A DNA stretch of 64,000 nucleotides from the NCBI GenBank assembly GCA_028278425.1, contig JANQEJ010000037.1, forward strand, positions 1 to 64,000. Reading direction: 5' to 3'. The notes beneath the pieces are model-generated. The model did not search any database, was not told where the DNA came from, and saw only the letters and a list, made by a program, of their open reading frames with translations. Below, one piece after another: positions 1 through 64,000 of this stretch (positions within the stretch are counted from its first letter, which is position 1; every line of letters begins with the position of its first letter). Origin of the DNA: Planctomycetota bacterium. Its GTDB lineage: Bacteria; Planctomycetota; UBA1135; GCA-002686595. Both the position numbers and the translations under genes were made by a program.

Positions 1-2
1 GG

Positions 3-512
3 CACACGGGTCTCGTCGCCCCCGACGGCGCGGACAGCGTCGGAGTGGCCTACTTCCAGGTCGACAAGGACGTCTACGAGCGCGACGTCGAGCCGCTCCT
101 CCACGACAAGATCACCCGCTCGGTCTCCGACCTCGTCGACGCGTCGCTCGTCGCGCCCGGCGACGCCGACCTGGTCATCCGCGGGCGGATCTACGACTAC
201 CGGCGCCGCGGCGGCATCCGCGGGCGCGACAACCAGCTCCTCGAGACCTCGGTCCGCCTGGGCGTCGAGGCCCGGCTCGAGCGCCGCGCGACCGGCGAAG
301 TGCTCGCGACCGTCAACGCGCAGATCCCGAGCGGCTACGTCGCGGCCGAGCGCCAAGTCGTCGACCTGTCGCTCGGACCGGACACGGAGACGATCCTCGT
401 CGGCGGCCGACCGAACGAGGCCGCGGCGCGCGATCGGGCGCTGCGATTCCTGGCGGATCAGATCGTCCTCGATCTCTTTCGCGTCCAGGAAGCGGAGGTC
501 CCGGAGCGTTGA
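3..512 (+). CDS. LptE-like outer-membrane assembly lipoprotein, 5' end missing
   Basis: The frame is open to the left edge of the window, so the N-terminus with any lipobox is missing; the GTG at 45 is internal, not a convincing start. The visible 169 residues have an acidic helix followed by alternating strands (ADLVIRGRIYDYRRR, then VEARLERRATGEVLA) and end in an NEAAARDRALRFLADQIV helix. This layout matches LptE-family proteins, which plug the LptD barrel and help place lipopolysaccharide in the outer membrane. Family assignment rests on pattern only. ftsH follows 139 bases later on the same strand. It could instead be another small envelope lipoprotein. Confidence 0.55.
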   Translation, partial: HTGLVAPDGADSVGVAYFQVDKDVYERDVEPLLHDKITRSVSDLVDASLVAPGDADLVIRGRIYDYRRRGGIRGRDNQLLETSVRLGVEARLERRATGEVLATVNAQIPSGYVAAERQVVDLSLGPDTETILVGGRPNEAAARDRALRFLADQIVLDLFRVQEAEVPER

Positions 513-651
513 CTCAGGCGTAGGCGCCGCCGACGGGCCGTGCCGGCCAACGCGCTCCAAACGCCGGGAAGGCAGGCTGAAGTCCTTTTAAGGTAGAGTG
601 ATAGCGCTTCTCTCCTGTAGGGAAGCCTGGCAGGAGACGATAAGAAGGCCC

Positions 652-3015
<2,364 letters not shown>

Positions 3016-3066
3016 GCGTACCCTGAGGTCGTTGGGAAAGCTCGCGTTGCAACGATCGGAGGAGGA

Positions 3067-4431
3067 ATGAGCGCCGGCAGACTGTTCGGCACCGACGGCA
3101 TCCGCGGCCGCGCCGGCGAAGGTTGGCTCGCGCCCGCGCGCGTATCCGCGCTCGGACGGTCCGCCGGCCGCGTGCTCGGAAAGGGCAAGGGCGGACGCGC
3201 GCTCCTCGGACACGACGGACGCCATTCCGGCCCCGAGCTGGAAGCGGCCCTCGCGCGGGGACTCAAGGCGGCGGGCTTCGACAGCACGAGCGCCGGGCTG
3301 ATCACGACGCCGGGGCTCGCCGTGCTCGGGCGGCTCTCTTCCTTCGACCTGACCGCGATGCTCAGCGCCTCGCACAACCCGGCGGAGGACAACGGCATCA
3401 AGCTCTTCGACGCGGAAGGCGACAAGCTCGCCGACGAGGTCGAGGACGCCATCGAGGCCGACGTCCGCGGCACCTTCGACGAAGAAGAAGCATGGCCGGA
3501 CGCGGAGACGCCGCCGCACGATCCCGAGCTCGAGGAACGCTACCTGTCCCACCTCGTCGCGTCGGTCAAGGGCCTGAAGCTCGACGGCCTCGCCGTCGTG
3601 CTCGACGGCGCGAACGGCGGCGGCAGCCGGGTCGCTCCGCGCGCCCTGGGCCGCCTGGGAGCGCAGGTCATCACCACCGCGTGCGAGCCGGACGGGGACA
3701 ACATCAACGACGGCTGCGGCGCCACGCAGCCCGGTCACCTGCGCGAGGCGGTCCGTCTCCACGGCGCGGACCTGGGCGTCGCCCTCGACGGCGACGGGGA
3801 CCGCTGCATCCTCGTCGACGAAACGGGCGGCCTGGTCCACGGCGACGGCATCCTGACGCTCACCGCGCGCTACGCGCGGGAGACCGGCGACCTGACCGAC
3901 CCACGCATCGTCGCGACCGTGATGTCCAACCGCGGTCTGCACCGAGCCCTGCGGGACGTGGGCGTCGGCGTCGAGACCGTCGACGTCGGCGACCGGCGGG
4001 TGGTGGAGGCACTGCGGCGCGAGAAGCTCTCGCTCGGCGGGGAACAGTCCGGCCACATCGTCTTCGGCGCGGACAACTTCCACGTCGGCGACGGCATCTA
4101 CACGGCGCTGCGCGTCCTGGCGGTCATGCGGGCGACCGGAGAGAAGCTCTCCACCCTCGCCGCCCCCTACCAGCCCTTCCCCCAGGTGCTGGTCAACGTC
4201 CCGGTGGCGCAGAAGCCGAGCCTCGCGGAGCTTCCGGCGGTGGTCGAGGCGGTTCGCGCGATCGAAGACGACCTGGGCGAGGACGGGCGCGTGCTGCTGC
4301 GCTACTCCGGCACCGAGCCGCTGGCGCGCGTCATGGTCGAAGGACCCGACGCGGACTGGATCCAGGCGCGCGCGCACGAGCTGGCGGACCTTCTCGCGCG
4401 CGAGCTCGGGAGCGAGACCGCGGCGTCGTGA
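3067..4431 (+). CDS. glmM: Phosphoglucosamine mutase GlmM
   Basis: Converts glucosamine-6-phosphate to glucosamine-1-phosphate for UDP-GlcNAc, peptidoglycan and LPS synthesis. The 454-residue protein starts with the FGTDGIRG signature, carries the phosphoserine loop SASHNP with the catalytic serine at residue 102 (same position as in E. coli), the metal loop DGDGDR, and the C-terminal phosphate-binding RYSGTEP. A strong GGAGGAGG ribosome site ends 3 bases before the ATG. The stop overlaps the next start (GTGA), so tsaB is translationally coupled. Bringing ftsH, glmM and tsaB together gives a housekeeping cluster. Confidence 0.97.
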   Translation: MSAGRLFGTDGIRGRAGEGWLAPARVSALGRSAGRVLGKGKGGRALLGHDGRHSGPELEAALARGLKAAGFDSTSAGLITTPGLAVLGRLSSFDLTAMLSASHNPAEDNGIKLFDAEGDKLADEVEDAIEADVRGTFDEEEAWPDAETPPHDPELEERYLSHLVASVKGLKLDGLAVVLDGANGGGSRVAPRALGRLGAQVITTACEPDGDNINDGCGATQPGHLREAVRLHGADLGVALDGDGDRCILVDETGGLVHGDGILTLTARYARETGDLTDPRIVATVMSNRGLHRALRDVGVGVETVDVGDRRVVEALRREKLSLGGEQSGHIVFGADNFHVGDGIYTALRVLAVMRATGEKLSTLAAPYQPFPQVLVNVPVAQKPSLAELPAVVEAVRAIEDDLGEDGRVLLRYSGTEPLARVMVEGPDADWIQARAHELADLLARELGSETAAS

Positions 4432-5042
4432 CCGCGGTCGCGCTCGAGACTTCTTCCCGCCGCGGCTCCGTCGCCGTGTCGCACGGGGACGTGATCCTCG
4501 AGGCGTTTCTCGAGAACGAACGCGCGCACGCGAGCGATCTTCTCCCGCGCGTCGACGCGCTTCTCGTGGAAGTCGGCGCGCCCGCGATCGCGCAGGCGGG
4601 GCTCGACGCGATCGTCGTCGGCACGGGCCCGGGAAGCTTCACCGGGCTGCGCGTCGGCGTCGCGACGGCGCTCGGGCTCGCGCGCGGAACGGGCGGCGCG
4701 CTGCGCGGCGTCCCGTCTTTCGAAGCGCTCGCGTTTCACGAGCTGCGGCCCGGCGAGGTGGGAACGGTCCTGCAGGACGCGCGCGCCGGCGCGTACTATT
4801 TCGCGCGCTACCGGCGTACGGAAGACGACGTGGAGACGATCGTCGCTCCCTCGATCGTTCCAGCGGACGAAGCAAACGACCGCGCGCCGGAGGACGACGT
4901 CGTTCTCGGCGACGCCGCAGCCCCGCGCGCGGAAGCTCTCCTGGAGCTCGGAATGAAGCGACTCGAACGTCACGGCGCCCACGAGCCGAAGGACGTGGAA
5001 CCGCTCTACCTGCGCCCGTTCGCCGCGAAACGGCGCGGTTAA
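4428..5042 (+). CDS. tsaB: tRNA threonylcarbamoyladenosine biosynthesis protein TsaB
   Basis: TsaB is the inactive actin-like/ASKHA partner of TsaD in making the universal t6A37 tRNA modification. The 204-residue product begins at GTG 4428, overlapping the glmM stop. It shows the N-terminal strand with ALETSS, the hallmark GTGPGSFTGLRVG loop and the following ATALGLARG helix. Length is slightly below the usual 220-230 residues because the C-terminal region is short. The partner tsaD is not in this window. The terminator hairpin at 5051-5076 lies just beyond the stop and may serve both this gene and the convergent histone-like gene. Confidence 0.93.
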   Translation: MTAVALETSSRRGSVAVSHGDVILEAFLENERAHASDLLPRVDALLVEVGAPAIAQAGLDAIVVGTGPGSFTGLRVGVATALGLARGTGGALRGVPSFEALAFHELRPGEVGTVLQDARAGAYYFARYRRTEDDVETIVAPSIVPADEANDRAPEDDVVLGDAAAPRAEALLELGMKRLERHGAHEPKDVEPLYLRPFAAKRRG

Positions 5043-5050
5043 ACGAAACA

Positions 5051-5076
5051 TGCCCCCAAGCCGAGGCTCGGGGGCA
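5051..5076 (-). terminator. Hairpin terminator between convergent tsaB and the histone-fold gene
   Basis: An 11-base-pair stem with one mismatch and a 4-base loop (TGCCCCCAAGC / GCTCGGGGGCA). Read on the minus strand it is followed by a T-rich run (TGTTTCGTTT), so it mainly terminates the histone-fold gene, which ends at 5105. On the plus strand there is no good T-run, so it may only slow transcription leaving tsaB. Confidence 0.7.
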
Positions 5077-5104
5077 CGTTGAATCGACTCCGCTTGCGAG
5101 CGAC

Positions 5105-5341
5105 CTAGAGGTCGTGCGGACGAAGAGTCTTGCGGCCGTTGTTCAGAGCGCGACCCTCGGCCGACGCGATCATCTCACGCACGGCCGTGTCGAGTGCCCC
5201 GTAGAAGTCACCGGAGACGTTGATCCCAGCGCAGGCCTTCGTGCGGCTCTTGCTGATGATCAGGTCGACGGCTTTCTTCCGCCGCGAGGAGGCTTTCTTT
5301 GCCTTACGGGCGGGCTTTCTCTTGGCTTTCCTTCTTCCCAT
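5105..5341 (-). CDS. Small histone-fold DNA-binding protein with a basic N-terminal tail
   Basis: A 78-residue protein. Residues 1-23 are almost only Lys, Arg, Ala and Ser. Residues 24-78 look like a histone fold: helix 1 (24-37), loop with NVSGDF, long helix 2 (about 44-67), then GRKTLRPHDL. The last block matches the archaeal histone signature GRKT(I/L)xxxD, with Arg70 and Asp77 seven residues apart as in the archaeal R-D clamp, and Thr72 at the RT position. Helix 2 is about four residues shorter than in HMfB and helix 3 is nearly absent, as in reported bacterial histones of the helix-3-truncated type. It stands alone with a promoter and terminator, as expected for an abundant nucleoid protein. 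Fold assignment is from sequence pattern; DNA binding is inferred. Confidence 0.75.
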   Translation of the reverse strand: MGRRKAKRKPARKAKKASSRRKKAVDLIISKSRTKACAGINVSGDFYGALDTAVREMIASAEGRALNNGRKTLRPHDL

Positions 5342-5394
5342 GACTGTTCTTGCCTTGGTGTTGGTGGAGGGTTTGGAGCCGTGACGCGGGTGAA

Positions 5395-5423
5395 AGAATG
5401 TCGCCGCCCGCGCGGACTGTCAA
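5395..5423 (-). promoter_or_regulatory. Probable sigma-70-type promoter of the histone-fold gene
   Basis: On the minus strand a perfect TTGACA (5418-5423) is followed by exactly 17 bases and CATTCT (5395-5400), which keeps the A, T and final T of the -10 consensus. The start codon lies 53 bases downstream of the -10, giving a moderate leader. No other gene on this strand could use it. Confidence 0.6.
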
Positions 5424-5624
5424 CACGCGCGATGTGCGGAAATCCCGTTTTTCCTGCCGATTTCGGGCGGGATTCCGGAATCTGAGCCTTGGCTTCCCGC
5501 AGCCTTCCCGGCAGTCGAGCTCCATGGAACCCCACCGCGACCTGGACTATCCTCGGCGCGTGGACACTTGCGCCGCGGTAGGACCCGGACCCGTCCCGGT
5601 CGAAGCCACCCGGGCCGACCGCCG

Positions 5625-8600
5625 GTGAAGCGACTCCTCGCGTTCCTGCGCTTCATCTTCCTGAGCTGCGCGTGGCTCTTGTTCCTTTCCGCGATCGGGC
5701 TCTTCCTGCTCGAGGAGACCGGCTTCCTGACCGCCGTGATCCGCGATCGCGTGGCGAGGGAGCTCGGTCCGCTGGGCGCGAGGCTCCAGATCGAGCAGGT
5801 GCGCCTGCACTGGTTCGAGCCCGGACTGACCCTCGAGGGCATCACCTTCGACGGCGAGAACCGGGACGGCACGTGGGTCGAAGGCAAGGAACGCCTGCGC
5901 GTGTCCGAAGTCCACGTCCTCCTCGACCCGAGCCTGGACCCGACGCGGCCGGTCGAGAGCATCAGCGTCCGCGGCGGCCGGATGATCCTGTCCGACACGC
6001 TCGTCCAGGCCCTCGAGGCGCTGCTCGGCGAGATGGAGGACACCGAGTCGACCGCGCGCCGGCCGCCGATCTCCGTCTCCGGCATCGAGGTCGACCTGGA
6101 GACGCCGACCGGCTCCGAGATCGCGATCGGCAGCACGGACTTCGTGCTCGAGGACGACGAGGGCGGCCCTTTCAACCTCCGCGGGCGCCTCTGGCCGACG
6201 CTCGGCGGCGCGGCGATCGCCCCGGTCGCGATCAACATCCACGGCGAGACCTGGTTGGAGCGCGGGGTCCACCTGCACGCCTCGGCCCGCTCGCTGGCCC
6301 TCGACTCCGCCGGCATGACGGCGGTGGAGCTGCTCGCTCCCACCGGGCTCGAGAGCTTCCGGGGCGAGCTGACCCTCGACGCGGACGCGCGCTTCCATCC
6401 CGACGTCGGCAAGCCGCCGTCGGCCGCGCTGCGGGTCGCGCTCCGCGACGCGCACCTGACGCCGCGCGCTCAGGTCCCGATCGAGAAGGGAACGCTCGAC
6501 CTGAAGGTCCGTTTCGAACCGGCGCCCGGAATGGAGCTCTGGGACACCAAGGCGTGGGCGGCGACCGTGCGGGCCGAGGGGGAATGGAACCGCAGCCCGG
6601 TCGAGGCCTGGGCGCTCCTCGGCGCCGACGCGTCGTCGGACACGCTCGTGGAGGCGTGGGCGAGCGTGGAGGACCTGCAACTCGACGAGGACACGCTCCG
6701 CGCGTTCCAGCGGCACGACGACGAGGACACGATGAGGGACTTCCGCGCCCTCGCCCCGCGCGGCGTCGTCGACACCCACGTCGTGTACCGCCTGCCCCGC
6801 GGGGCCGGGGAGTCGTCGCCGGTCAGCGGCGAAAGCCTCGCGACCGCCCGCCACGAGCTCGTGGTCGACCTGGTCTGCGACGGCGGTGCCGAGATGACCT
6901 TCCACGGCTGGCGCGACGCGCGCGGCAACGTCCAGGGCTGCCCGGTGCCGTGCGACGGCGTCAGCGGGCTCGTGATCTTCACGCGCAACGACGCGCTCTC
7001 GCGGCCGGAGCACCTCGCCTTCGTCGGGATGCAGGCGAACCACGGGAGCGGCATCGTCTACGGCGAGGGCCTCTTCAGCTCGCCGCTCGAGGGCCGCTCC
7101 GCCGACATGGACTTCCGCATCCGGGTGCCGAGCATGGCGGTGGGCCCCGTGCTCGCGGAGGGCCTGCAGGGCATGGACGCGACCAAGGACGTCTGGGCGA
7201 CCTACAACCCGGTCGGCGGCGAGATCTCGGCCGAGTGGCGGCTGCGCGCGCGCCAGGACCTCGGCGGGCTCTCGGGCTGGGCGCGGATCGGCGTGCACGA
7301 GGTCGGGATGACGTGGAGCGACGTCCCCGTCCCGCTCGAGCGCGTCGACGGCGAGCTCGAGATCCGCTGGGCGCGAAACTCGACCGAGCTCACCGGAACC
7401 TTCCTGCCGGAGAAGGACCGGCCGGATTCGCGCCGGCCGATCGGCGTCCGCTGGACGATGGAGAGCCGCCCCGAGCAGGGCCAGAAGGCGCGCGTGTTCG
7501 GCATCGTGCGCGAGGAGTCCCTCCCGCGGGAGATCGCGCCCGAGGCCGTCCCGTCGGTCCCGCTCCAGGAGATCCGCGTCGAGCTCGAGGAGCTCCTGCT
7601 GCGCGGGGAAGACTGGAACACCCTCGCCGCGCGCTTTCCGGAGATGGGCGCTCAGGTCACCGAGCTCAAAGCCCAGGGGAGCGTGGACGCGACCTTCGTC
7701 GGCGCGCGGCACCATCCGGCCGCCGCGTACCGCTACGACGTCGAGGCGACGCCGCGTCAAGTGGTCGTCACGCCCCGCTTCTTCCAACGACAGACGCAGG
7801 ATCTGCGCGGGCGCATCCTGATCCACGGCGTCGAGTCGCTCGACGCTGAGGAGGCGGAGATCGGCGACGTGTCGACGCACCTCGGCCTCTTCGGCCGCTG
7901 GGGAAGCGACGTCCTGCTCGCCGCCGAGGGCCGCGTGCCGGCCCGCGAGCCGGCGCAGATCCGCGTGTACGGCGCCGGGGTCGACCCGTCCAACCCCACG
8001 CTCAAGGCCGTCCTCTTCAGCGACGGGACCCAGTTCTCCGAGTTCGAGCTCGACGGGCGCCTGGACTTCGACGCCACGGTCGACCTCGCACCCGGAGACG
8101 AGGAACCGCAGACGACCTACCGCGTGTTCCTGCGCGAGAACGGGCTCCGCACCGAAGCGCTTCGCCTGGACCGCATGCGCGGTGTGCTCGTTCAGCGCGA
8201 CGACGTCCTCCAGAGCCCGCTGATCGAAGCGTCGCTGGCGGGAACGCCGATCGAGCTGCGGAACGCGTTCTTCCTCTCGACCGCGGCGGCGCGCAACCTC
8301 GATCAGGCCGACCCCATGCTGCGCTCGGGTGAGCTCGGCAGCGAGGAGGGATTCGCGCTCCAGGCCGACTGGTCCACGGAGCGGATGAGCCTCGACCGCG
8401 AGCACCTGGAGCCCTTCGTCGACGCGGAGACGATCGACCTGCTCCTCAACGAGACCGGGCTCACCGGCGAGGTCGACGTCGACGCGGCTCGCATCCTCGT
8501 CGTCTCGGATCCCGACGGGAAGAGCCGGGTGGCCTTCCACGGCCGCGCCGAGCCCCGCCGCGTGCGCCTGACCGCCGGCGTGCCGATCGCGATCCGCCGG

Positions 8601-9437
8601 GCCGCGATCGACGTCGAGAGCCTCGTGCTCGAGGCGGGCCGGGTGCGGGCCTGGTGGAGCGTGTCCGACCTCGACGCGCAGGTGGCGGGGCGGCGCATCG
8701 ACGACGCCTCGATGATCGTGACCTTCATCGACGGAAGGCTCTCGATCGACAACCTCGACGGCGACTTCGAGAGCGGCGTCATCCGGGGGCTGGGCGGCGT
8801 GGAGCTCGCGAACAACGCCCTCGCCGTGGACCTGACGAAGCCCTACGGCTTCACGATCGCCGTGCGCCTCGACGACGTGCCGGTCGAACGCCTCCTCGGC
8901 GGGCTCTTCGAGGCGAGCGCCGAGGACTACGGCAAGCTGAGCACCACCCTGCGGCTGCACGGCCGGGGCGACGACGTGCTCGCCCTCGCGGGCTCGGGAG
9001 GCATCACGCTCGACGACACGCGGGTCTGGTCCGTGCCGGTGATGCGCGAGCTCTTCACCAACCTCGGCTTCGACCGCACCGCGAGCTTCGACCGGATGCA
9101 GACGCGCTGGCAGCTCGAGGACGGCACGATCCGGCTCACGGACATCCGGGTGAGGAGCCCGCTCCTGAACCTCGTCGGGGAGGGCGCGGTGGACCTCGAC
9201 GGCACCGTTTACGCCGACCTGGAGGTCCGCTACAGCCTCGTGGACCGCCTCGGGGGCATCAACCGGATCATTTACTGGCTGAACAACAGCCTGTGGCGCG
9301 TGGCGGTTCGCGGCGACCTCGCCCGCCCGCGGGTCCTCGTCAGGAACTCGGTGAAGGAAGCCTTATTCGGCTTCGACGAGGACTTTCCGCGCCGCCTGCC
9401 ACTCCCGGGCTGGTCCCCCCTTTCCAGCGACTTCTGA
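5625..9437 (+). CDS. AsmA-like giant envelope protein
   Basis: A 1270-residue protein starting at GTG 5625 with one N-terminal membrane anchor (about residues 3-27: leucine/phenylalanine-rich), followed by more than 1200 residues of beta-rich sequence. The start of the soluble part (RLQIEQVRLHWFEPGLTLEG) and the C-terminal region with DTRVWSVPVMRELFTNLGF, RLTDIRVRSPLLNLVGEGAV and YADLEVRYSLVDRLGGINRI are typical of the AsmA/YhdP/TamB-like group. These long grooved proteins span the periplasm and are thought to move phospholipids to the outer membrane. The upstream 50 residues in frame look non-coding. The next gene, manC, begins 27 bases later. Exact substrate is unknown. Confidence 0.8.
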   Translation: MKRLLAFLRFIFLSCAWLLFLSAIGLFLLEETGFLTAVIRDRVARELGPLGARLQIEQVRLHWFEPGLTLEGITFDGENRDGTWVEGKERLRVSEVHVLLDPSLDPTRPVESISVRGGRMILSDTLVQALEALLGEMEDTESTARRPPISVSGIEVDLETPTGSEIAIGSTDFVLEDDEGGPFNLRGRLWPTLGGAAIAPVAINIHGETWLERGVHLHASARSLALDSAGMTAVELLAPTGLESFRGELTLDADARFHPDVGKPPSAALRVALRDAHLTPRAQVPIEKGTLDLKVRFEPAPGMELWDTKAWAATVRAEGEWNRSPVEAWALLGADASSDTLVEAWASVEDLQLDEDTLRAFQRHDDEDTMRDFRALAPRGVVDTHVVYRLPRGAGESSPVSGESLATARHELVVDLVCDGGAEMTFHGWRDARGNVQGCPVPCDGVSGLVIFTRNDALSRPEHLAFVGMQANHGSGIVYGEGLFSSPLEGRSADMDFRIRVPSMAVGPVLAEGLQGMDATKDVWATYNPVGGEISAEWRLRARQDLGGLSGWARIGVHEVGMTWSDVPVPLERVDGELEIRWARNSTELTGTFLPEKDRPDSRRPIGVRWTMESRPEQGQKARVFGIVREESLPREIAPEAVPSVPLQEIRVELEELLLRGEDWNTLAARFPEMGAQVTELKAQGSVDATFVGARHHPAAAYRYDVEATPRQVVVTPRFFQRQTQDLRGRILIHGVESLDAEEAEIGDVSTHLGLFGRWGSDVLLAAEGRVPAREPAQIRVYGAGVDPSNPTLKAVLFSDGTQFSEFELDGRLDFDATVDLAPGDEEPQTTYRVFLRENGLRTEALRLDRMRGVLVQRDDVLQSPLIEASLAGTPIELRNAFFLSTAAARNLDQADPMLRSGELGSEEGFALQADWSTERMSLDREHLEPFVDAETIDLLLNETGLTGEVDVDAARILVVSDPDGKSRVAFHGRAEPRRVRLTAGVPIAIRRAAIDVESLVLEAGRVRAWWSVSDLDAQVAGRRIDDASMIVTFIDGRLSIDNLDGDFESGVIRGLGGVELANNALAVDLTKPYGFTIAVRLDDVPVERLLGGLFEASAEDYGKLSTTLRLHGRGDDVLALAGSGGITLDDTRVWSVPVMRELFTNLGFDRTASFDRMQTRWQLEDGTIRLTDIRVRSPLLNLVGEGAVDLDGTVYADLEVRYSLVDRLGGINRIIYWLNNSLWRVAVRGDLARPRVLVRNSVKEALFGFDEDFPRRLPLPGWSPLSSDF

Positions 9438-9464
9438 GGTCGTCAGAATCACGAGGCTTCCCCG

Positions 9465-10541
9465 ATGCCCCCCTTGTCTCTCTACGCCGTCATCATGGCC
9501 GGCGGCTCCGGCACCCGGTTCTGGCCGGCCAGCCGCAGCGACCGGCCCAAGCAGTTCCTGCCGATCTCCTCGGACCGGCCGATGATCGCGCAGACCTTCG
9601 CACGCCTCGAGGGCTTCATTCCGACCGAGCGCGTCCTCGTCGTGACCTCGGCGAGCCAGGCGCAGCTCGTGCGCGAGTGCCTCCCGTCGTTGCCGGAGGA
9701 GAATCTCCTCGCCGAGCCGGAGGCGCGCAACACGGCGCCCTGCATCGCGCTCGCCGCGCTCGAGATCGAGAAGCGCGATCCCGACGCGGTCCAGGTCGTG
9801 CTGGCGGCGGACCACGTGATCGAGCCCGCCGACGCCTTCCAGCGCACGGTCGCCGCGGCGGCCGAGCAGGCGGCCTCCGGCGGCTACCTGATCACGCTCG
9901 GCATCCGCCCGGACCACCCGGCGACCGGCTACGGGTACATCCGCGCGGGTGAGGAGATCGCCCGCATCGACGACATTCCCGTCTACCAGGTGGCGCGCTT
10001 CGTCGAGAAGCCCGACCGCGCCTCGGCGGACTCGTTCGTCAAGAGCGGCCGCTTCTACTGGAACTCGGGCATGTTCATCTGGAGCACGGCTTCGATCCTC
10101 GAGGCCTTCCGGACCTTCCTCCCGGAGGTGCACGACGGCCTGCGCAGCGTGAAGACCGAGGCGGACCTGGCCAGGGTCTACGCCGGCCTTCCCTCCACCC
10201 AGGTGGACAAGGCGATCCTGGAGCGCACCGACAACGCGCTGATGCTGCCGATCGACTACCGCTGGAACGACGTCGGGTCGTGGGCCGCCCTCGACCGGGT
10301 GGTCGAGCCCGACGCCCAGGGCAACCGCGCGAGCCTCGCCGACGGGGCGCAGCTCATCGCGGAGGACGCGGAGAACTGCATCGCCTACGCCGAGGGCGAC
10401 CAGGTGATCGCGCTGCTCGGCGTCTCGGACCTCGTCGTCGTCCACGCCGGCAACGCCACCCTGGTCTGCCCCAGGGAGCGCGCCGAGGAGGTCAAACGCC
10501 TCGTGGAACGGCTGAAGGAAGAGGGTCCTCGGTTCCTTTAG
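9465..10541 (+). CDS. manC: Mannose-1-phosphate guanylyltransferase
   Basis: Makes GDP-mannose from mannose-1-phosphate and GTP for surface polysaccharides and glycans. The 358-residue protein is a single nucleotidyltransferase domain: the nucleotide loop GGSGTRFWPASR (residues 13-24), PKQFL (30-34), the metal-binding segment LAADHVIEP, the EKP of FVEKPDRA and WNSGMF of the sugar pocket. It lacks the C-terminal cupin phosphomannose isomerase domain of bifunctional enzymes, so it is the monofunctional type. ATG 9465 is preceded by a weak ribosome site. It follows the AsmA-like gene closely, so both may serve the cell envelope. Confidence 0.93.
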   Translation: MPPLSLYAVIMAGGSGTRFWPASRSDRPKQFLPISSDRPMIAQTFARLEGFIPTERVLVVTSASQAQLVRECLPSLPEENLLAEPEARNTAPCIALAALEIEKRDPDAVQVVLAADHVIEPADAFQRTVAAAAEQAASGGYLITLGIRPDHPATGYGYIRAGEEIARIDDIPVYQVARFVEKPDRASADSFVKSGRFYWNSGMFIWSTASILEAFRTFLPEVHDGLRSVKTEADLARVYAGLPSTQVDKAILERTDNALMLPIDYRWNDVGSWAALDRVVEPDAQGNRASLADGAQLIAEDAENCIAYAEGDQVIALLGVSDLVVVHAGNATLVCPRERAEEVKRLVERLKEEGPRFL

Positions 10542-10627
10542 CACTCCCGCGCCGCATTCCGGCCGGGACCCTCAAGCCGCGTCGCCCGCGGGGCCGAAAG
10601 CCAACCTGGCGCCCCGCCCCGGACGCG

Positions 10628-11479
10628 ATGATCGATCTCCAGACCCTGATCGCCGACGCCAAGGACCTCGAGCCGCTCCCCCAGAGCACGACGCGGCTCG
10701 CCGGGCTCCTGGCCGGGGAGGACTGGGCCATGCCGGACATCTCGCGCGTCATCCGCCTCGACGAGGCGCTGACCGGCCGGCTGCTCGGCGCGGCCAACTC
10801 GGCGCTGTCCGGCGCGCGCGAGGAGATCACGTCGGTCGAGGCCGCGATCATGCGGCTCGGCGCCGGATCGGTGCTCGCGCTCGCGCTCGCGTCCTCGGTC
10901 CGCAAGAGCTTCCAGTCAGACCTGCCGGCGTACGGGCTCGACGAAGGCGCGCTCTGGCGCCACTCGGTCGCCACCGCGCTCGCCGTGGAGCTCGCGCGCC
11001 CCTATTGCCGGCGTTCGATTCCGCCGCAGGCCTTCGCCGCCGGGCTGCTGCACGACGTCGGCAAGCTCGTCCTGGCCCGCCACCTGACGCCGGCGGTGCT
11101 CGCGGTGATGCACCGGGTGCAGAACGACGACGGCTTCGTCGGCTTCGAGGCGGAGTCCGCGGTGCTCGAAGTGCACCACGCCGAGCTGGGCGCGGTCGTG
11201 GCGGAGAACTGGGGCCTGCCCGAGTCGATCGCCGTCGGGATCCGCTTCCACCATTCCCCGCTCGAGGCGCCGTCGGACACCGGACGGCTTCTCTGCAACC
11301 TCGTGGGGATGGCCGACGCCGTCGCGAGCCGGGCCGGCGCGCCCGGCGGAGGTCCCGACCCCGACGAGGAGTTCACGCCGGCGCACGCCGAGCGGCTCGG
11401 CATCACGTGCGAGGGGTTCGACGGACTCTGCGAGGCGGTGGAGCAGCGCCTCGAGGACGTCCTCGCCTGGTACGAGTAG
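10628..11479 (+). CDS. HDOD domain signalling protein
   Basis: A 283-residue protein that is essentially one HDOD domain, an HD-related fold found in signal-transduction proteins. Visible landmarks are the LEPLPQSTTRLAGLL start, IRLDEALTGRLLGAANSA, the AIMRLGAGSVLALAL helix, and the HD-like LLHDVGKLVLA followed by HHAELGAVVAENWGLPESI. HDOD proteins usually lack phosphodiesterase activity and act as regulatory scaffolds. No receiver or GGDEF domain is attached. ATG 10628 is the first start after the long non-coding-looking upstream stretch. The following ruvX starts 11 bases after the stop. Confidence 0.88.
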   Translation: MIDLQTLIADAKDLEPLPQSTTRLAGLLAGEDWAMPDISRVIRLDEALTGRLLGAANSALSGAREEITSVEAAIMRLGAGSVLALALASSVRKSFQSDLPAYGLDEGALWRHSVATALAVELARPYCRRSIPPQAFAAGLLHDVGKLVLARHLTPAVLAVMHRVQNDDGFVGFEAESAVLEVHHAELGAVVAENWGLPESIAVGIRFHHSPLEAPSDTGRLLCNLVGMADAVASRAGAPGGGPDPDEEFTPAHAERLGITCEGFDGLCEAVEQRLEDVLAWYE

Positions 11480-11490
11480 CATGACGCCCC

Positions 11491-11919
11491 GTGGGGGGCG
11501 TGCTTGCGATCGACCTCGGCGCGAAGAAGAGCGGTTTCGCCGTCGCGGATCCCGAACGCATCGTGACGCAGCCGCTCGACGTCGTGCGGGCGGCGGAGGA
11601 CTCCGCGGAGATCGTCGACGCGGTGGCGGGCCTCCTCGCCGAGCGGGACGTCAGCACGCTCCTCGTCGGCCTGCCGGTCCACCTCGACGGAAGCGACGGC
11701 GCGCGAGCCGCCGCCGCGCGGGCCTTCGCGGCACGCCTGGTCGAGCGCTTCCCCGGGGTCGAGGTCGTCACCTACGACGAGCGCCTGACGACGAAGGAGG
11801 CCGAGGCGCTCCTGCGCGACGCGGGCTTCACCGGCCGCGAGGCCAAGGAACGCCGCGACAGTTGGAGCGCGCTGGTCCTCCTGCGGGACTGGATCGAGTC
11901 GGGAGAGCCGCGGGGATGA
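11491..11919 (+). CDS. ruvX: RuvX/YqgF family pre-16S rRNA nuclease
   Basis: RNase H-like nuclease of the YqgF family, implicated in 16S rRNA 5' end maturation and formerly called a Holliday junction resolvase. The 142-residue product shows AIDLGAKKSGFAVAD with the first catalytic Asp, LVGLPVHLDGS, the conserved YDERLTTKEAEALLR, and the C-terminal AKERRDSWSALVLLRDW, where the active-site Asp is present. GTG 11491 is the annotated start; GTG 11500 is an equally possible start three codons later. The stop overlaps the sulfatase start (ATGA), so the two are coupled. Confidence 0.9.
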   Translation: MGGVLAIDLGAKKSGFAVADPERIVTQPLDVVRAAEDSAEIVDAVAGLLAERDVSTLLVGLPVHLDGSDGARAAAARAFAARLVERFPGVEVVTYDERLTTKEAEALLRDAGFTGREAKERRDSWSALVLLRDWIESGEPRG

Positions 11920-13304
11920 GGGCGGCGCTCGCGGTCGCCGTGCCGTTCCTGCTCAGCGCGTCCCCGTGGGCGCAGGCGGAGACGCCCGCCGAGCGCCCCA
12001 ACCTCGTCCTCTTCCTCGTCGACGACCTCGGCTGGACGGACGCGTCCTTTCGCGGGAGCGGTTTCTACGAGACGCCGAGCTTCGACGAGCTCGCGCGCGA
12101 CGGGATGGAGTTCACCGACGCGTACTCGAACGGCCCGAACTGCGCGCCGAGCCGCGCGTGCATCCTCTCCGGGCAGTGGACGCCGCGGCACGGCGTCTAC
12201 ACCGTCGGCTCCTCGAAGCGCGGCAAGAGCGCGAACCGCAAGCTGATCCCGGTGGAGAACACACAGGCCCTGGCCGAGCGCTTCGTGACGCTGGCCGAGG
12301 CCCTGGGCGAAGCCGGCTACGCGACGGCCTCGATCGGCAAGTGGCACCTGGGCCCCGATCCGCGCGCGCAGGGCTTCGACGTCAACGTCGCCGGCAACGA
12401 GACCGGCGCGCCGAAGGGCGGTTACTTCAGCCCGTACAAGAACCCCGAGCTCGCCGACGGGCCCGACGGCGAGTACCTCACCGACCGGCTGACCGACGAG
12501 GCGATCGCGTTCCTTCGCGCCGAGCGCGAGCGGCCCTTCTTCCTGTACCTGACCCACTACGCGGTACACACGCCGATCCAGGCGCCCGACGCGCTCGCGG
12601 CGAAGTACGGCGAGAAGCCGCCGGCCGGCGGGCACTCCAACGCGCGCTATGCCGCGATGATCGAGAGCGTCGACGCGAGCCTGGGACGCGTGCGCGCCGC
12701 GCTCGAGGAGCTCGGCCTGGCGGAGAACACGGTCGTGTGCCTCTTCTCCGACAACGGCGGCCACGGCAACGTCACGTCGATGACGCCGCTCCGGGGCGCG
12801 AAGGGCATGCTCTACGAGGGCGGGATCCGCGTGCCGATGGTCGTGTGCTGGCCCGGGCGAGCGCCGCCGGGCTCGCGAACGCCGGTGCCGGTCAGCGGGC
12901 TCGACTTCTATCCGACCTTTCTCGAGCTCGCCGGCGTGCCGCAACCCGACGGCACCGTGCTCGACGGCGCGAGCCTGGTCCCCCTCCTGGACGGATCCGG
13001 CGCGCTCGAGCGCAAGGCTCTCTACTGGCACTTTCCGGCCTACCTGCAGTCGACCGGCGCGTCGGAGGGACCCTGGCGCACGACGCCCGCGGGCGCGGTG
13101 CGCGCGGGCCGCTACAAGCTGATCGAGTTCTTCGAGGACGGGCGGCGCGAGCTCTACGACCTGCGGGACGACGTCGGCGAGACGACCGACCTCGCCGAGC
13201 GCATGCCGGACAAGGCGCGCGAGCTGGCCGAGCTGCTGGAGAGCTGGCGCGAGGAGGTCGGCGCGCCGGTGCCCGCGGAGCTCAACCCGGACTACCGCCC
13301 CTGA
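11916..13304 (+). CDS. Exported sulfatase
   Basis: A 462-residue type I sulfatase that would hydrolyse sulfate esters outside the cytoplasm. It starts with a signal peptide (about residues 1-21, ending AQA). It carries the calcium-site LVDDLGW, the formylglycine signature C76-A-P-S-R with the following ACILSGQWTPRHG, the GKWHLG block, and the later metal-site DNGGHG. Cys76 needs conversion to formylglycine by a maturase that is not seen nearby. The start ATG overlaps the ruvX stop. Sulfatases are very numerous in planctomycetes and usually act on sulfated polysaccharides; the exact substrate cannot be read from sequence. Confidence 0.93.
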   Translation: MRAALAVAVPFLLSASPWAQAETPAERPNLVLFLVDDLGWTDASFRGSGFYETPSFDELARDGMEFTDAYSNGPNCAPSRACILSGQWTPRHGVYTVGSSKRGKSANRKLIPVENTQALAERFVTLAEALGEAGYATASIGKWHLGPDPRAQGFDVNVAGNETGAPKGGYFSPYKNPELADGPDGEYLTDRLTDEAIAFLRAERERPFFLYLTHYAVHTPIQAPDALAAKYGEKPPAGGHSNARYAAMIESVDASLGRVRAALEELGLAENTVVCLFSDNGGHGNVTSMTPLRGAKGMLYEGGIRVPMVVCWPGRAPPGSRTPVPVSGLDFYPTFLELAGVPQPDGTVLDGASLVPLLDGSGALERKALYWHFPAYLQSTGASEGPWRTTPAGAVRAGRYKLIEFFEDGRRELYDLRDDVGETTDLAERMPDKARELAELLESWREEVGAPVPAELNPDYRP

Positions 13305-13341
13305 CCGCGCCGCCCGGTCCGTCGGGCGGTAACATCGCGGC

Positions 13342-14448
13342 ATGAAGACCTCCCGCGCTTCCACGTTCTTCGCCGTCGCGCTCGTCGCCGCCCTTCCGCT
13401 GGCCGCCGCGGGGCTCGCGCGCGACGAGGGGCAGGGCACGGCCCAGCCCGGATCGCACACCGGCCAGTTGAACGCGGGCCAGCACCTCCTCGGTCCGGCG
13501 TTCGACGCGAGCGCCATGCTCGGAAAGGTGGTGCTCGTCAAGATCGGCGGGTCGTGAGTGGGCTGCCGGGCGTTCACGCCCCCCGTGGTCGGTCTGGCCC
13601 GGGAGCTCGAAGGGGAGCCGTTCCACCTGGTCGCGAGCCACAACCAGGGCGGCGACGGCGAGCACGCGCTGGCGGAGATGTTCCGCAACGGGCTCGCGCC
13701 CTTCTCCCCCAACGTGTCGGTGACGAAGTCCGCGCGGCACCCCGGCGTGACCGGCACCGGCTACGTCCCCTACTACATGATCTTCGACCACCACGGCGAC
13801 CTGGTGCACCACCACCAGGGCGGGCCGTACCACGGGGGCGACGGGACGGAGGCGCTCGACCGCGTGCGCGCGCTCCTGAAGGAAGTGCCCGCGGTGTACT
13901 TGGGCAAGGAGCCGTTCGCCGAGCACGCGAAGCTCGCGAAGAAGATCGCGAGCGGAAAGAAGCTGCGCGCGCCGCTGGAGGAGCTCGCGGCCCTCGCGGC
14001 GGCCCACCCGGAAGACGCGGAGCTGCAGCGCCTCGTCGCCGGCGTCGAGCGCCACCGCGACCGGATCGCGGCGCACGTCGAGCGGCTGCTCGCCACGGAT
14101 CCGGCAAAGGCGAAGAAGGAGGCGACCGCCGCGGCCAAGGACTTCGCGGGCACGCCGTGGAGCGGTCCGCTCGACGAGCTCGCGACCTCGCTGGCGGACC
14201 GCGAGCTCGGCAAGCGCCGCGAGGCCGCCGCGAAGGAGATCGCGCAGATCATGAAGGCCTTCGGGAAGCTGGAGCCCGTGCGCGGGAACGCGGGCGAGGT
14301 GCGCAACCCGCTCGATCCCGAGTTCCGCCAGGCGAACGAGAAGGCGCTGAAGAAGCTCGTCGCGAAGCTCGAACGGCTTCGCGACGACGACGGGGAACTC
14401 GCCGCCGGCCGCCGCGCGGTGGAGCTCCTGGGGCTGTTGGCCGACTGA
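13342..14448 (+). CDS. Exported thioredoxin-like selenoprotein (UxxC), TGA at 13555-13557 read as Sec
   Basis: Read through one in-frame TGA, this is a 368-residue protein. It has a signal peptide (about 1-26), then a TlpA/thioredoxin-like domain: LGKVVLVKIGGS, Sec72-Val-Gly-Cys75, a helix ELEGEPFHLVASHN, and the strand GYVPYYMIFDHHGD with a likely cis-proline. A Lys/Ala/Glu-rich helical region follows to the end. The TGA sits exactly where the first Cys of a thioredoxin CxxC belongs, and the frame is the same before and after it. A GC-rich hairpin begins within 11 bases. Without recoding there would be a 71-residue stub and a headless domain. It follows the sulfatase by 37 bases. Redox role is inferred; a nonsense mutation or sequencing error is the alternative. 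Confidence 0.75.
13560..13584 (+). promoter_or_regulatory. Candidate bacterial SECIS hairpin of the thioredoxin-like gene
   Basis: Just after the TGA at 13555-13557 the coding sequence folds into GGGCG (13568-13572), loop TTCA (13573-13576) and CGCCC (13577-13581). A lower helix pairs GGG 13560-13562 with CCC 13582-13584 across a five-base bulge. The apical loop starts 16 bases after the TGA, at the near edge of the range known for bacterial SECIS elements. If the closing pairs open, the loop becomes GTTCAC with G first, as bacterial SECIS loops require. Confidence 0.5.
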
Positions 14449-14454
14449 GCGGCA

Positions 14455-15351
14455 TCAACCCGGAGCACCGCCGACGCGCTCTCCGAGCCAGTCGCGCACC
14501 GCTTCCATCGTCTTCCCCGCGTCGCGCTCGTGGAAGAGGTCGTGCCGCAGCCCCTCGAGGACGCGCAGCTCGACCGCGTCGCCGGCGAGCGACCGTGCGA
14601 CGTCCGGCGCGGCGATCGGGTCTTCGCTCCCCTGGAGGATCAGCGCCGGCGTCCGCAGCCCCCCGATTCCCGCGCGTACCTTCTCCGCCGCCTCGTCGGC
14701 CATCTCGGCGGCGCGCACGGTGACGACGTCGTGCACGAGCTCGTCGGCGGCGATCGCCTTCTGCGCGTCCGCGTCGGACGTGCGCGCGTCGGGCGCGTAC
14801 CCGATCGAGCCGGGCGACGTGGGGCCGACCTTGCGGAACATGCCGCGCAGCCCGCCCTTCTTCTCCGGCAGCGCGAACCGCGGCTCGACGAGGAGTCCGG
14901 CGAGCACCAGCGCTGCGACGCGGCCGGGCCGCTCGATCGCGTAGGCGAGCGCCTGCAAACCGCCGAGCCCCTGGCCGACGAGGACCTGCGGCTCGTTCGG
15001 GAGGCGATACGCCAGGTGGTCGAGGATCGCGTCGAGGTCCCGCGCGACCTCGTTCCAGCCCCACGAGTGTCCGCGCTCGCCCTCCGAGCGACCGTGCCCG
15101 CGCAGGTCCGGCAGCGCCACGGCCCAGCCGTCCGCGGCGAGCACGTGCGCGAGCTCCTCGTACCTGCCGCCGTGGTCGCCCGCGTCGTGCAGCACGGTGA
15201 CGCAGCCCCGCGGCTCGCCGTAGGAGGCGAGCTCGAGCACGTGCAGCAGGAACAAGCCGCCGGCGGTGTGCGACAGCCCCGCTCCCTCGGTTCCGTCGGG
15301 GTTGGACTCGCGCAGCTCGAGGTTCGTGACGTACGCCTGCGGCCGTGCCAT
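14455..15351 (-). CDS. Alpha/beta hydrolase (lysophospholipase-like) lacking the nucleophile serine
   Basis: A 298-residue alpha/beta hydrolase of the monoacylglycerol lipase/lysophospholipase type: LHDAGDHGGRYEELAHVLAA (oxyanion region), LPDLRGHGRSEGERG, and the late ILQGSEDPIAA (acid) and LEGLRHDLFHE (histidine). At the nucleophile elbow, where GHSMGG is usual, the sequence is VGQGLGG: the serine codon is GGG (Gly). Ordinary ester hydrolysis is therefore doubtful; it may be inactive, a binding protein or use another chemistry. The start ATG overlaps the stop of the upstream VWA gene by one base, so both are co-transcribed. No signal peptide is seen. Confidence 0.85.
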   Translation of the reverse strand: MARPQAYVTNLELRESNPDGTEGAGLSHTAGGLFLLHVLELASYGEPRGCVTVLHDAGDHGGRYEELAHVLAADGWAVALPDLRGHGRSEGERGHSWGWNEVARDLDAILDHLAYRLPNEPQVLVGQGLGGLQALAYAIERPGRVAALVLAGLLVEPRFALPEKKGGLRGMFRKVGPTSPGSIGYAPDARTSDADAQKAIAADELVHDVVTVRAAEMADEAAEKVRAGIGGLRTPALILQGSEDPIAAPDVARSLAGDAVELRVLEGLRHDLFHERDAGKTMEAVRDWLGERVGGAPG

Positions 15352-17339
15352 CACTTGGCGGCGTAGGCGCCGCCGTTCTGCTCGGCGAGGCTGCGGAGGA
15401 GATAGGCGTCCTGCGCGCCGGAGAGCCCGATGGTGTGGATCGTGATGCCGGCGGTGCGGTTGCGCTCGCGCACGTAGGAGAGGATCTCGTCCGACACCGT
15501 CGTGACGCCGACGGAAGCGCGGCCGTCGGACAGGAGATAGACCGTGTCGATCAAGGGCTCGCTCCACTCGCCGCCGTCGTCCGCCTCCTCCTCGACGCCG
15601 GCGAGGTCGAAGGCGTACTGCAGCGCGCCGAAGATGTTCGTTCCGCCGTTCGCGGTCAGGGCCTCGACGTAGCGCACGATCCCGCTCTTCGTCTCGGTGT
15701 CGATCGTCGCGAGCCCGTCCTCGCGCCAGCTCCAGACGTCGGTGGCGTACATGACGATGTTGACGAGCCCCCCGTCGCCGATGCCGCCGAGCGCCTTGAT
15801 CATCTCGCGCTTCGCCACCTCTAGCCGCGAGTCCTCCCCCTCCTGTGGCCAGTCGGGATCGCGGTTCGGGTCGTCGGTGGGATTGTCGCGCGGCACCATC
15901 GAGAAGTTCATCGAGCGCGACACGTCGAGCACGAAGAGCACCCGCTGGCTCTTGGTCTTGATGCCGAAGAAGGTGACGCCGATCGCCTCTTCGGCGGAGA
16001 GGCTGCCCTTGGGCTCCGGCTCCTCCTCGGGAACCTCGAAGGTCTCCGCGTTGTCCTTCCACCAGCGGCGCCACGTCGCGGCGTTCGCGCCGAAACGCTC
16101 GCCGGTCAGCGACTCGAGGGCGCGGCGGACGTCGGTGACGACGCGGCCCTCGTCCGCCTCCAGGCGCTCGATCAGGACCGGGATCGCCGCCTTCGAGCGC
16201 AGCGTCGCCAGCGCCGTCGCCGCGCGGCTGCGGACGTGCCAGCTCTCGTCGGCGAGGTAAGTGGAGAGCAGCGGGCCGACGGCCTCGGCGTCGCGCAGGC
16301 GGGCCAGCGCATCGATCAGCTCCGCGCGCGCGAGCGGCTCGTCCTCCTCGGCCAGCATCTCGCGGAGCTTCGCGCGGACCGCGTCGCTGTCCGCCGCGGC
16401 GAGGAGGTCGAGCGTGAGCAGGCGCAGCTTGCCCTTGCTCGATCCCTGGAGCTTGACGAGGCTCTTCAGCGACTTCGCGAGGTCCTTCTCCTCCGCGCGC
16501 GCGAGCGAACGCCCGCCCGCTTCCGAGGCGGCGGACACGAGGAACGCGAGCTTGTGCAGCTCGCTTCGGAGCGCGGCCGGCTCGGCCTTGACGGCCTCGT
16601 ATTGCTGCTGGGAGGCCCGGGAGGCGCGGCCCTCGTTCTGGTCCTGCTCCCGCTGGTAGCGCTCCTCGAACTTGCGGACCTTCGCCTCCAGTTTGGGCAG
16701 CTCCTTCTTCTTGCCCATCCGCTCGCGGTGTACCGCGGCCATCAGCTTGTGCAGGCGCAGCGCCGTGCCCTTGCCGCCGATCCGGCCGAGCATCTCGACC
16801 GCGGCGATGCGCACGCCGTGCTCGGGATGCTCCTCCGCCTCCTCCCAGAGCGTGTTGGCGGCCTTCTTCGTCGTGCTGGCGCTGAAGCGGGCGAAGAGCC
16901 GCTCGGTGGCGTCGCCGAGGTCGTCGCAGCGCGCCTGCGCGGCCCGGCGCTTCGTCCCGAGCTCGTTGATCTCCTGGCCCAGCGCTCCGGTCTCGCTCCG
17001 GAGCCGCGCCACGACGTCGCCGAGCGAGGGATCCCGCTCGGCGCGCACCTCCATCACGGAGAGCATGTCGCGCTTCCGCTCGAGCGTGAACGTCTTCTGC
17101 ACGATGGCGTCGCGACTGGCGCGCAGCTCCTGGGACGCGGTGGCGTAGTGGGCCTGCACGATCGCGACGGCGCCGGGTTGCTCGAGCGCCACCACGGCGT
17201 CCAGGGCTTTCTGCTGGGCCTGGCGCGTGCCGCTCGCGTAGGCCGCGCGGAGCTCGGCCGCCGCGGCGTCCAGCTTTTTGTCCGCCAGCGCCCCGGAACC
17301 GGCGAGAACGACGAGAAGAGGGGCCAGGACCGGGATCAT
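15351..17339 (-). CDS. Exported HEAT-repeat and von Willebrand factor A domain protein
   Basis: A 662-residue protein with a signal peptide (about 1-19), a coiled-coil-rich region (about 60-260), HEAT-like repeats (for example SWHVRSRAATALATLRSKAAIPVL), a short spacer with ATWRRWWKDNAETF, and a C-terminal VWA domain. The MIDAS motif DVSRS (VLFVLDVSRSMNFS), the downstream Thr of NGGTNIFGAL and the Asp of LLSDGRAS are all present, so metal-dependent ligand binding is plausible. This HEAT+VWA build is common in planctomycetes; the partner is unknown. It reads away from the RNase P RNA gene and is coupled to the hydrolase gene downstream. Confidence 0.87.
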   Translation of the reverse strand: MIPVLAPLLVVLAGSGALADKKLDAAAAELRAAYASGTRQAQQKALDAVVALEQPGAVAIVQAHYATASQELRASRDAIVQKTFTLERKRDMLSVMEVRAERDPSLGDVVARLRSETGALGQEINELGTKRRAAQARCDDLGDATERLFARFSASTTKKAANTLWEEAEEHPEHGVRIAAVEMLGRIGGKGTALRLHKLMAAVHRERMGKKKELPKLEAKVRKFEERYQREQDQNEGRASRASQQQYEAVKAEPAALRSELHKLAFLVSAASEAGGRSLARAEEKDLAKSLKSLVKLQGSSKGKLRLLTLDLLAAADSDAVRAKLREMLAEEDEPLARAELIDALARLRDAEAVGPLLSTYLADESWHVRSRAATALATLRSKAAIPVLIERLEADEGRVVTDVRRALESLTGERFGANAATWRRWWKDNAETFEVPEEEPEPKGSLSAEEAIGVTFFGIKTKSQRVLFVLDVSRSMNFSMVPRDNPTDDPNRDPDWPQEGEDSRLEVAKREMIKALGGIGDGGLVNIVMYATDVWSWREDGLATIDTETKSGIVRYVEALTANGGTNIFGALQYAFDLAGVEEEADDGGEWSEPLIDTVYLLSDGRASVGVTTVSDEILSYVRERNRTAGITIHTIGLSGAQDAYLLRSLAEQNGGAYAAK

Positions 17340-17384
17340 GGGCGACCATGGTACCGGACCGCCCCTCTGGGCTATGCTGCTGGC

Positions 17385-17760
<376 letters not shown>

Positions 17761-17852
17761 CAGCCCGGATCCTGACCCTGGGAATCCGTCCGCCCGCGTG
17801 TGGATGGCACCCCAAGATCTTGTGGGTTACTTGACTGTGATCCCACCGGATC

Positions 17853-17882
17853 TTGACAGAATGACGGCTTCGGAGAGAATCT
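17853..17882 (+). promoter_or_regulatory. Possible promoter ahead of the Nudix gene
   Basis: A perfect TTGACA (17853-17858) is followed after 18 bases by GAATCT (17877-17882), a poor -10. It lies in the 194-base gap between rnpB and the Nudix gene that starts at 17955. Only the -35 is convincing. Confidence 0.3.
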
Positions 17883-17954
17883 TGGGCTCGATTTTCGGGC
17901 CCTAGGGCCTATCCGGCCCTCGCGAGGGGGGTCCATCACCCCAGTTCCAATCTT

Positions 17955-18611
17955 ATGGAGTTCGTCTTCGTCGTGCCCCGGGAGCGGGTCTTCCCGGAAT
18001 GCTTTCCCCAGGGCTTCACGCCCTTCGGGGAGGCCTTCCGTCGGGAGGCCTTCGAGGAGGCCGTGCTCGCGCACGGCTTCTTCGTCGAGCGGGACCACGC
18101 GGAGCGGACCCCCTCCCTCAAGCAGATCATCCCCTACACCGTCGTGCGGCGGGCAGAGGACGTTCTGCTCATGCGCCGCCTGTCCACGGGCGGCGAAGGA
18201 AGGTTGCACGGAAAGCGCTCGATCGGTGTCGGCGGACACATCAACCCGGAAGACGTGGGCCCCAACGCGGGAAGCCCGGGGGATTCCGTCCCGAGGAATC
18301 CCATCGAGGCCGGAACCTGGCGGGAGATCTCCGAAGAGATCGTTCTCGAAGGCAGGACGGAGCTCACGTCGCTCGGCTTGATCAACGACGACTCCAATCC
18401 GGTCGGAGCGGTTCACCTCGGACTTGCCCAGATTCTGACGGTCGATGGTACCGTGAGCATCCGGGAGGAAGACGTGCTCGAGGGCGACCTGACGCCCCCG
18501 ACGAAGATTGCAGCCCTGCTCGCCGAGGGAGCGGACTTCGAAACGTGGTCCTCCATTCTCATCGAAAGCCTCGGTGAGCTCTTCCCCAACACCCTTCCCG
18601 CGTATTCCTAA
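17955..18611 (+). CDS. Nudix-like predicted phosphoesterase
   Basis: A 218-residue protein resembling the predicted MutT-like phosphoesterases of the COG4112 type. After an N-terminal region (EFVFVVPRERVFPE) it has LKQIIPYTVVRRAEDVLLMRR, the glycine-rich GVGGHINPED, and a Nudix-like helix GTWREISEEI in which the REIxEE residues are kept but the spacing from the Gly is stretched by an insertion. The substrate is unknown. It starts at ATG 17955 without a clear ribosome site, 23 bases before the next small gene, so the two are probably co-transcribed. Confidence 0.75.
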   Translation: MEFVFVVPRERVFPECFPQGFTPFGEAFRREAFEEAVLAHGFFVERDHAERTPSLKQIIPYTVVRRAEDVLLMRRLSTGGEGRLHGKRSIGVGGHINPEDVGPNAGSPGDSVPRNPIEAGTWREISEEIVLEGRTELTSLGLINDDSNPVGAVHLGLAQILTVDGTVSIREEDVLEGDLTPPTKIAALLAEGADFETWSSILIESLGELFPNTLPAYS

Positions 18612-18634
18612 TCCCCGAAGGGAAACGGATCCAA

Positions 18635-18862
18635 ATGACGAGCAGCACGAAGAAGAGGGGCGCGGCCGACCCCGAGCGGATCTACGATCTGCTGCTGGGC
18701 GCCCGAACGGCTGACCAGTGCACCGTGCACTTCAAAGACGGCAGGGTCTTTACCGGTGCGCTCGTGTTCAACCAGTTCAAGGGGACCGGCCGTCTCATCA
18801 ACGTCGACGAGGAGCTCTCCATCGATTTCCAAGTCGACGACGTCCGCGACCTGAAATTCTAG
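18635..18862 (+). CDS. Small conserved-looking protein, possibly Sm/SH3-like barrel
   Basis: A 75-residue acidic protein. After a basic start (TSSTKKRG) there is a helix (DPERIYDLLLGA) and then five short strands: QCTVHFKDGRVFTGALVFN, GTGRLINVDEELSIDF and VDDVRDLKF. The helix plus (V/L)xxKDGRxFxGxLxxFN pattern recalls Hfq/Sm-like and SH3-type small beta-barrels, but no full Sm signature is present. A strong terminator follows, so this gene ends a transcription unit with the Nudix gene. Function not recognised. Confidence 0.6.
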   Translation: MTSSTKKRGAADPERIYDLLLGARTADQCTVHFKDGRVFTGALVFNQFKGTGRLINVDEELSIDFQVDDVRDLKF

Positions 18863-18891
18863 GCCTCCCGGCCCGCAACAGGGCGCACACC

Positions 18892-18925
18892 GACGCCCCG
18901 CCCGGCGACAGCTTGGCGGGGCGTC
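18892..18925 (+). terminator. Strong terminator hairpin after the small barrel-like gene
   Basis: A perfect 11-base-pair stem, GACGCCCCGCC (18892-18902) with GGCGGGGCGTC (18915-18925), closes a 12-base loop and is followed by TTGC. The T-run is short but the stem is very stable. The next start codon (18930) lies immediately after it. Confidence 0.65.
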
Positions 18926-18929
18926 TTGC

Positions 18930-19556
18930 ATGGAGGGCGAAGCGGCGGGAAGCTCGAGGGTCGCGGTGGTGCTCCTCTTCGCAAAGGGCCTGACACGCCG
19001 CCCGTGGTTCGAGAATCGCGATCTCGTCCTCGAGGCGGGCGAGCTCGTCGTGCTCACCGGCCCGACCGGATCGGGCAAGACGCTCTTCCTGCGCGCGCTC
19101 GCCGACCTCGATCCCCGCGACGCCGGAGCGCTGACGCTCGACGGGGAAGACTGCGAGGCGATGCCCGCGTCGCGCTGGCGGCGCAACGTGCTGTACGTAC
19201 ACCCTTCCCCTCCGCGCTTCCCCGGCACCGTGCGGGAGAACCTCGCCCGCACGGCGGCGCTCGCGGCGCACGGGGACGTGGCGGCCGCCGACGCTCGCGG
19301 TCTGAATCCGGCGGCGGACGCGGCCACTCTCTCCACCGGCGAGACGCAGATCCTGGCGCTCCACCGCGCCCTCGCCGCGGGCCCGCGGGTGCTCTTGCTC
19401 GACGAGACGCTGAGCGGCCTCGACCCCGCGGCGCGCGCCGCCGCGGAAGGCGACCTCCGCGAATGGGTCGCGGGCGGTCCGCGCGCCGTTCTCCTGGTCT
19501 CCCACGACGAGGCACAGGCGGAGCGACTCGGCGCCCGTCGGGAGACGTTTCCGTGA
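18930..19556 (+). CDS. ABC transporter ATPase, FetA/YbbL-like
   Basis: A 208-residue ATP-binding subunit. It has Walker A GPTGSGKT, the Q-loop region replaced by NVLYVHPSPPRFPGTVREN, a signature LSTGETQ that departs from LSGGQ, Walker B VLLLDETLSGLD and the switch VSHDE. The gene overlaps the next one, a UPF0014 membrane protein, by a single base (TGATG). This pair matches FetAB, an exporter linked to iron homeostasis and oxidative stress in E. coli. Start ATG 18930 lies directly behind a terminator stem; GTG 18966 is a possible later start. The transported substrate is inferred from family only. Confidence 0.8.
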   Translation: MEGEAAGSSRVAVVLLFAKGLTRRPWFENRDLVLEAGELVVLTGPTGSGKTLFLRALADLDPRDAGALTLDGEDCEAMPASRWRRNVLYVHPSPPRFPGTVRENLARTAALAAHGDVAAADARGLNPAADAATLSTGETQILALHRALAAGPRVLLLDETLSGLDPAARAAAEGDLREWVAGGPRAVLLVSHDEAQAERLGARRETFP

Positions 19557-20353
19557 TGGCGCTCATCGACCTGGGCCCGCGGGAGCTCCTGTTGGCCGCG
19601 CTGCTCGTCCTCGCCAACGCCGGCGCCAGCCTCGCGCTCCAGCTCGGGCTCGCGCGCCGCCTCCTCCTCGCGGCGGTGCGGGCCACGCTCCAGCTCGCGC
19701 TCCTCGGCTTAGTCCTGCAGGTCGTGTTCGACCTGGACCGCGCGGAGCTGGTGCTCGCCGTCATGGTCCTCATGACGTTCCTCGCCGCCTTCGAGGCCGT
19801 CCGCCGCTCCCGCCACCGGGTCCCCGGGCTTCTGCGCGCGTCGATCGCCGTCACGCTGACGAGCGCGATGGCGGTGACGCTCTACGCGACGGCGGTCGTC
19901 CTGCGCGTCGAGCCGTGGTACGCGCCTCAGTACCTGATCCCGATCCTCGGCATGGTGCTCGGAAACTGCCTGAACGGAATCTCGCTCGGTCTCGAGACCG
20001 TCCTCACCGGCTTCCGCCAGGAGCGCGACCAGGTCGAGTGCCTGCTCGCCCACGGCGCCACGCGTGCGGAGGCGTCGCGCGACGTCGTGCGCCGCGCCGT
20101 GCGCACCGGCCTCATCCCGGTGGTCAACATGATGGTGGCGGCGGGCGCAATCTCGATCCCCGGCATGATGACCGGACAGATCCTGGCCGGAGAGTCGCCG
20201 TTCTCCGCGGCGCGGTACCAGCTCTTCATCCTGCTCGCCATCGCGGGCGGGACCGCCCTCGGCACCGTCGGGATCGTCTTCGCGAGCAGGCGGCTCGTGT
20301 TCGACGAGCGCGACCGCTTGCGCGTGGAGCGCATCCGCCCGCTCGCGGAGTGA
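19556..20353 (+). CDS. UPF0014 family membrane protein, FetB/YbbM-like
   Basis: A 265-residue polytopic membrane protein with six or seven hydrophobic helices. Family landmarks are RATLQLALLGLVLQ, LIPILGMVLGNCLNGISLGLE, the cytoplasmic ERDQVECLLAHGATRAEA, and the glycine-rich GAISIPGMMTGQILAGESP. It would form the membrane channel for the ATPase encoded just upstream. GTG 19553 is an alternative start three bases before the chosen ATG. The stop is followed 19 bases later by the CRTAC1-like gene. Confidence 0.88.
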   Translation: MALIDLGPRELLLAALLVLANAGASLALQLGLARRLLLAAVRATLQLALLGLVLQVVFDLDRAELVLAVMVLMTFLAAFEAVRRSRHRVPGLLRASIAVTLTSAMAVTLYATAVVLRVEPWYAPQYLIPILGMVLGNCLNGISLGLETVLTGFRQERDQVECLLAHGATRAEASRDVVRRAVRTGLIPVVNMMVAAGAISIPGMMTGQILAGESPFSAARYQLFILLAIAGGTALGTVGIVFASRRLVFDERDRLRVERIRPLAE

Positions 20354-20372
20354 GGCTGCTACCATCCCGGCG

Positions 20373-22631
20373 ATGTTCGCCGCGCTCGCCGTTGCGCTCC
20401 TCCCCTGGCAGCAGGAGGTCGAGGTGCGCGTGTTTCCCCTGCTCTCGCGGTCCGAACGGGTCGAGCGCGCCGTGCCCACGGCGCGCGGGATCCTGCTCCG
20501 CGTCGACGGACCGGCGGGCGACCTCGAAGTTGGCGCGGTGTCCCACGCGGTCGACCACCAGGTCCTGGTGTCCGGCGGGAAGACCTGGCTCGTCGGCCCG
20601 CCGCGGCTCCCGTCGCGCGCCGACGCCCCGGGCGACCGCAGCGTGCTGCCGGAGCTGGCGCGCCGCGACGGCGTCGCGGTGCCGCTCGAAGACGTCGACC
20701 TCGGCGTTCCACCGAACCTCCCGGAGAACGCCCGGATGGTCGCCATCGCGGCGGACGGGAGCGTCGAGCTCCGGGCTCCCTCCACCACCTCCCCCACCCA
20801 CCCAGGGCGTTGGGTCGACCAGCTCTTCCTCGCCTCGGTGACACCTCTTGCCGCGGAAAGCTTCACGACACAGGAAGTCCTCACCGCCCGCCCGCGCGAC
20901 GGCAGCGGGACCGAGCTTCGGCTCGCGACGCCGGAGGCGCGCGAGGGGAAGACCTGGACGTTCGTCGTGCGCTCCCGTCCGGGCGCCGGACCGCGGCCGG
21001 CGGTCCACCGGAGCGGCTCGGAGCCCGAGGCGGGCTTCCTGCGCGACGTGGCGGCCGAGCTCGGCGCGGGATGGAGCCACCTGGAGGGACCCGACGAGCA
21101 GCTCGACATCCGCCCGACGATGGGACCGGGCGCGGCGTGGGGCGACGTGGACGCGGACGGGTGGGTCGACCTGTACCTCGTTCAGGGCGCGGGGCGCGAA
21201 GGGTGCGAGCCGATCCAGAACCGCCTGCTGCTGAACCGCGGCGGCGACGGGTTCGTGGACGCGACCGGCTCGCACGGGGGCGGCGACGACGGCGCCGGCA
21301 TGGGCGCGCTCTTCCTCGACGCGGACGGCGACGGCTTCCTCGACCTCTACGTGGCAAACTACGGCGTCGACGCGCTCTTCGCGAACGACGGGCACGGCAA
21401 GCTCGCGGACGTCACGGCGGCGGCCGGCGTCACGGCCAACCTCTGGAGCGCCGGCGTGGCCGCGAGCGACTACGACGCGGACGGCGATCTCGACCTCTAC
21501 GTCACGAGCTACCTGCGCTACGACGAGAGCCTCATGCCGCACGAGGACGAGCTCGAGCGCTACCGGCGCGAGGACCCGGTCGCGATGCTGCCGTTCGCGT
21601 TTCCGGGGGAGCGCAACGTGCTCCTGCGCAACGACGTGCAGGACGGTCCGCTGCGCTTCGTCGACGTCGCCGAGGAAAAGAAGCTCCGCGACGAGATCGG
21701 GCGCGGCATGCAACCCGTGTTCTGGGATTTCGACCGCGACCGGGACGACGACCTCTACGTCGCCAACGACGTGTCGTACAACCTGCTCTGGCGCAACGAG
21801 GGCGACGCGACCTTCCGCGACGTCTCCTTCTCCACCGGGATGGACGACCCGCGCGGCGGGATGGGCGTCGCGATCGGCGACGTCGAGGGCGACGGGGACG
21901 AGGACCTCTTCCTGACCAACTGGCAGCTTGAGGCGAACGCGCTCTACGCCAACAACCTGATCTCGCACCGAAGCCAGCGGCACCGTGTCGCCACCTTCCG
22001 CGACGTCATCGTGCCCTCCGGCCTCGGCGCCTTCGGCGTCGGCTTCACGTCCTGGGGTTGCGAGCTCTTCGACGCCGAGTGCGACGGCGACCTCGACCTC
22101 TTCGTCGCCAACGGCTACACGAGCCCCGACTACGAGAGCACGGGCATCTGCGTCGGCCAGCCCAACCACTTCTTCCGAAACGACGGCGAGGGACGCTTCG
22201 CGGACGCGTCCGGCGACGCCGGAGCCGCGCTCGCCCGGCCGCTGCCGTCGCGCTGCGCGGTCGCGTGCGACTTCGACCGCGACGGCGACGTCGACCTCGT
22301 CGTGACGGCCAACAACGGACCGGTGCAGCTCCTGCGCAACGAGCTCCCGACCGACCGAAAGGGGGCGTGGCTCTTGGTCCGGCTTCGGGGCGCGGGGCGC
22401 AACACCCACGCGATCGGCGCCGAGGTGACGATCCGCGCCGGCGAGCTGCTCCTCCGCCGCACGCTGCGCGCGGGGACGAGCTACCTCGGCGGCAACCCGC
22501 CGGAGCTCCATTTCGGCTTGGGAGAGGTCGCCGGAGTCGACTCGCTCACCGTACGCTGGCCGTCGGGCCGGGAGAGCATGCACCCGATCGCGGCGATCAA
22601 CACCCTGGTGACGCTGGAGGAGCCGGAGTAG
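20373..22631 (+). CDS. CRTAC1-family FG-GAP/ASPIC-UnbV repeat protein
   Basis: A 752-residue, probably secreted protein. After a short hydrophobic start there is a 200-residue region of unknown fold, then about seven FG-GAP/VCBS repeats with calcium-binding DxDxDGxxD loops (DVDADGWVD, DADGDGFLD, DYDADGDLD, DFDRDRDDD, DVEGDGDED, DAECDGDLD, DFDRDGDVD), and a C-terminal ASPIC/UnbV domain (NTHAIGAEVTIRAG to LTVRWPSG). Such proteins fold as beta-propellers and are abundant in planctomycetes; their ligands are mostly unknown. The N-terminal signal peptide is weak. It lies between the FetAB-like pair and the cytochrome bd genes. Confidence 0.88.
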   Translation: MFAALAVALLPWQQEVEVRVFPLLSRSERVERAVPTARGILLRVDGPAGDLEVGAVSHAVDHQVLVSGGKTWLVGPPRLPSRADAPGDRSVLPELARRDGVAVPLEDVDLGVPPNLPENARMVAIAADGSVELRAPSTTSPTHPGRWVDQLFLASVTPLAAESFTTQEVLTARPRDGSGTELRLATPEAREGKTWTFVVRSRPGAGPRPAVHRSGSEPEAGFLRDVAAELGAGWSHLEGPDEQLDIRPTMGPGAAWGDVDADGWVDLYLVQGAGREGCEPIQNRLLLNRGGDGFVDATGSHGGGDDGAGMGALFLDADGDGFLDLYVANYGVDALFANDGHGKLADVTAAAGVTANLWSAGVAASDYDADGDLDLYVTSYLRYDESLMPHEDELERYRREDPVAMLPFAFPGERNVLLRNDVQDGPLRFVDVAEEKKLRDEIGRGMQPVFWDFDRDRDDDLYVANDVSYNLLWRNEGDATFRDVSFSTGMDDPRGGMGVAIGDVEGDGDEDLFLTNWQLEANALYANNLISHRSQRHRVATFRDVIVPSGLGAFGVGFTSWGCELFDAECDGDLDLFVANGYTSPDYESTGICVGQPNHFFRNDGEGRFADASGDAGAALARPLPSRCAVACDFDRDGDVDLVVTANNGPVQLLRNELPTDRKGAWLLVRLRGAGRNTHAIGAEVTIRAGELLLRRTLRAGTSYLGGNPPELHFGLGEVAGVDSLTVRWPSGRESMHPIAAINTLVTLEEPE

Positions 22632-22647
22632 AGGACCGGCGGACGAC

Positions 22648-23925
22648 GTGAGCGACCTACTCGCAGCACGGTGGCTCATGGCGATCTCCCTCGGCTTCCA
22701 CATCCTCTTCGCGGTCGCCGGCATGGCGATGCCGGTGCTGCTGCTGACCGCGGAGCTCGCGTGGCAACGGACGCGCGATCCGGAGTGGATCGAGCTCGCC
22801 GTCCGGTGGGCCAAGGGCACGGCGATCCTCTTCGCCGTCGGCGCGGTCAGCGGCACGGTGCTCTCGTTCGAGCTCGGCCTTCTGTGGCCCGGCTTCATGG
22901 AGCACGGCGCGCTGATCGGCGTGCCGTTCACGTTGGAGGGTTTCGCGTTCTTCTTCGAGGCGATCTTCCTCGGCGTCTACCTCTACGGGCGGGAGCGCAT
23001 CTCCCCGGGGATGCGGGTCTTCTCCGTCGCGGCGATCGCCGCGTCCGGGCTCGCGAGCGGCGTCTTCGTCATGGCGGTCAACGCCTTCATGCAGAGCCCG
23101 GCGGGGATCGACGACCCCGACCCCTGGATCGCCTTCCGCAGCCCGGCCTTTCCCTACCAGGCGGTTCACATGGCCCTGGCGGCCTACCTCTCGGTCGCCT
23201 TCCTCCTCGCCGGGATCCACGCGGCCGGCCTCCTGCGATCGCCGGGGAGCGCCCTCCACCGCAAGGCCTTGAAGATCGCCCTCGCCTTCGCGATCCCGCT
23301 CGCGCCGTTGCAGCTCGTCAGCGGCGACCTGTCGGCCAAGTACGTGGCCGACGACCAGCCGATCAAGTTCGCCGCGATGGAGGCGCACTTCAGGACGGCC
23401 GAGCGCGCGCCGCTGCACGTCGGCGGGCTTCCGGACGTCGAAGCGCGCGAGCTGCGCGGCGCGCTGCCGCTGCCCGGGTTCCTCTCGTTCCTCGCCCACG
23501 GCGACTTCGAGAGCGAGGTCTTAGGCCTCGAGGAGTTCCCCGAGGAGCTCTGGCCCAACGTCACCTTCGTACACGTCGCCTTCGAGGTGATGGTCGTCGC
23601 GGGTGGCGCGATGGTGCTCGCGTCGCTCGTCGCGGCGTTCCTCTGGATCCGGCGGCGGCGAGCGCCGGAGAACCGCTGGTTCCTGCGCGCGCTCGTGCTG
23701 CTCGCGCCCGCCGGCCTGATCGCCACCGAGGCCGGCTGGATGGTGGCCGAGGTCGGGCGGCAGCCGTGGATCATCCGCGGCGTGCTGCGCACCGCCGACG
23801 CCGTGACGACCAACGAGGGCGTGATCTATCCGCTCGTCGGCTTCAGCCTCCTCTACGTGCTGCTCGGCGTCTCCGTCGTCGTGCTGCTGCGCCGACACGT
23901 CTTCGCCGCGGAGGAAGGCCGGTGA
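22648..23925 (+). CDS. cydA: Cytochrome bd ubiquinol oxidase subunit I
   Basis: Heme-bearing subunit of the high-affinity, non-proton-pumping quinol oxidase. The 425-residue protein starts at GTG 22648 and has the first heme-ligand helix (LGFHILF, His18), the conserved FTLEGFAFFFEAIFLG with the paired glutamates near the oxygen site, and GRQPW in the late helices. The short Q-loop region places it in the shorter CIO-like group rather than the long E. coli form. It overlaps cydB by four bases (GTGA). Such oxidases support growth at low oxygen and under oxidative stress. Confidence 0.95.
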   Translation: MSDLLAARWLMAISLGFHILFAVAGMAMPVLLLTAELAWQRTRDPEWIELAVRWAKGTAILFAVGAVSGTVLSFELGLLWPGFMEHGALIGVPFTLEGFAFFFEAIFLGVYLYGRERISPGMRVFSVAAIAASGLASGVFVMAVNAFMQSPAGIDDPDPWIAFRSPAFPYQAVHMALAAYLSVAFLLAGIHAAGLLRSPGSALHRKALKIALAFAIPLAPLQLVSGDLSAKYVADDQPIKFAAMEAHFRTAERAPLHVGGLPDVEARELRGALPLPGFLSFLAHGDFESEVLGLEEFPEELWPNVTFVHVAFEVMVVAGGAMVLASLVAAFLWIRRRRAPENRWFLRALVLLAPAGLIATEAGWMVAEVGRQPWIIRGVLRTADAVTTNEGVIYPLVGFSLLYVLLGVSVVVLLRRHVFAAEEGR

Positions 23926-24884
23926 CCCTCCCCGTCGTCGCGCTCGGGCTGATCGGCTTCGCGATCGTCGTGTACGCGTTGACCGGCGGCGCCGACTTCG
24001 GAGCCGGCGTGTGGCACCTCCTCGCGACGGGACCCCGCGCCAAGGACCAGCGCAAGGCCGTCGCGCAGGCGATCGGCCCGGTGTGGGAGGCGAACCACGT
24101 CTGGATCCTCTTCGCGCTGATTCTCCTCTTCACCTGCTTCCCGGGCGCGTTCGTCGCGATCGCGAGCGAGCTCAACGTCCCGATCACGCTGGTGCTCGGG
24201 GGCATCGTCCTGCGCGGCAGCGCCTTCGTGTTTCGCTCGTACGGGATGCTCGCCGCGACCGGCAAGCTCTGGTGGAACGCGGTGTTCGGCCTGACCAGCG
24301 TGTCCACGCCGCTGTGTCTCGGGATCATGGTCGGCGGCATGAGCGCCGGAGGGGACTGGGCCAGCCCGTTCGCGTTCGCCGTCGGTGTGCTCGCCCTGGT
24401 CATCTTCGCGTTCCTCGCGGCGGTCTATCTCGCGTGCGTGACCGCGGGCGAGCTGCGCGAGGACTTCCGCCGCCGGGCGATCGCCGCCGGCATCCTCGCC
24501 GGCGTCGTGGCCGTCGGCGTGAACCTCCTCGCCGCGGACGCCGCGCCGCGGGTCTACGGCAACCTGACCGACGGCGCGCTGCGGAAGCTCCTCCTGTTCG
24601 GGACGCAGGCCCTCGCGTTGGGCACGCTTGCCGCGCTCTTCCTCCGACGCGTCGCGATCGCACGCTTCGGTGCGATCGTCCAGGTCGCCGCGATCCTCGC
24701 GAGCTGGGGCCTCGCCATGGACGGCACGCTGGTCCTGTCCGAGACCTTCCCGATCGAGGCCGCCGCGTCGCCGCCGGAGGTGCTGCGCACGGCGCTCGCG
24801 ATCTCCGCCGGGGGAGCCGCGCTGCTGACGCCCGCGCTCGTCTACTTGATGCGCGTGTTCAGGGGCGGCGCCTCGCCCGGATAG
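23922..24884 (+). CDS. cydB: Cytochrome bd ubiquinol oxidase subunit II
   Basis: A 320-residue membrane subunit with eight or nine helices, showing ALTGGADFGAGVWHLLA near the start, the conserved IGPVWEANHVWILF and FRSYG. It starts at GTG 23922 overlapping cydA. No small cydX-like gene follows. Its last 43 bases overlap the 3' end of the convergent AhpD-like selenoprotein gene, so the two transcripts are complementary at their ends. Confidence 0.95.
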   Translation: MTLPVVALGLIGFAIVVYALTGGADFGAGVWHLLATGPRAKDQRKAVAQAIGPVWEANHVWILFALILLFTCFPGAFVAIASELNVPITLVLGGIVLRGSAFVFRSYGMLAATGKLWWNAVFGLTSVSTPLCLGIMVGGMSAGGDWASPFAFAVGVLALVIFAFLAAVYLACVTAGELREDFRRRAIAAGILAGVVAVGVNLLAADAAPRVYGNLTDGALRKLLLFGTQALALGTLAALFLRRVAIARFGAIVQVAAILASWGLAMDGTLVLSETFPIEAAASPPEVLRTALAISAGGAALLTPALVYLMRVFRGGASPG

Positions 24885-25444
24885 GGATCCATCTCGGGCT
24901 CCATCTCGACGTGCACCGCGTCGGCCACGCGGTTGATGTAGTTGAAGTAGGAGACCACCTGGATGGCGTCGTGAATCCCGACGTCGTCGAAGCCGGCGTT
25001 CCGCAGCGCCTCGACGTCGAGCTCCGTCATCTTCCAGGGCGTCCGCGTCAGCTTCTCGGCGTACGCACAGAGCGCGTAGTCCGCCTTCGCCAGGTCCGCG
25101 CGCCGCCAGTCGGTGGAGATCGCGTGGACGAACCGGTCGCGCTCCTCGTCGCTCAGGTCGGAGACCTCGTCCCGGAGGTCCCAGGCGTGCGCCTGGATTC
25201 AGTAGTGGCACTCGTTGGTGACGCTGACGACGACCGCCAGCATCTCGCGCTGCCGGCGCGAGAGCGAGCTGCGCCCGAACATCGCGCGCTTGTAGAGCTC
25301 CATCGAGGCCTCGAGCGTCGGCGGCGTGAGGCTCATCACGCGCAGGATCCCGAACACGCGCCCGGCGCGCTTCTTCGCGGCGTCGTAGATCTTCGCGAGG
25401 AGCCCCTCGGCGTCCTCGGGCGAAACGGTGCGAATCCAGGCCAA
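24842..25444 (-). CDS. AhpD/CMD-family selenoprotein (CxxU), TGA at 25199-25201 read as Sec
   Basis: Read through one in-frame TGA, this is a 200-residue peroxidase-related protein of the AhpD/carboxymuconolactone decarboxylase superfamily. The start MAWIRTV, the LSRRQREMLAVVVS helix and the late SYFNYINRVADAV are typical. The active site reads Glu78-Cys79-His-Tyr-Sec82-Ile-Gln-Ala-His86, exactly the E-C-x-x-C-x-x-x-H pattern with Sec at the second Cys. The 118 codons after the TGA stay open and family-like. TTG 25444 is the only start codon after an upstream in-frame TAG. AhpD-like selenoproteins are known from marine metagenome surveys. Peroxide or thiol-disulfide activity is inferred. Confidence 0.8.
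25161..25182 (-). promoter_or_regulatory. Candidate bacterial SECIS hairpin of the AhpD-like gene
   Basis: On the minus strand GGGACCTC (25182-25175) pairs with GAGGTCTC (25168-25161), eight pairs with one G-U, around the six-base loop CGGGAC with G in second place. The loop begins 25 bases after the TGA, within the bacterial SECIS range. A second perfect hairpin, CCAGGC-GCAC-GCCTGG, lies between the TGA and this one but is too close to the TGA. Confidence 0.55.
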
Positions 25445-25513
25445 GGCGGCACCGTAGGGGCCGCCCTACGGTTTCGTCAAGTGTCGCCGCGTCTCGGCCG
25501 ATAACCCCAGGCG

Positions 25514-25801
25514 ATGGACTCTGAACCCTACGAGAGCTTGTCGGAGGAGCCGGAGGAGCGGAAGCACGACCACGGCTACCACCAGGTGGCGGACAAGGTC
25601 GGCCTCGTCCCCAACGTCCGCATGAAGGACAACCTGATCCAGGGGATCACCTGCCTCACCTTCGCGCTGCTCGCCGGCCTGGTCGGCGGCGTCACCACCG
25701 GACACGGGATGGGCATCCTGAGCGGCTGCCTGCTCGGACTGATCATCGGCGGCTTCGTCAGCGGCGGCGCGCTGATGGTCATCGGCCTCTTCCGCCGGTA
25801 G
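25514..25801 (+). CDS. Small two-helix membrane protein of unknown function
   Basis: A 95-residue protein: an acidic, His-rich cytoplasmic start (about 1-40, with SLSEEPEERKHDHGYH), then two glycine-rich membrane helices (about 43-64 and 66-92) ending in RR. Coding appearance is good (third-position G/C, clear topology), but no family is recognised. It faces the TTG-start AhpD-like gene across a 69-base gap and converges with the next gene, whose stop is one base away. Confidence 0.6.
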   Translation: MDSEPYESLSEEPEERKHDHGYHQVADKVGLVPNVRMKDNLIQGITCLTFALLAGLVGGVTTGHGMGILSGCLLGLIIGGFVSGGALMVIGLFRR

Positions 25802-26260
25802 TTACCTCTTCCGGAACGGCACGTTCTGCACCCACGTCTCGAGCCACGAGGCGTGCCGCCGCTTGATGCCCGCGAGCTCCTCGCAAACGCGCGCGCGCTC
25901 GACGTCGCCCAGCTCGGCGAAATGGGCGCGATACTCGGTGTACCACCGCGCGACGGTGCTCTCGGCGTCCTGGCAGAGCCGCAGCGCGAAGCGCAGCCCG
26001 AAGACCAGCGTCGCGGCGACGATGACCCAGGCGGCGACGCGCCGGCGAAAGCGACCGGCGGGCGGCTTCGCGCCGAGCCCCCGCATCAACGTCCGAACGC
26101 GCTCGACGAGCTCGCGCTCGTCCTCGGCCAGGCGCTCGAGCACGCGCTTCAGCTCGACGTCGCGCGTGCGCCGGCGGAGAAGCGGATAGAGCGCGCGCGC
26201 GCCGAACTCCGAGCGCAGGGCGAGGACCATGTCCTCGAGCAGCGCCCGGTGGTCGGCCAC
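25802..26260 (-). CDS. Hypothetical membrane-anchored helical protein
   Basis: A 152-residue protein starting at GTG 26260. The first 65 residues form helices (RALLEDMVLALRSEFGARAL, KRVLERLAEDERELVERV) that look like a short ferritin- or bacterioferritin-like helical pair but lack an evident iron-binding Glu/His set. A single membrane segment follows (VAAWVIVAATLVFGLRFAL) and then a basic/aromatic C-terminal helix. It begins 4 bases after the stop of the M1 aminopeptidase gene and is probably in its operon. Function unknown. Confidence 0.6.
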   Translation of the reverse strand: MADHRALLEDMVLALRSEFGARALYPLLRRRTRDVELKRVLERLAEDERELVERVRTLMRGLGAKPPAGRFRRRVAAWVIVAATLVFGLRFALRLCQDAESTVARWYTEYRAHFAELGDVERARVCEELAGIKRRHASWLETWVQNVPFRKR

Positions 26261-26264
26261 GCGG

Positions 26265-28766
26265 CTACCCGTCGACGCCGGTGCCGCCGAGGGCGGCCTC
26301 GATGGCGCGTCGCTGCACGCCGTCGAGCGCGCGCGGGTAGTACGCCGCGAGCAGGCGGCGGGACTCGGGGTTGTCGAGCGCCGCGAGCGCCTCGACGGCG
26401 GCGGTGCGGAGACGGTAGGGCTCGCAGTCCAGGAGCTCGCCGATCGCCTTGGCGTTGGCGATGCGCTTCTTCGGGAGCTCGGCGAGCCGCCGCACCGCGA
26501 CGGCGCGCGCGGTCGGCGAGGCCGCCTCGTCGCGCGACCAGCGCAGGAGCTGATCGCGGACGCCGCCGTCGTCGAGCTGCCCGAGGTGGTTCAGCAGGAA
26601 CTCGCGCAACTGGTCGTGGGGCGAGTCGAGGTAGAGCTTGCCGACGATCCAGTCGAAGGCGCCGTCGGGGTCCGCGCTGCACACGAGGCCCGCCGCCGCG
26701 CCCATCGTCGCCCAGCTATAACCGTCGTCGAAGCGCTCGCGCGCGAAGCGTGCCAGGTCCTTGTTCTCGCCCCAGGCCGAGAGCGCCTCGAGCGAGGCGG
26801 TGCGGACCGGCGCCTCGTCGTCGCGCGACGCGGCCTCCTTCAGGCGCTCGCGCGCCTCCAGGCCCTGCGCCTCGCCGAGGGCGTGAGCGGCGGCGGCGCG
26901 GACCCAGGGGCTCGTGTCCTTGCGCAGGCGGTCGACGATCGTCGCGACGCAGAGGTCGTGCTTCTCGGGATCGCGCGTCCGGTCCATCGCGGCGATGCGG
27001 CCGATCGCGCGCATCGCGTCGCGCCTGCCGGTGACGTCGTCGTCCTGCTCGGCGATGGCGATCCACTCCGCCACCGACTTGTTCCAGCGCATCCCCTTCG
27101 GGATCCACGAGCCCTTGTCGAAGCGGACGTAGACCGGCTCCGCCTGGGCGGAGAGCTCGAAGCGCTGCCGGCGGCGCGTCACCTCGATCCGGTGCGCCGC
27201 GACGCCGGTGCGGTCGCGGATCTCGACGGCGACCGGCGTGCGGAAGACCTCCGGCGTGCCGCCGTCGGCCTTCTGAAGCTGTTGAACGTCGAGCTCGACC
27301 ACGCGATCGTCCTCGTCCCACTTCCACTTGACGTCGAACTCCGGATACCCGCGGCGGTAGAACCACTGGTCGAAGAACCAGTCGAGCTCGCGCCCCGAGG
27401 TCTCCTCGACCACGCGGTGGAAGTCCGCCGTCTCCACGTTGCGGTCGGCGAACGCGGCGACGTAGGCGCGCACGCTTTCGCGGAAGGCGTCGTCGCCGAG
27501 CACGAAGCGGAGCGCGTGGAGCCGGACGGCGGCGCCTTCGTACACGTGCTCGTCGAAGAGGTCGCCCGGCTCGCGGTAGCGGTTCCACACGGTGGGCTCG
27601 CGATTCCGGCCGCGGTCGTGCTCCTGGTACGCCTCCTGATACTCGCGCACGTCCGCGCGGAGCTCGTCGACGCCGCGCGACGCCTCGATGTAGAGGAGCT
27701 CGCAGTACGTCGCGAAACCCTCGTTGAGCCAGATGTGCGACCAGTCGTTGCACGTGATCAGGTCGCCGAACCACTGGTGCGCGGCCTCGTGCACGACGAG
27801 GTCGAGCGACTGGTGGTCGCGGTTGCCGCGTTCGTCGTCCAGCGTGAGCGGCGTGAGCGTCGTGGCCGAGATGTTCTCCATCCCGCCCCACGGGAAGTTC
27901 GCGACGCAGGCCTGGCTGTACTTCGAGTACGGGTACCGGACGCCGGTGAAGTCGGAGAGGAACGCGAGCGCCTCGTCCGTCTCGTGGAAGCTCGCCTCCA
28001 TCCAGTCGGCGTACTGTTCCTCGGCCGCGTACCAGAGCTCCACGTCCTCCCAGCTCTCGCGCACGACGTGCAGGTCGCCCGCGACCAGCGTGATCAGGTA
28101 GCACGCGTGCGAGCGGTCCATGCGCCAGTGCTCGGTCCGCCTTCCGTCCGCTTCCGAGGATTCGAGCCGCTCGCCGGCGGCGATCGAGATCCAGGCGGCG
28201 GGCATGGTCACCCGCACCTCGGAGGTCAGCCGGTCGGAGGGGTGGTCGAAGCACGGGAACCAGCCGCGGCTCTCGTCGCACTGGCCCTGGGTGAAGACCT
28301 GGTTCGGGACGCCCCCGCCGTCGTCTCCGGAGAACCAGAGCCCCAGGCGCGGGCGGCCGCGGTAGGAGACCTCGACGGAACCGGCGGCTCCGGCCGCCAG
28401 CGGCTCCGCCAGGTCGATCGCCAAGCGCCCCCCCTCGTGCGCGAAGGTCAGGGGCCGGCCGGCGCCGTCGACCACGCCGCTGACCTCGAGGCCGAGGAGC
28501 TCGAGCTCCAGCACGTCCAGCCCGGCGGTGGTGGAGGCGAAGTCGACGCGGCAGGAGGCCACGATCCCGCGGTCCGCGGGCTGGAGCTCGACGTCGATCG
28601 CGTAGTGCTGGACGTCGAACCCTCGCTCGGGGACCTCGTGGGCCGTGAGCGGCGGGAACTCGACGCGCTCGGGACGCTCGCGGGTGGCGTCGCAGGCGGT
28701 GAGGAACAACCCGAGGGTCGGCGGGACGAGCGACAGGAAACGCATGGCTTGGGTTCGGAAGGACAT
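26265..28766 (-). CDS. M1-family aminopeptidase lipoprotein with HEAT-repeat tail
   Basis: A zinc aminopeptidase of the M1 (gluzincin) family, about 833 residues. It starts with a lipoprotein signal (FLTAC lipobox), then the N-terminal saddle domain, the substrate loop GGMEN (in place of GAMEN), the zinc site HEAAH with the third ligand in NEGFATY, and the later catalytic Tyr region. The C-terminal 270 residues are HEAT-like repeats (for example DTSPWVRAAAAHALGEAQGLEARERL) instead of the usual ERAP-type domain. ATG 28766 is chosen; ATG 28745 would give a neater lipoprotein signal, and TTG 28778 is also open. It would trim peptides in the periplasm or at the surface. Confidence 0.9.
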   Translation of the reverse strand: MSFRTQAMRFLSLVPPTLGLFLTACDATRERPERVEFPPLTAHEVPERGFDVQHYAIDVELQPADRGIVASCRVDFASTTAGLDVLELELLGLEVSGVVDGAGRPLTFAHEGGRLAIDLAEPLAAGAAGSVEVSYRGRPRLGLWFSGDDGGGVPNQVFTQGQCDESRGWFPCFDHPSDRLTSEVRVTMPAAWISIAAGERLESSEADGRRTEHWRMDRSHACYLITLVAGDLHVVRESWEDVELWYAAEEQYADWMEASFHETDEALAFLSDFTGVRYPYSKYSQACVANFPWGGMENISATTLTPLTLDDERGNRDHQSLDLVVHEAAHQWFGDLITCNDWSHIWLNEGFATYCELLYIEASRGVDELRADVREYQEAYQEHDRGRNREPTVWNRYREPGDLFDEHVYEGAAVRLHALRFVLGDDAFRESVRAYVAAFADRNVETADFHRVVEETSGRELDWFFDQWFYRRGYPEFDVKWKWDEDDRVVELDVQQLQKADGGTPEVFRTPVAVEIRDRTGVAAHRIEVTRRRQRFELSAQAEPVYVRFDKGSWIPKGMRWNKSVAEWIAIAEQDDDVTGRRDAMRAIGRIAAMDRTRDPEKHDLCVATIVDRLRKDTSPWVRAAAAHALGEAQGLEARERLKEAASRDDEAPVRTASLEALSAWGENKDLARFARERFDDGYSWATMGAAAGLVCSADPDGAFDWIVGKLYLDSPHDQLREFLLNHLGQLDDGGVRDQLLRWSRDEAASPTARAVAVRRLAELPKKRIANAKAIGELLDCEPYRLRTAAVEALAALDNPESRRLLAAYYPRALDGVQRRAIEAALGGTGVDG

Positions 28767-28836
28767 GGCGCGGCTCAAGTTAGCAAACCGCCGCGCACCG
28801 TTGAGTCGGCGGGATGGATCCTGATGATGAACGCGG

Positions 28837-29775
28837 ATGCTGACCTACCTGTGGCAGAACCAGGAGGAAGCGGCCGCCGAACAGGATCCGCAGGCCGGCG
28901 GGGAGGCGGACTCCGGCGGGTTCTTCTCGATCTTCCAGGAAGGGTTCGAGATCGGCGACACCAGGATCACGCTGGTCAACCTGGTCGTCGCCGTCCTGAT
29001 CGTCATCACGGCGTACCAGATCTCCCGCTTCCTCCAAGGGCTCGTCGAGCAGGGGATGCGCCGGGCGCGGATCGAGCACGAGGGCACGATCGGGACCGTC
29101 CGCCGCCTGATCCACTACACGATCATCGTCGTGGGCTTCCTGACCGCCGTCGGGATGCTCGGGATCAAGCTCGGGACGCTCCTCACCGCCGGCGCGATCT
29201 TCGCCGTCGCGTTCGGCTTCGCGATGCAGAACATCGCGCAAAACTTCGTCTCCGGGCTGATCCTCCTGATCGAGCGCTCGATCAAGCCGAGCGACGTCCT
29301 CGAGGTCGAGGGGAAGATCGTGCGCGTGGTCGAGATGGGCATCCGCTCGACGATCGTCCGCACGCTCGACGACGAGGAGATGATCGTGCCGAACTCGACC
29401 CTGGTGCAGACCACGGTCAAGAACTACACCCTGCGCGACTCGCTCTACCGCGTGCGCGCGATCGTCGGCGTGTCCTACGCCTCCGACATGGACCTCGTCG
29501 CGAAGACCCTGGAGGAGGCCTCGCGCGAGCTCGAGTGGCGCGTCAAGGACCGCGCGCCGCGCATCCACCTGCTCGAGTTCGGCGACAGCTCGGTCGTCTG
29601 GGAAGTCTCGGTGTGGATCCAGAACCCCTGGTTCGCGCCGCGCCAGCTCTCGCGGCTCTACCAGGCCATCTGGTTCGCGCTGAAGGAGAAGGGGATCACG
29701 ATCGCCTTCCCGCAGATGGACCTGCACCTCGACCCGCGGGTGGAGGCGGCCCTCGGGGCGCAGGGCGTTTCCTGA
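28837..29775 (+). CDS. MscS-family mechanosensitive channel
   Basis: A 312-residue small-conductance channel protein. An acidic tail (about 1-30) precedes three membrane helices; the third, pore-lining helix reads TLLTAGAIFAVAFGFAMQNIAQNFVSG, with the Gly/Ala pattern and QN motif of MscS. The cytoplasmic part has RSIKPSDVLEVEGKIVRVVEMGIRST and VPNSTLV, typical of the beta domain. It releases solutes upon hypo-osmotic shock. It is divergent from the aminopeptidase gene with a 70-base gap. Confidence 0.92.
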   Translation: MLTYLWQNQEEAAAEQDPQAGGEADSGGFFSIFQEGFEIGDTRITLVNLVVAVLIVITAYQISRFLQGLVEQGMRRARIEHEGTIGTVRRLIHYTIIVVGFLTAVGMLGIKLGTLLTAGAIFAVAFGFAMQNIAQNFVSGLILLIERSIKPSDVLEVEGKIVRVVEMGIRSTIVRTLDDEEMIVPNSTLVQTTVKNYTLRDSLYRVRAIVGVSYASDMDLVAKTLEEASRELEWRVKDRAPRIHLLEFGDSSVVWEVSVWIQNPWFAPRQLSRLYQAIWFALKEKGITIAFPQMDLHLDPRVEAALGAQGVS

Positions 29776-29830
29776 CGAGCTCCGGACACGCGTACGGCGC
29801 CTCGGCGCAGATGGGGTTGTGCGCGCAACG

Positions 29831-30508
29831 TCAGTCGCCCACCAGCCGCCTGATGGCCCGGTTCTCCAAGACAGGGCCTTCCCCGCCGAGCGTGCCGTCC
29901 AGTCCAACGAGAACCATCGCCCGTGCGAGGTCCTCCGAAGAGATGCCGATGTTGGGATAGACGTGGCGCACGACGGGATAGAGGAATCGGAAGAGCCGAT
30001 ACGACCAAGTCGGTTCCTTCCGTTTCACGGTGGGATAGATGTAGCCCGGCCTGAAGAGGTGCACGCGAGGAAAGCCCGCACGCAACAACGCGTTCTCAGC
30101 CATGCCCTTGTACCTGGCGAAAGCGATGCGGCTCTTCTCGCTCTGGTCGGCGCCCTGCCCGCTCAGGAAGCAGAAGGCCGCCTGTGGGCTCTCCATGTGC
30201 AGCGCGCGTGCGAACTCCGCGGCGTACTCGACCGTGACCTTGCGAAGCTCGGCGTCGGAGACCGCCCCGGTGTAGGCTCCGATGCAAAAGACCGCGACGT
30301 CGTGACCAGAGAGTGCTTCAGCGATGGGAGCGCAGTCTGCGAAGTCAGAGTGGATGACCTCGCGCAACTTGGCGTCTTCGACACCCGTCGATCGACGCCC
30401 GATCACGGTCACGGACGAGACCTCGGGGTGCGCCAGACCGATCTCCAGGGCATGGCCGCCGACCATTCCGGTGGCGCCGACGATCACGATGCTCTTGCCG
30501 CGCTTCAC
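29831..30508 (-). CDS. NAD(P)-binding atypical short-chain dehydrogenase
   Basis: A 225-residue Rossmann protein starting at GTG 30508. The nucleotide loop VGATGMVGGHALE, the VIGRRST end of strand 2 and the absence of a YxxxK in the usual spacing (FARYKGMAENALLRAG has Tyr-Lys adjacent) resemble the atypical SDR group with HTATIP2/NmrA-like proteins. It may reduce or merely sense NAD(P)H. It lies 24 bases downstream of the metal-beta-lactamase-fold gene and shares its direction. Substrate unknown. Confidence 0.75.
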   Translation of the reverse strand: MKRGKSIVIVGATGMVGGHALEIGLAHPEVSSVTVIGRRSTGVEDAKLREVIHSDFADCAPIAEALSGHDVAVFCIGAYTGAVSDAELRKVTVEYAAEFARALHMESPQAAFCFLSGQGADQSEKSRIAFARYKGMAENALLRAGFPRVHLFRPGYIYPTVKRKEPTWSYRLFRFLYPVVRHVYPNIGISSEDLARAMVLVGLDGTLGGEGPVLENRAIRRLVGD

Positions 30509-30532
30509 TCCGGTCAGAGTACGTGCCTCGCT

Positions 30533-31669
30533 CTACCGCGGTCGAGCAGCCGTGTTCGAGGGGAGAATCGAAAGAGCGCGGATGCGCTCCCGCAGCGCGG
30601 GTTCGAGACCGGACGAAACGACCGGGTGAGCATGAGCTCGCCGCCAGGGCAGCTCGGGCCACCAGCGATCGACGATCCACGGCACTTCGGGCTCCAGGCT
30701 GGCGCCAGGACGAGGCGTCACCACACGCAGTCCCACGTGCTCGGCCGCGGCCAGGACTCGTTCGACGGGTTCCGTCCAGGGGTGCATGGCCAGGTCGAAG
30801 GTGCCCCAGTGCACCGGCACGAGCAGATCGCTCCTCACCAGCTCACAAGCCACGACCGCCTGCTCCGGTCCGATGTGCACGTCGCGCCATAGCGGGTCGT
30901 ACGCGCCGGCCTCGATCAGGGCGACGTCGAACGGACCGAGCCGCTCCCCGATCTCCGCGAAGCCGGGGAACATGGCCGTGTCGCCGCTGAAGTACACGCG
31001 GTGCTCGGGGCCGAGCAGGGCCCAGCCCGACCACAGCGTCCGATCGCGGTCGGACATCGTGAGGGAGCGCCTGGAGAAGTGGCGTGCGGGCGTCGCTACG
31101 AGCTCGATCGAGCCGACGCGATGCGACTCCCACCAGTCGAGCTCGGTCACGCGCTCCGCCGCGATGCCCCAGCGCGCGAGGTGTGCACCGACGCCGAGCG
31201 GCACCACGAAAGGCACGTCCGTCCTCGCCAGCTCCACGATCGTGGGTCTGTCGAGGTGATCGTAGTGGTCGTGTGAGATCGCCACGACGTCGAGCGGCGG
31301 GAGCTCGTCGACGCAGAGCGGCGGCTCGTGGAAGCGCTTGGGGCCGGCACACGAGAGCGGCGAAGCTCTCGGCCCGAACACGGGATCGAGGAGAGCCCGA
31401 TGGCCGTCGATCTCGATCAGGGAGCTGGAATGACCGAGCCAGGTCACGCGCAGTCCGCTGGTCGGTGGCGCGGCGAAGTCTTTTGCCGATCGGCGGATCA
31501 CCGGGAGCGGCGTCGTCGGAACTCGATGTCCGTTCTTGCCCACGAGCCACTCCCGGAGGATCGACCACCCCTGCGGCTCCTCGCGCTCCATGACGTCCCG
31601 GAAGCGGCCGTTGTGCCACCGCGGGGAAGTCTCGATACGTTTCGGCCGGCTTTGCTCGCACAGCTTCAT
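30533..31669 (-). CDS. Metallo-beta-lactamase fold hydrolase (NAPE-PLD/UlaG-like)
   Basis: A 378-residue protein with the metal motif HDHYDHLD and further ligands in ATPARHFSRR, SGDTAMFPG and VPVHWGTFDLAM. The order WLGHSSSLIEIDGHRALLDPVFGPRASP is typical of the NAPE-phospholipase D-like/UlaG-like group, which cleaves phosphodiesters or lactones. An ATG at 31669 gives a normal length. It appears to be in one direction with the two SDR genes upstream and the NAD(P)-binding gene downstream, so it may belong to the regulated cluster from 33426. Confidence 0.85.
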   Translation of the reverse strand: MKLCEQSRPKRIETSPRWHNGRFRDVMEREEPQGWSILREWLVGKNGHRVPTTPLPVIRRSAKDFAAPPTSGLRVTWLGHSSSLIEIDGHRALLDPVFGPRASPLSCAGPKRFHEPPLCVDELPPLDVVAISHDHYDHLDRPTIVELARTDVPFVVPLGVGAHLARWGIAAERVTELDWWESHRVGSIELVATPARHFSRRSLTMSDRDRTLWSGWALLGPEHRVYFSGDTAMFPGFAEIGERLGPFDVALIEAGAYDPLWRDVHIGPEQAVVACELVRSDLLVPVHWGTFDLAMHPWTEPVERVLAAAEHVGLRVVTPRPGASLEPEVPWIVDRWWPELPWRRAHAHPVVSSGLEPALRERIRALSILPSNTAARPR

Positions 31670-31701
31670 GGGTGTCGTGACGCTCTTGGAGGGCCTGGTA
31701 A

Positions 31702-32517
31702 CTACAGGCCAAACCGACTCTTGATGCCTGCGAAGAACGTGGCATCGTCAGACGCCTGGCGGTTGGCGATGAGCTCGTCCGCACCTCCGGCCGCCGGGTA
31801 ACGCAGGGTTGCCGTTCCGTCGGTGATCGCCGCCCAGATCACCTCCGCTACGGCACGGGGCGGCGATGCCTCGGCGAGGGCGTTCTCGAAGCCCCCCATG
31901 AGCGCCTGGACCGTGGGCTGGTACTCGGAGGCCGACTCGTCGTTGACGAAGTCGAAGGAGCGTCCCGCGAAGTCGGTCGCGATCGCGCCTGGCTCGACGA
32001 TCTTAATCCCGATGCCCAGGGGCTCCAGCTCGTAGTGCAGGGCTTCGGAGAGTCCCTCGACCGCGAACTTGGTCCCGTGGTAGAGCGACCCCAGGGGAAA
32101 CGTCATCTTCCCGCCGATCGACGAGATGTTGACGATCGTCCCCGCCTTGCGGGCCCGCATGTGCGGGAGCACGGCCTTGGTCACGGCCAGGAGACCGATC
32201 ACATTCGTGTCGAACTGGCGGCGGACCTTCTCCATCGGGAACGTCTCCAAGGGACCGTAGGCGCCATAGCCCGCGTTGTTGACGAGCACGTCGATAGCGC
32301 CGAACTTCTCGACACCTTCGGTGATCGCGGACCGGATCGAGTCCTCCTCGAGCACGTCGAGCCGGGTCACCAACACGTTGTCGAGCTTCATCAGCTCGGT
32401 CTCCTTCTCCGGGCTGCGCATGGTCGCGATGACGTTCCAGCCTTGTTCCTGGAAGTACTCGGCGGTTGCCTTGCCGATGCCGCTCGAGGCTCCGGTGATG
32501 AGAACGGTCTTGGTCAT
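31702..32517 (-). CDS. Short-chain dehydrogenase/reductase (second of pair)
   Basis: A 271-residue classical SDR: cofactor loop TGASSGIGKATAE, NNAG, catalytic Ser in ISSIGGKM and YHGTK for the Tyr-Lys pair. A GGAGAAG ribosome site is 6-8 bases before the ATG. It is a close relative of the next gene upstream (both have GWNVIATMRSPE and DVLVNNAGYG), so the two are probably tandem duplicates. The oxidised substrate is unknown; the divergent AraC gene suggests induction by a small molecule. Confidence 0.9.
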   Translation of the reverse strand: MTKTVLITGASSGIGKATAEYFQEQGWNVIATMRSPEKETELMKLDNVLVTRLDVLEEDSIRSAITEGVEKFGAIDVLVNNAGYGAYGPLETFPMEKVRRQFDTNVIGLLAVTKAVLPHMRARKAGTIVNISSIGGKMTFPLGSLYHGTKFAVEGLSEALHYELEPLGIGIKIVEPGAIATDFAGRSFDFVNDESASEYQPTVQALMGGFENALAEASPPRAVAEVIWAAITDGTATLRYPAAGGADELIANRQASDDATFFAGIKSRFGL

Positions 32518-32571
32518 GGTTCTTCTCCGTGGTGGATCGTGGTCCTGCGTTCGGTTCCGTGCGGTTTGGAT

Positions 32572-33426
32572 CTACTTGGTCGCCGCTTCCTGCGGAGGAA
32601 GCACCATCCCCGCGAGCTGGTCCACGAAGGGCTGCCGCGAGCCGCCCATCATCTCCATGATCATCTGCGCGTCGGCTCCGATCGGATTGTGGACGGGCGT
32701 ATCTCCCGTCGCGCACTCGTAGATCAGGTCCGCGACCTCTTGGGGATCGGCCTGCTGGCCGCCCTGCACGGCCATGGTCTCGACTACGCTCCGGATGTGT
32801 GTGGCCAGCGCGGTGGCGTGGGCCGTGAGCTGCTCGTCGCCAACGCCAAGCTCGTCGTCGACGTTCGCGTCGAAGCGCGTTGTCGGGTAGGCGCCGGGCA
32901 TCACGCTCCTGACGAGGATGTTCAGAGGCTGGTACTCGAGCGCGAGCGCCTCCGTGAGGCCCTCGACGGCGTGCTTCGACGAGGCGTAGACCGAGGCCGT
33001 CGGGAAGCCGAGCACGCCGGCCATCGAGGTGACGTTGATCACACGCCCTTCTCCCCGGCTGCGCATCAGGGGCAGGACGGCGCGAGCCACGTTCATCACG
33101 CCAAAGACGTTCGTGTCGTACATGCGGCGGATCGCCTCGTCGCTCATCTGCTCGAACAGGGCGTTGCCGCCGTAGCCGGCGTTGTTGACCAAGACGTCGA
33201 TCCTTCCGAAGCGGGACACGCCCTCGGCGACCGCGCGGTCGATGCTCTCCGTGTCCGTGACGTCGAGCCTGGTGACGAGCACGTCGTCGAGCTCGGTCAG
33301 CTCGGTCTCCCTTTCCGGGGAGCGCATCGTGGCGATGACGTTCCAGCCCTTGTCGTGGAAGGTCCTCGCGGCCAGCTTGCCGAAGCCGCTCGAGCAACCC
33401 GTGATCAGCGCCGTCTTCTTGTCCAT
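32572..33426 (-). CDS. Short-chain dehydrogenase/reductase (first of pair)
   Basis: A 284-residue classical SDR with TGCSSGFGKLAA, NNAG, the Ser of VTSMAGVLG and the Tyr-Lys pair in YASSKHAVEG. ATG 33426 is chosen because AGGAG (33433-33437 complement) lies 6 bases ahead. An in-frame extension upstream exists but lies in the operator region and looks non-coding. It shares strong similarity with the SDR encoded just downstream. It is the first gene after the divergent AraC-type regulator, whose putative operator sits between them. Confidence 0.9.
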   Translation of the reverse strand: MDKKTALITGCSSGFGKLAARTFHDKGWNVIATMRSPERETELTELDDVLVTRLDVTDTESIDRAVAEGVSRFGRIDVLVNNAGYGGNALFEQMSDEAIRRMYDTNVFGVMNVARAVLPLMRSRGEGRVINVTSMAGVLGFPTASVYASSKHAVEGLTEALALEYQPLNILVRSVMPGAYPTTRFDANVDDELGVGDEQLTAHATALATHIRSVVETMAVQGGQQADPQEVADLIYECATGDTPVHNPIGADAQMIMEMMGGSRQPFVDQLAGMVLPPQEAATK

Positions 33427-33518
33427 GACTGTCTCCTCTGGTTTCCTGGTCGGTGGGCGGCCCTTCCGCCCTACCCCGAGATCATGGGCCACGATCGACC
33501 GACGAGCATTCGCCCCTA

Positions 33519-33590
33519 GCGCCAATCGACTAGCGAAACGCGCCAATACGGCGGCCTTCGACTTCGCCATGGCGCGTTTGGCTAATGGCG
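33519..33590. promoter_or_regulatory. Putative AraC-type operator: direct and inverted repeats
   Basis: Within the 193-base divergent gap, GCGCCAAT occurs twice as a direct repeat exactly 21 bases apart (33519-33526 and 33540-33547), two helical turns, as AraC-family regulators prefer. A perfect 10-base inverted repeat, AAACGCGCCA (33536-33545) and TGGCGCGTTT (33570-33579), overlaps the second copy. ATGGCG also recurs 16 bases apart at 33569 and 33585. These lie between the SDR gene and the AraC gene and could control both. Confidence 0.5.
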
Positions 33591-33607
33591 TGGCGCCCCT
33601 GGCGGTC

Positions 33608-33613
33608 TAGAAT
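33608..33613 (+). promoter_or_regulatory. -10-like box placed for a leaderless araC-type transcript
   Basis: TAGAAT, five of six matches to the -10 consensus, ends 6 bases before the ATG at 33620. Transcription would start at or near the start codon, giving a leaderless mRNA, which fits the absence of a ribosome site. No good -35 is seen at 17 bases, so activator dependence is possible. Confidence 0.4.
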
Positions 33614-33619
33614 CTCGGT

Positions 33620-34618
33620 ATGACAGATCCCAAGGCCGTCCCGCTCGAGAGCGTCTGGCTCATCGTCCTGAAGGACTTGGGCCTCGAGGCCGAGAACGTG
33701 CTCCGGCGCGCCCGCCTGGCGCGGGACCTCTTCACCCAGGAGCGGCCCCGGCTGAGCGTCGAGGAGTACTTTCGCTTCTGGGACGCCCTCGTCGAAGAGG
33801 CCGGTGATCCGCTCCTTCCCCTCACGATGGTGAAGTCGCTCTCGCCCGAGGCCTTCTACCCGCCGGTATTTGCCGCGCTGTGTAGCCCGGACATGACCGT
33901 GGCCGCCCAGCGGATGGCGGAGCACAAGCGGCTTGTGGCCCCAATGACCATGACCGTCGACGAGGGTGCCGCGGGACTCTTCGTCGGCTGCCGGTGGGAG
34001 GACCCCGGCATCCACTCTCCCGCCTCCCTCGCCGCGCTCGAGCTGGCGTTCCTGACGCAGATCGCGCGGATCGGCACGCGCGAGCCGATTCGCCCCGTGC
34101 AGGTCGAGAGTCCGTACACCATCGAGCCCGCAGAGGCATACCAGGAGTTCTTCGGGGTTCCCATCGAGCGCAGCGATCGACACGGGGTGACCTTCAGCGC
34201 GGAAGACGCGCGGCGACCCTTCCTGACCGCGAACGAGTCGCTGTGGCAGACGTTCGAGCCCGAGCTGCGCCGGCGCCTCACGAACCTCGGTGCCGCCGCT
34301 CCGCTCGTGGAACGTGTCCGGTCCGTGTTGCTCGAGACCCTTCCGAGCGGGGAAGCCACGATCGGCGTGGCGGCGAGCCGGCTCGGGATGAGCTCGCGCA
34401 CGCTGCAGCGCAGCCTCAAGCTGGAGAGTACCTCCTACAAGGAGGTCGTGAGGCGGACCCGCGAAGAGCTCGCACGCCACTACGTGACCAACACGAAGAT
34501 CAGCTACACCGAGATCGGATTCCTGCTCGGGTTTGCGGAGCCGAGCTCCTTCTTTCGCGCGTTTCGTGACTGGACGGGGGAGACGCCGGATTCGCTAAGG
34601 GTCTCGGTCAGCGGCTGA
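33620..34618 (+). CDS. AraC-family transcriptional regulator
   Basis: A 332-residue regulator. The N-terminal two thirds resemble the arabinose-binding-domain-2 type (LSVEEYFRFWDALVEEAGDPLLPLTM and following), a sensor for a small molecule. The C-terminal region (about 235-330) has two helix-turn-helix units: ATIGVAASRLGMSSRTLQRSL and ISYTEIGFLLGFAEPSSFFRAF. The gene is divergent from the SDR pair, so it is likely the local regulator of them. The sequence begins with a putative leaderless start. The inducer is unknown. Confidence 0.9.
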   Translation: MTDPKAVPLESVWLIVLKDLGLEAENVLRRARLARDLFTQERPRLSVEEYFRFWDALVEEAGDPLLPLTMVKSLSPEAFYPPVFAALCSPDMTVAAQRMAEHKRLVAPMTMTVDEGAAGLFVGCRWEDPGIHSPASLAALELAFLTQIARIGTREPIRPVQVESPYTIEPAEAYQEFFGVPIERSDRHGVTFSAEDARRPFLTANESLWQTFEPELRRRLTNLGAAAPLVERVRSVLLETLPSGEATIGVAASRLGMSSRTLQRSLKLESTSYKEVVRRTREELARHYVTNTKISYTEIGFLLGFAEPSSFFRAFRDWTGETPDSLRVSVSG

Positions 34619-34662
34619 CGGACGGGCAGCGCCGCGACTCCCCTTGTCTCTATTCTCGGTTC

Positions 34663-36027
34663 CTAAACCGCGGCCGCCGACCAGGCCTCGATGCCGCCCT
34701 CGAGGTCGGCGACGCGCGCGAAGCCGGCGCGCTCGAGCAGGCTCGCGGCCGCCATCGAGCGGTAGCCGGTGGCGCAGTGGATCACGATCTCGGCGTCGCG
34801 CGGGAGCTCGCCGAGGCGTTCCTCGAGCTCGCCCAGCGGCACGTGGAGGCTCCCTTCGATCGCGCTGGCTTCGCGCTCGCCCGGCTGGCGAACGTCGAGC
34901 ACCACGGGCGCCGCGTCCGATTCCAGCGCGGCGCCCAGCGCGTCCGCGCCGACGCGGCGCGTCGTCGTCACGCCGTCGTCGAAGGCCTGCGCGCCGCCGG
35001 CGAGGTAGCCGAGCACGCGGTCGAACCCGATGCGGCCCAGACGCAGCGCGGCCTCGCGCTCGCGGCCGGCGGGCGTCACGAGCAGGAGCGGCGTGTCCTT
35101 GCCCAGCACGCTGCCCGCCCACGTGGCGAAGCGTCCCTCGAGGCCGACGTTGACGCTCCCGGGAAGATGCCCGGCGGCGAACTCCGGGGCTTCGCGCACG
35201 TCGACCACCTGCGCGCCCGCGGCCTCCGCGCGCCGGAACGCCTCGAGGTCGAGCGCCTTCAGGTCGGCGAGGGACTCCTCGAGCGTCCCGCGCTCCTCGC
35301 GGTTGAGCTGCGCGTCGTACGGGAAGTACCGCGGCGCGCACGGCTGGTTGGCCGCGACGATGCGCACGAACTCCTCCTTCTCCATCGGCTGGAGGGCGTA
35401 GTTGAAGCGTTTCTGGTCGCCGATGGTCGACACCGTCTCGGTGCTCAGGTTCTTGCCGCACATCGAGCCGGCGCCGTGGGCGGGATAGACCAGCGTCGCG
35501 TCCGGCAGCGTCATCAGCTTCTCGCGCAGCGAGTCGTAGAGCATCCCGCCGAGCTCTTCGGCGCTCACGCCGACCGAGGCCATGAGGTCCGGCCGCCCCA
35601 CGTCGCCGATGAAGAGCGTGTCGCCGGTCAGGACAGCGTGCGGGTCGGCGTTCTCGCCGTCGTAGACCAGAAACGAGGTACTCTCCGGCGTGTGTCCGGG
35701 CGTTTCGAGCGCGACCACACGCACCCGTCCGAGCTCGACCGCGTCGCCATCGGCCAGACCGTGGAAGGCGTAGTCCGCCTCGGCGCGCGCGCCGAGGTGG
35801 ATCTTGGCGCCGAGTCGCTCGCGCAGCTCGAGGTGGCCGGCGACGAAGTCCGCGTGGAAGTGGGTCAAGAGCACGTGGCGGATCGAAACGCCCAGCTTCG
35901 CGGCGTCGGCGAGGTACTCGTCCACGTCGCGCTGCGGGTCGACGACCGCCGCGACGCCCGCGTCCGCGTCGCCGATCAGGTACGACGCGTGCGACAAACA
36001 CCCCAGGTAGTACTGCTTGAGGATCAT
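34663..36027 (-). CDS. Persulfide dioxygenase-like protein fused to two rhodanese domains
   Basis: A 454-residue cytoplasmic protein. Residues 1-250 are a metallo-beta-lactamase-fold domain of the ETHE1/persulfide dioxygenase type, with the metal motif THFHADFVAGH, the His of LETPGHTPES, LTGDTLFIGDVGRPDLM and YPAHGAGSMCG. Rhodanese domain 1 (about 275-360) has lost the active-site Cys: the loop is LLLVTPAGRE. Rhodanese domain 2 (about 365-454) keeps it in HCATGYRS. Such fusions oxidise persulfides in sulfide/thiol detoxification. ATG 36027 is preferred over the upstream in-frame start, which adds an unconserved tail. Confidence 0.9.
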   Translation of the reverse strand: MILKQYYLGCLSHASYLIGDADAGVAAVVDPQRDVDEYLADAAKLGVSIRHVLLTHFHADFVAGHLELRERLGAKIHLGARAEADYAFHGLADGDAVELGRVRVVALETPGHTPESTSFLVYDGENADPHAVLTGDTLFIGDVGRPDLMASVGVSAEELGGMLYDSLREKLMTLPDATLVYPAHGAGSMCGKNLSTETVSTIGDQKRFNYALQPMEKEEFVRIVAANQPCAPRYFPYDAQLNREERGTLEESLADLKALDLEAFRRAEAAGAQVVDVREAPEFAAGHLPGSVNVGLEGRFATWAGSVLGKDTPLLLVTPAGREREAALRLGRIGFDRVLGYLAGGAQAFDDGVTTTRRVGADALGAALESDAAPVVLDVRQPGEREASAIEGSLHVPLGELEERLGELPRDAEIVIHCATGYRSMAAASLLERAGFARVADLEGGIEAWSAAAV

Positions 36028-36058
36028 CCGGAGAGCGTAACAATACGCCGCGCGGACG

Positions 36059-36886
36059 ATGGACTTCCTGCTCGAATGCATCGGCTTTCCGCCCGACCAC
36101 TCGCTCGAGGACGTGGTCGCGCGCGTGCGCGCGCGCGGCGAACCGGCGCCGTGGCGCGGGCCGACCGGGATCCACCTGCGCTATCCCCTCGCCGAAGGCC
36201 TCGAGGTCCGCGTCGACCGCGAGGACGACCAGGACTACTGGTCGGTCTGGCCTTCGTACCGGGTCGACCACCGGCTGCGGGTCGCGCTCCTGGAGACGCG
36301 CCAGGTCCCGGACTCGCCCTACGACGCGTTCCTGATCGGGGTCGCGAACCCGCGGCTGCCCAGGCGCGCCGGCGTCGGCTGCGGCGGGGAGGCACCCGGC
36401 CTGACGCCGGACCCGGCCGAGGAGGAGTTCCTGCTCGCGACCTACCTGACCGACGCGCGCCGCCTGCCGGCGGACCTGCCGCGCGGCCACGTGCTCGCCG
36501 TGAGCATCGCGGGGTTCGCGCTCGACGTCTCCTACGTCGGCGAGAACGACGGGCTCCGCGACCCGGCGATCCTCGAGCAACCCTGCGGCGCCGACTTCCG
36601 CGCCCTCGGCGAGCGCGAGGATCCCGGCGGCTGCATGGACGTGTCCCTGCGCATCCGCCGCGTGCGGCACATCGAGAACCCGCTGACCGGGATCGAGGTC
36701 GAGGTGCTCGAGGTCGACGCGCCGGGCCGTCCGATCGAGCTCTTCGTCAGCCGCTGGCAGCTCGAGTCCGAAGGCATGCCGCCGCCACGGCCCGGCTGGC
36801 GGATCGAGGGCGTGTTCCTCTTCACCGGCCGCCTCGCGGGCGGGTTGCCGCGCCGCCAGCCCCGCAGGCGGGGCGCCTTCGGTTAA
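36059..36886 (+). CDS. Hypothetical protein, no recognised family
   Basis: A 275-residue protein starting at ATG 36059, with MDFLLECIGFPP, alternating charged beta-strand-like segments (VRVDREDDQDYWSVWPSYRVDH) and a basic C-terminal tail (PRRQPRRRG). No signal peptide or membrane helix is seen. Codon use looks genuine, with strong third-position G/C. It is divergent from the persulfide dioxygenase gene (31-base gap) and its stop overlaps the convergent metalloprotease stop by four bases at a GGTTAACC palindrome. Function unknown. Confidence 0.6.
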   Translation: MDFLLECIGFPPDHSLEDVVARVRARGEPAPWRGPTGIHLRYPLAEGLEVRVDREDDQDYWSVWPSYRVDHRLRVALLETRQVPDSPYDAFLIGVANPRLPRRAGVGCGGEAPGLTPDPAEEEFLLATYLTDARRLPADLPRGHVLAVSIAGFALDVSYVGENDGLRDPAILEQPCGADFRALGEREDPGGCMDVSLRIRRVRHIENPLTGIEVEVLEVDAPGRPIELFVSRWQLESEGMPPPRPGWRIEGVFLFTGRLAGGLPRRQPRRRGAFG

Positions 36887-38193
36887 CCGTCCTCCGGATC
36901 CGGGAAGACCGCCCAGCCGAGGTCGCCCTTGGCGAAGACCTCGTCGCCCGCGCCGAAGCCGATCGTCAGGAAGACCTTCGAGCCGTCGCGCTCCAGCTTC
37001 ACGCCCACGCCGGCGGCGGCGAAGACCTCCTGGCGCTCCGCCTGCCAGCGGGTGAAGCCGCCGACCGAGTCCTCGAGGTACGGCACGAGCTCCTCGACCG
37101 CCGCGTGGAACTCGATCGCGTCCTTCTCGCGGTCCCAGGTCGACGCGAGGTGAATCACGCGCGCGTCGCCTTTGGCGAGCAGCACGTAGCGATCGCCGCC
37201 CCAGCCCTTGGCGGCCTTGCTCGTGTATTGCACGGCCATCATCTGGAGCGGGTTCCCGATGCCCTTGCGCTTCTTGAGCGGCTCGGTCAGGAGCGCGAGC
37301 TGGAGCTCACCCATCGTGTTCTCCGCGAGCACCGTCCACCCGTCGGGCAGACGTTCGGCGTCGATCTCCACGGCGACGGGGTCGTCTCGCTCCTCCGGGT
37401 CCCAGTACTTCTCCGGGTGGAGCACCTGCTCGCTGGAGAGCGGCGGCGCCGCGAAGGCCTTCTTCACGCTCTCGTTCGACTTCGCCCCCTCCTCGCCTTG
37501 CAGGAACTTCTCGCCGCGGACGTACGCGCCCAGGAGCGGCTTGTAGAGGAACGGCTGAGCCTCCTTCAGCTCGTCCATCCCCATCTGGGCCATCTCCATC
37601 ATGTCGCCGACGTCCAGCGTCGCCATGTTCTGCACCGACCAGCGGTTCATCAGCGCGGTGCCGCTTCCCTCCACCAGGGCCTGGTAGGCCCACAGCGCGT
37701 CCGCGTTCGACTTGCGCGCCTCGAAGCCGCCGTCGAGGTCGTAGAGCTGGTCGTCCAGCGCGTGCACGAGCTCGTGCGCGAGGATGATCTTCGCCATGCC
37801 GCCGGTGAAGCTGGACATCAGATAGAAGCCCTCGGTCGAGGGGTCGTAGAAGCCGCCCACCTGCGACTCGACGAGCTCGATCATCTCGCCGAGGTAGTCC
37901 ATGTCGTAGGGGATGAGACCGAAGAGCTTCGCGGTCAGCTCCTCGGCGGCGAGCTCCTCCGGCGTCGTCATCGCGTCGATGCGCGCCTTCACGTACTCGA
38001 GGAAGCCCTCGGCGTCGGTGACCGCGACCGACACGGGCCGCGGGAACTCCTGCCCGCGCATCTCCTCGATGTCCTCGCGGATCTCGGCGGTGATCTCCTC
38101 GAGCTTCTCCTGCGTGAGCTCGTCGTCGGCCCGGATCGACGCGCCGGCGGCGGAACAGGTGAGGAGGGCGAACAGGAAGGCGATCGGGCGCAT
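36883..38193 (-). CDS. Exported HExxH zinc metallopeptidase
   Basis: A 436-residue protein with a signal peptide (about 1-24, from MRPIAFLFALLTCSAAG) and the zinc site AHELVHALDDQLYDL, typical of the gluzincin-like group with HExxH and an Asp/Glu ligand further on. Upstream lies GGFYDPSTEGFYLM, a strand-turn motif before the metal site seen in several planctomycete proteases. ATG 38193 is preceded by GGAGAAG; the in-frame GTG 38220 upstream lacks one. The substrate is unknown. Its stop overlaps the convergent hypothetical gene's stop. Confidence 0.8.
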   Translation of the reverse strand: MRPIAFLFALLTCSAAGASIRADDELTQEKLEEITAEIREDIEEMRGQEFPRPVSVAVTDAEGFLEYVKARIDAMTTPEELAAEELTAKLFGLIPYDMDYLGEMIELVESQVGGFYDPSTEGFYLMSSFTGGMAKIILAHELVHALDDQLYDLDGGFEARKSNADALWAYQALVEGSGTALMNRWSVQNMATLDVGDMMEMAQMGMDELKEAQPFLYKPLLGAYVRGEKFLQGEEGAKSNESVKKAFAAPPLSSEQVLHPEKYWDPEERDDPVAVEIDAERLPDGWTVLAENTMGELQLALLTEPLKKRKGIGNPLQMMAVQYTSKAAKGWGGDRYVLLAKGDARVIHLASTWDREKDAIEFHAAVEELVPYLEDSVGGFTRWQAERQEVFAAAGVGVKLERDGSKVFLTIGFGAGDEVFAKGDLGWAVFPDPEDG

Positions 38194-38343
38194 GGGCTTC
38201 TCCAGGGGCGTGCGGTTCACGGCGTGTTATGCGCCGGGCGAAGCGGCGTATTGCGTCGGGGCGGGCGCTCGATTGCAACCCCAGGAACCCGTTGGCAACA
38301 TCTCGCCCACGCTCCTCCGGCCAACCCCCGCCCAGGACAGTCC

Positions 38344-40107
38344 ATGCGGTCCAGCCGACCCCGCTTCCGCGCCGCCGCAGGCGTCGCCGCTCTGCTTCTC
38401 GGCCTCCTCGCGCCCGCCGCGGCCGCGCACACGGCGGCGCTCCCCTCCGCCCAAGACGAGGCCGGCGCCGTGGAAGCCGCCGCCGAGAACGAGGAAGAGG
38501 CCGCCGAGGAAGGTCCCGCGTGGATGAAGAAGATCGACGGCGCCATGGGCGACGTCAACAGCGCTTTGGGCAAGGTGATCTTCTGGCCCATCCCGATCCC
38601 CGGCGTCAGGGAGAAGAACGACGCGGGCGAAGTCGTGATGGTCGACGGGGAAGGCAACGTGGTCAGCCCCGATCCCGACGGCGGGTTCACCTGGACCGAC
38701 GACGCGGGGGTCGTTCTCCGCTACACCGAGAACGAGGTCGAACCCAAGACCATCGGCGTGCCGCTGGCGGTCGCGGTCCTCGTCCTCGGCGCGATCTTCT
38801 TCACGTTGCGGATGGGCTTCATCCAGATCCGCGCCTTCGTTCACGCGATCAAGGTCACCGCGGGCAAGTACGACAACCCCGAGGACGAGGGCGAGGTCAG
38901 CCACTTCCAGGCCCTGTCGGCCGCGCTGTCGGCGACCGTCGGGCTGGGCAACATCGGCGGCGTCGCGATCGCGATCGGCACCGGCGGCCCCGGCGCCACC
39001 TTCTGGATGATCGTGGCCGGGTTCTTCGGGATGGCGTCGAAGTTCACGGAGTGCACGCTCGGACAGCTCTACCGCGAGACGCGCCGCGACGGCCGCGTGA
39101 TGGGCGGCGCGATGCACTACCTCTCCAAGGGCTTCCAGGAGATGGGGCTCGGCGGCCTCGGCAAGGTCCTCGCGATCTTCTTCGCGATCGTCTGCATCGG
39201 GGCCTCGTTCGGCGGCGGCAACACGTTCCAGGTCAGCCAGTCGCTCGGCGCGCTGCAGCTCACCATCCCGTTCCTCGACGACTACCCGTGGGTCTACGGC
39301 ATCCTGATGTCGGCGCTCGTGGCCGTCGTGATCCTCGGCGGCTTGCGGCGGATCGCGGCGACCGCCGAGAAGGTCGTGCCGCTGATGTGCGGCATCTACG
39401 TGCTCGGCGCGCTGTACATCCTGATCGCCAACGCGAGCTCCGTGCCCGGGGCCTTTGGGTCCATCGTCTCGAGCGCGTTCACGATGAAGGCCGGCTTCGG
39501 TGGCTTCCTGGGCGTCCTGGTCATCGGCTTCAAGCGCGCCGCCTTCTCGAACGAGGCCGGCATCGGCTCCGCGGCGATCGCGCACTCGGCCGCCAAGACG
39601 CCGTACGCGGCGCGCGAGGGTATCGTCGCGTTGCTGGAGCCGTTCATCGACACGATCGTGGTCTGCACGATGACCGCCCTCGTCATCGTGATCACCGGGG
39701 CCTACAACAACCCGGATTACGCGCACCACGTCGCCGCGGACGAAGGAGCAGCGCTCACGTCGAAAGCGATGGGACAGGTGATCAGTTGGTTCCCGTACGT
39801 GCTGTCGGCGGCGGTGTTGCTCTTCGCGTTCTCGACGATGATCTCGTGGTCCTACTACGGAGAGCGCTGCTGGGCTTACCTCTTCGGTGACGGCTCGTCC
39901 GTCGTGTACCGCCTGCTCTTCATCGTCTTCGTCTTCCTCGGCTCGGTCATCACCGCCAAGCAGGTCCTGAACTTCGGCGATCTGCTGATCTTCGGCATGG
40001 TCTTCCCGAACATCTTCGGTGTCCTCCTGCTCTCGGGCCGTGTGAAGACCAAGCTCGACGAGTACATGGCGAAGCTCAACGCGAACGAGTTCCCCACGTA
40101 CAAGTAG
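38344..40107 (+). CDS. Na+/alanine-glycine (AGCS) symporter with unusual N-terminal extension
   Basis: A 587-residue sodium:amino-acid symporter. The AGCS core has the sodium-site signature LSATVGLGNIGGVAIAIGTG, FKRAAFSNEAGIGSA and NFGDLLIFGMVFPNIFG, with about ten membrane helices. It differs from the usual 450-480 residues by a signal-peptide-like start (to about residue 35), an acidic linker (EENEEEAAEEG-like) and a soluble insert of about 45 residues with VREKNDAGEVVMVDGEGN before the first core helix. A DegT-type aminotransferase follows after 6 bases. Transport of alanine or glycine is inferred from family. Confidence 0.9.
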   Translation: MRSSRPRFRAAAGVAALLLGLLAPAAAAHTAALPSAQDEAGAVEAAAENEEEAAEEGPAWMKKIDGAMGDVNSALGKVIFWPIPIPGVREKNDAGEVVMVDGEGNVVSPDPDGGFTWTDDAGVVLRYTENEVEPKTIGVPLAVAVLVLGAIFFTLRMGFIQIRAFVHAIKVTAGKYDNPEDEGEVSHFQALSAALSATVGLGNIGGVAIAIGTGGPGATFWMIVAGFFGMASKFTECTLGQLYRETRRDGRVMGGAMHYLSKGFQEMGLGGLGKVLAIFFAIVCIGASFGGGNTFQVSQSLGALQLTIPFLDDYPWVYGILMSALVAVVILGGLRRIAATAEKVVPLMCGIYVLGALYILIANASSVPGAFGSIVSSAFTMKAGFGGFLGVLVIGFKRAAFSNEAGIGSAAIAHSAAKTPYAAREGIVALLEPFIDTIVVCTMTALVIVITGAYNNPDYAHHVAADEGAALTSKAMGQVISWFPYVLSAAVLLFAFSTMISWSYYGERCWAYLFGDGSSVVYRLLFIVFVFLGSVITAKQVLNFGDLLIFGMVFPNIFGVLLLSGRVKTKLDEYMAKLNANEFPTYK

Positions 40108-40113
40108 CCGCCC

Positions 40114-41250
40114 GTGAGCAACACCGCCCCCCCTCCCACCGCGATCGCGCCGCTCGACCTCGCGGCGGAGCGCGCCGCCCTCGGCCCGGCCCTCGAGGAG
40201 GCGGTGCTCGCCGTGCTGCACGGCGGGCAGTACGTCCTCGGTCCGGAGGTGGAGCGCTTCGAGCGCGAATTCGCCGCGCTGTGCGGCGTCGAGCACGGCG
40301 TCGCCGTCTCGTCGGGCACCGACGCGCTCGTCCTGGGGCTGCGCGCCCTCGGCGTCGGACCGGGCGACCGCGTGCTGACCAGCCCCTTCAGCTTCTTCGC
40401 GAGCGCGAGCACGATCGCGTGGATCGGCGCCATCCCCGCGTTCTGCGACGTGGATCCGGAGACGGGCCTCCTCGACCCGGAGCTCGCAGGCGCGGCGATC
40501 GACGCGGAGACACGCGCCGTCGTCCCCGTCCACCTCTACGGCCAGCTCGCCGACACGGCCGCCTTCCGCGCGCTCGCCGACGCGCGCGGCATCGCGCTGC
40601 TCGAGGACGCGGCCCAGGCCCACGGCGCGACGCGGGACGGCCAGGGGCCCGGCGCCCTCGGGGACGCAGCCGCCTTCTCCTTCTACCCGACCAAGAACCT
40701 GGGAGCGGCCGGCGAGGGCGGCATGGTCGTCACGCGCGACGCCGCAACCGCGAAGACGCTCCGCGAGCTGCGCGACCACGGCAGTCCCGCGAAGTACGAG
40801 CACGCGTTCCTCGGCACGAACGCGCGCATGCACGCGTTCCAGGGCGCGGTGCTGAACGTCAAGCTCCCCCACCTCGCGCGCTGGAACGCGCGCCGGCGCG
40901 AGATCGCCGCGCGGTACGACGCCGCCTTCGCGGGCAGCGACGCCGTTCGCCCGCTGCGCCGGGAGCCCGGCTGCGAGCACGCGTATCACCAGTACACGGT
41001 CCGGATCGCCGGCGGAGAGCGCGACGCCGTGCTCGCGGGCCTGCGGGAGCGGCGGATCGGCGCCGCCGTCCACTACCCCACCCCGGTCCACCTCCAGGAG
41101 GCCGCGCGCGGGTGGGGCTACGGACCGGGCGATTTCCCCGCGGCCGAGCGCCTCGCCGCGGAGGTTCTCTGCCTCCCGGTGCACCCCTTCCTGGCCGACG
41201 GGGACGCCGACCGGGTGGCGGCGGCGGTGCTCGCGCTGACCGCGGGCTGA
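40114..41250 (+). CDS. DegT/DnrJ/EryC1 family PLP aminotransferase
   Basis: A 378-residue sugar aminotransferase (fold type I). The start GTG 40114 is 7 bases after the symporter stop. Landmarks are SSGTDALVLGLRALGVGPGD, VVPVHLYGQLAD, LLEDAAQAHGAT and FYPTKNLGAAGEGG with the PLP lysine at residue 194. The end has CLPVHPFL. Such enzymes add amino groups to nucleotide-linked keto-sugars for surface glycans. GDP-mannose synthesis (manC) is elsewhere in the window, but no other sugar-modifying gene is adjacent, so the pathway is open. Confidence 0.92.
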   Translation: MSNTAPPPTAIAPLDLAAERAALGPALEEAVLAVLHGGQYVLGPEVERFEREFAALCGVEHGVAVSSGTDALVLGLRALGVGPGDRVLTSPFSFFASASTIAWIGAIPAFCDVDPETGLLDPELAGAAIDAETRAVVPVHLYGQLADTAAFRALADARGIALLEDAAQAHGATRDGQGPGALGDAAAFSFYPTKNLGAAGEGGMVVTRDAATAKTLRELRDHGSPAKYEHAFLGTNARMHAFQGAVLNVKLPHLARWNARRREIAARYDAAFAGSDAVRPLRREPGCEHAYHQYTVRIAGGERDAVLAGLRERRIGAAVHYPTPVHLQEAARGWGYGPGDFPAAERLAAEVLCLPVHPFLADGDADRVAAAVLALTAG

Positions 41251-41436
41251 CCGCACCCCTCGAAAGACCCGCAACCCCGTCCTAGGAAAGGGGTTCCGGC
41301 GGCCCACGAAAGTCCCTCGGCGGGCTCGAAACCCGCAGAGGCCCCGCCCGGTCATCGGCCGATAGAGGAACCCGGGCAGGCGGGTCCGCGCCGGCCCCTC
41401 CGCCTCCGAAAAGGCTCGCCCGACCCCACCCACCGT

Positions 41437-43866
41437 ATGTCCCGACCGACCCAGCGCCTGCCGCTCCTGGCCCTGCCGAGCGCCGTGGTGCTCCCCGGCG
41501 CGGTGGTCACGGTGGAGGTCGCCCGCGAGGAGAACCTGCTGGCCCTGACCCGCCGGGCGGCCCCGGCGGCCGACCGCGCGGAGCGCTGCATCGTCGCCCC
41601 CCTGAAGGACCCGGCCGGCGCCATCGAGCCCGACGGCCTGGTCGGCGTCGGGACCCTGGTGCGCGTCGTCGCGGAAATGCAGCTTCCCGGCGGCACGGTG
41701 CGCGCGGTGCTGCACGGGCTGCGCCGCGTGCGCTTGATCGACGTGGCTGCGGAGGACGGCTTCCTGACCGCTTGCCCCGCCGACCTGAGCGGCGAGTCCG
41801 AGGCGCCCGTCGCCGGCGGCGAGGACCTCGAGCGCATCGTCGCGCTCCTCCACGCGCTGGCGCGGAGCGACCCGCGCTACGCCGGCGACCTCGCCACGCT
41901 CGTCGAGCACAACGCCGACGACCCGGCGCGGCTGTCCGACCTCCTGGCCGGCGACCTGCCGCTGGACTACTCCGAGCGCTCGCGCCTCCTCGCCGAGCCG
42001 GACCCCGCGGGCCGGATCGAGCTGATCAGCCGCTTCCTGTCGAACGCCCTCGAGCGCGCCCGGGTGGGCCACGCCGTCGAGGGCAAGGTGCGCGAGCGCA
42101 TCCGCCAGTCGTTCCTCCGCGAGCAACTCGAGGTCATCCGCGACGAGCTCGGCGAGCCCGACCCGCACACGCGCGAGGCGGACCGGCTGGCGGACCGGAT
42201 CGTCGCGACGCCGCTCTCCGACGCGGCGCGAAGAGCCGCGCTGCACGACCTCGAGACCCTGCGCCGGTCCGCACCGTCGTCGGCGGAGGCCGCGCGCGTG
42301 CGCAACCACCTCGAGTGGCTGCTCGACCTTCCCTGGTCGGACGGCTTCGACGAGCGCGAGGCCGCCGAGGAGGACCGCTTCGCGGAGGTCGCCCGCAGCC
42401 TCAACACGAGCCACCTCGGCCTCAAGGACGTCAAGGAGCGCGTGATCGAGTTCCTCGCCGTGCACCGTCTCGGCGGGGACGCCGACGGCGCGGTGGTCTG
42501 CTTCCTCGGCCCGCCCGGAACCGGCAAGTCGAGCATGGGGCGCGCGATCGCCCGCGCGCTGCGGCGCCCGTTCGCCGCGATCCCGGTCGGCGGAATGACG
42601 CACGAGAGCGAGCTCGTCGGCACCTCGTCCAAGCAGGAGGGCGGCGTGCCCGGTGCGATCCTGCAGGAGATCCACCGCCTCGGCCGCAACGACCCCGTGA
42701 TCCTCCTCGACGAGATCGACCGGCTGAGCCTCGGCAACGAGGGCAACGCCGGCGGCGCGCTGCTCCAGATCCTCGACCCCGAGCACAACGCCGAGTTCGT
42801 CGACCACTTCCTCGGCGTGCCGTTCGACCTCTCGTCGTGCCTGTTCCTCGCGACGGCAAACGAGACCGAGGAGATGCCGGACGCGCTGCTCGACCGGCTC
42901 GAGATCATCGAGTTCGCCGGCTACACCGAGTCGCAGAAGCGCGCCATCGCGGGGAAGCACCTCCTGCCGCGCGCGCGCGCGGCCGCGGGCCTCGCGGACT
43001 GGCAGTTCAAGCTGAGCACGGCCGCGCTCGGCACGGTGATCCGGAGCTACACGGAGGAAGCCGGCGTCCGGCACCTCCAGCGGGTGCTCAACTCGCTCGC
43101 CCGCAAGGCGGCGGTGAAGGTGGTCCGCGGCGGCCGGGGGCTCTGGCTGCGCAAGGCCGACCTGCCGCGCCTCCTCGGTCCGCCGACCGTGGACGAGGAC
43201 CTCCGGCTCCTCAAGCCGTCGGTCGGCGTCGCGACCGGTCTCGCCTGGACGTCGGCCGGCGGGGCGCTGCTCCCGATCGAAGCGCTCGCCATGCCGGGAA
43301 GCGGCACGACCACCCTTACCGGACAGGTCGGGGAGGTGATGCGCGAGTCGGTGCAGGCCGCCACCTCGTACGTGCGGACGCGGTTCAAGAGCCTCGGCGT
43401 CGCGCAGGACCTCCTGGACACGCTCGACATCCACCTGCACTTCCCCTCGGGCGGCACCCCGAAGGACGGGCCGTCGGCGGGGATCGCGGTGGCGACCGCG
43501 CTCGTCTCCCTGATCACGAGGGTGCCGGCGCGGCACGACGTGGCGATGACCGGCGAGATGTCGCTCCTCGGCAACGTGCTGCCGGTCGGCGGCATCCGCG
43601 AGAAGCTGCTCGCCGCCATCCGCGCCGGGTTCCCGGAGGTCATCCTCCCCCAGCGAAACGCCGAGGAGGTTCTGCGCCTCCCCCCCGAGATCCGGACGCG
43701 CCTCACGATTCACCTCGTCGACGACGTCCTCGAGGTGTTCGGTCACGCGCTTGTATCGCCCGCAACGCGCTCGGGGGCCCAGCCGCAACGTCCCAACCGG
43801 CGGCGCCGGGCCGCGCGCCAGGCGGACGACGGGGGTTCGCGCCGCAGACGCAAGCCGGCCGGCTGA
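41437..43866 (+). CDS. lon: ATP-dependent Lon protease
   Basis: A 809-residue AAA+ serine protease that removes damaged and regulatory proteins. The N-terminal LON substrate domain begins LPLLALPSAVVLPGAV; the AAA+ domain has Walker A GPPGTGKSSMG and Walker B VILLDEID; the protease domain carries the Ser-Lys dyad, Ser680 in PKDGPSAG and Lys723 in GIREKLLA, matching E. coli positions closely. The middle is followed by a basic C-terminal tail (RRRRAARQADD-like). It follows a 186-base gap with a small AACCCC...GGGGTT hairpin but no clear promoter. Confidence 0.97.
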   Translation: MSRPTQRLPLLALPSAVVLPGAVVTVEVAREENLLALTRRAAPAADRAERCIVAPLKDPAGAIEPDGLVGVGTLVRVVAEMQLPGGTVRAVLHGLRRVRLIDVAAEDGFLTACPADLSGESEAPVAGGEDLERIVALLHALARSDPRYAGDLATLVEHNADDPARLSDLLAGDLPLDYSERSRLLAEPDPAGRIELISRFLSNALERARVGHAVEGKVRERIRQSFLREQLEVIRDELGEPDPHTREADRLADRIVATPLSDAARRAALHDLETLRRSAPSSAEAARVRNHLEWLLDLPWSDGFDEREAAEEDRFAEVARSLNTSHLGLKDVKERVIEFLAVHRLGGDADGAVVCFLGPPGTGKSSMGRAIARALRRPFAAIPVGGMTHESELVGTSSKQEGGVPGAILQEIHRLGRNDPVILLDEIDRLSLGNEGNAGGALLQILDPEHNAEFVDHFLGVPFDLSSCLFLATANETEEMPDALLDRLEIIEFAGYTESQKRAIAGKHLLPRARAAAGLADWQFKLSTAALGTVIRSYTEEAGVRHLQRVLNSLARKAAVKVVRGGRGLWLRKADLPRLLGPPTVDEDLRLLKPSVGVATGLAWTSAGGALLPIEALAMPGSGTTTLTGQVGEVMRESVQAATSYVRTRFKSLGVAQDLLDTLDIHLHFPSGGTPKDGPSAGIAVATALVSLITRVPARHDVAMTGEMSLLGNVLPVGGIREKLLAAIRAGFPEVILPQRNAEEVLRLPPEIRTRLTIHLVDDVLEVFGHALVSPATRSGAQPQRPNRRRRAARQADDGGSRRRRKPAG

Positions 43867-43913
43867 TCGCACTTGCGGGCCGGCCGCTCACGCCCCAAAT
43901 TGTTTCTCCCGCC

Positions 43914-44954
43914 ATGAGCTCCACACCGATCGCGATCGCGACGCTCCTCCTCGCCGGCGCGTGGCTCCTTCCGCAGGACCGACAAGAGCCCGCCGCCGAG
44001 CCTCCCCGGCAGGAAGCCGAGAAAGAGGAGGGCAAGGGCGAGAAGAAGGCCGGCGACGGGGAAGAACGCGCGCCCACCGGCACGACCGCATCGATCGCCG
44101 ACATTCCGATCGAGGAACTCTCGGGCGCGGACCGCGAAGCCGCCGAGGCGCTGCTGCACGCGCGGCTCGAGGAGCAGTACTTCCTGACGTGCGACGGCAA
44201 CGGCAACGGCTGGGTCTCGTTCCGCGAAGCGCGGGCGAGGCTGAAGATCGACCGAAGCGAGTACGCGCTCTTCGACGCGGACCGCGACGGCCGCGTCGAT
44301 CGCGTGGAGTTCGGCAAGCGCTATCAGTTCACCATCGAGAACGTCGGCGCGTTCCGGCCGCCGACCGCTCCGAAGCGCTTCGGCGCGACGCAGGAGGGTT
44401 CCCCCCTCTCCTTCGACTTCAACGGCACCGGGGCGCTCGAGGTCGCCGAGGTGAGCGCGTTCCTCGCGGCGAGCGCGATCCCGATCCCGGCCGACGGGTT
44501 GATGGGCTACCTCGACGCGGACGAGTCGGGAGCGCTCGAGGAGGGCGAGATCGCCGAGGTGCTCGACGTGGTCGCGCCGTTCCTGCCCGATACCGCCCCG
44601 CTGACGGCGGAGGCCACGCCCCCTCCTACCACCGCTCCCGACCCGGAGCCGGAGGTGGAGCCGGTCGAGCCGCCCAAGACGGTGGAGGAGCTCTTCGGGG
44701 CGACGGTGGAGCGCGAGGTCAGGTTCGGAACGACGCCGCTTCCGCCGCGCATCGTCGGGCCGGTCCCGCACTTCTACCGCCTGGACAAGGACGAGGACGG
44801 CTACATCTCGAGCGCCGACCTGATGGATCTCTTGTCTCCGGCGAGCGTCGGCGTCCGCGCGGGCGCCGTGATCGCATCGGTCGACCGCGACGGCGACGGA
44901 CGGCTCGACCCGGCCGAGTTCAAGGCGGCTTTGCAAAAACCCAAACAGGACTGA
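43914..44954 (+). CDS. Exported EF-hand protein with six calcium-binding loops
   Basis: A 346-residue secreted protein: signal peptide (about 1-19), a Glu/Lys-rich linker, then EF-hand-type loops of 12 residues in three pairs: DGNGNGWVSFRE and DADRDGRVDRVE; DFNGTGALEVAE and DADESGALEEGE; and, after a Pro/Glu linker, DKDEDGYISSAD and DRDGDGRLDPAE. Most keep Asp/Asn at 1, 3, 5 and Glu or Asp at 12, so binding of calcium is likely. EF-hand proteins of this kind are common in planctomycetes. It lies between lon and the transglutaminase gene on the same strand. Partner unknown. Confidence 0.82.
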   Translation: MSSTPIAIATLLLAGAWLLPQDRQEPAAEPPRQEAEKEEGKGEKKAGDGEERAPTGTTASIADIPIEELSGADREAAEALLHARLEEQYFLTCDGNGNGWVSFREARARLKIDRSEYALFDADRDGRVDRVEFGKRYQFTIENVGAFRPPTAPKRFGATQEGSPLSFDFNGTGALEVAEVSAFLAASAIPIPADGLMGYLDADESGALEEGEIAEVLDVVAPFLPDTAPLTAEATPPPTTAPDPEPEVEPVEPPKTVEELFGATVEREVRFGTTPLPPRIVGPVPHFYRLDKDEDGYISSADLMDLLSPASVGVRAGAVIASVDRDGDGRLDPAEFKAALQKPKQD

Positions 44955-45013
44955 GGGTCGAGCCCCTGCTATCCTCTCGCGCCACCCGTTCCCGCAACAG
45001 GAGGCACGCCGGT

Positions 45014-46057
45014 TTGAAGAAGACCCTTTTCCCCGCTCTGTTCGTCGTCGCAGCCTGCGGTTCCACGGAGGAGCAAGCCGCCTACGAGGTGGCCTACGAC
45101 ACGTCGGTCAGCTCGTTCCGCTTCGTCTACCAGGCCGCGGTCACCGACGTCCCGGCGGACGCGAAGGCGGTGCGGGTCTGGATCCCGGTGCCGGAGGACA
45201 CGCCGGAACAGGAGGTCTCGGACGTCGCCGTCTCGATCGAGGTGGGCGAGGCGCAGGCGATCCAGATCCCGCTGGACGACTTCCGGAAGGACACCTTCGG
45301 CTCGGGAAAGGACGCCGTGCACGTGGCGCTGAACGACATCGAGAACGGGGACGGCCGCTCCCTTCACGTGGCGTCGGAGGGCAGGCCCTTACAGCTCGAG
45401 CTCAGCTTCGACGTCACGCGCCGGGAAGCCCGGCGGCGCGATACGGCGAGCGACGTGGAGATCGCCGAGGCGCTCCAGCCGGACGGGATGATCCCGCTCG
45501 ACGGCCAGGTCGGCGCCATCGCCGCTTCGCTCAAGACGCCTCCGAACGAGATGGAAGCGGCGCGCGAGCTTTACGACCACACGCTCGAGCGCATGCGCTA
45601 CGACAAGCCCGCCGGCGGCGGCTGGGGTCGCGGCGACGCGGAGTGGGCGTGCGACGCACGCTTCGGCAACTGCACCGACTTCCACAGCTACTTCATGGGC
45701 CTCGCGCGCGCGAAGGGCATCCCCGCACGGTTCGAGATGGGCTTCCCCGTCCCGGGCGGCGACGACCACGAGGCCAAGGTCGGCGGCTACCACTGCTGGT
45801 CGTGGTTCTGGATCGAGGAAGAGGGCTGGATCCCGGTCGACATCTCGGAGGCCGACAAGAATCCGGAGCTCGAGGACTACTACTTCGGCACGCTCGACCC
45901 CAACCGGGTCTCGATGACCGGCGGGCGGGACCTCGTCCTGGACCCGGCGCCCGAGAACGGGCCGCTCAACTTCTTCGTCTACCCCTACGCCGAGGTCGAC
46001 GGGGACCCCTGGGACAAGGTCGAGAAGTCCTTCCGCCGCTACCGGCTGAGCAAGTAG
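45014..46057 (+). CDS. Transglutaminase-like lipoprotein
   Basis: A 347-residue protein starting at TTG 45014, chosen because AGGAGG (44999-45004) lies 9 bases ahead and no ATG or GTG fits. It has a lipobox (VVAACG, Cys16), an immunoglobulin-like N-terminal domain (AVRVWIPVPEDTPEQEV), and a transglutaminase-like core: catalytic Cys in FGNCTDFHSYFMGLARAKG, His in GGYHCWSWFW and Asp in WIPVDISEAD. Such proteins are cysteine peptidases or amidases with a papain-like fold, acting in the periplasm. The natural substrate is unknown. Confidence 0.88.
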   Translation: MKKTLFPALFVVAACGSTEEQAAYEVAYDTSVSSFRFVYQAAVTDVPADAKAVRVWIPVPEDTPEQEVSDVAVSIEVGEAQAIQIPLDDFRKDTFGSGKDAVHVALNDIENGDGRSLHVASEGRPLQLELSFDVTRREARRRDTASDVEIAEALQPDGMIPLDGQVGAIAASLKTPPNEMEAARELYDHTLERMRYDKPAGGGWGRGDAEWACDARFGNCTDFHSYFMGLARAKGIPARFEMGFPVPGGDDHEAKVGGYHCWSWFWIEEEGWIPVDISEADKNPELEDYYFGTLDPNRVSMTGGRDLVLDPAPENGPLNFFVYPYAEVDGDPWDKVEKSFRRYRLSK

Positions 46058-46063
46058 CCCGCG

Positions 46064-47203
46064 CTACCCGTGGAGCGGAATTAGCGGCTCGTGCCGCGGT
46101 CCGCCGTCGACGTCGCTGACAGCGAACTTGTTCTTGCCCTTCAGCGTGACCCCGGCCCAGGTTCCGTCGAGGCCGAGGACGTAGAAGTTCACGCCGAAGG
46201 CGGGGAGGCCGTCTTCCCCCATCAGGCCGGGCTGCCACTTCGCGGCGCGCTCCGCCTGGCGGGTGATGCGCTTCAGAACCTCCATGCCCGCGTCGAGCGG
46301 AGAGGCGCCCTGGCGCATGAGCTCGACGCAGGCGAAGGCGCCGTTGGAGAGGATCGCCGCCTCGCCGCGGCCGGTGGAGCCCGCCGAGCCCGCCTCCATG
46401 TCGCAGTAGAGGCCCGCGCCGACGATCGGCGAGTCGCCGACGCGCCCGGGGATCTTGTAGGAGAGCCCCGAGGTCGTCGTCGTGCAGGACACCTCCCCGG
46501 CCGCCGAGAGCGCGGAGCAGTGGATCGTGCCGTAGGTGAAGTCGGGCCCCTCCTCCTTCCGCAAGGAGCCGTGCTTCTCTCCTTTCGTCGGCGGGGGCGC
46601 CGGCGGGGGCGGCGAGAGACGGTCGTCGCGGTCGCTCATCGACTCCTTCCAGCGCATCCAGATCCGGCGCGCCTCCTCGGTCAGAAGCTCGGTGTGGGGA
46701 TGCCCGTGCGACCGCGCGAATTCGTAGGCGCCGCGGCCGACGATCAGGCAGTGGTCCGTTCGCTCCATCACGAGCCGCGCCACGGCCGAGGGGTGGAGGA
46801 TGTTCTCGATGCAGGCCACCGCGCCGGAGTTGTGCGTCGGGCCGTGCATGCAGGCGGCGTCGAGCTGGACGACGCCGTCCTCGTTGGGGAGGCCGCCCAG
46901 ACCGACCGAGCGGTCGTTGGGATCCGCCTCCACCCGCTGCACGACGCCCAGGGCACAGTCGAGCGGGTCCGCGCCCTCCTGGAGCTTGGGCCACCACTCC
47001 CGCATCCCGGCCAAAGCATTGGCGCTCCCCACCATGGCGGGTCCGGCGGCAGGCGGGCGGCGGCGGGCGGCGCGCGCGGGACGGGCCAAGGCGGCTCCGG
47101 CGCCCAGGCCGGCTGCGCCGCGCAAGACGGCACGCCGGTCGAGTCGACGGGGGTCGGGCCGACGTCGATCGGAGGTCTCGGAGGCGGAGGCGGGCTCTTT
47201 CAT
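46064..47203 (-). CDS. N4-glycosylasparaginase/asparaginase (Ntn hydrolase) with Tat-type signal
   Basis: A 379-residue protein of the glycosylasparaginase/asparaginase-2 family, which cleaves itself to expose an N-terminal Thr. The start MKEPASASETSD is followed by a twin-arginine-like DRRAVLRGAAGLGAGAA signal, so it is probably exported folded. Other landmarks are GLGGLPNEDGVVQLDAACMHG, the probable self-cleavage Thr in YGTIHCSALS, GVGDSPIVGAG-type region (GRVGDSPIVGAGLYCD) and GRGEAAI. ATG 47203 is chosen since the frame beyond it looks non-coding. It converges with the transglutaminase gene (6-base gap). Confidence 0.88.
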   Translation of the reverse strand: MKEPASASETSDRRRPDPRRLDRRAVLRGAAGLGAGAALARPARAARRRPPAAGPAMVGSANALAGMREWWPKLQEGADPLDCALGVVQRVEADPNDRSVGLGGLPNEDGVVQLDAACMHGPTHNSGAVACIENILHPSAVARLVMERTDHCLIVGRGAYEFARSHGHPHTELLTEEARRIWMRWKESMSDRDDRLSPPPPAPPPTKGEKHGSLRKEEGPDFTYGTIHCSALSAAGEVSCTTTTSGLSYKIPGRVGDSPIVGAGLYCDMEAGSAGSTGRGEAAILSNGAFACVELMRQGASPLDAGMEVLKRITRQAERAAKWQPGLMGEDGLPAFGVNFYVLGLDGTWAGVTLKGKNKFAVSDVDGGPRHEPLIPLHG

Positions 47204-47663
47204 GGGCCCATGGGACCACGAAGGCGGAAGCCGCGGAAGCTCGATACATGAAACGGCCGCCCCCAGGCCGACCTCGGTCAGCCTGCGAAGCGGCCGTCTC
47301 GTTCCCGGGACACGCCCTCCTGAAACCGGCCAGTGCAGGTGGGCACGGGGCTGACCATCCTGGAAGCCTCGGCGGCGCAGGACCGCCGGAGCCTCTGGTC
47401 CGCCGACCATCGGCTTCCCCGTTGATCCGAGACAACCCTGGGACGGACGGGCCAAGGCCCCATGTTCCCCATTTGTTGGGGATCCTAGCCTGCATCCCTG
47501 ACCAGGCTTTGCCGAGATCGCCGTGGACGCCGCCAGGTTGCGGCTTCGCGACAGAGAAGCGCGGAGTCGACCTTGACGGGTCGTCGAGCACTTCGAGGGA
47601 GCGAAGATCGCGAGATGGCGAGCGGCTACGACGATCTCGGTGAAGCCTGGTCAGGGATGCAGG
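47204..47663. other. Intergenic region of 460 bases with no supported gene
   Basis: Between the divergent-looking start of the asparaginase gene (47203) and the end of the M28 peptidase gene (47664). The frames here give only Arg/Pro/Ser-rich shadows. The right half holds the imperfect inverted repeat described separately. The left part near 47210-47480 should carry the asparaginase promoter, but I see no convincing -35/-10 pair. Confidence 0.6.
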
Positions 47664-47667
47664 CTAG
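47485..47667. repeat. Imperfect inverted-repeat element (39-base arms, 105-base spacer)
   Basis: Arms 47485-47523 and 47629-47667 match in reverse complement with three mismatches; the first 25 bases of each arm, from CTAGCCTGCATCCC through GACCAGGCTT, are identical. Weaker complementarity continues into the spacer, so the whole region may form one long hairpin. The outer end of the right arm holds the TAG stop of the M28 peptidase gene. No open frame or transposase is inside. It may be a small non-autonomous element, a palindromic repeat or a structured RNA. Confidence 0.7.
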
Positions 47668-49388
47668 CGGCCTTCTTCGTGCTTCGGGGGCGCCTCGGCC
47701 TCGGGGCCCAGGCACTGGGTGCGGAGCCACATCCGGGCTCCGTAGCTCCAGCTCTTCCAGGCCTCGACGTTCTCCAGGAGCTCGACCGCGCTCGCGGCGT
47801 CCACGCGGACCTCCTCCTCGATCTGGAGGCTCCGGAGGTAGCGGTCCAGGTCGCCCGGCCGCGGGTCGGCCATGGCCAGGGCCGTCGCCAGGAGAGCCGT
47901 TCCCGTCCGGCGCATCTCCTCGGGATCGACGAACTCGACCCGGTCGAGGCTCGTGTGGTAGGTGAAGTCCGTGAAGTGCCAGAAGAGCACCGCCGGCACC
48001 CCCATCTTGATGTAGACGTCGTGGTCGCTGCCGCCCTCCCAGGGGTGGTCGGCGGTGGTCCAGCCGCCGGCGTGCACCGAGACGTCCGCCATCGCGCAGC
48101 GGGCGATGACCGACAGGCCGTTGGGGAAGATGTACTCGTCCTTCGGGTCGTAGGCGCCCCAGGGAGTGTGCTCGTCCGGCGGCAGGACGGACTGGGCGCC
48201 GGGGTCGGGATGCCGCTCCAGGAGCGCGATGGCGCCGGTGTCCCGCGACTGCCCCGTCATGTCCGAGGAGATGCCGGCCACGGGCGTGCGGCTGGTGGAC
48301 TCCAGCCACATCTCGGTCTGGCGAAACTCGTCGCCCCAGATGAAGACCACGCTGCGGTCCGGCCAGGAAAGCTGGCCCTCGTCGAGCAGGCCGGCCAGGC
48401 TGCGGGCCCCTTCGAGCAGGCCGGCGATCCCGGAGGCGTTGTCGCAGGCCCCCGGTTCCTGGATGTGGCTGGAGATGGCCACCGCCTCGTGGGGGCGCTT
48501 GGCGCCGACGATGGTCGCGACCAGCGTGCGCAGGGGCCGCTCCTCGAACTCGACCTCCGCCTCGAAGGCGAGGTGCGCCCCGCCGGCCTCGACGGCTTCG
48601 CGGATCAGCTCGTGGCTCGCGGGCGAGATCTGGCACACCGGCATCTCCGTGTCGGGGGCCAGCTCGCGGAACTGGATCGCGTCGAGATGGCGCTCCCTGC
48701 CCGACGGATCGACGTTGAACGGGAAGAGCGACGACGACACGATCGCCACGGCGCCCTTGGCCTTGGCGCGCTTGAGGACCTGGCGCGCGCTGGCGTCGGT
48801 GACGAGGATCGAGCCCGGCTCGAGGTCGGCGAGGTGCAGCGCCACCGGCCCCTCGACCGAGCAGGAGCGCACGTTGACGGGCAACATCGTGCGGTCGCGG
48901 TCGTTCTCCACCTCGAACGCGTGGAGCGTCGCGGGCTCGCCGCCGTCGGGCTTGAGCCGGAGCTTCGCGCGCTTGGGGGTCCACGCCGGGTGGGAGCGTT
49001 CGCGCTCCAGGATCTTGAGCTCGAGCCGCGGGTGCGAGCCGAAGCCCGCCCCCTTGAGGGTGCTCTCGACGTGGTCGAGCACCGCGTCGTAGCCGGGGCT
49101 CGCCGGAGCGCGGAAGTAGGGGTCGGCGAAGCGCACGGTGTCCATCGCCCGCTTGGTGCGGAAGGCGTCGAAGAGGGGTCCGGCGAAGCGCGCCGGCCCG
49201 CTGTCGCCCATCGCCACGCCGGGACCGCGGTGGTCGAGGTCGACGGCCGGCTCCGCGCTGTCGATCGTGTCGCGCGCCTGAAGCAGCTCTTCGAGGTCGG
49301 GTGTGGTCTCGCAGGCGACGAGGAGCGCCGCGGCACCTCCGACCAGGACCAGGGCAGCGCGACGGGACCGGGGGACACGCGGTCGCAT
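47664..49388 (-). CDS. M28-family zinc peptidase lipoprotein
   Basis: A 574-residue protein with a lipoprotein signal (LLVAC lipobox near residue 26). The M28-type catalytic region has the zinc ligands in SSHIQEPGACDNASG and GDEFRQTE, and later WEGGSDHDVYIKMGVPAVLFW, with the His of HTSLDRVEF. A protease-associated-like domain (TDASARQVLKRAKAKGAVAIV) is inserted before the catalytic part. An AGGAGAG ribosome site precedes ATG 49388. Its stop codon lies inside an inverted-repeat arm. It is likely the last gene of the hpt/rluA/truD/mtnP unit, after a 14-base gap. Confidence 0.85.
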   Translation of the reverse strand: MRPRVPRSRRAALVLVGGAAALLVACETTPDLEELLQARDTIDSAEPAVDLDHRGPGVAMGDSGPARFAGPLFDAFRTKRAMDTVRFADPYFRAPASPGYDAVLDHVESTLKGAGFGSHPRLELKILERERSHPAWTPKRAKLRLKPDGGEPATLHAFEVENDRDRTMLPVNVRSCSVEGPVALHLADLEPGSILVTDASARQVLKRAKAKGAVAIVSSSLFPFNVDPSGRERHLDAIQFRELAPDTEMPVCQISPASHELIREAVEAGGAHLAFEAEVEFEERPLRTLVATIVGAKRPHEAVAISSHIQEPGACDNASGIAGLLEGARSLAGLLDEGQLSWPDRSVVFIWGDEFRQTEMWLESTSRTPVAGISSDMTGQSRDTGAIALLERHPDPGAQSVLPPDEHTPWGAYDPKDEYIFPNGLSVIARCAMADVSVHAGGWTTADHPWEGGSDHDVYIKMGVPAVLFWHFTDFTYHTSLDRVEFVDPEEMRRTGTALLATALAMADPRPGDLDRYLRSLQIEEEVRVDAASAVELLENVEAWKSWSYGARMWLRTQCLGPEAEAPPKHEEGR

Positions 49389-49402
49389 GGGAGCTCTCCT
49401 TC

Positions 49403-50272
49403 TCAGGATTCCACGTATTTGTCGATCAGGAGACCGAGCCGGTCCCTTGCCTCCGCCGGAATCCTCGCGGGGTCGGTCATGATCGCAAACCGGAGCGCAT
49501 CCTTGCAACCGCAGGTTCGCTCGGCCGGGACGCGGCCCGCGGCGACCTGGATCAGGCTCTTCGCGTTGCCCACGTTCTTCCGCATGATCTCGAGCACGGC
49601 CTCGACGGTGACGTCGTCGTGGGTCTCGTGCCAGCAGTCGAAGTCCGTGGCCATCGCAACCGTCGCGTAACAGATCTCGGCTTCGCGGGCGAGCTTGGCC
49701 TCCTGGAGGTTGGTCATCCCGATCACGTCGACTCCCCAGGAGCGGTAGATCTTCGACTCGGCGCGCGTCGAGAACTGCGGACCCTCCATGTTGAGGTAGG
49801 TCCCGCCGTCGTGGACCTTCAGCCCGACCTCGCCGGAGGCCGCGAGGAGAACGGCGCGCACGTCGGCGCACACCGGGTCGGCGAACATCACGTGGGCGGC
49901 GACGCCGTCGGTGAAGAAGGTGTCGGGGCGGTGCCGCGTGCGGTCGAAGAACTGGTCGATGACGACGAAGTCGCCGGGCTCGATGTCCTCGCGCATCGAG
50001 CCGACGGCGGAGATCGAAAGGATCTGCGTCACGCCCAGCCGCTTCAGCCCCCAGACGTTCGCGCGGAAGTTGATCTCCGACGGGCTGATGCGGTGCCCGC
50101 GGCCGTGGCGCGGCAGAAACACCATCCGAACGCCGTCGAGCACGCCCGTGATGAACGCGTCGGACGGCTCGCCGAAGGGCGTCGCGAGCGCGACCTCCTC
50201 CACCTCCCCGAGCGCCTCGATCTCGTACAGCCCGGAGCCGCCGATGACTCCCACGACACGTTCTTCGCTCAT
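49403..50272 (-). CDS. mtnP: S-methyl-5'-thioadenosine phosphorylase
   Basis: A 289-residue purine nucleoside phosphorylase-fold enzyme that splits methylthioadenosine into adenine and methylthioribose-1-phosphate in methionine salvage. Landmarks are GVIGGSGLYE, FLPRHGRGHRISPSEINFRANVWGLK, NMEGPQFSTRAES, WGVDVIGMTNLQEAKLAREAE and YATVAMATDFDCW. Its start overlaps the truD stop (ATGA), so it is translated with the tRNA-modifying genes. Nearby hpt suggests grouped purine salvage. Confidence 0.93.
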   Translation of the reverse strand: MSEERVVGVIGGSGLYEIEALGEVEEVALATPFGEPSDAFITGVLDGVRMVFLPRHGRGHRISPSEINFRANVWGLKRLGVTQILSISAVGSMREDIEPGDFVVIDQFFDRTRHRPDTFFTDGVAAHVMFADPVCADVRAVLLAASGEVGLKVHDGGTYLNMEGPQFSTRAESKIYRSWGVDVIGMTNLQEAKLAREAEICYATVAMATDFDCWHETHDDVTVEAVLEIMRKNVGNAKSLIQVAAGRVPAERTCGCKDALRFAIMTDPARIPAEARDRLGLLIDKYVES

Positions 50273-51594
50273 CGATTCCCTCGCGGTTTGCTCGCCTTTT
50301 GACCCGGCTTCTTGCCTGCGCTTCGGCGCGTGTTTCGATCGGCACGGCCGGTCTTGCCCGTGCCCTTTCGCCGGTTCCGGTCCTTGCCCTTGCCGCGCCC
50401 CTTCGGTTGGTTCGCCTCGCCGACACCGTGCGCGAGCAGACGTTTCACGACGAGCGTCGCGTACGCCCCGCGCGGCAGCTCGAAACGAACCTTCACCAGG
50501 CTCCGGTTGCGGTTGAGCGCGTCGTCGACGGCGGGCCGGACGCGCAGGAAACGCGGGACGAGAAGGAGCGGACGGTCCTCGCCCTTGAGCTGGAACCCGG
50601 GGACGCCTTCGACGTGGAAGTGGTCCGCCACCATGTGCTCGCGCGCGAGCGCGTCCTCGAGGAAGCCGAGCTCCTCGGGATCCTCGACGTCCTCGAAGCG
50701 GTCGCCCGGCAGGCGGAACGTCCGCCTGGTAGCGAGGGCGGCCGGCACAACTCCGGAGAAGCCGACGAGCGGCCCCTCCTCGCTGTCCACGACGATCCGC
50801 TGCTTCACGGGCACGTGCTTGCGCACGAGCTCGGCCACGGCGCGGTTCCACACGTGCGACTGGTACGCGTAGAGGTGGATCAGACGCACCCGGGAAGCGA
50901 CGTGGAAGAAGGCGCCCGCGAAGTCCTCGGGGTTCTTCGCCAGGTGCTCGAAGATCGAGTGGTGCTCTCCGAACTTGCCGGCGATCCCGCGGCAGGCCTT
51001 CCAGTCCCCCCACTTGGCGGCGAGCGACTCCTTGAAGCGCCGGTAGCGCTCCGCCTCGAACGGCCCGACGCCGGTGAGCAGCGCGCGCAGGGCCTTCTCG
51101 TGGTTGCCCTTCATCAGGTCGCGCGCGATCCAGCCCTGCCCGTGGCGCAGGTTGCCGAACCGCTGCTCGTCGAAGTAGTTGACGACGCCGTGCTCGCGCA
51201 CGAGCGGGAGGTTCTTGCGCAGCGTCGCGACGTCGCGCCGCTCGAGATCTCGCACGGTGATCTCGAACGCGTTGCCGAGGCTCGCGGCGCTCGACATCTC
51301 CTCGAGCGCGAAGCCGATCGGCTCGACGATGAGCTCGCGGGTCCGCAGCTTGACCGGCCGGCCGCCGGGCACCGTCATGTGCTGGATGGTGATCGCTTGC
51401 TTGTCCTTCAAGCCGGCGAGGGCGACGTCGCCGACGTCGACGCCCGCCTCGGCGGCGAGCTGCCGCGCCGCGTCGGCGGAGGTCAGCTTGCGCTTGGTGA
51501 CGCGATAGAGCCGGTGGTCACCGCGCTCCTGCACGAACCCCTCGGCCAGGAGCTCGCGCACGCGGAAGTCGCCGATCCGCTGTTTGAGCTTCAC
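50269..51594 (-). CDS. truD: tRNA pseudouridine-13 synthase TruD
   Basis: A 441-residue pseudouridine synthase. GTG 51594 overlaps the upstream RluA-family stop (GTGA). The start KLKQRIGDFRVRELLAEGF and the catalytic motif GLKDKQAIT (nucleophilic Asp) fit TruD, as does YFDEQRFGNLRHG. It is longer than the usual 350 residues because of a basic Arg/Lys/Gly tail of about 50 residues (GRGKGKDRNRRKGTGK and beyond), perhaps an added RNA grip. It modifies U13 of tRNA-Glu in known species. Its stop overlaps mtnP. Confidence 0.95.
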   Translation of the reverse strand: MKLKQRIGDFRVRELLAEGFVQERGDHRLYRVTKRKLTSADAARQLAAEAGVDVGDVALAGLKDKQAITIQHMTVPGGRPVKLRTRELIVEPIGFALEEMSSAASLGNAFEITVRDLERRDVATLRKNLPLVREHGVVNYFDEQRFGNLRHGQGWIARDLMKGNHEKALRALLTGVGPFEAERYRRFKESLAAKWGDWKACRGIAGKFGEHHSIFEHLAKNPEDFAGAFFHVASRVRLIHLYAYQSHVWNRAVAELVRKHVPVKQRIVVDSEEGPLVGFSGVVPAALATRRTFRLPGDRFEDVEDPEELGFLEDALAREHMVADHFHVEGVPGFQLKGEDRPLLLVPRFLRVRPAVDDALNRNRSLVKVRFELPRGAYATLVVKRLLAHGVGEANQPKGRGKGKDRNRRKGTGKTGRADRNTRRSAGKKPGQKASKPRGNR

Positions 51595-52667
51595 CGCCGC
51601 CTCCGCGGCCGCGGCCGCTTCGTCCGCGCGCCGGGGGCGGCGGACCGTCCGAAGGCGCGCACCTTCGAGAGCTGCTTGAGCGTCCGCTCGAAGTCCTTGG
51701 GCAACGGCGCCTCGACGCGGATCTCGTCGCCGCCGCCGGCGGACGGAAAGGCGATCTCGCGGGCGTGGAGCGTCAGCCGGTCGATCAGCGGGCGCTCGGC
51801 GCGACCCCGCTTCGCGCGGTAGTCGGATTTGATCTCGGAGAGCAGCAGCGCGTCCCGGCGCCCGTAGTACGGATCGACGGCGAGCGGGAAGCCGGACGCC
51901 GCGAGGTGGACTCGGATCTGGTGCGTGCGACCCGTCAGCGGCTCGCACGCGAGCAGCGTGTAGCCGCGATAGCGCTCCGCGACGGAGATGCGCGTGCGCG
52001 AGGGCTTGCCCCCTCGCTTCTGCACGCGCATGCGACCGCTCTTTCGCGCGTCGCTGTCGAGCGGCAGGTCGATCATCTCGCTCTCGCCGTCCGCGAGCGG
52101 GTGCTCCCCCTCGACCAGCGCGAGATAGGACTTGCGCACCCCTCCGCCGTCCCAGGCCGCGCGCAGGGCGCGCTCGGCCTCCAGGTGCTTGGCGACCACC
52201 ACGCAGCCCGACGTGTCCTTGTCGATGCGGTGGACCAGGCGCGGGCGGAACGAGAGGGCGACCTCGCCCGGCTCGCGGGTCTCCTCGTCCGGCTCGCGGT
52301 CGAGGGCGATCTTCATCAGCGCCCCCGAGAGCGAGGCGAGGTGCCGGTGCCACCGCTCGGGCTCCACCGCGAGGCCCGCCGGCTTGTTCATCACCATCAC
52401 GTCGTCGTCCTCGTGCAGGATCGGCACCTCGATCGAGGGGGCGACCGGCTCGAACGCCGGCATCCCGTCCTCGTCGAAGTCGACCGTGAGCACCTGTTGG
52501 TGGCGGAGCCGCTGCGACGGGTTGGCGGCGCACGCGTCGACGAGCACGCGGCCCTCGCGCACCTCGCGCCGGACGAACCCCTTGGTCAGGCCCGGATAGA
52601 CGAGACACAGGTACTCGTCCAGCTCGAGGCCGGCGCTCTCCAGGGGGACGACGAGGTACTCGCTCAC
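51591..52667 (-). CDS. RluA-family pseudouridine synthase
   Basis: A 358-residue synthase starting at GTG 52667. An S4-like N-terminal part (about 1-70) precedes the catalytic domain with NKPAGL, RLVHRIDKDTSG carrying the catalytic Asp, and LTGRTHQIRVHL. The C-terminal tail is rich in Arg (RRRR). Family members modify 23S rRNA or tRNA; the target position cannot be set from sequence. It overlaps truD by four bases, giving two pseudouridine synthases in one operon. Confidence 0.92.
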   Translation of the reverse strand: MSEYLVVPLESAGLELDEYLCLVYPGLTKGFVRREVREGRVLVDACAANPSQRLRHQQVLTVDFDEDGMPAFEPVAPSIEVPILHEDDDVMVMNKPAGLAVEPERWHRHLASLSGALMKIALDREPDEETREPGEVALSFRPRLVHRIDKDTSGCVVVAKHLEAERALRAAWDGGGVRKSYLALVEGEHPLADGESEMIDLPLDSDARKSGRMRVQKRGGKPSRTRISVAERYRGYTLLACEPLTGRTHQIRVHLAASGFPLAVDPYYGRRDALLLSEIKSDYRAKRGRAERPLIDRLTLHAREIAFPSAGGGDEIRVEAPLPKDFERTLKQLSKVRAFGRSAAPGARTKRPRPRRRR

Positions 52668-52709
52668 GGCGCGCGGTGGTTGTCTCGGGGCGCAAGAGCC
52701 CGGGCGCGG

Positions 52710-53279
52710 TCAGACGTCGACGCGGTCGGCCCCGGCCGCCGCCGACGTCAGGACCTCGGGCCGAAGCCCGCCGACGAAGGGCAGGTTGCGGTAGCGTCCG
52801 GCGTAGTCGAGGCCGTACCCGACGACGAAAAGGTCCTCGACCTCGAAGACCTTGAAATCGGCCTCGAAAGACACCGCCCGACGCGACGGCTTGTCCAGAA
52901 AGACGCAGGATCTGACGTCGCGCGCACCGCGTCGCGTGAGCTCGTCCGTCAGCGCCTGCAGCGTCCGGCCGGTGTCCAGAATGTCGTCGACCAGAAGCAG
53001 CGTTCGGCCTTCGATCTCGTCGCCCGCCGGGAAGTAGTTCACCTCCAGCTCGCCGGAGGTCGTGCCCTCGCGATAGCTTTGCGCGGACACGAAGGCAAGC
53101 TCCAGGGGGATCGGAATGCGCCGGATCAAGTCCGAAGCGAACACACAGGATCCCTTCAGCACGGAGACGACCGTAAAGTCGACCCCCCGGTAGGCCTCGG
53201 TCACCTCCGCAGCGACGCGGTCGATTCCACCGAGGATCTCCTGCTCGGAGAAGAGGATTCTTTCGACGTCATCGTGCAC
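52710..53279 (-). CDS. hpt: Hypoxanthine phosphoribosyltransferase
   Basis: A 189-residue purine salvage enzyme that makes IMP or GMP from bases and PRPP. It shows ILFSEQEI, the flexible-loop SAQSYREGTTSGELEV, the PRPP-binding LLLVDDILDTGRTL and FVVGYGLDYAGRYRNLPFVG, all typical of bacterial HPRT. GTG 53279 is chosen because it gives the family length; upstream in-frame TTG 53369 would add 30 unconserved residues. The gap to rluA is 42 bases, so it probably heads the operon of hpt-rluA-truD-mtnP-M28 peptidase. Confidence 0.93.
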   Translation of the reverse strand: MHDDVERILFSEQEILGGIDRVAAEVTEAYRGVDFTVVSVLKGSCVFASDLIRRIPIPLELAFVSAQSYREGTTSGELEVNYFPAGDEIEGRTLLLVDDILDTGRTLQALTDELTRRGARDVRSCVFLDKPSRRAVSFEADFKVFEVEDLFVVGYGLDYAGRYRNLPFVGGLRPEVLTSAAAGADRVDV

Positions 53280-53590
53280 GGCAGAACTCCGAAGCTGGGG
53301 AAAAACGGCCCTGATCGGTGCCCTGGAGGCCGTTTCTGCGCGTTTCGCGGCCTCGGGGGAGCCGGACAATCTAACAGATCTTGAAGGGGAATTCTCGCTC
53401 GCAAACCTTGAGGAACCGGGGGCCGATGTTAGATTCGATTCGAACCGGGAAGGACTTCAACTCCTGGAGTCCAGACCTCTCCCGGCAGGGAACCCGGTTT
53501 CGTTTTTTCCCCTTCTGGGGCAAAGGAAGGGAAGCAAAGGCACCCCGTAGTCACGGTCCTTCCCCCAGGCCCCTCCCTGGAGCTCTCCTG
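53280..53590. promoter_or_regulatory. Divergent control region between hpt and the coiled-coil gene
   Basis: A 311-base region without a gene. It holds a perfect 9-base inverted repeat, AATCTAACA (53368-53376) and TGTTAGATT (53427-53435), 50 bases apart. Each half contains TTAGAT, which resembles a -10 box reading outward or a regulator half-site. On the plus strand TTGAGG lies 16 bases before TAGATT (53430-53435), a moderate promoter for the coiled-coil gene. No strong hpt promoter is clear. Confidence 0.4.
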
Positions 53591-53923
53591 ATGTCATCCA
53601 CGACGGAATCCACGTCACGACGGAAGTACAAGCGCCGCACGGACGAGGAACGGATCGCCGATCTCGAAGCCAAGATCGCGGATCTCAAGGCGCGCGAGGA
53701 CGCGAAGAAACGCAAGGACGATCCGCTGATCCGGGAAATCCCGAAGATCCAGCGACGCCTCCGGAAGTTCGCGCAAATGGCGGCCCAGGTCGACCGGCTG
53801 GACGTCGCCAACTCGACGACGGCGTTCGTCGCGAGCCTCGACCGCATGGCGCGCTCGGACCGGCTCAAACCGGCGCGCCTGATCACGGACGAAGAAGAGG
53901 AGCTGGCCGAAGGCGAAGCCTAG
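53591..53923 (+). CDS. Small charged coiled-coil protein, function unknown
   Basis: A 110-residue protein beginning at ATG 53591 (MSSTTESTSRRKYKRRTDE). It forms a long basic/acidic helix (ERIADLEAKIADLKAREDAKKRKDD) with heptad-like spacing, then a shorter helical part and an acidic end (DEEEELAEGEA). A TGGAGC-like ribosome site is 10 bases before the start. The upstream frame to 53381 looks non-coding. Basic start plus coiled coil could mean nucleic-acid or ribosome association, but no family is recognised. Confidence 0.6.
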   Translation: MSSTTESTSRRKYKRRTDEERIADLEAKIADLKAREDAKKRKDDPLIREIPKIQRRLRKFAQMAAQVDRLDVANSTTAFVASLDRMARSDRLKPARLITDEEEELAEGEA

Positions 53924-53930
53924 GCCGAGC

Positions 53931-54158
53931 TAGGGGCCTGTCCGAGTATTGGCCGCACCCGCACGGCGCCCTCTCGAACGCAGCCCCGCGTCGGGGGCCC
54001 CTTCGAAACGCTCCGCAGGACCGTTTCGATTCCGCCTACGCGGAACCGGGGCTTACCTTCCTCAGCGTATCGCGGTGGATACGCGGTCGTCGTCGCTCCT
54101 TGATCCGCCGCGAGAGATGCGAGCGTGCGGGCACGGCGAGTACTCGGACAGGCTCCTA
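53931..54158. repeat. Inverted-repeat element (35-base imperfect arms) between two gene ends
   Basis: Arms 53931-53965 and 54124-54158 match in reverse complement with several mismatches. The core GCCTGTCCGAGTA is identical. Left of the element is the stop of the coiled-coil gene (53923); the right arm contains the TAG stop of the minus-strand membrane protein gene. The interior has other short hairpins (for example CGTATC-GCGGTG-GATACG) but no gene. It resembles a REP-like or miniature element and separates two convergent genes. Confidence 0.7.
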
Positions 54159-55799
54159 ATCGTCTTTCGCTGCGGCGAGCCGCACTTCCTCGGCCAGGGA
54201 GGTGCGGTACCACCAGCCGACCTCATCGGTGGTCGCCGCGCGTTCCCAGGACTCCATGTCGTCCAGCAGGAGGACGATGGCGTCGTGATCGGGGCGGTCG
54301 GCGTCGGGCAGGAGGACGTGATCGACGCCCGCCAACTGGAGGTCGAGCGCCACGGCCGCTGGGTCCGGCACGCGCCGGCCGGTCACCAGGTCGAAGAGAT
54401 CCGGAGCGGTGCGGCTCCACCGGAGCAACCGTTCCCCGTCGGGCTCGGCGAACGGGCCGAAGAGCGCCGGCCGCTCGTGCCGCGTCTGCCAAGTCGACGC
54501 GACGTGCGGCCCCCACGCGTGCGTGAGCGTGCAAACCGCTCCGCCGCGGGAACCGCCGTCGTCGCGCGGAAGCTCGGCGATGCGCTCGACGGCCTGCGGG
54601 TGCGCGACCTCGAAGGTGGTCCAGGGTCCGACCCAGAGCTCGAAGAGCATCCAGACGCCGAGCGCCGCGGCGATCCGCCGACGCGGCGCGGCGCAAAGGG
54701 CCTGGAACCCCATCCCGGCCGCGATCGCGGCCGGCAGGAGGACCAGGGACCAGGCCGCCCCGGGCGGCACGACGCGCCACCAGGGCGCGGGCAGGAGCAC
54801 GAGCGCCACGAGCGCCCAGCGCCGCGCCCGCGGAACGCGCCACGCCGCGAAGCCCGCCAGAGCGACCAACGCGAGGCCCGGGTGCAGCTCGACCTCCTTG
54901 TCGAACGCGAGGCCCAACCACGGGTGAAGATCCGCGGGCAGAAGCAACGACCCCGGTCCCATCCGCGGGACGTCGCCGTGCGCGCCGAAGGTGAGAAACA
55001 GCTCACGCCCGCCGGCCAGCTCGCGGGCGAGCGGCCACGCGGCGAGCCCGGCCGCGGCGACGAACCAGAAGAGCGCGATCGGGTCTAGGAGGCCCCCGCG
55101 CGGCGCGACGCGCTCGTCCTCGGCGGTCGCGGGCGCCATGGCCGCAAGGACGAGAGCGCAGACGAGGAGCAGGAACGCCCCCTGGACCGAGGCCAGAGCC
55201 TGGAGGCCGAAGACCGCCCCGGCCCCGAGAGCCGATCCCCAACGGCGCTCGCGCACCATGCCGAAGCGCGTCCGCATCCATCGGAGGAAGAGCAGGAGAA
55301 AGAGCGGCGGCAGCGGTCCGCCGACCGCATAGGGGTCCTCGAGCGCGCCGTGCACCGCCGCCGGCGCGAAGCTCCAGCCGAGGGCGGCGACCGCGGCCGC
55401 CCACGGGCCGAGCTCGAGCCAGCGCGCGAGGAGCCACGCGGCGGCGAAACCCGAAGCAAAGAGGAAGAGGATCAGCGCGTTGAGCGCGAACGGCGTCCCG
55501 CGCCAGCGCTGGAGCGGCGCGGTCAGCCTGGCCCAGAGCAGCGGGTGCCCTTCGGTCAGGAGCGAATGCCCCTCGGGGTGGAACACCTCGCGCGCGAAGT
55601 ACGCGGGCTCACCGCGCTCGGCCGCCTCGCGCGCTCGCCAGAGCTTCCAGACCCACGCGTGCTGCCCGGCCGTCTCCACCGTGGAGCGTGCCGGGTCATG
55701 GGAGAGCGAGCGGTCCGCCTCTCTGGCCAGGGGCCACGTCCACGCCACCGCGAGAACCAGCCCCGCCAGGAGCACGGCGAAGGGTTCGTACGCTCGCAC
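54156..55799 (-). CDS. Polytopic membrane protein, glycosyltransferase-C-like
   Basis: A 547-residue membrane protein starting at GTG 55799. The first helix (FAVLLAGLVLAVAWTWPLA) is followed by a periplasmic loop with HAWVWKLWRAREAAERGEPAYF and REVFHPEGHSLL, a pattern (W...W...G.P.F....F.PEG) seen in GT-C-type lipid-sugar transferases and related membrane proteins. About ten further helices and a C-terminal soluble region of about 150 residues follow. The donor and acceptor are unknown. It is divergent from the Nudix gene with a 23-base gap. Its stop lies in a repeat arm. Confidence 0.72.
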   Translation of the reverse strand: MRAYEPFAVLLAGLVLAVAWTWPLAREADRSLSHDPARSTVETAGQHAWVWKLWRAREAAERGEPAYFAREVFHPEGHSLLTEGHPLLWARLTAPLQRWRGTPFALNALILFLFASGFAAAWLLARWLELGPWAAAVAALGWSFAPAAVHGALEDPYAVGGPLPPLFLLLFLRWMRTRFGMVRERRWGSALGAGAVFGLQALASVQGAFLLLVCALVLAAMAPATAEDERVAPRGGLLDPIALFWFVAAAGLAAWPLARELAGGRELFLTFGAHGDVPRMGPGSLLLPADLHPWLGLAFDKEVELHPGLALVALAGFAAWRVPRARRWALVALVLLPAPWWRVVPPGAAWSLVLLPAAIAAGMGFQALCAAPRRRIAAALGVWMLFELWVGPWTTFEVAHPQAVERIAELPRDDGGSRGGAVCTLTHAWGPHVASTWQTRHERPALFGPFAEPDGERLLRWSRTAPDLFDLVTGRRVPDPAAVALDLQLAGVDHVLLPDADRPDHDAIVLLLDDMESWERAATTDEVGWWYRTSLAEEVRLAAAKDD

Positions 55800-55822
55800 G
55801 CCCGAGAAACTACCATCCCGCC

Positions 55823-56359
55823 ATGGAACGCCATCCGTCGATCGAGCTTCTCGCCTCCGACACGCTCTACCGGGGCCGCGTCTTCGAGCTGGTCGTGGAG
55901 ACGCTGCGCCTGCCGTCGGGGCTGGAGCAGCGGATCGAGGTCGTCGACCACCCCGGCGCGGTCTGCATCGCCCCGCTTCTCGACACGGGGGAGCTGGTCC
56001 TGGTGCGCCAGTACCGCCACGCGACGGGCGACTGGCTGTTGGAGCTGCCGGCCGGGCGCCTCGAGGCGGACGAGCCGCGGCGCACCGCCGCCGAGCGCGA
56101 GCTGGAGGAGGAGACCGGCTACCGTGCCACGGAGTGGGAGGAGCTCGCCGACTTCTATACCGCCCCCGGCTTCTGCTCCGAGCGGATGACGCTCTACGTC
56201 GCGCGCGGACTGCGGGAGGTGGAGGGCGGCGGTCTGGCCCACGACGAAGACGAGGAGTTCGAGCTCGTGCGCCGCCGGCCCGAGGACCTGCTCGGCGGCG
56301 ACGTGCGCGACGCGAAGACGCTGCTGGCGATCGGGCTGCTCCTCGCGCGCAAGGCGTAG
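55823..56359 (+). CDS. Nudix hydrolase, ADP-ribose pyrophosphatase-like
   Basis: A 178-residue Nudix enzyme of the NudF/ADP-ribose pyrophosphatase type. The Nudix box is complete: G-RLEAD-E followed by seven residues and RELEEETGY. It begins with the typical strand pair LYRGRVFELVVETLRLPSG and continues VDHPGAVCIAPLL, RQYRHATGDWLLELPAGRLE. It would remove toxic ADP-ribose or nucleotide-sugar by-products. ATG 55823 is chosen as the upstream frame is non-coding. It is embedded on the opposite strand of a long minus-strand open frame, discussed separately. Confidence 0.93.
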   Translation: MERHPSIELLASDTLYRGRVFELVVETLRLPSGLEQRIEVVDHPGAVCIAPLLDTGELVLVRQYRHATGDWLLELPAGRLEADEPRRTAAERELEEETGYRATEWEELADFYTAPGFCSERMTLYVARGLREVEGGGLAHDEDEEFELVRRRPEDLLGGDVRDAKTLLAIGLLLARKA

Positions 56360-57293
56360 GGGCGGCGTCGACGAGGTAGTCGTACCCGCCTTGCGTCCCG
56401 GTCAGCCGGCCGCGCCGGTCCAACCGAAGAACCGCGCCCGGCGCGACGAGGAGGAGGTCGCCACCCCTCCGCCCAACGGCACGCTCGAACACCTTGAGCG
56501 GGAGCCCGTTCGCCTCCGACTCCACGGGACCGCCCGGGCCGAGCAGGAGCCCCGCGGCACCGGCCGCGGGGACGATCCACACGCGGGCCTCGCCCGGCAC
56601 CGGAGCCATGTGCGCCTCGCGCCAACCGGTCGCATGGTCCCACAGCGGGCGAAGTCCGGCGTCGAGGAGGTGGACGCGGCCCTCCTCCTCCGCGTACGCC
56701 CACCACGATCCGTCGGGCCCGACCGCGACGTCGCGAACCGGCCCCGCGACGCGGCGCGCGGCGAGAAGCGCCGGTGGGTCGTCCGCGTCGTAGACGCGCA
56801 GCTCGCCCTCGCCGTCGCCGACCAGGACGCGCCGCGCCCGTGCCGCCGCGCAGGTGGCTCCGGGAAGGCGCACGACGAGCTTGGCGACGCCGTGGCCCTC
56901 GAAGCGCAGTACGCCCTCCGAGACGACGACGAGCAGCGCGCCGTCCGCTCCGGGCGCCGCGTGGAGCGGCGGCTGCACCGGCCGGCGGTCCAGCGGCTTC
57001 CCGGAGGCGTCGAAGCGGAGCACCGCGTGGCTCCCCCGCGGCGAGCCCTCCTCCGCGGCGATCACCCAGGTGCCGCCGCCGGGTCGCGGCGCGACCCGCA
57101 GGGGGAAGGGAACCGGCGCGGAGACGGACTCGTAGAGCTCCGCGTCGAGCCCGACGACGCGCCCGGCGTCCCGGTCGGCGATCCAGAGCCGCACCTCGCC
57201 CGGCTCCCAAGCCGGGTGGAGCGCCGCGCTCAGCCAGCCGAGGAGAATCGTCGTCCCGAGGCCGACGGCCAGACCGAGAAGCGCTCGTCCCAT
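56360..57293 (-). CDS. Membrane-anchored beta-propeller-like protein, 3' end undefined
   Basis: From ATG 57293 a frame runs with a membrane anchor (about 5-27), then a beta-propeller-like repeat region of about 285 residues (VRLWIADRDAGRVVGLDAEL, GPDGSWWAYAEEEGRVHLLDAG). The protein-like part ends near GGYDYLVDAAP at 56360. No in-frame stop occurs there: the frame stays open, antisense to the Nudix gene, until it joins the membrane protein gene and stops at 54156. The antisense part is Arg/Pro/Ala-rich nonsense. The true gene may have lost its stop, or it may be one long fusion overlapping the Nudix gene. Function unknown. Confidence 0.5.
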
Positions 57294-57347
57294 CGGGTGC
57301 GGGACCGGCGCAGCGCCGGGACGGTTACCGCCCGCGCCCGGCTTCTT

Positions 57348-57593
57348 TCAGCTCCGGCCCGCGACGCGGTAGGAGTTCCACACGAGGAACGCGAAGCCGC
57401 CCACCACGCAGAGCACCATCGCGAGCATGAAGAGGATGGAGTAGTTGAAACCCTCCATCAGCCGCGAGTGCTCCTCGGAAGCGACCGCCCCCTTGCAGCT
57501 CTCTCACGTCCAGCCCGAGGGCGCGAGGAGCACCCAGGCAAGAGCGGCCAGAACGGCCTGGCGGAGAAGCGGGAACGGGGAACGCGGCGTCAT
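57348..57593 (-). CDS. Small membrane selenoprotein (UxxC) at the end of the cytochrome oxidase operon, TGA at 57504-57506 read as Sec
   Basis: Read through one in-frame TGA, this is an 81-residue protein: basic start, hydrophobic segment (about 10-25), then Sec30-Glu-Ser-Cys33-Lys, a short loop, a second membrane helix (about 51-72) and a basic tail. Charges place U-E-S-C on the periplasmic face. Small CxxCK-plus-one-helix proteins of similar layout are found beside oxidase genes in planctomycete-like genomes, so Sec replaces the first Cys. Without recoding the product is a 29-residue stub. A GGUC-loop hairpin follows the TGA. It lies 20 bases after the DUF420 gene. Function, perhaps copper or thiol handling in oxidase assembly, is inferred. 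Confidence 0.75.
57477..57492 (-). promoter_or_regulatory. Candidate bacterial SECIS hairpin with GGUC loop
   Basis: On the minus strand GGGGGC (57492-57487) pairs with GCTTCC (57482-57477), including two G-U pairs, around the tetraloop GGTC (57486-57483). The loop starts 18 bases after the TGA. The E. coli fdhF SECIS also has GGUC in its apical loop at nearly this distance. Confidence 0.6.
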
Positions 57594-57613
57594 CGTTCGA
57601 GATCCGGACGCCA

Positions 57614-58054
57614 CTACTCTACCGCCGCCTCGGGGTTCCACCAATAGAGGCAGAGGTACACCAGGACGCCCGTCACCGACACGTACATCCAGATCGGCCA
57701 CGTCCAGCGCGCGAGGCGCCGGTGGCGGTCCCAGTCGCGTCGGTACGCCCGCCAGAGCGTCAGGAGGACCATCGGCAGGTTCACCGCGGCGAGCACGACG
57801 TGCGTGAGGAGCATCGCGTAGTACGCGACCTTGACCGCCCCCTCGCGCCGGAAAGGCGTGGGACCGACCTCGGACTGCACGCCGAAGTGATAGGTCAGGT
57901 AGCTCGCCAGGAAGGCCGCGCTGACGACGCTCGCGGCGATCATCACGCGGGCGTGCGCCACGCGCCGGTCGCGCCGGATCAGGACGAAGCCCACGGCGAG
58001 GAGCACCGCCGCCGTGGCGTTGAGGCTCGCGTTGAGCGCGGGGAGGTTCGACAC
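57614..58054 (-). CDS. DUF420 family membrane protein
   Basis: A 146-residue protein starting at GTG 58054, with four membrane helices: NATAAVLLAVGFVLI, VMIAASVVSAAFLASYLTYHFG, YYAMLLTHVVLAAVNLPMVLLTL and IWMYVSVTGVLVYLCLYWW. DUF420 proteins are often encoded beside heme-copper oxidases and SCO and may assist assembly or copper handling. It begins 8 bases after the SCO stop. Confidence 0.9.
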   Translation of the reverse strand: MSNLPALNASLNATAAVLLAVGFVLIRRDRRVAHARVMIAASVVSAAFLASYLTYHFGVQSEVGPTPFRREGAVKVAYYAMLLTHVVLAAVNLPMVLLTLWRAYRRDWDRHRRLARWTWPIWMYVSVTGVLVYLCLYWWNPEAAVE

Positions 58055-58062
58055 CGCGCCCT

Positions 58063-58713
58063 TCAGTCGACCGCCGATCCCTCGAGGAACTTCACGCGCT
58101 CGACGAGCAGCGCCAGCTCGTCGCGGTCCTCGGAGTCGTACCAGCCGCGGATCCTGCCCCGCGCGTCGATCACCGCGAGCCGGCGGTCGTGCGTCAGGAG
58201 GTCGCCGGTCTCCGGATGCGGCTCGTCGAGGCGCGCCACGGGCATCTTGAAGCCCCCGCGCACCAGCGCGTGGATCGCCTCCTCCTCGCCGGTGAGAAAC
58301 GTCCAGCGCTCGGGATCGGCGCCGTAGGCCTCCGCGTAGCTCGCGAGCCGGGCGGGATGGTCGCGCGCCGGATCGATCGTGATGGAAACGAGGTGCGCGC
58401 CGGTGCCTTCGATGCGGCGCGCGACGTCGCTCATCGCCGCGGTGATCCGCGGGCACGGGCCGGCGCACGTCGTGAAGATGCTCGCCATGACCCACGTGCG
58501 GCCGCGCAGGGTCTCCAGTGTGACGGTCTCCCCCGTCTGGGACGTCAACTCGAAGTCCGGGAGCGCTCCGAAGTCGGTCGGGTCGTCCGCTTCAGCGGCC
58601 GCTTCGGGCCCTTCGCTCCCGCCGTAGCCGGCGCGCGTTGGTTCGCCCCCTCCGCAGGCCGCGGCCAGAGCGCCGACGACGCCCGCTGCGAGGGTCCGAC
58701 GCCAGACGTTCAG
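58063..58713 (-). CDS. SCO1/SenC copper-delivery lipoprotein, probable CTG start
   Basis: A 216-residue thioredoxin-fold protein that loads or maintains the CuA site of cytochrome oxidase. It has a lipobox (ALAAAC), the copper motif TTCAGPCPR (CxxxC) and the distal His in LLTHDRR. No ATG, GTG or TTG is in frame near the signal peptide; upstream frame is shadow of cox4. CTG 58713 fits, with AGGAG (58721-58725 complement) 7 bases ahead and the cox4 stop only 4 bases away. It is part of the oxidase operon. Confidence 0.88.
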   Translation of the reverse strand: MNVWRRTLAAGVVGALAAACGGGEPTRAGYGGSEGPEAAAEADDPTDFGALPDFELTSQTGETVTLETLRGRTWVMASIFTTCAGPCPRITAAMSDVARRIEGTGAHLVSITIDPARDHPARLASYAEAYGADPERWTFLTGEEEAIHALVRGGFKMPVARLDEPHPETGDLLTHDRRLAVIDARGRIRGWYDSEDRDELALLVERVKFLEGSAVD

Positions 58714-58717
58714 ACGT

Positions 58718-59107
58718 TCACTCCTCTTCGGCGCGTTCCGAGTGCGCCTTCTCGTCGCGCAAGAGGAGGTTCTGGAAGCCTCCGGTCTCGTTGTCGTACA
58801 TGGTCCCGATCGGGTGATCGAGCACGTCATCGCCGTGGCTGACGTCGGGGCTGACGTAGCCGTAGATCACCAGGATCAGGAGCGGCGTCGGAAGGATCAG
58901 GCTCTTGACGACCCAACCCTCGAACTTGAGGTGCATGAAGTACACGGCGATCAGCCAGCCCTTGTAGAAGGCGCAGATCCCGAGGCCGCTCCACAGCAAC
59001 ATCTTGTTCCAGTCCGCTCCCGCCATCCCCCAGACCACCTCGACGACGGTGGCGACGAAGAGCAGTGCGAAGACCTTTTCGGCGTTGAAGTGTCCCTTTT
59101 CCGACAT
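58718..59107 (-). CDS. Cytochrome c oxidase subunit IV (prokaryotic type)
   Basis: A 129-residue protein with three helices: VFALLFVATVVEVVWGMAG, LLWSGLGICAFYKGWLIAVYFMHLKFEG and ILPTPLLILVIYGYVSPD. The middle helix with KGWLIAVYFMHLKFE is the hallmark of the prokaryotic subunit IV. The charged C-terminal tail is longer than usual. It follows the cox3 gene by 9 bases. Confidence 0.92.
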   Translation of the reverse strand: MSEKGHFNAEKVFALLFVATVVEVVWGMAGADWNKMLLWSGLGICAFYKGWLIAVYFMHLKFEGWVVKSLILPTPLLILVIYGYVSPDVSHGDDVLDHPIGTMYDNETGGFQNLLLRDEKAHSERAEEE

Positions 59108-59116
59108 GGCTTTGGA

Positions 59117-59746
59117 CTAGAACAGGTAGACGATGGTGAAGAGGAGCACCCAGACGAGGTCGACGAAGTGCCAGTAGAGACCGGCAAGCTCGATCCCGAG
59201 GTAATTCCGCTCCGAATAGCCGCCGCGCAGCGCCTTGAACCAGGCGCAGACCAACCAGATCACGCCGACGACCACGTGGGACCCGTGGAAGCCGGTCATG
59301 ATGTAGAACGTCGACCAGAAGATGTCGACGTTGGGCAGCGAGCCGTGTTTCACGAGCTCGAAGTACTCGTAGACCTGCACGCTGACGAACGCGCTCCCGA
59401 AGAAGATCGTCAGGCCGAGCCACATCAGGATCCCGCCGCGATCGCCGCGTTGCGCGGCGAAGAGCGCGCGCACCATCGTCCACGAGCTGATGATCAGGAC
59501 GAACGTGTTGATGGCCGTTAGGAACACGGCCAGCCTGTTCTCCGGGTTCGGCCACGCCGCGGTGCCGCTCCTCAGGATCACGTACGCGCCGATCAGGCCG
59601 GTGAAGAACATCACCTCGGTGGCGAGGAAGAGCCAGATGGCGAACTTCCCGCGCTCGACCGGCGGTCCGCTGTCGTAGTCGTAGACCGGGTGGTGAGCTC
59701 GTGGGGCGTCGACCGCGGGGTCGTAGGTGGCGATGGCGTCGCTCAT
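59117..59746 (-). CDS. ctaE: Cytochrome c oxidase subunit III
   Basis: A 209-residue protein with five helices: KFAIWLFLATEVMFFTGLIGAYV, FLTAINTFVLIISSWTMVRAL, LMWLGLTIFFGSAFVSVQVYEY, MTGFHGSHVVVGVIWLVCAW and LYWHFVDLVWVLLFTIVYLF. The FHGSHVxxG and YWHFVDxVW blocks are typical of subunit III. It begins at ATG 59746, 5 bases after the ctaB stop. Confidence 0.95.
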   Translation of the reverse strand: MSDAIATYDPAVDAPRAHHPVYDYDSGPPVERGKFAIWLFLATEVMFFTGLIGAYVILRSGTAAWPNPENRLAVFLTAINTFVLIISSWTMVRALFAAQRGDRGGILMWLGLTIFFGSAFVSVQVYEYFELVKHGSLPNVDIFWSTFYIMTGFHGSHVVVGVIWLVCAWFKALRGGYSERNYLGIELAGLYWHFVDLVWVLLFTIVYLF

Positions 59747-59751
59747 GGGGA

Positions 59752-60663
59752 CTAGAGGGCGAGAACCCGGTGCACGACCGGGTCGAAGAGGACCAGGGAG
59801 AAGGAGAGCGGCAGGTACGCGAGCGAGGTGAGGAGCACCGCTCGGGCTCGCTTCCGCGTCTCCCGGTGGGCGAAGGCCGCGGACGCGGCCAGGTAGGTCG
59901 AGCCGAGGACCAGCGCGCCCGCCGCGTAGACGAGGCCGGCGTCGCCGCGCACCGCCGGCAGGAGCGACACGGGCAGGAGCACCAGCGCGTAGAGGAAGGA
60001 CTGCCGCCCCGCGCAACCGTCGGAATCGGGCAGCGACGGGAGCATCTTCATGCCCGCCCGGCGGTAGTCGTCGCGGTACAGCCACGCGATCGCGAGAAAG
60101 TGCGGGAACTGCCAGACGAAGATCACGCCGAAGAGCATCCAAGCCCAGCCGCCCGGCGCGCCGGCGATGGCGACGTAGCCGATCAGCGGCGGCATCGCGC
60201 CGGGGATGGCGCCGATCGTCGTGTTGAAGGACGAGAGCCGCTTGAGCGGCGTGTAGACGAGCACGTACGCGAGCAGCGTCGCCAGCGCCAGCAGCGCGGA
60301 GAGCGCGTTGAACTCCACGGCGAGCCCCGCGGTTCCGGCCGCGGCGAGCGCCGCCGCGGCGAGCACGGCGTCGCGCATGCGCACCCGCCCGGTGACGAGC
60401 GGGCGCTGCCGCGTGCGCTCCATGCGCGCGTCGAGGTCGCGCTCGGCCACCTGGTTGAAGATGCCGGCGGACGCGGCGGTCAGGCCGACGAAGCAGGCGG
60501 CCAGGGCGACGCGCAGGAGGTCGGCGCCGGGGCCCGAGGCGAGCAGCGCCCCGGTGAACGCCGCGAGGACGACGAAGACCGCGATGCGCGGCTTCGCCAG
60601 GACGAGCCAGTCGGCGGGCCCGGCGGCGCGCGGCGTCGAGACGGTGGTCGTCTCGACCCTCAT
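59752..60663 (-). CDS. ctaB: Protoheme IX farnesyltransferase (heme O synthase)
   Basis: A 303-residue UbiA-family membrane enzyme that attaches a farnesyl group to heme B. It carries NQVAERDLDARMERTRQRPLVTGR, the Asp-rich prenyl-diphosphate motif NxxxDxxxD, with the second DxxxD region in YRDDYRRAGMKMLP. About eight membrane helices. Its start overlaps the ctaA stop (ATGA), so heme O and heme A synthases are coupled in the operon. Confidence 0.95.
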   Translation of the reverse strand: MRVETTTVSTPRAAGPADWLVLAKPRIAVFVVLAAFTGALLASGPGADLLRVALAACFVGLTAASAGIFNQVAERDLDARMERTRQRPLVTGRVRMRDAVLAAAALAAAGTAGLAVEFNALSALLALATLLAYVLVYTPLKRLSSFNTTIGAIPGAMPPLIGYVAIAGAPGGWAWMLFGVIFVWQFPHFLAIAWLYRDDYRRAGMKMLPSLPDSDGCAGRQSFLYALVLLPVSLLPAVRGDAGLVYAAGALVLGSTYLAASAAFAHRETRKRARAVLLTSLAYLPLSFSLVLFDPVVHRVLAL

Positions 60664-61637
60664 CGCGCGCCCTCGGGGCTGGGCAGCCCGGCCCGCGGCG
60701 CCGCGAGCGGCCGCGCCTGGAACAGGCGGAAGGACCAGAGGGCGATCGCGACGGTCTGCGTCAAGAGCAGCGCGCCCCCGAGCACGTGCGCGATCGAGAG
60801 CACCCACTCCGCCGGCCCGATCGCGCCGGGACGGAAGCCGACCCAGGCCATCATCCCGAGGAGGATCTGCAGGCCCAGGAGGAGATGAAGGCGCAGGGCC
60901 GCGGGCCGGAGCACGTTTTCACCGCCGCGCTCCGCCGCGGAACGCAGCGCGCCGGCCAGGGCGAGAACGGCGAAGAAGGCCAGCCCCGCGCCGGCGAAGT
61001 GCAGGGCGAGCCAGAGCTCGTTCCCGGCCTCCGGCTGCGGGCGGAGCGCGTGGCGGTAGACGGCGCCGAGCACGACCTGCCCGAAGACGACGAGCGAGGC
61101 GGCGACCGCGAGGAACCGCAACGCGCCCCCACCTTGCTCGCGCCGCGTCGGCGTCGTGCGCCAGCGCGCCGACGTCACGAGCGCCGACACGCCGAGGAGG
61201 CAGAACACCGCCTGCGCGGCCACGCCGTGCAGGAAGGCGAGATTCGGGCTGTTCTCGAGCACGCGGAACCCGCCGAGGGCCCCCTGCGCACAGACGGCCG
61301 CGAGCGCGGCGGTCGCGGTCCACGCGGCGGAGCGGCGCGCGGAGCGCCACGCGCAGGCGCAGGCGGCGATGGCGGCGAGTCCGACCAGCACGCCGAACAG
61401 CCGGTGGGTGTGCTCGACGAAGGTCTCGGTGTCGCGGAGCCACTCCTCGATCGGGAAGAAGAGCAGGAAATGCCCCTCGGCGATCAGCCAGCCCTCGACC
61501 GCCATCCCCGCTCCGAGCGTGGTCACCGATCCGCCGAAGAGGACGAGCGGCACGGCGCACGCGAACGCGGCCACCGCCAGGCGGTGGGCCCAGCGCAGGC
61601 TCGTCGTCGTGTCGATCGCGTGGCTCGCTTGGCTCAT
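60660..61637 (-). CDS. ctaA: Heme A synthase
   Basis: A 325-residue membrane protein that oxidises heme O to heme A. It has eight helices in two similar bundles with the heme-ligand histidines in HRLAVAAFA and EHTHRLFG, HGVAAQA and LHFAG-type positions. No Cys pair is seen in the first loop. It follows cox1 by 13 bases and overlaps ctaB. Confidence 0.92.
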   Translation of the reverse strand: MSQASHAIDTTTSLRWAHRLAVAAFACAVPLVLFGGSVTTLGAGMAVEGWLIAEGHFLLFFPIEEWLRDTETFVEHTHRLFGVLVGLAAIAACACAWRSARRSAAWTATAALAAVCAQGALGGFRVLENSPNLAFLHGVAAQAVFCLLGVSALVTSARWRTTPTRREQGGGALRFLAVAASLVVFGQVVLGAVYRHALRPQPEAGNELWLALHFAGAGLAFFAVLALAGALRSAAERGGENVLRPAALRLHLLLGLQILLGMMAWVGFRPGAIGPAEWVLSIAHVLGGALLLTQTVAIALWSFRLFQARPLAAPRAGLPSPEGAR

Positions 61638-61650
61638 CGGGGGTCGGCGC

Positions 61651-63471
61651 TCAGAGCTTGCGCGTCTGCGGGAGGTAGTCCTCCTCGACCTCGGGACCGC
61701 TGTACTCGTAGGGACCGCGGTGGACCTCGAGTTGGTGGTCGAAGTTGCCGTGCCCCGGCGGCGACGGCGCCTGCCACTCGAGCGTGGTCGCCTGCCACGG
61801 GTTGCGGCCGACGCGCCGTCCCCAGAACAGCGAGTGGAAGAAGTTGATCACGAAGAAGATCTGCCACGCGAAGAGTGCGAAGGCGCAGTAGGAGATCGCC
61901 TCGTTCAACGGCTGCAGGTGCGCGTAGATCTCGTAGGAGTACGGGTCCGCCGTGCGCCGCATCAGCCCGGCGATGCCGAGCTGGTGCATCATGTAGAAGA
62001 CGCCGTTGGTGAAGATGAACGTGCCGAAGAAGTGAATCTTCCCCAGCGTCTCGTTCATCATCCGCCCGAACATCTTCGGGAACCAGTGGTAGATCGCCGC
62101 CAGGATCGCGAACACCGAGCCGGCGAACACCACGTAGTGGAAGTGCGCGACGACGATGTAGGTGTCGTGGATGTACACGTCGACCGGCGTCGCCGCCATC
62201 CAGATGCCGGACAGGCCGCCGATGATGAACATCGACACGAAGGCCAGCGCGTAGAGCATCGGCGTCGTGAACCGGATGCGCGCGCCCCACAGCGTGCCGA
62301 GCCAGTTGAACACCTTGATGGCCGACGGGAGCGCGATCATGATCGTCGAGACCATGAACACCATGCCGACCGTCGGGTTCATGCCCGACGTGAACATGTG
62401 GTGTCCCCAGACGATGAAGCCGAGGCCGGCGATGCCCGCGATCGAGTAGACCATCGGCTTGTAACCGAAGATCGGCTTCCGGGCGTGCACCGCGATGATG
62501 TCCGAGGCGAAGCCCATCGCCGGCACGACCATGATGTAGACCGCCGGGTGGCTGTAGAACCAGAACAGGTGCTGCCAGAGCAGCGGGTGGCCGCCGGCCG
62601 CCGTCGCGGTCTCCGGGTTGGCCACCGCGTAGTCGACCCCGACGTTGTTCACGACCAGGTTGGTCGGCGTGAAGAAGCCGGTGTGCAGCACGCGGTCGAA
62701 GAGCTGCATGAAGCCCGCCGCGGTCAGGACGGGCAGCGCGAAGAGCTGGAGGATGGCCGCGACGCCGAGCCCCCAGATCGAGAGCGGCATCCGGTAGAGC
62801 GTCATCCCCGGCGCGCGCATCTTCGCGATCGTCGTGACGTAGTTGACCGCGCCCATCATCGAGGACACGCCCACCCACGTGAGCGCCAACAGCCAGTAGG
62901 TCTGCGCGCTCGCCGAGCCCGGGGCCGCGCTCGTGATCGTCGAAAGCGGCGGATAGGCGGTCCAGCCCGCCGCCGGGCCTCCGCCCTCCGCGCCGAAGCC
63001 GAGCATGAGGAAGAAGATCGCGGGGAGCATGGCCCAGTAGCCCATCATGTTGAGCTTCGGGAAGGCCATGTCCGGCGCGCCGATCATCAGCGGGATGAGG
63101 AAGTTCCCGAACGCGCCCGTGAGCAGCGGGATGATGACGAAGAAGATCATCACCGTCCCGTGCATCGTGAAGAGCATCGTGTAGTACTCAGGCGAGACCA
63201 CCCTCCCCGTCTCGGGGAAGAGCAGGCGTCCGATCACCGGCATCTCCTGCCACGGGAAGGCGAGCTGCCAGCGGATCGCCATCGCCAGCAGTCCACCGAG
63301 CACCAGGAAGATCAGCCCGGTGAACATGAACTGCATCCCGATGACCTTGTGATCGGTCGAGAAGATGTACTTCCGGATGAAGCCGATCTCGTGGTGCTCG
63401 TGGTGGACGTGGACCGTCCCCTCGGGAGCGAGGCCGAGCGGGGCCGGTTCGGCGCTGGGGGGGGGATTCAT
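61651..63471 (-). CDS. ctaD: Cytochrome c oxidase subunit I (type A2-like)
   Basis: A 606-residue heme-copper oxidase subunit. It has an N-terminal His-rich tail (HVHHEHHE), twelve helices, heme ligands in LFTMHGTVMIF and VVAHFHYV, and the CuB/Tyr helix WQHLFWFYSHPAVYI. In that helix YSHPAVY replaces GHPEVY, the A2-type D-channel pattern known from Rhodothermus-like caa3 oxidases. The start ATG overlaps the cox2 stop by one base. Electron donor should be cytochrome c. Confidence 0.96.
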   Translation of the reverse strand: MNPPPSAEPAPLGLAPEGTVHVHHEHHEIGFIRKYIFSTDHKVIGMQFMFTGLIFLVLGGLLAMAIRWQLAFPWQEMPVIGRLLFPETGRVVSPEYYTMLFTMHGTVMIFFVIIPLLTGAFGNFLIPLMIGAPDMAFPKLNMMGYWAMLPAIFFLMLGFGAEGGGPAAGWTAYPPLSTITSAAPGSASAQTYWLLALTWVGVSSMMGAVNYVTTIAKMRAPGMTLYRMPLSIWGLGVAAILQLFALPVLTAAGFMQLFDRVLHTGFFTPTNLVVNNVGVDYAVANPETATAAGGHPLLWQHLFWFYSHPAVYIMVVPAMGFASDIIAVHARKPIFGYKPMVYSIAGIAGLGFIVWGHHMFTSGMNPTVGMVFMVSTIMIALPSAIKVFNWLGTLWGARIRFTTPMLYALAFVSMFIIGGLSGIWMAATPVDVYIHDTYIVVAHFHYVVFAGSVFAILAAIYHWFPKMFGRMMNETLGKIHFFGTFIFTNGVFYMMHQLGIAGLMRRTADPYSYEIYAHLQPLNEAISYCAFALFAWQIFFVINFFHSLFWGRRVGRNPWQATTLEWQAPSPPGHGNFDHQLEVHRGPYEYSGPEVEEDYLPQTRKL

Positions 63472-64000
63472 CAGTCCGCCTCCGCGAGGTCGTCGGTTCC
63501 GTTGCTGTAGAGGGCGTCGCGCTGGTCGGCGAGCCACCTCTCGAATTCATCCTTCGGGATCACGTGGACCCGGCCGGCCATCTTGTAGTGGCCCCAGCCG
63601 CAGAGCTCCGCGCAGATCAGGTCGTAGCTCCCCTCCTCCGCCTGGAACCAGACGGGGATGGTCAAGCCGGGCACCGCGTCCTGCTTGAGCCGGAACTGCG
63701 GCACGAAGAAGGCGTGGAGCACGTCCCGCGACTTCAGGTGGAAGACGACGGGCGTGTCCGCCGGCACGTAGATGTCGTACGCCGACTCGATCACGTCGAC
63801 GCCGTCGAAGTTGCCCGAGGGATCGGCGTAGCGCGCGCGCCAGTCGAACTGGCTCGCGTAGACCTCCATCAGCGGCTGCTCCGCCGAGTAAGGGCCCTCG
63901 GTCCCGTCGGGGAACTTGCCCATGTGGCTCGTGAACTTGATCTCGGCCCAGGCGCCCATCTGGGAGAACGCGATGATCAAGAGCAGCACCGACGGTACCG
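63471..64000 (-). CDS. ctaC: Cytochrome c oxidase subunit II, 5' end missing
   Basis: A C-terminal piece of subunit II, cut by the window edge; the frame is open to position 64000, so the GTG at 63989 need not be the start. One membrane helix (VLLLIIAFSQMGAW) is followed by the cupredoxin domain with YASQFDWRARYAD and the CuA motif CAELCGWGHYKM. No cytochrome c domain is fused at the C-terminus. It leads the oxidase operon. Confidence 0.93.
   Translation of the reverse strand, partial: VPSVLLLIIAFSQMGAWAEIKFTSHMGKFPDGTEGPYSAEQPLMEVYASQFDWRARYADPSGNFDGVDVIESAYDIYVPADTPVVFHLKSRDVLHAFFVPQFRLKQDAVPGLTIPVWFQAEEGSYDLICAELCGWGHYKMAGRVHVIPKDEFERWLADQRDALYSNGTDDLAEAD

Follow-up and report, generated by a model that had tools for sequence, protein, structure and literature searches.

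A predicted face-to-face histone with a basic N-terminal tail encoded by a Planctomycetota genome

Introduction

What is the small, highly basic protein encoded at this planctomycete locus, and what might it do to chromosomal DNA? Bacterial histones are few and come mostly from uncultured organisms; HBb and HLp have been studied in detail. The alpha3 histones are defined by an alpha3 helix of 3-4 residues and an alpha2 helix that is shorter by 4-5 residues (PMC11390915). Face-to-face (FtF) histones carry conserved R48, N52, R54, T56, D61 and K16, while bacterial dimer histones lack conserved R48 and N52 (PMC11390915). A sequence-only reading of the locus had proposed a histone fold with a nearly missing helix 3 and an H1-like basic tail, and had called the combination unusual. 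We examined this proposal in the stretch of 64,000 nucleotides analysed here (the window) and in the genomes of relatives.

Results

The gene and its product

The open reading frame was borne out and could be assigned to the minus strand, which the earlier reading had not specified. Its principal parts are as follows.

5105..5341, minus strand: histone gene, 78 aa plus TAG stop
5264..5341, minus strand: N-terminal basic tail, residues 1-26, with 14 K/R and 1 D; predicted disordered, pLDDT about 50
5108..5263, minus strand: histone-fold core, residues 27-78; AF2 core pLDDT 92.6, TM 0.84-0.89 to HTkC and HLp
5108..5152, minus strand: putative FtF tetramer and RD-clamp residues R64, N68, R70, T72 and D77 and C-terminal L78, assigned by conservation with roles taken from PMC11390915 and PMC12701072

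The frame opens with ATG (5341→5105) and is present as a single copy in the genome. Using tblastn, we found homologues in 46 of 61 genomes from the same family or order at 53-75% identity, and nucleotide identity by codon position was 82/84/59% across the 45 relatives with an equal-length core; this breadth and this pattern of conservation indicate a real, coding gene. The product has a pI of about 11.4 and consists of a 26-residue tail followed by LIISKSRTKACAGINVSGDFYGALDTAVREMIASAEGRALNNGRKTLRPHDL. Both sequence features singled out earlier were recovered: K, R, A and S make up 20 of the first 23 residues, and the C-terminal half contains GRKTLRPHDL, with R70 and D77 seven residues apart.

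Histone fold

The full-length AF2 model superposed poorly (rmsd about 8 Å) because the tail is disordered, and the core was therefore predicted alone, reaching a pLDDT of 92.6. The AF2 monomer is predicted to adopt a histone fold comprising alpha1 (residues 31-37, seven residues), alpha2 (44-67, 24 residues), L2 (68-74) and an alpha3 limited to residues 75-77. The proposed near-absence of helix 3 and shortening of helix 2 are thus both supported by the model. These lengths agree with the alpha3 class, in which alpha3 spans 3-4 residues instead of about 10 and alpha2 is shortened by 4-5 residues.

Comparison with solved structures placed the core closest to alpha3 histones. Foldseek aligned it to HLp with a TM of 0.89 at 1.1 Å, and VIA-align gave Z 7.6-7.9 at 1.0-1.3 Å for alpha3 histones versus Z 5.6 or less at about 2 Å for nucleosomal archaeal and eukaryotic histones, the match to solved histones spanning all 52 core residues. 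A Z of 7.6-7.9 is middling in absolute terms for such a short helical chain, and the structural argument is carried by the separation between the two groups together with the sequence signature. Consistently, a profile built from 52 relatives matched HTkC (9F2C, 3.5e-9) and HLp (9QT0, 2.3e-6) in the PDB, while dimeric HBb scored 0.28; the significant matches were histones only. Pfam and NCBIfam yielded no match above the curated cut-off for the protein, and neither outcome that the sequence-only reading had named as refuting appeared: the modelled monomer is a histone fold, and no homology to a ribosomal or other small basic protein emerged. Secretin_N_2 and LplB matched below the cut-off and were rejected as its identity. 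Two other histone types were ruled out: a nucleosomal archaeal histone by the absence of any PF00808 (CBFD_NFYB_HMF) match in the genome and by the truncated alpha3, and the DUF1931 double histone because it needs two folds per chain, the protein having a single 52-aa fold and PF09123 not being found in the genome.

The face-to-face signature

We then compared the core with the residues that characterize FtF histones. The tetramer-interface arginine and asparagine (R48 and N52 of the HMM) and R54 have their equivalents in R64, N68 and R70. The RxTxxxxD clamp corresponds to R70, T72 and D77, and the alpha1 lysine K16 to K35, which HMMER paired with K17 of HLp, a DNA-contacting residue. R64, N68, R70, T72, D77 and K35 are invariant in 52 relatives, and L78 is nearly so. 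Nearly all relatives end exactly at D-L, the exceptions seen being L078 (D-I) and L073 (an extension). This chain end fits the Haloferax model, in which the carboxyl group bonded by the interface arginine belongs to the residue that follows the clamp aspartate (PMC11390915). Every FtF sequence feature that we tested is present, and signature and predicted fold together identify the protein as a bacterial histone of the FtF alpha3 family.

A close bacterial counterpart is HLp, the FtF histone of Leptospira perolatii (PDB 9QT0/9QT1/9QT2, PMC12701072), which has the same alpha3 fold (1.0-1.1 Å), carries R49, N53, R55 and D62 at matching positions, with R49, N53 and R55 lying in its tetramer interface (PMC12701072), and likewise stops one residue past the clamp aspartate. 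The two cores share 33% identity, but HLp is about 3 residues longer in alpha1/L1 and has a short N-terminal extension in place of the 26-aa K/R tail. Leptospira also lacks HU (PMC12701072), whereas the window genome encodes two HU-family proteins, and the histone is therefore not its sole architectural protein. HTkC of Thermococcus kodakarensis (PDB 9F2C, PMC11390915), the best profile match, shares the truncated alpha3 and belongs to the torus-tetramer family; it differs in being archaeal and tail-less and in having an alpha1/L1 longer by about 5 residues. The archaeal nucleosomal histones HMfA and HMfB share the handshake fold and the RD clamp but have a full alpha3 and a longer alpha2, and they score Z 5.4 or lower at about 2.2 Å against Z 7.6-7.9 for alpha3 histones.

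Tail variation, distribution and inheritance

The H1-like character of the tail was upheld in composition. Like H1-like and HC2 proteins, it is Lys/Ala-rich and of low complexity; those proteins lack a histone fold, and the likeness is compositional rather than a demonstrated homology. Weak HC2 matches occurred in 3 of 52 relatives. Across relatives, tail length runs from 0 to about 52 residues and the tail is rich in K, R, A and T without a fixed sequence, whereas the core reaches a mean column identity of 77% (in A3), far above tail conservation. The group to which the window protein belongs has tails of 16-49 residues (median 34) and a 52-residue core that is one residue shorter near L1. 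Protein starts are doubtful for L071, L090, L094, L101 and L087. Calling the combination of tail and truncated fold unusual overstated the case: short alpha3 and alpha2 helices define alpha3 histones, and basic, mostly positively charged tails are common in bacterial FtF histones (PMC11390915). In this class, then, a truncated fold that bears a tail is to be expected.

Zero-length tails were found in Krumholzibacteriota and other MAGs, where L095, L097, L100 and L112 encode an almost tail-less core of 53 aa starting at MIISK and offer natural tail-minus controls. Conversely, a free-standing 68-aa open reading frame with 44 K/R (MAKRKAAKRKTKRKAAKRKP...RKKA; L035:1278-1484, G000:C90:14159-14365), tail-like or H1-like in character, sits just upstream of an HU gene in the window genome.

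All but one of the 80 named loci encode a core of 52 or 53 residues. The core is present in 104 of the 121 genomes of the order, the 17 without a match including some incomplete assemblies, and 114 of 294 genomes sampled across the phylum match the family profile. The viral contigs searched contained no relatives and thus gave no sign of phage origin. Conserved gene order and presence across the order indicate that the gene is inherited vertically. Of the 63 loci that extend at least 2.5 kb downstream, 48 had GlmM, always on the opposite strand to the histone gene, and 44 had TsaB; in the window we take the two neighbours, from their sequences, to be glmM and tsaB.

3067..4431, plus strand: glmM (phosphoglucosamine mutase-like), conserved convergent neighbour
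4428..5042, plus strand: tsaB-like gene, conserved convergent neighbour
about 5047..5077, minus strand: GC-rich terminator hairpin between the histone gene and convergent tsaB

Promoter and leader

The terminator just listed consists of a strong hairpin with a terminator-like T-rich tail. Upstream, two conserved elements were identified.

5395..5423, minus strand: conserved promoter TTGACA-N17-CATTCT, with TTGACA in 49 of 75 upstream regions
5375..5387, minus strand: GCGTCACGGCTCC element, 7 nt past the -10 box; the family form, GCGTYACGGAWTC, begins 6-7 nt past it in many relatives

The perfect -35 box noted earlier is indeed an exact TTGACA (5418-5423), separated by a 17-bp spacer from CATTCT (5395-5400). 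In the window and 74 relatives, 49 of 75 sequences had TTGACA in the 200 bp upstream, compared with about 2 expected from shuffles, at a distance to the gene that varies among relatives. In the 7.8-Mb genome, the 29-bp pattern has just two exact occurrences. CATTCT matches the sigma-70 -10 consensus at 3 of 6 positions, which explains why a generic promoter scan found nothing. The GCGTYACGGAWTC element, allowing 2 or fewer mismatches, was present in 14 of 75 upstream regions versus 0.2 expected. The conserved promoter suggests high expression of the histone, as had been proposed. CATTCT, rather than TATAAT, is kept as the -10 hexamer across many genera, possibly reflecting a lineage-specific sigma preference.

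Rfam detected no family near the window gene or in five relative loci. In f6, a sister Planctomycetota family of the same order, the histone mRNA 5' leader carries a conserved two-helix RNA hairpin.

L114:4875-4959, L099:4895-4979, L104:4866-4950 and others (G389, G362, G341 and others): f6 leader hairpin examples

Compensatory changes occur at 4 of its 14 pairs, and its covariation score exceeded all slid controls and all 500 shuffles. A covariance model found one hairpin per genome in 20 genomes, in each case (20/20) immediately preceding the histone gene and sharing its strand; at least twelve are model-building loci that match by construction, and the independent part of the result is the lack of matches elsewhere in those genomes together with the remaining genomes. 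The hairpin is a candidate histone-specific regulatory leader in f6 and matched no Rfam family in the five loci tested; the covariance model did not find it in the window histone leader.

Discussion

The protein is very probably a bacterial FtF alpha3 histone that serves as a chromosomal nucleoid protein and would form DNA-wrapping tetramers with DNA-binding tails. As the fold suggests, monomers would pair in a handshake dimer, and two dimers would meet face to face, held together at both ends by R64, N68, R70 and the C-terminal residue; a torus tetramer is expected because the invariant residues match those of HLp and HTkC. By analogy with HLp, for which wrapping of about 60 bp has been shown (PMC12701072), about 60 bp of DNA would wrap the tetramer through the lysines and arginine of alpha1 and the L1/L2 loops. 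In the alignments, HLp and HTkC have 3-5 more residues in alpha1/L1, and with alpha1 of the window protein itself short, the DNA path or contacts could differ. The four disordered basic tails per tetramer may contact flanking or nearby DNA whatever its sequence and so increase affinity and compaction, a role suggested by their charged composition and the absence of a conserved tail sequence.

Other readings account for parts of these data. Judged by fold, the core could equally belong to a DNA-bending histone that remains strictly dimeric, like HBb of Bdellovibrio bacteriovorus (Bd0055; PDB 8CMP, PMC10627809, PMC11317129): HBb is equally close (Z 7.9, 1.2 Å), shares the alpha3 fold and the RKTxxxxD motif, and both classes occur in Planctomycetota (PMC11390915). 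However, the R48 and N52 equivalents absent from bacterial dimers are here R64 and N68, both present and invariant in 52 sequences, and HBb, which also lacks a long tail, shows no significant profile similarity (0.28 versus 1e-6 to 1e-9), leaving the dimeric reading very unlikely. A different division of labour, in which the fold just oligomerises the tail and the tail does the main work by linker-histone-like condensation, would suit the long tails of the lineage (median 34 aa) and the free-standing tail-like protein beside the HU gene. Conservation is nevertheless concentrated in the core, and tail-less relatives keep that same core; we consider this reading unlikely.

That the protein is merely histone-like and acts on RNA or the ribosome is the least probable of these readings, and highly improbable overall. 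Ribosomal proteins commonly have basic low-complexity tails, and the protein is small and very basic. Against this, histones are its only significant PDB profile matches, Pfam and NCBIfam return none above cut-off, and the fold fits solved histones along the whole core.

The FtF alpha3 family offers precedents for both the shortened helices and the basic tail; what is new is another member with useful natural variation. The family is dense within one order, and it supplies natural forms with and without a tail on a core that hardly changes. Its carriers include Pla86, Pla163 and Poly30, whose genomes are on deposit as complete chromosomes, so that the contribution of the tail and the control of histone dosage can be put to a direct test. 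A broader picture can be offered tentatively, as a possibility we would not yet favour: in Planctomycetota, an FtF histone passed on vertically may serve as a major chromatin protein that pairs a near-constant core with an H1-like tail evolving freely between 0 and about 52 residues, accompanied by free-standing tail-like proteins, the histone dosage in one family being set by a structured 5' leader RNA confined to the histone mRNA. If true, histone-specific mRNA control and tail evolution would have arisen independently of eukaryotes.

A further variant occurs in MAG 8_bin.21, where a histone homologue (L073:2409-2891) reaches 160 aa through some 80 additional C-terminal residues; this MAG also encodes an ordinary tailed copy (L060).

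What the first reader, a model, noticed from the sequence alone, without database searches (positions are those of the whole stretch)
24842..25444. AhpD-like selenoprotein with Sec at the resolving position (C-H-Y-U)
Seen: the TGA at 25199-25201 (minus) replaces the second Cys in E-C-x-x-C-x-x-x-H. The next 118 codons stay open and family-like. A strong eight-pair hairpin with a CGGGAC loop starts its loop 25 bases after the TGA. Known: AhpD-like Sec proteins have been reported from marine metagenome surveys. Its 3' end overlaps cydB by 43 bases on the opposite strand, linking it in position to the bd oxidase.
Basis: partly seen in the sequence, partly recalled or inferred. Interest (0 to 1): 0.8.

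Follow-up and report, generated by a model that had tools for sequence, protein, structure and literature searches.

The report
Planctomycete AhpD-like selenoprotein with CxxU motif
A bacterial gene that looks broken by a stop codon is almost certainly read through with the rare amino acid selenocysteine, giving a peroxide-handling enzyme; such AhpD-like selenoproteins are already catalogued, so this is a well-supported new member rather than a surprise.

Summary
Minus-strand TGA 25199-25201 interrupts a 200-codon frame (24842-25444) at the second position of an AhpD motif (C-H-Y-U-x3-H), where solved homologues have Cys. It is conserved: 80/80 related loci in public genomes (Planctomycetota, Chloroflexota and a few other phyla, including the complete Pla86 genome), 30/30 in the closest genomes, plus a second TGA paralogue here. 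The hairpin after the TGA is kept by compensatory changes and synonymous-codon constraint (all six inner pairs in 64% of 116 sequences; 12% in synonymous shuffles). The assembly carries selA, selB, selD (itself with an in-frame TGA) and tRNA-Sec(UCA). AlphaFold gives the AhpD fold (pLDDT 92).

Three points of the reading need correction. Sec lies at the second Cys, which in M. tuberculosis AhpD is the exposed attacking cysteine, not the resolving one. The cydB overlap is peculiar to this genome: none of 80 related loci has cydAB nearby; recurrent neighbours are an M1 aminopeptidase and a ferritin-like protein. The assembly has one cydA, not two.

The family (TIGR01926, CxxU) has been catalogued since the Sargasso Sea survey of 2005. 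Real, well supported, a new member of a known kind.

The parts
24842..25444 (-). AhpD-like selenoprotein gene (TIGR01926 'peroxidase-related enzyme'), 200 aa with Sec at codon 82; TTG start at 25444 matches the start of homologues (x-W-I-R)
   Evidence: translation with TGA=U; TIGR01926 133 bits, cut-off 81.8; closest homologues share start and TGA column
25199..25201 (-). in-frame UGA read as selenocysteine (second position of C-H-Y-U)
   Evidence: TGA at this column in 80/80 genome loci, 30/30 closest and 29/30 phylum-wide; Cys in solved homologues
25161..25182 (-). bacterial SECIS hairpin GGGACCUC-CGGGAC-GAGGUCUC, apical loop beginning 25 nt after the UGA
   Evidence: fits the published bSECIS rules (G in first two loop positions, 16-37 nt spacing; PMC13188914)
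25802..26260 (-). ferritin-like / rubrerythrin-family protein, 152 aa, recurrent upstream neighbour on the same strand
   Evidence: Pfam Rubrerythrin 31.8 bits, cut-off 22.8; upstream on the same strand in 20 of 73 loci with at least 1.5 kb of upstream flank
26265..28778 (-). M1-family aminopeptidase with HEAT repeats, recurrent upstream neighbour on the same strand
   Evidence: Pfam Peptidase_M1 158 bits; within 1.5 kb upstream on the same strand in 22 of 73 loci
22648..24884 (+). cydA (22648-23925) and cydB (to 24884), convergent, overlapping the selenoprotein gene by 43 bases; not a conserved neighbour
   Evidence: Pfam; no cydA/cydB hit in the flanks of 80 related loci; single cydA in the assembly

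Best explanation
The gene encodes a 200-residue AhpD-like (TIGR01926) thiol/selenol oxidoreductase. UGA at codon 82 is decoded as selenocysteine by tRNA-Sec and SelB acting at a SECIS hairpin 17-38 nt downstream (recoding is inferred from conservation, codon constraint, covariation and presence of the machinery; there are no protein data). The Sec replaces the second Cys of the AhpD C-x-x-C and sits in the same five-residue arrangement (Glu67, Cys79, Tyr81, Sec82, His86) as the proton-relay site of characterised AhpD proteins. Most likely the selenolate attacks a peroxide or an oxidised partner such as a peroxiredoxin, Cys79 resolves it to a selenenylsulfide, and an unidentified reductant restores it (inferred from AhpD chemistry). 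The general role is peroxide or thiol redox defence.
For: TGA at the exact Cys column in 80/80 loci from several phyla, 30/30 closest, 29/30 phylum-wide, including the Pla86 complete genome (L099). The family score continues across the TGA. SECIS: Leu codon +8 is CTC in 85/87 against 41% elsewhere in the genes; Arg codon +9 is CGT/CGG in 86/87 although CGC makes 57% elsewhere; C-G to U-A exchange at one pair; all six inner pairs in 64% of 116 sequences against 12% (max 22%) in synonymous shuffles; covariation above 500/500 shuffles and all slid controls; non-Sec homologues mostly lack the motif. Machinery in the same assembly: tRNA-Sec UCA, SelB 357 bits, SelA 496 bits, SelD 314 bits with its own TGA. 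SelA is found in 127 of 134 relatives with a strong TGA-AhpD match, the 7 exceptions being fragmented MAGs, against 51 of 65 others (Fisher p 0.0009). AlphaFold pLDDT 92, nearest PDB entries 2pfx, 2prr, 6k40, 2oyo at Z about 25. Spacing Glu-12-Cys-2-Tyr-1-Sec-4-His equals PA0269 Glu36-Cys48-Tyr50-Cys51-His55; these residues are invariant in 37 homologues.
Against: No direct protein or expression evidence. Enzymatic activity, partner and reductant are inferred; TIGR01926 itself is only 'peroxidase-related'. The window hairpin alone is not significantly more stable than shuffles. The genomes are mostly MAGs, and the Sec genes lie on other contigs than the window, so correct binning is assumed. 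The codon and covariation tests do not correct for shared ancestry.
Confidence: 0.95

Rival explanations
1. The TGA is a true stop: the gene is a pseudogene, or a sequencing or assembly error in an ordinary Cys enzyme.
For: An in-frame stop in a MAG of 364 contigs is compatible with error a priori.
Against: Same TGA at the same column in 80/80 loci from several phyla, including a complete chromosome; intact frame on both sides with coding signal; conserved SECIS and Sec machinery.
Confidence: 0.01
2. UGA is recoded by another route (genome-wide UGA reassignment or a near-cognate suppressor), giving Trp or Cys rather than Sec.
For: An open frame under a recoded UGA does not by itself name the amino acid.
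Against: In the coding-signal scan only this TGA of the window looks like a read-through site; tRNA-Sec with UCA anticodon, SelB, SelA and SelD are present; the hairpin follows the bSECIS rules and its loop keeps G[G/U]; the position equals an active-site Cys.
Confidence: 0.02
3. Selenoprotein as stated, but the enzyme is not a peroxide-defence protein: the Sec attacks another bond, for example carbon-halogen, as in the AhpD-fold debrominase Bmp8 (its mechanistic likeness to Sec-dependent deiodinases is recalled from memory).
For: Bmp8 structures 6ohi/6ohj are among the fold matches, Z 19; the catalytic role of TIGR01926 proteins is not established.
Against: Only 13-16% identity to Bmp8, against 22-34% to the peroxidase-related proteins; the AhpD proton-relay residues are all kept; no dehalogenation genes were noticed next to it (not searched systematically).
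Confidence: 0.07
4. The gene acts with the convergent cydAB bd oxidase as one oxygen/peroxide unit.
For: 43-base overlap in this genome.
Against: Opposite strand; no cydA or cydB match in the flanks of 80 related loci, nor in the shorter flanks of the 29 closest; in several relatives the ASPIC/FG-GAP gene that lies beyond cydAB here is directly downstream of the selenoprotein gene, so cydAB looks inserted.
Confidence: 0.03

Closest known systems
AhpD-like selenoprotein, CxxU, TIGR01926 (Sargasso Sea survey 2005; listed in a 2026 review)
   Same: Same family model, same CxxU motif, bacterial SECIS just after the UGA (PMC1088965, PMC13188914)
   Different: Here placed in a planctomycete genome with its full Sec machinery, with a strongly conserved SECIS sequence and a clade in which every sampled member keeps Sec
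AhpD-like 1 (COG2128), Global Ocean Sampling survey
   Same: CxxU, 299 Sec sequences reported (PMC2398784)
   Different: That survey counted 902 Cys homologues; in the clade sampled here no Cys member was found
NF041238 AhpD_rel_CFYUT selenoprotein
   Same: Related AhpD domain with a C-x-Y-U motif
   Different: Longer family (357 positions); 76 bits against a cut-off of 175, so not a member
D. radiodurans AhpD 6k40 and D. geothermalis 2oyo (Cys forms)
   Same: Same fold, 32-34% identity, Z about 25
   Different: CxxC instead of CxxU
M. tuberculosis AhpD (1gu9)
   Same: Same active-site residues and spacing; same fold, Z 11.7
   Different: About 11% identity; reduces AhpC there, not tested here

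Membership tests
bacterial selenoprotein (UGA-recoded) | in-frame UGA aligned with a conserved functional Cys | tested here: met
bacterial selenoprotein (UGA-recoded) | bSECIS: hairpin with G in the first two loop positions, loop 16-37 nt after the UGA | tested here: met
   loop CGGGAC at +25; conserved G[G/U], covariation and codon constraint; rules from PMC13188914
bacterial selenoprotein (UGA-recoded) | SelA, SelB, SelD and tRNA-Sec in the genome | tested here: met
   (same assembly, other contigs)
bacterial selenoprotein (UGA-recoded) | selenium or Sec demonstrated in the protein | not testable with these tools
   needs 75Se labelling or mass spectrometry
TIGR01926 peroxidase-related / AhpD-like | score above the curated cut-off | tested here: met
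   133.3 bits, cut-off 81.8
TIGR01926 peroxidase-related / AhpD-like | AhpD fold with the Glu, Cys, Tyr, Cys/Sec, His relay residues | tested here: met
   residues named in PMC3141380
TIGR01926 peroxidase-related / AhpD-like | peroxidase activity or reduction of a peroxiredoxin | not testable with these tools
   needs purified protein
NF041238 alkylhydroperoxidase-related (seleno)protein | score above the curated cut-off | tested here: not met
   76.3 bits, cut-off 175
functional unit with cytochrome bd oxidase | conserved neighbourhood with cydAB in relatives | tested here: not met
   0 of 80 loci
AhpD-fold reductive dehalogenase (Bmp8-like) | close sequence relation to Bmp8 | tested here: inconclusive
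   fold match Z 19 but 13-16% identity; not among profile hits at E 0.01

The most novel reading that the evidence does not exclude
A Sec-locked AhpD clade: across Planctomycetota, Chloroflexota and a few other phyla this subfamily has kept Sec without reverting to Cys, because the enzyme catalyses a reaction for which Cys is not adequate (for instance a peroxide or carbon-halogen chemistry special to these bacteria), possibly working with the neighbouring ferritin-like protein.
Probability: 0.12. Interest if true: 0.55.

Novelty: new member of a known kind. Interest (0 to 1): 0.3.

Why it matters
It shows that an apparent stop in an uncultured planctomycete gene is a Sec codon, and that this class of AhpD is overwhelmingly a selenoprotein in its phylum, so ordinary annotation cuts the protein at residue 81 of 200 or loses it. 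The clade also offers a clean test of why Sec is kept: all 130 sequences of the main clade in the tree are Sec, and Pla86, whose complete genome is on record, carries a copy, so the advantage of Sec over Cys in AhpD chemistry could be measured.

Tried and rejected
The first genome-contig scan with the single protein found nothing because its patterns were too specific; repeated with an alignment. Single-sequence folding was uninformative: 51-nt z -1.4, 95-nt z +1.0, and a 36-nt cut folds differently, so the SECIS case rests on the comparison. The Rfam scan of the window gave only RNase P, which says nothing for or against a SECIS. Rejected: sequencing error, UGA reassignment, cydAB linkage, membership of NF041238. 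The careful tree did not finish in time; the quick tree (SH-aLRT support only) is used, and the placing of the long-branched Cys rows in it is unsure. A literature search for the Bmp8 debrominase found no paper in the library.

Full report
What is there. On the minus strand, 25444 to 24842 reads as 200 codons with one TGA at codon 82 (25201-25199) and a TAG stop. The conceptual protein matches TIGR01926 'peroxidase-related enzyme' over residues 2-184 with 133 bits (cut-off 81.8) and Pfam CMD, so both sides of the TGA belong to one domain. Solved homologues (6k40, 2oyo) have Cys where the TGA stands. The TTG at 25444 aligns with the start of relatives. Scoring in-frame TGAs of the window for coding signal on both sides ranks this one first.

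Conservation of the TGA. The window and the 29 best matches in related genomes (L022-L050) all have TGA at the column, as does a 43%-identical paralogue elsewhere in this genome. An alignment-based search of public genomes returned 80 loci: TGA in 80 of 80. They come from Planctomycetota, Chloroflexota, Acidobacteria, Calditrichia and Gemmatimonadales records and include the complete genome of Planctomycetes bacterium Pla86 (L099), whose copy is identical to that of a genome of the window's own family. The search pattern did not include the Sec codon, so it did not select for TGA. A query with a Cys-type Deinococcus protein over 294 genomes of the phylum still returned mostly TGA forms (29 of the best 30 confirmed at the column). 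In a quick tree the main clade of 130 rows is all Sec; Cys or other residues lie on long branches near the base. The sets of loci overlap in part, since some genomes occur in both collections.

SECIS. Aligned without gaps from the TGA, 88 distinct sequences show a stem at positions 20-26/33-39 (0 = T of TGA) and a six-base loop C-G-[U/G]-N-N-N. The Leu codon on the stem is CTC in 85 of 87 (41% elsewhere in the same genes); the Arg codon at the loop is CGT 58, CGG 28, CGC 1, although CGC is the main Arg codon elsewhere. C-G is exchanged for U-A at 23-36, and 20-39 shows six pair types. On 30 sequences the percentage paired, the cells with two-sided changes and the covariation score exceed all 500 shuffles and every slid register. 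With synonymous shuffling that keeps the proteins, all six inner pairs appear in 12% on average (maximum 22%) against 64% observed in 116 sequences. Non-Sec homologues mostly do not show the motif. Shared ancestry inflates formal probabilities, so the point is the pattern, not the p value. The hairpin agrees with the published bSECIS model (PMC13188914).

Machinery. The assembly has tRNA-Sec with UCA anticodon, SelB, SelA and SelD, which itself has an in-frame TGA, all on other contigs than the window. Of 199 genomes searched, 178 match SelA; 127 of 134 with a strong TGA-AhpD match have it, and the seven without are fragmented MAGs. One relative without SelA (G170) has a Cys form.

Structure and mechanism. 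AlphaFold2 with 37 family rows gives pLDDT 92 and the AhpD fold; the nearest solved structures are peroxidase-related proteins, Z about 25. Glu67, Cys79, Tyr81, position 82 and His86 are invariant and have the spacing of the proton-relay residues of PA0269 (Glu36, Cys48, Tyr50, Cys51, His55) and of M. tuberculosis AhpD (Glu118, Cys130, His132, Cys133, His137) (PMC3141380). In the latter the second Cys, Cys133, cross-links to AhpC while Cys130 is partly buried (PMC6626918). Recoding is strongly supported by comparison; the catalytic steps and the partner are inferred.

Neighbourhood. cydA (22648-23925) and cydB (to 24884) are convergent with the gene, but no related locus has them nearby, and the assembly has one cydA. 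The recurrent neighbours are upstream on the same strand: an M1 aminopeptidase (within 1.5 kb in 22 of 73 loci) and a ferritin-like protein (20 of 73). The ASPIC/FG-GAP gene lies downstream on the opposite strand in 13 of 73. Here cydAB lies between the selenoprotein gene and that ASPIC gene.

What is known. AhpD-like CxxU selenoproteins were described in the Sargasso Sea data (27 sequences, PMC1088965) and in GOS (299, PMC2398784), and are listed under TIGR01926 in a 2026 review (PMC13188914). Sec use by planctomycetes is also published (PMC4807772). The gene is therefore a new, very well supported member of a known kind.

Noticed in passing
window 25452-25471: Perfect 8-bp palindrome (CCGTAGGG-CGGC-CCCTACGG on the minus strand) in the gap between the selenoprotein start and a divergent + strand ORF at 25514; it occurs once in the window and the leader folds more stably than shuffles (z -2.7). 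A regulatory or translational role is possible.
   Followed up: partly
window 25802-26260 (-): Ferritin-like/COQ7-like protein with a possible membrane-spanning middle, a recurrent upstream neighbour of this selenoprotein in relatives; family weakly assigned.
   Followed up: partly
L131 (G000:C155:566-1507): SelD of the same genome has an in-frame TGA, so it is probably a selenoprotein itself.
   Followed up: no
L002 1501-2034 (G000:C189): Second AhpD-like paralogue with TGA at the same column (CHYU) but a poor match to the conserved SECIS pattern at that register.
   Followed up: partly
L169 (G222:C155): Neighbouring paralogues in one planctomycete, one with CHYU and one with CEYL at the active site: a Sec gene beside a copy without Sec or Cys there.
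   Followed up: no
window 25514-25801 (+): 95-residue divergent ORF with a likely membrane segment, no clear family and no match in the flanks of related loci.
   Followed up: no

Follow-up and report, generated by a model that had tools for sequence, protein, structure and literature searches.

What does a TGA codon mean when it interrupts an otherwise gene-like frame at the end of a cytochrome c oxidase operon? The question is raised by positions 57348 to 57593 of the window, i.e., of the whole 64,000-nucleotide stretch of planctomycete DNA analyzed here. The 81-codon frame 57593-57351 (minus strand) contains a single in-frame TGA at 57506-57504, flanked on both sides by hydrophobic stretches, and it translates as MTPRSPFPLLRQAVLAALAWVLLAPSGWT-U-ESCKGAVAS...WNSYRVAGRS if the codon is read as selenocysteine (Sec, U). 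The original prediction placed this TGA at the start of a CxxCK motif just after a hydrophobic segment and had the frame run through a second membrane helix to a stop at 57348. Both statements hold: homologs carry the first Cys of CxxCK where the window frame has TGA, and the AlphaFold2 model (helices 7-29, 31-38, and 40-80; mean pLDDT, 82) supplies the second helix with its segment 40-80. The features are collected in Table 1.

Table 1. Features of the candidate selenoprotein gene and of the oxidase operon in the window
Feature	Positions	Strand	Remarks
UxxC selenoprotein gene (candidate), 81 residues	57348..57593	-	Stop codon TGA 57350-57348 included; homologs with same TGA
Signal peptide/first hydrophobic helix, residues 1-29 (predicted)	57507..57593	-	AF2 helix 7-29
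Sec codon TGA, residue 30 (predicted)	57504..57506	-	Aligns with Cys in homologs
Cys33 codon, Sec partner in U-x-x-C	57495..57497	-	Positions 30 and 33 are the sole invariant columns in 47 homologs
Extended SECIS stem-loop (putative)	57466..57503	-	-18.4 kcal/mol for folded 42-nt stretch
SECIS core hairpin (putative), 6-bp stem GGGGGC/GCUUCC, apical loop GGUC	57477..57492	-
Transmembrane part of C-terminal helix, residues about 50-73	57375..57446	-	AF2 helix 40-80, pLDDT 91-96
DUF420 (CtaM family), directly upstream	57614..58150	-	PF04238, E 5.2e-42; start codon uncertain
SCO1/SenC copper chaperone	58063..58830	-	PF02630, E 7e-23
Cytochrome c oxidase subunit IV	58718..59107	-	PF03626
Cytochrome c oxidase subunit III (coxC)	59117..59782	-	PF00510
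ctaB, heme O synthase	59752..60807	-	PF01040
ctaA, heme A synthase	60660..61637	-	PF02628
coxA, subunit I	61651..63537	-	PF00115
coxB, subunit II	63471..63989	-	PF00116; CuA motif; may begin outside window

Conservation of the TGA codon

Is the TGA a property of one assembly, or of a family of proteins? In a read-through search, 24 of 61 genomes proved to encode the protein. Beside the window's own, 20 genomes, all of the same family, have a single TGA, which lies at the aligned site, and in the other 3 the site holds Cys (L037, CAMCK; L038, CPTCR; L040, CALCK). Cys lies opposite the TGA in homologs beside SCO and DUF420, the alignment that had been proposed as a check. A scan of named genomes gave 25 loci, all with Sec at the first motif position (UxxC) except L064; those that carry a taxon name are Planctomycetota MAGs. 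A profile search then covered 392 Planctomycetota genomes, with the family present in 113 and a TGA at the motif in 46 of these (17 family codes). The Sec position is the first in 33 of the 46 (UxxC; f1, f9, f15, f21, f24, f35, f43, f48, f65, f75, and f86) and the second in 13 (CxxU; f52, f62, f70, f71, f77, and f81), while 58 genomes were scored as Cys, about 20 of them from a match free of stop codons and not base by base. The original prediction knew neither this phylum-wide distribution nor Sec at the second position, nor a mature protein that probably begins with Sec.

The two motif residues are the only invariant columns in an alignment of 47 homologs. UxxC takes the place of a CPxC type and CxxU that of a QCxMC type, and these halves separate weakly in a family tree that has few columns and poor support; its count of 11 label changes is approximate and does not distinguish gain from loss. 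One genome (G147) has a Sec form of the UPSC type alongside a Cys form of the CAMC type (L083 and L161), so both halves can coexist. After the TGA, dN/dS ranges from 0.09 to 0.6 (about 0.1 in close pairs and 0.2 to 0.6 in more distant ones), which indicates that the frame beyond the codon is under purifying selection.

A further observation concerns related small proteins with vicinal Cys-Sec (AQSCU and KSCU), in place of CxxU, in G349 (L206, about 5829, and L159) and G333 (L156). The G349 protein sits in a coxB-coxA-coxC cluster, and a paralogue of the Cys form (L079) is encoded separately in this genome. These relatives possibly represent a third Sec arrangement.

A putative SECIS hairpin downstream of the codon

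The original prediction also held that a hairpin with a GGUC loop lies 18 bases after the TGA. The hairpin is there and is conserved, at a distance from TGA to loop of 17 bases, not 18; it starts 12 bases past the TGA, with stem 57492-57487 paired to 57482-57477 around loop 57486-57483. The fold around it has a z score of -1.9. A published model of the bacterial SECIS element (PMC13188914) has an apical loop of 3 to 9 nt with an early G, a distance of 16 to 37 nt, and an MFE of at most -7.5, and the window hairpin agrees with each term (GGUC, 17 nt, and -18.4 for the whole fold).

The comparative evidence is drawn from Sec and Cys forms of the family. All 34 Sec forms whose hairpin keeps the register of the window hairpin have the GGTC loop, versus 1 of 12 Cys forms, and their stem is 94 to 100% paired at each position, whereas most pairs are lost in the 12 Cys homologs. 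Two-sided changes are found in three of the six stem pairs, a degree of covariation equaled in 1 of 500 shuffles. The codons GCG-GTC are invariant in all 34, compared with 50% GCG among Ala codons and 38% GTC among Val codons downstream in the same genes; the relatedness of the genes makes any probability attached to this invariance too small, but the contrast still holds. Judged by a common criterion, 37 of the 41 Sec forms have a model-like hairpin, versus 12 of the 37 Cys forms (MWU p 3e-7). Tests against synonymous shuffles behaved differently: MFE did not separate Sec and Cys forms, and a GGTC-type hairpin reached p < 0.05 in 1 of 41 Sec forms, with single-sequence p values mostly of 0.1 to 0.4. 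Because GC-rich codons form hairpins easily, these tests do not discriminate, and our case is built instead on covariation, the invariant loop, the position of the hairpin, and the contrast between Sec and Cys forms. Rfam gave no match, only a chance hit to mir-922.

Does the hairpin follow the codon when Sec changes position? CxxU forms generally have a hairpin with a GG or GU apex 18 to 22 bases past their own UGA, and in most of them it has moved along with the codon. In four loci of one genus (L055, L060, L061, and L072), the hairpin is 15 bases further downstream (GAGGG-CGGGU-CCCUC), with relaxed codons at the site where it otherwise lies. Such a shift is a natural test of SECIS spacing.

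Could the TGA nevertheless be an ordinary stop, ending a 29-residue peptide ahead of a frame that has decayed or is not used, or might it be a sequencing error? A mechanical ORF call does end at the TGA, and an alternative-frame ORF overlaps. However, the same TGA recurs in more than 45 genomes, the protein beyond it is conserved with dN/dS of about 0.1 in close pairs, and the hairpin covaries, so that we find this reading scarcely credible; a pseudogene or sequencing error is refuted by the conservation.

Selenocysteine machinery and the identity of the protein

The original prediction had named selA, selB, selC, and selD as genes to look for. The genome of the window encodes tRNA-Sec with anticodon TCA (74.8 bits), selA (495.8 bits), selB (357 bits), and selD (313.9 bits). 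Its selD has an in-frame TGA of its own (L095, C155:566-1507), and SelD is probably also a selenoprotein here. Across the phylum, SelB scores above the cutoff in 40 of the 46 genomes with a Sec form versus 23 of the 58 with a Cys form (Fisher p 8e-7, uncorrected for relatedness); the six Sec genomes without a match are incomplete, fragmented assemblies. Among close relatives, SelB is present in 58 of 61 genomes and is therefore uninformative, being nearly universal, so the phylum sample is the one that informs. That UGA might be read as a different amino acid, through a changed code or suppression, is a general possibility to which no result points, and we reject it as having next to no chance: TGA is the stop at the end of the selenoprotein gene itself and of other genes, relatives have Cys at the site, and the full Sec machinery accompanies a SECIS-like hairpin.

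Based on these comparisons, we consider it virtually certain that the hairpin after UGA 57506-57504 would cause this codon to be decoded as selenocysteine. The original prediction of a selenoprotein is upheld, and none of the findings that it had named as counting against itself, from missing machinery to homologs lacking Cys at the site, has occurred. There is strong comparative evidence that the small membrane protein of the cox operon belongs to a selenoprotein family absent from the current catalogue. An inventory from 2026 of 119 prokaryotic selenoprotein families (PMC13188914, Table 1) has no corresponding entry by name, motif, or domain; the main text of deep-Sep (2025) contains nothing corresponding; and a targeted literature search gave no earlier report, leaving aside a supplementary table of PMC4807772 on putative selenoproteins of two planctomycetes. 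No model in Pfam or NCBIfam matched the 81-residue protein, and sequence and fold searches of the PDB gave no useful match.

The predicted mature protein

Where would the Sec residue reside? Immediately N-terminal to it is G-W-T, the end of a c-region like those cut by signal peptidase I. Position -3 is Gly or Ala, and position -1 is Ala, Thr, Gly, or Ser, each in 42 of 43 UxxC forms; in 11 of 12 CxxU forms, Ala-Gln directly precedes the Cys. This pattern conforms to the signal peptidase I rule, and we infer a cleavage that leaves Sec or Gln-Cys first. A lipoprotein was rejected on inspection of the sequence, there being no lipobox before Sec. The mature form is likely a one-helix membrane protein that faces the periplasm and starts with Sec (or Gln-Cys). 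Arg residues after the C-terminal helix point to a topology that is probably N-out, C-in, which would put the Arg-rich C terminus inside. The model is all-helical, and the protein has no PDB fold match and no Pfam match, i.e., no thioredoxin fold; as modeled, it is not a classical disulfide reductase. Within the Sec-form family of the window, no conserved His or Met was found.

A proposed role in oxidase assembly

The neighbors of the gene are our main guide to its function. The order, by Pfam, is coxB-coxA-ctaA-ctaB-coxC-cox4-SCO-DUF420 and then the selenoprotein gene, all on one strand, and the frame starts 20 bases past the DUF420 stop; the earlier description of gene-like spacing in a cox-SCO-DUF420 operon is borne out. 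At about 50 loci, the gene lies behind SCO-DUF420 or among cox genes, in several other families too and for CxxU and Cys forms as well. Linkage to cox genes is seen at most loci, and at 6 of 20 wider loci no cox genes were detected near the family gene. In one cox cluster (L193, G153), the UxxC gene is ahead of SCO and DUF420, not behind them. Downstream of the selenoprotein gene, a 1045-aa ORF (54156-57293, minus strand) runs antisense over a NUDIX gene (55688-56359, plus strand); relatives match just about 1 kb of it, and it is probably two genes plus a chance open stretch.

DUF420 is CtaM, on which the activity of aa3 and caa3 oxidases depends, and proteins that join Sco- and CtaM-like domains have been reported in planctomycetes (PMC9145763, PMC13344008). 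TlpA, a thioredoxin of Bradyrhizobium, reduces both Sco and CoxB ahead of metallation (PMC6696091). Cox11 (CtaG) and PCuAC were not found in the genome of the window (an assembly about 89% complete), and a DsbD/CcdA-type protein was, which could serve as an outward electron supply. We posit that signal peptidase probably cuts just before Sec and leaves a product of about 50 residues on a one-helix anchor, whose N-terminal Sec-x-x-Cys would lie at the periplasmic surface, next to SCO, CtaM, and CoxB. There, it would most likely serve as a selenol/thiol reductant in the membrane, either keeping the Cys residues that bind copper in SCO and in the CoxB CuA site reduced or reducing copper itself. 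This account as a whole, a selenoprotein with a part in oxidase biogenesis, is, in our judgment, the best explanation overall (probability of roughly 0.8). On gene order, the most likely role is that of a thiol/selenol partner of SCO and CtaM in copper-site assembly. This order agrees with the earlier proposal that the protein handles thiols or copper while the oxidase is assembled, a role that we infer from it. A role in oxidase biogenesis seems quite probable from the conserved neighborhood, and the narrower choice of a reductant in preference to a copper carrier is tentative, at somewhat less than even odds.

Can the Sec-Cys pair instead hold copper? The selenoprotein may carry copper(I), or pass it along a relay of ligands, from CtaM to SCO and CoxB; Sec and Cys, together with the free N terminus or with Met in QCxM[C/U], would then bind the metal and do no redox work. 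The neighbors are copper proteins, CtaM is proposed to export copper that Sco then binds (PMC13344008), Met precedes Sec in 10 of 12 CxxU forms, and the genome yielded neither PCuAC nor Cox11. Set against this, the window's Sec-form family has no conserved His or Met, there are two ligands only, and a CxxC pair in a short tail fits redox chemistry too. We rank this reading second and regard it as unlikely. A selenol/thiol reductant for copper-site assembly is favored over it by the CtaM and TlpA literature, by the lack of detectable Cox11 and PCuAC, and by the DsbD/CcdA-type protein.

Many selenoproteins are peroxidases or repair enzymes. Might this one serve the completed oxidase as an accessory subunit, clearing peroxide or mending oxidized thiols nearby, with no part in assembly? 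It is encoded together with structural subunits, but the adjoining genes are those of assembly factors (SCO, DUF420, ctaA, and ctaB), and the homolog went undetected in several genomes of the same family. We place this last among the roles and think it improbable.

Implications and relation to known systems

The selenol/thiol partner proposed here would belong to a phylum-wide family of membrane selenoproteins that mature the heme-copper oxidase of Planctomycetota with selenium, the same Cys pair having turned to Sec at the first or the second position by lineage, each with its own SECIS element, and with a mature protein that begins at the reactive residue or one residue before it; we hold this full picture to be slightly better than an even bet. 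The data suggest that Planctomycetota use selenium in building or servicing their main respiratory enzyme. If so, this would be, to our knowledge, the first known case of a selenoprotein that helps build a respiratory oxidase. The family, apparently uncatalogued and common in a large phylum, is easily missed because annotation stops at UGA, and it would tie selenium to cytochrome c oxidase assembly, a process in which several bacterial factors for the copper sites await assignment. What does Sec add at each position? With its UxxC, CxxU, and CxxC variants, the family offers a natural set for this question.

How does the protein compare with known systems? It shares its proposed job, its membrane anchoring, and a dithiol motif with Bradyrhizobium TlpA (PMC6696091, PMC9145763), but it has no thioredoxin fold, an all-helical model, and no Pfam match. 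SCO1/SenC is encoded in the same operon and has a periplasmic Cys pair as well; SCO, however, has a thioredoxin-like fold, a CxxxC motif, and a His ligand, whereas the selenoprotein has U/CxxC spacing and no conserved His. CtaM, the product of the adjacent gene, is likewise a membrane protein of oxidase assembly, but it is unrelated in sequence and has four or five helices (PMC9145763). PCuAC, CtaK, and Cox11 deliver copper to oxidases, as the selenoprotein may do, but it has no match to them. The catalogued UxxC and CxxU selenoproteins of bacteria (PMC13188914) also have Sec in a CxxC-type pair, a SECIS hairpin, and Cys homologs; in contrast, the present case is a membrane protein of one or two helices, encoded in a cox operon, with Sec at either end of the same motif. 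We regard the family as new among selenoproteins and its genomic role as new too, with Sec inserted by the standard bacterial mechanism.
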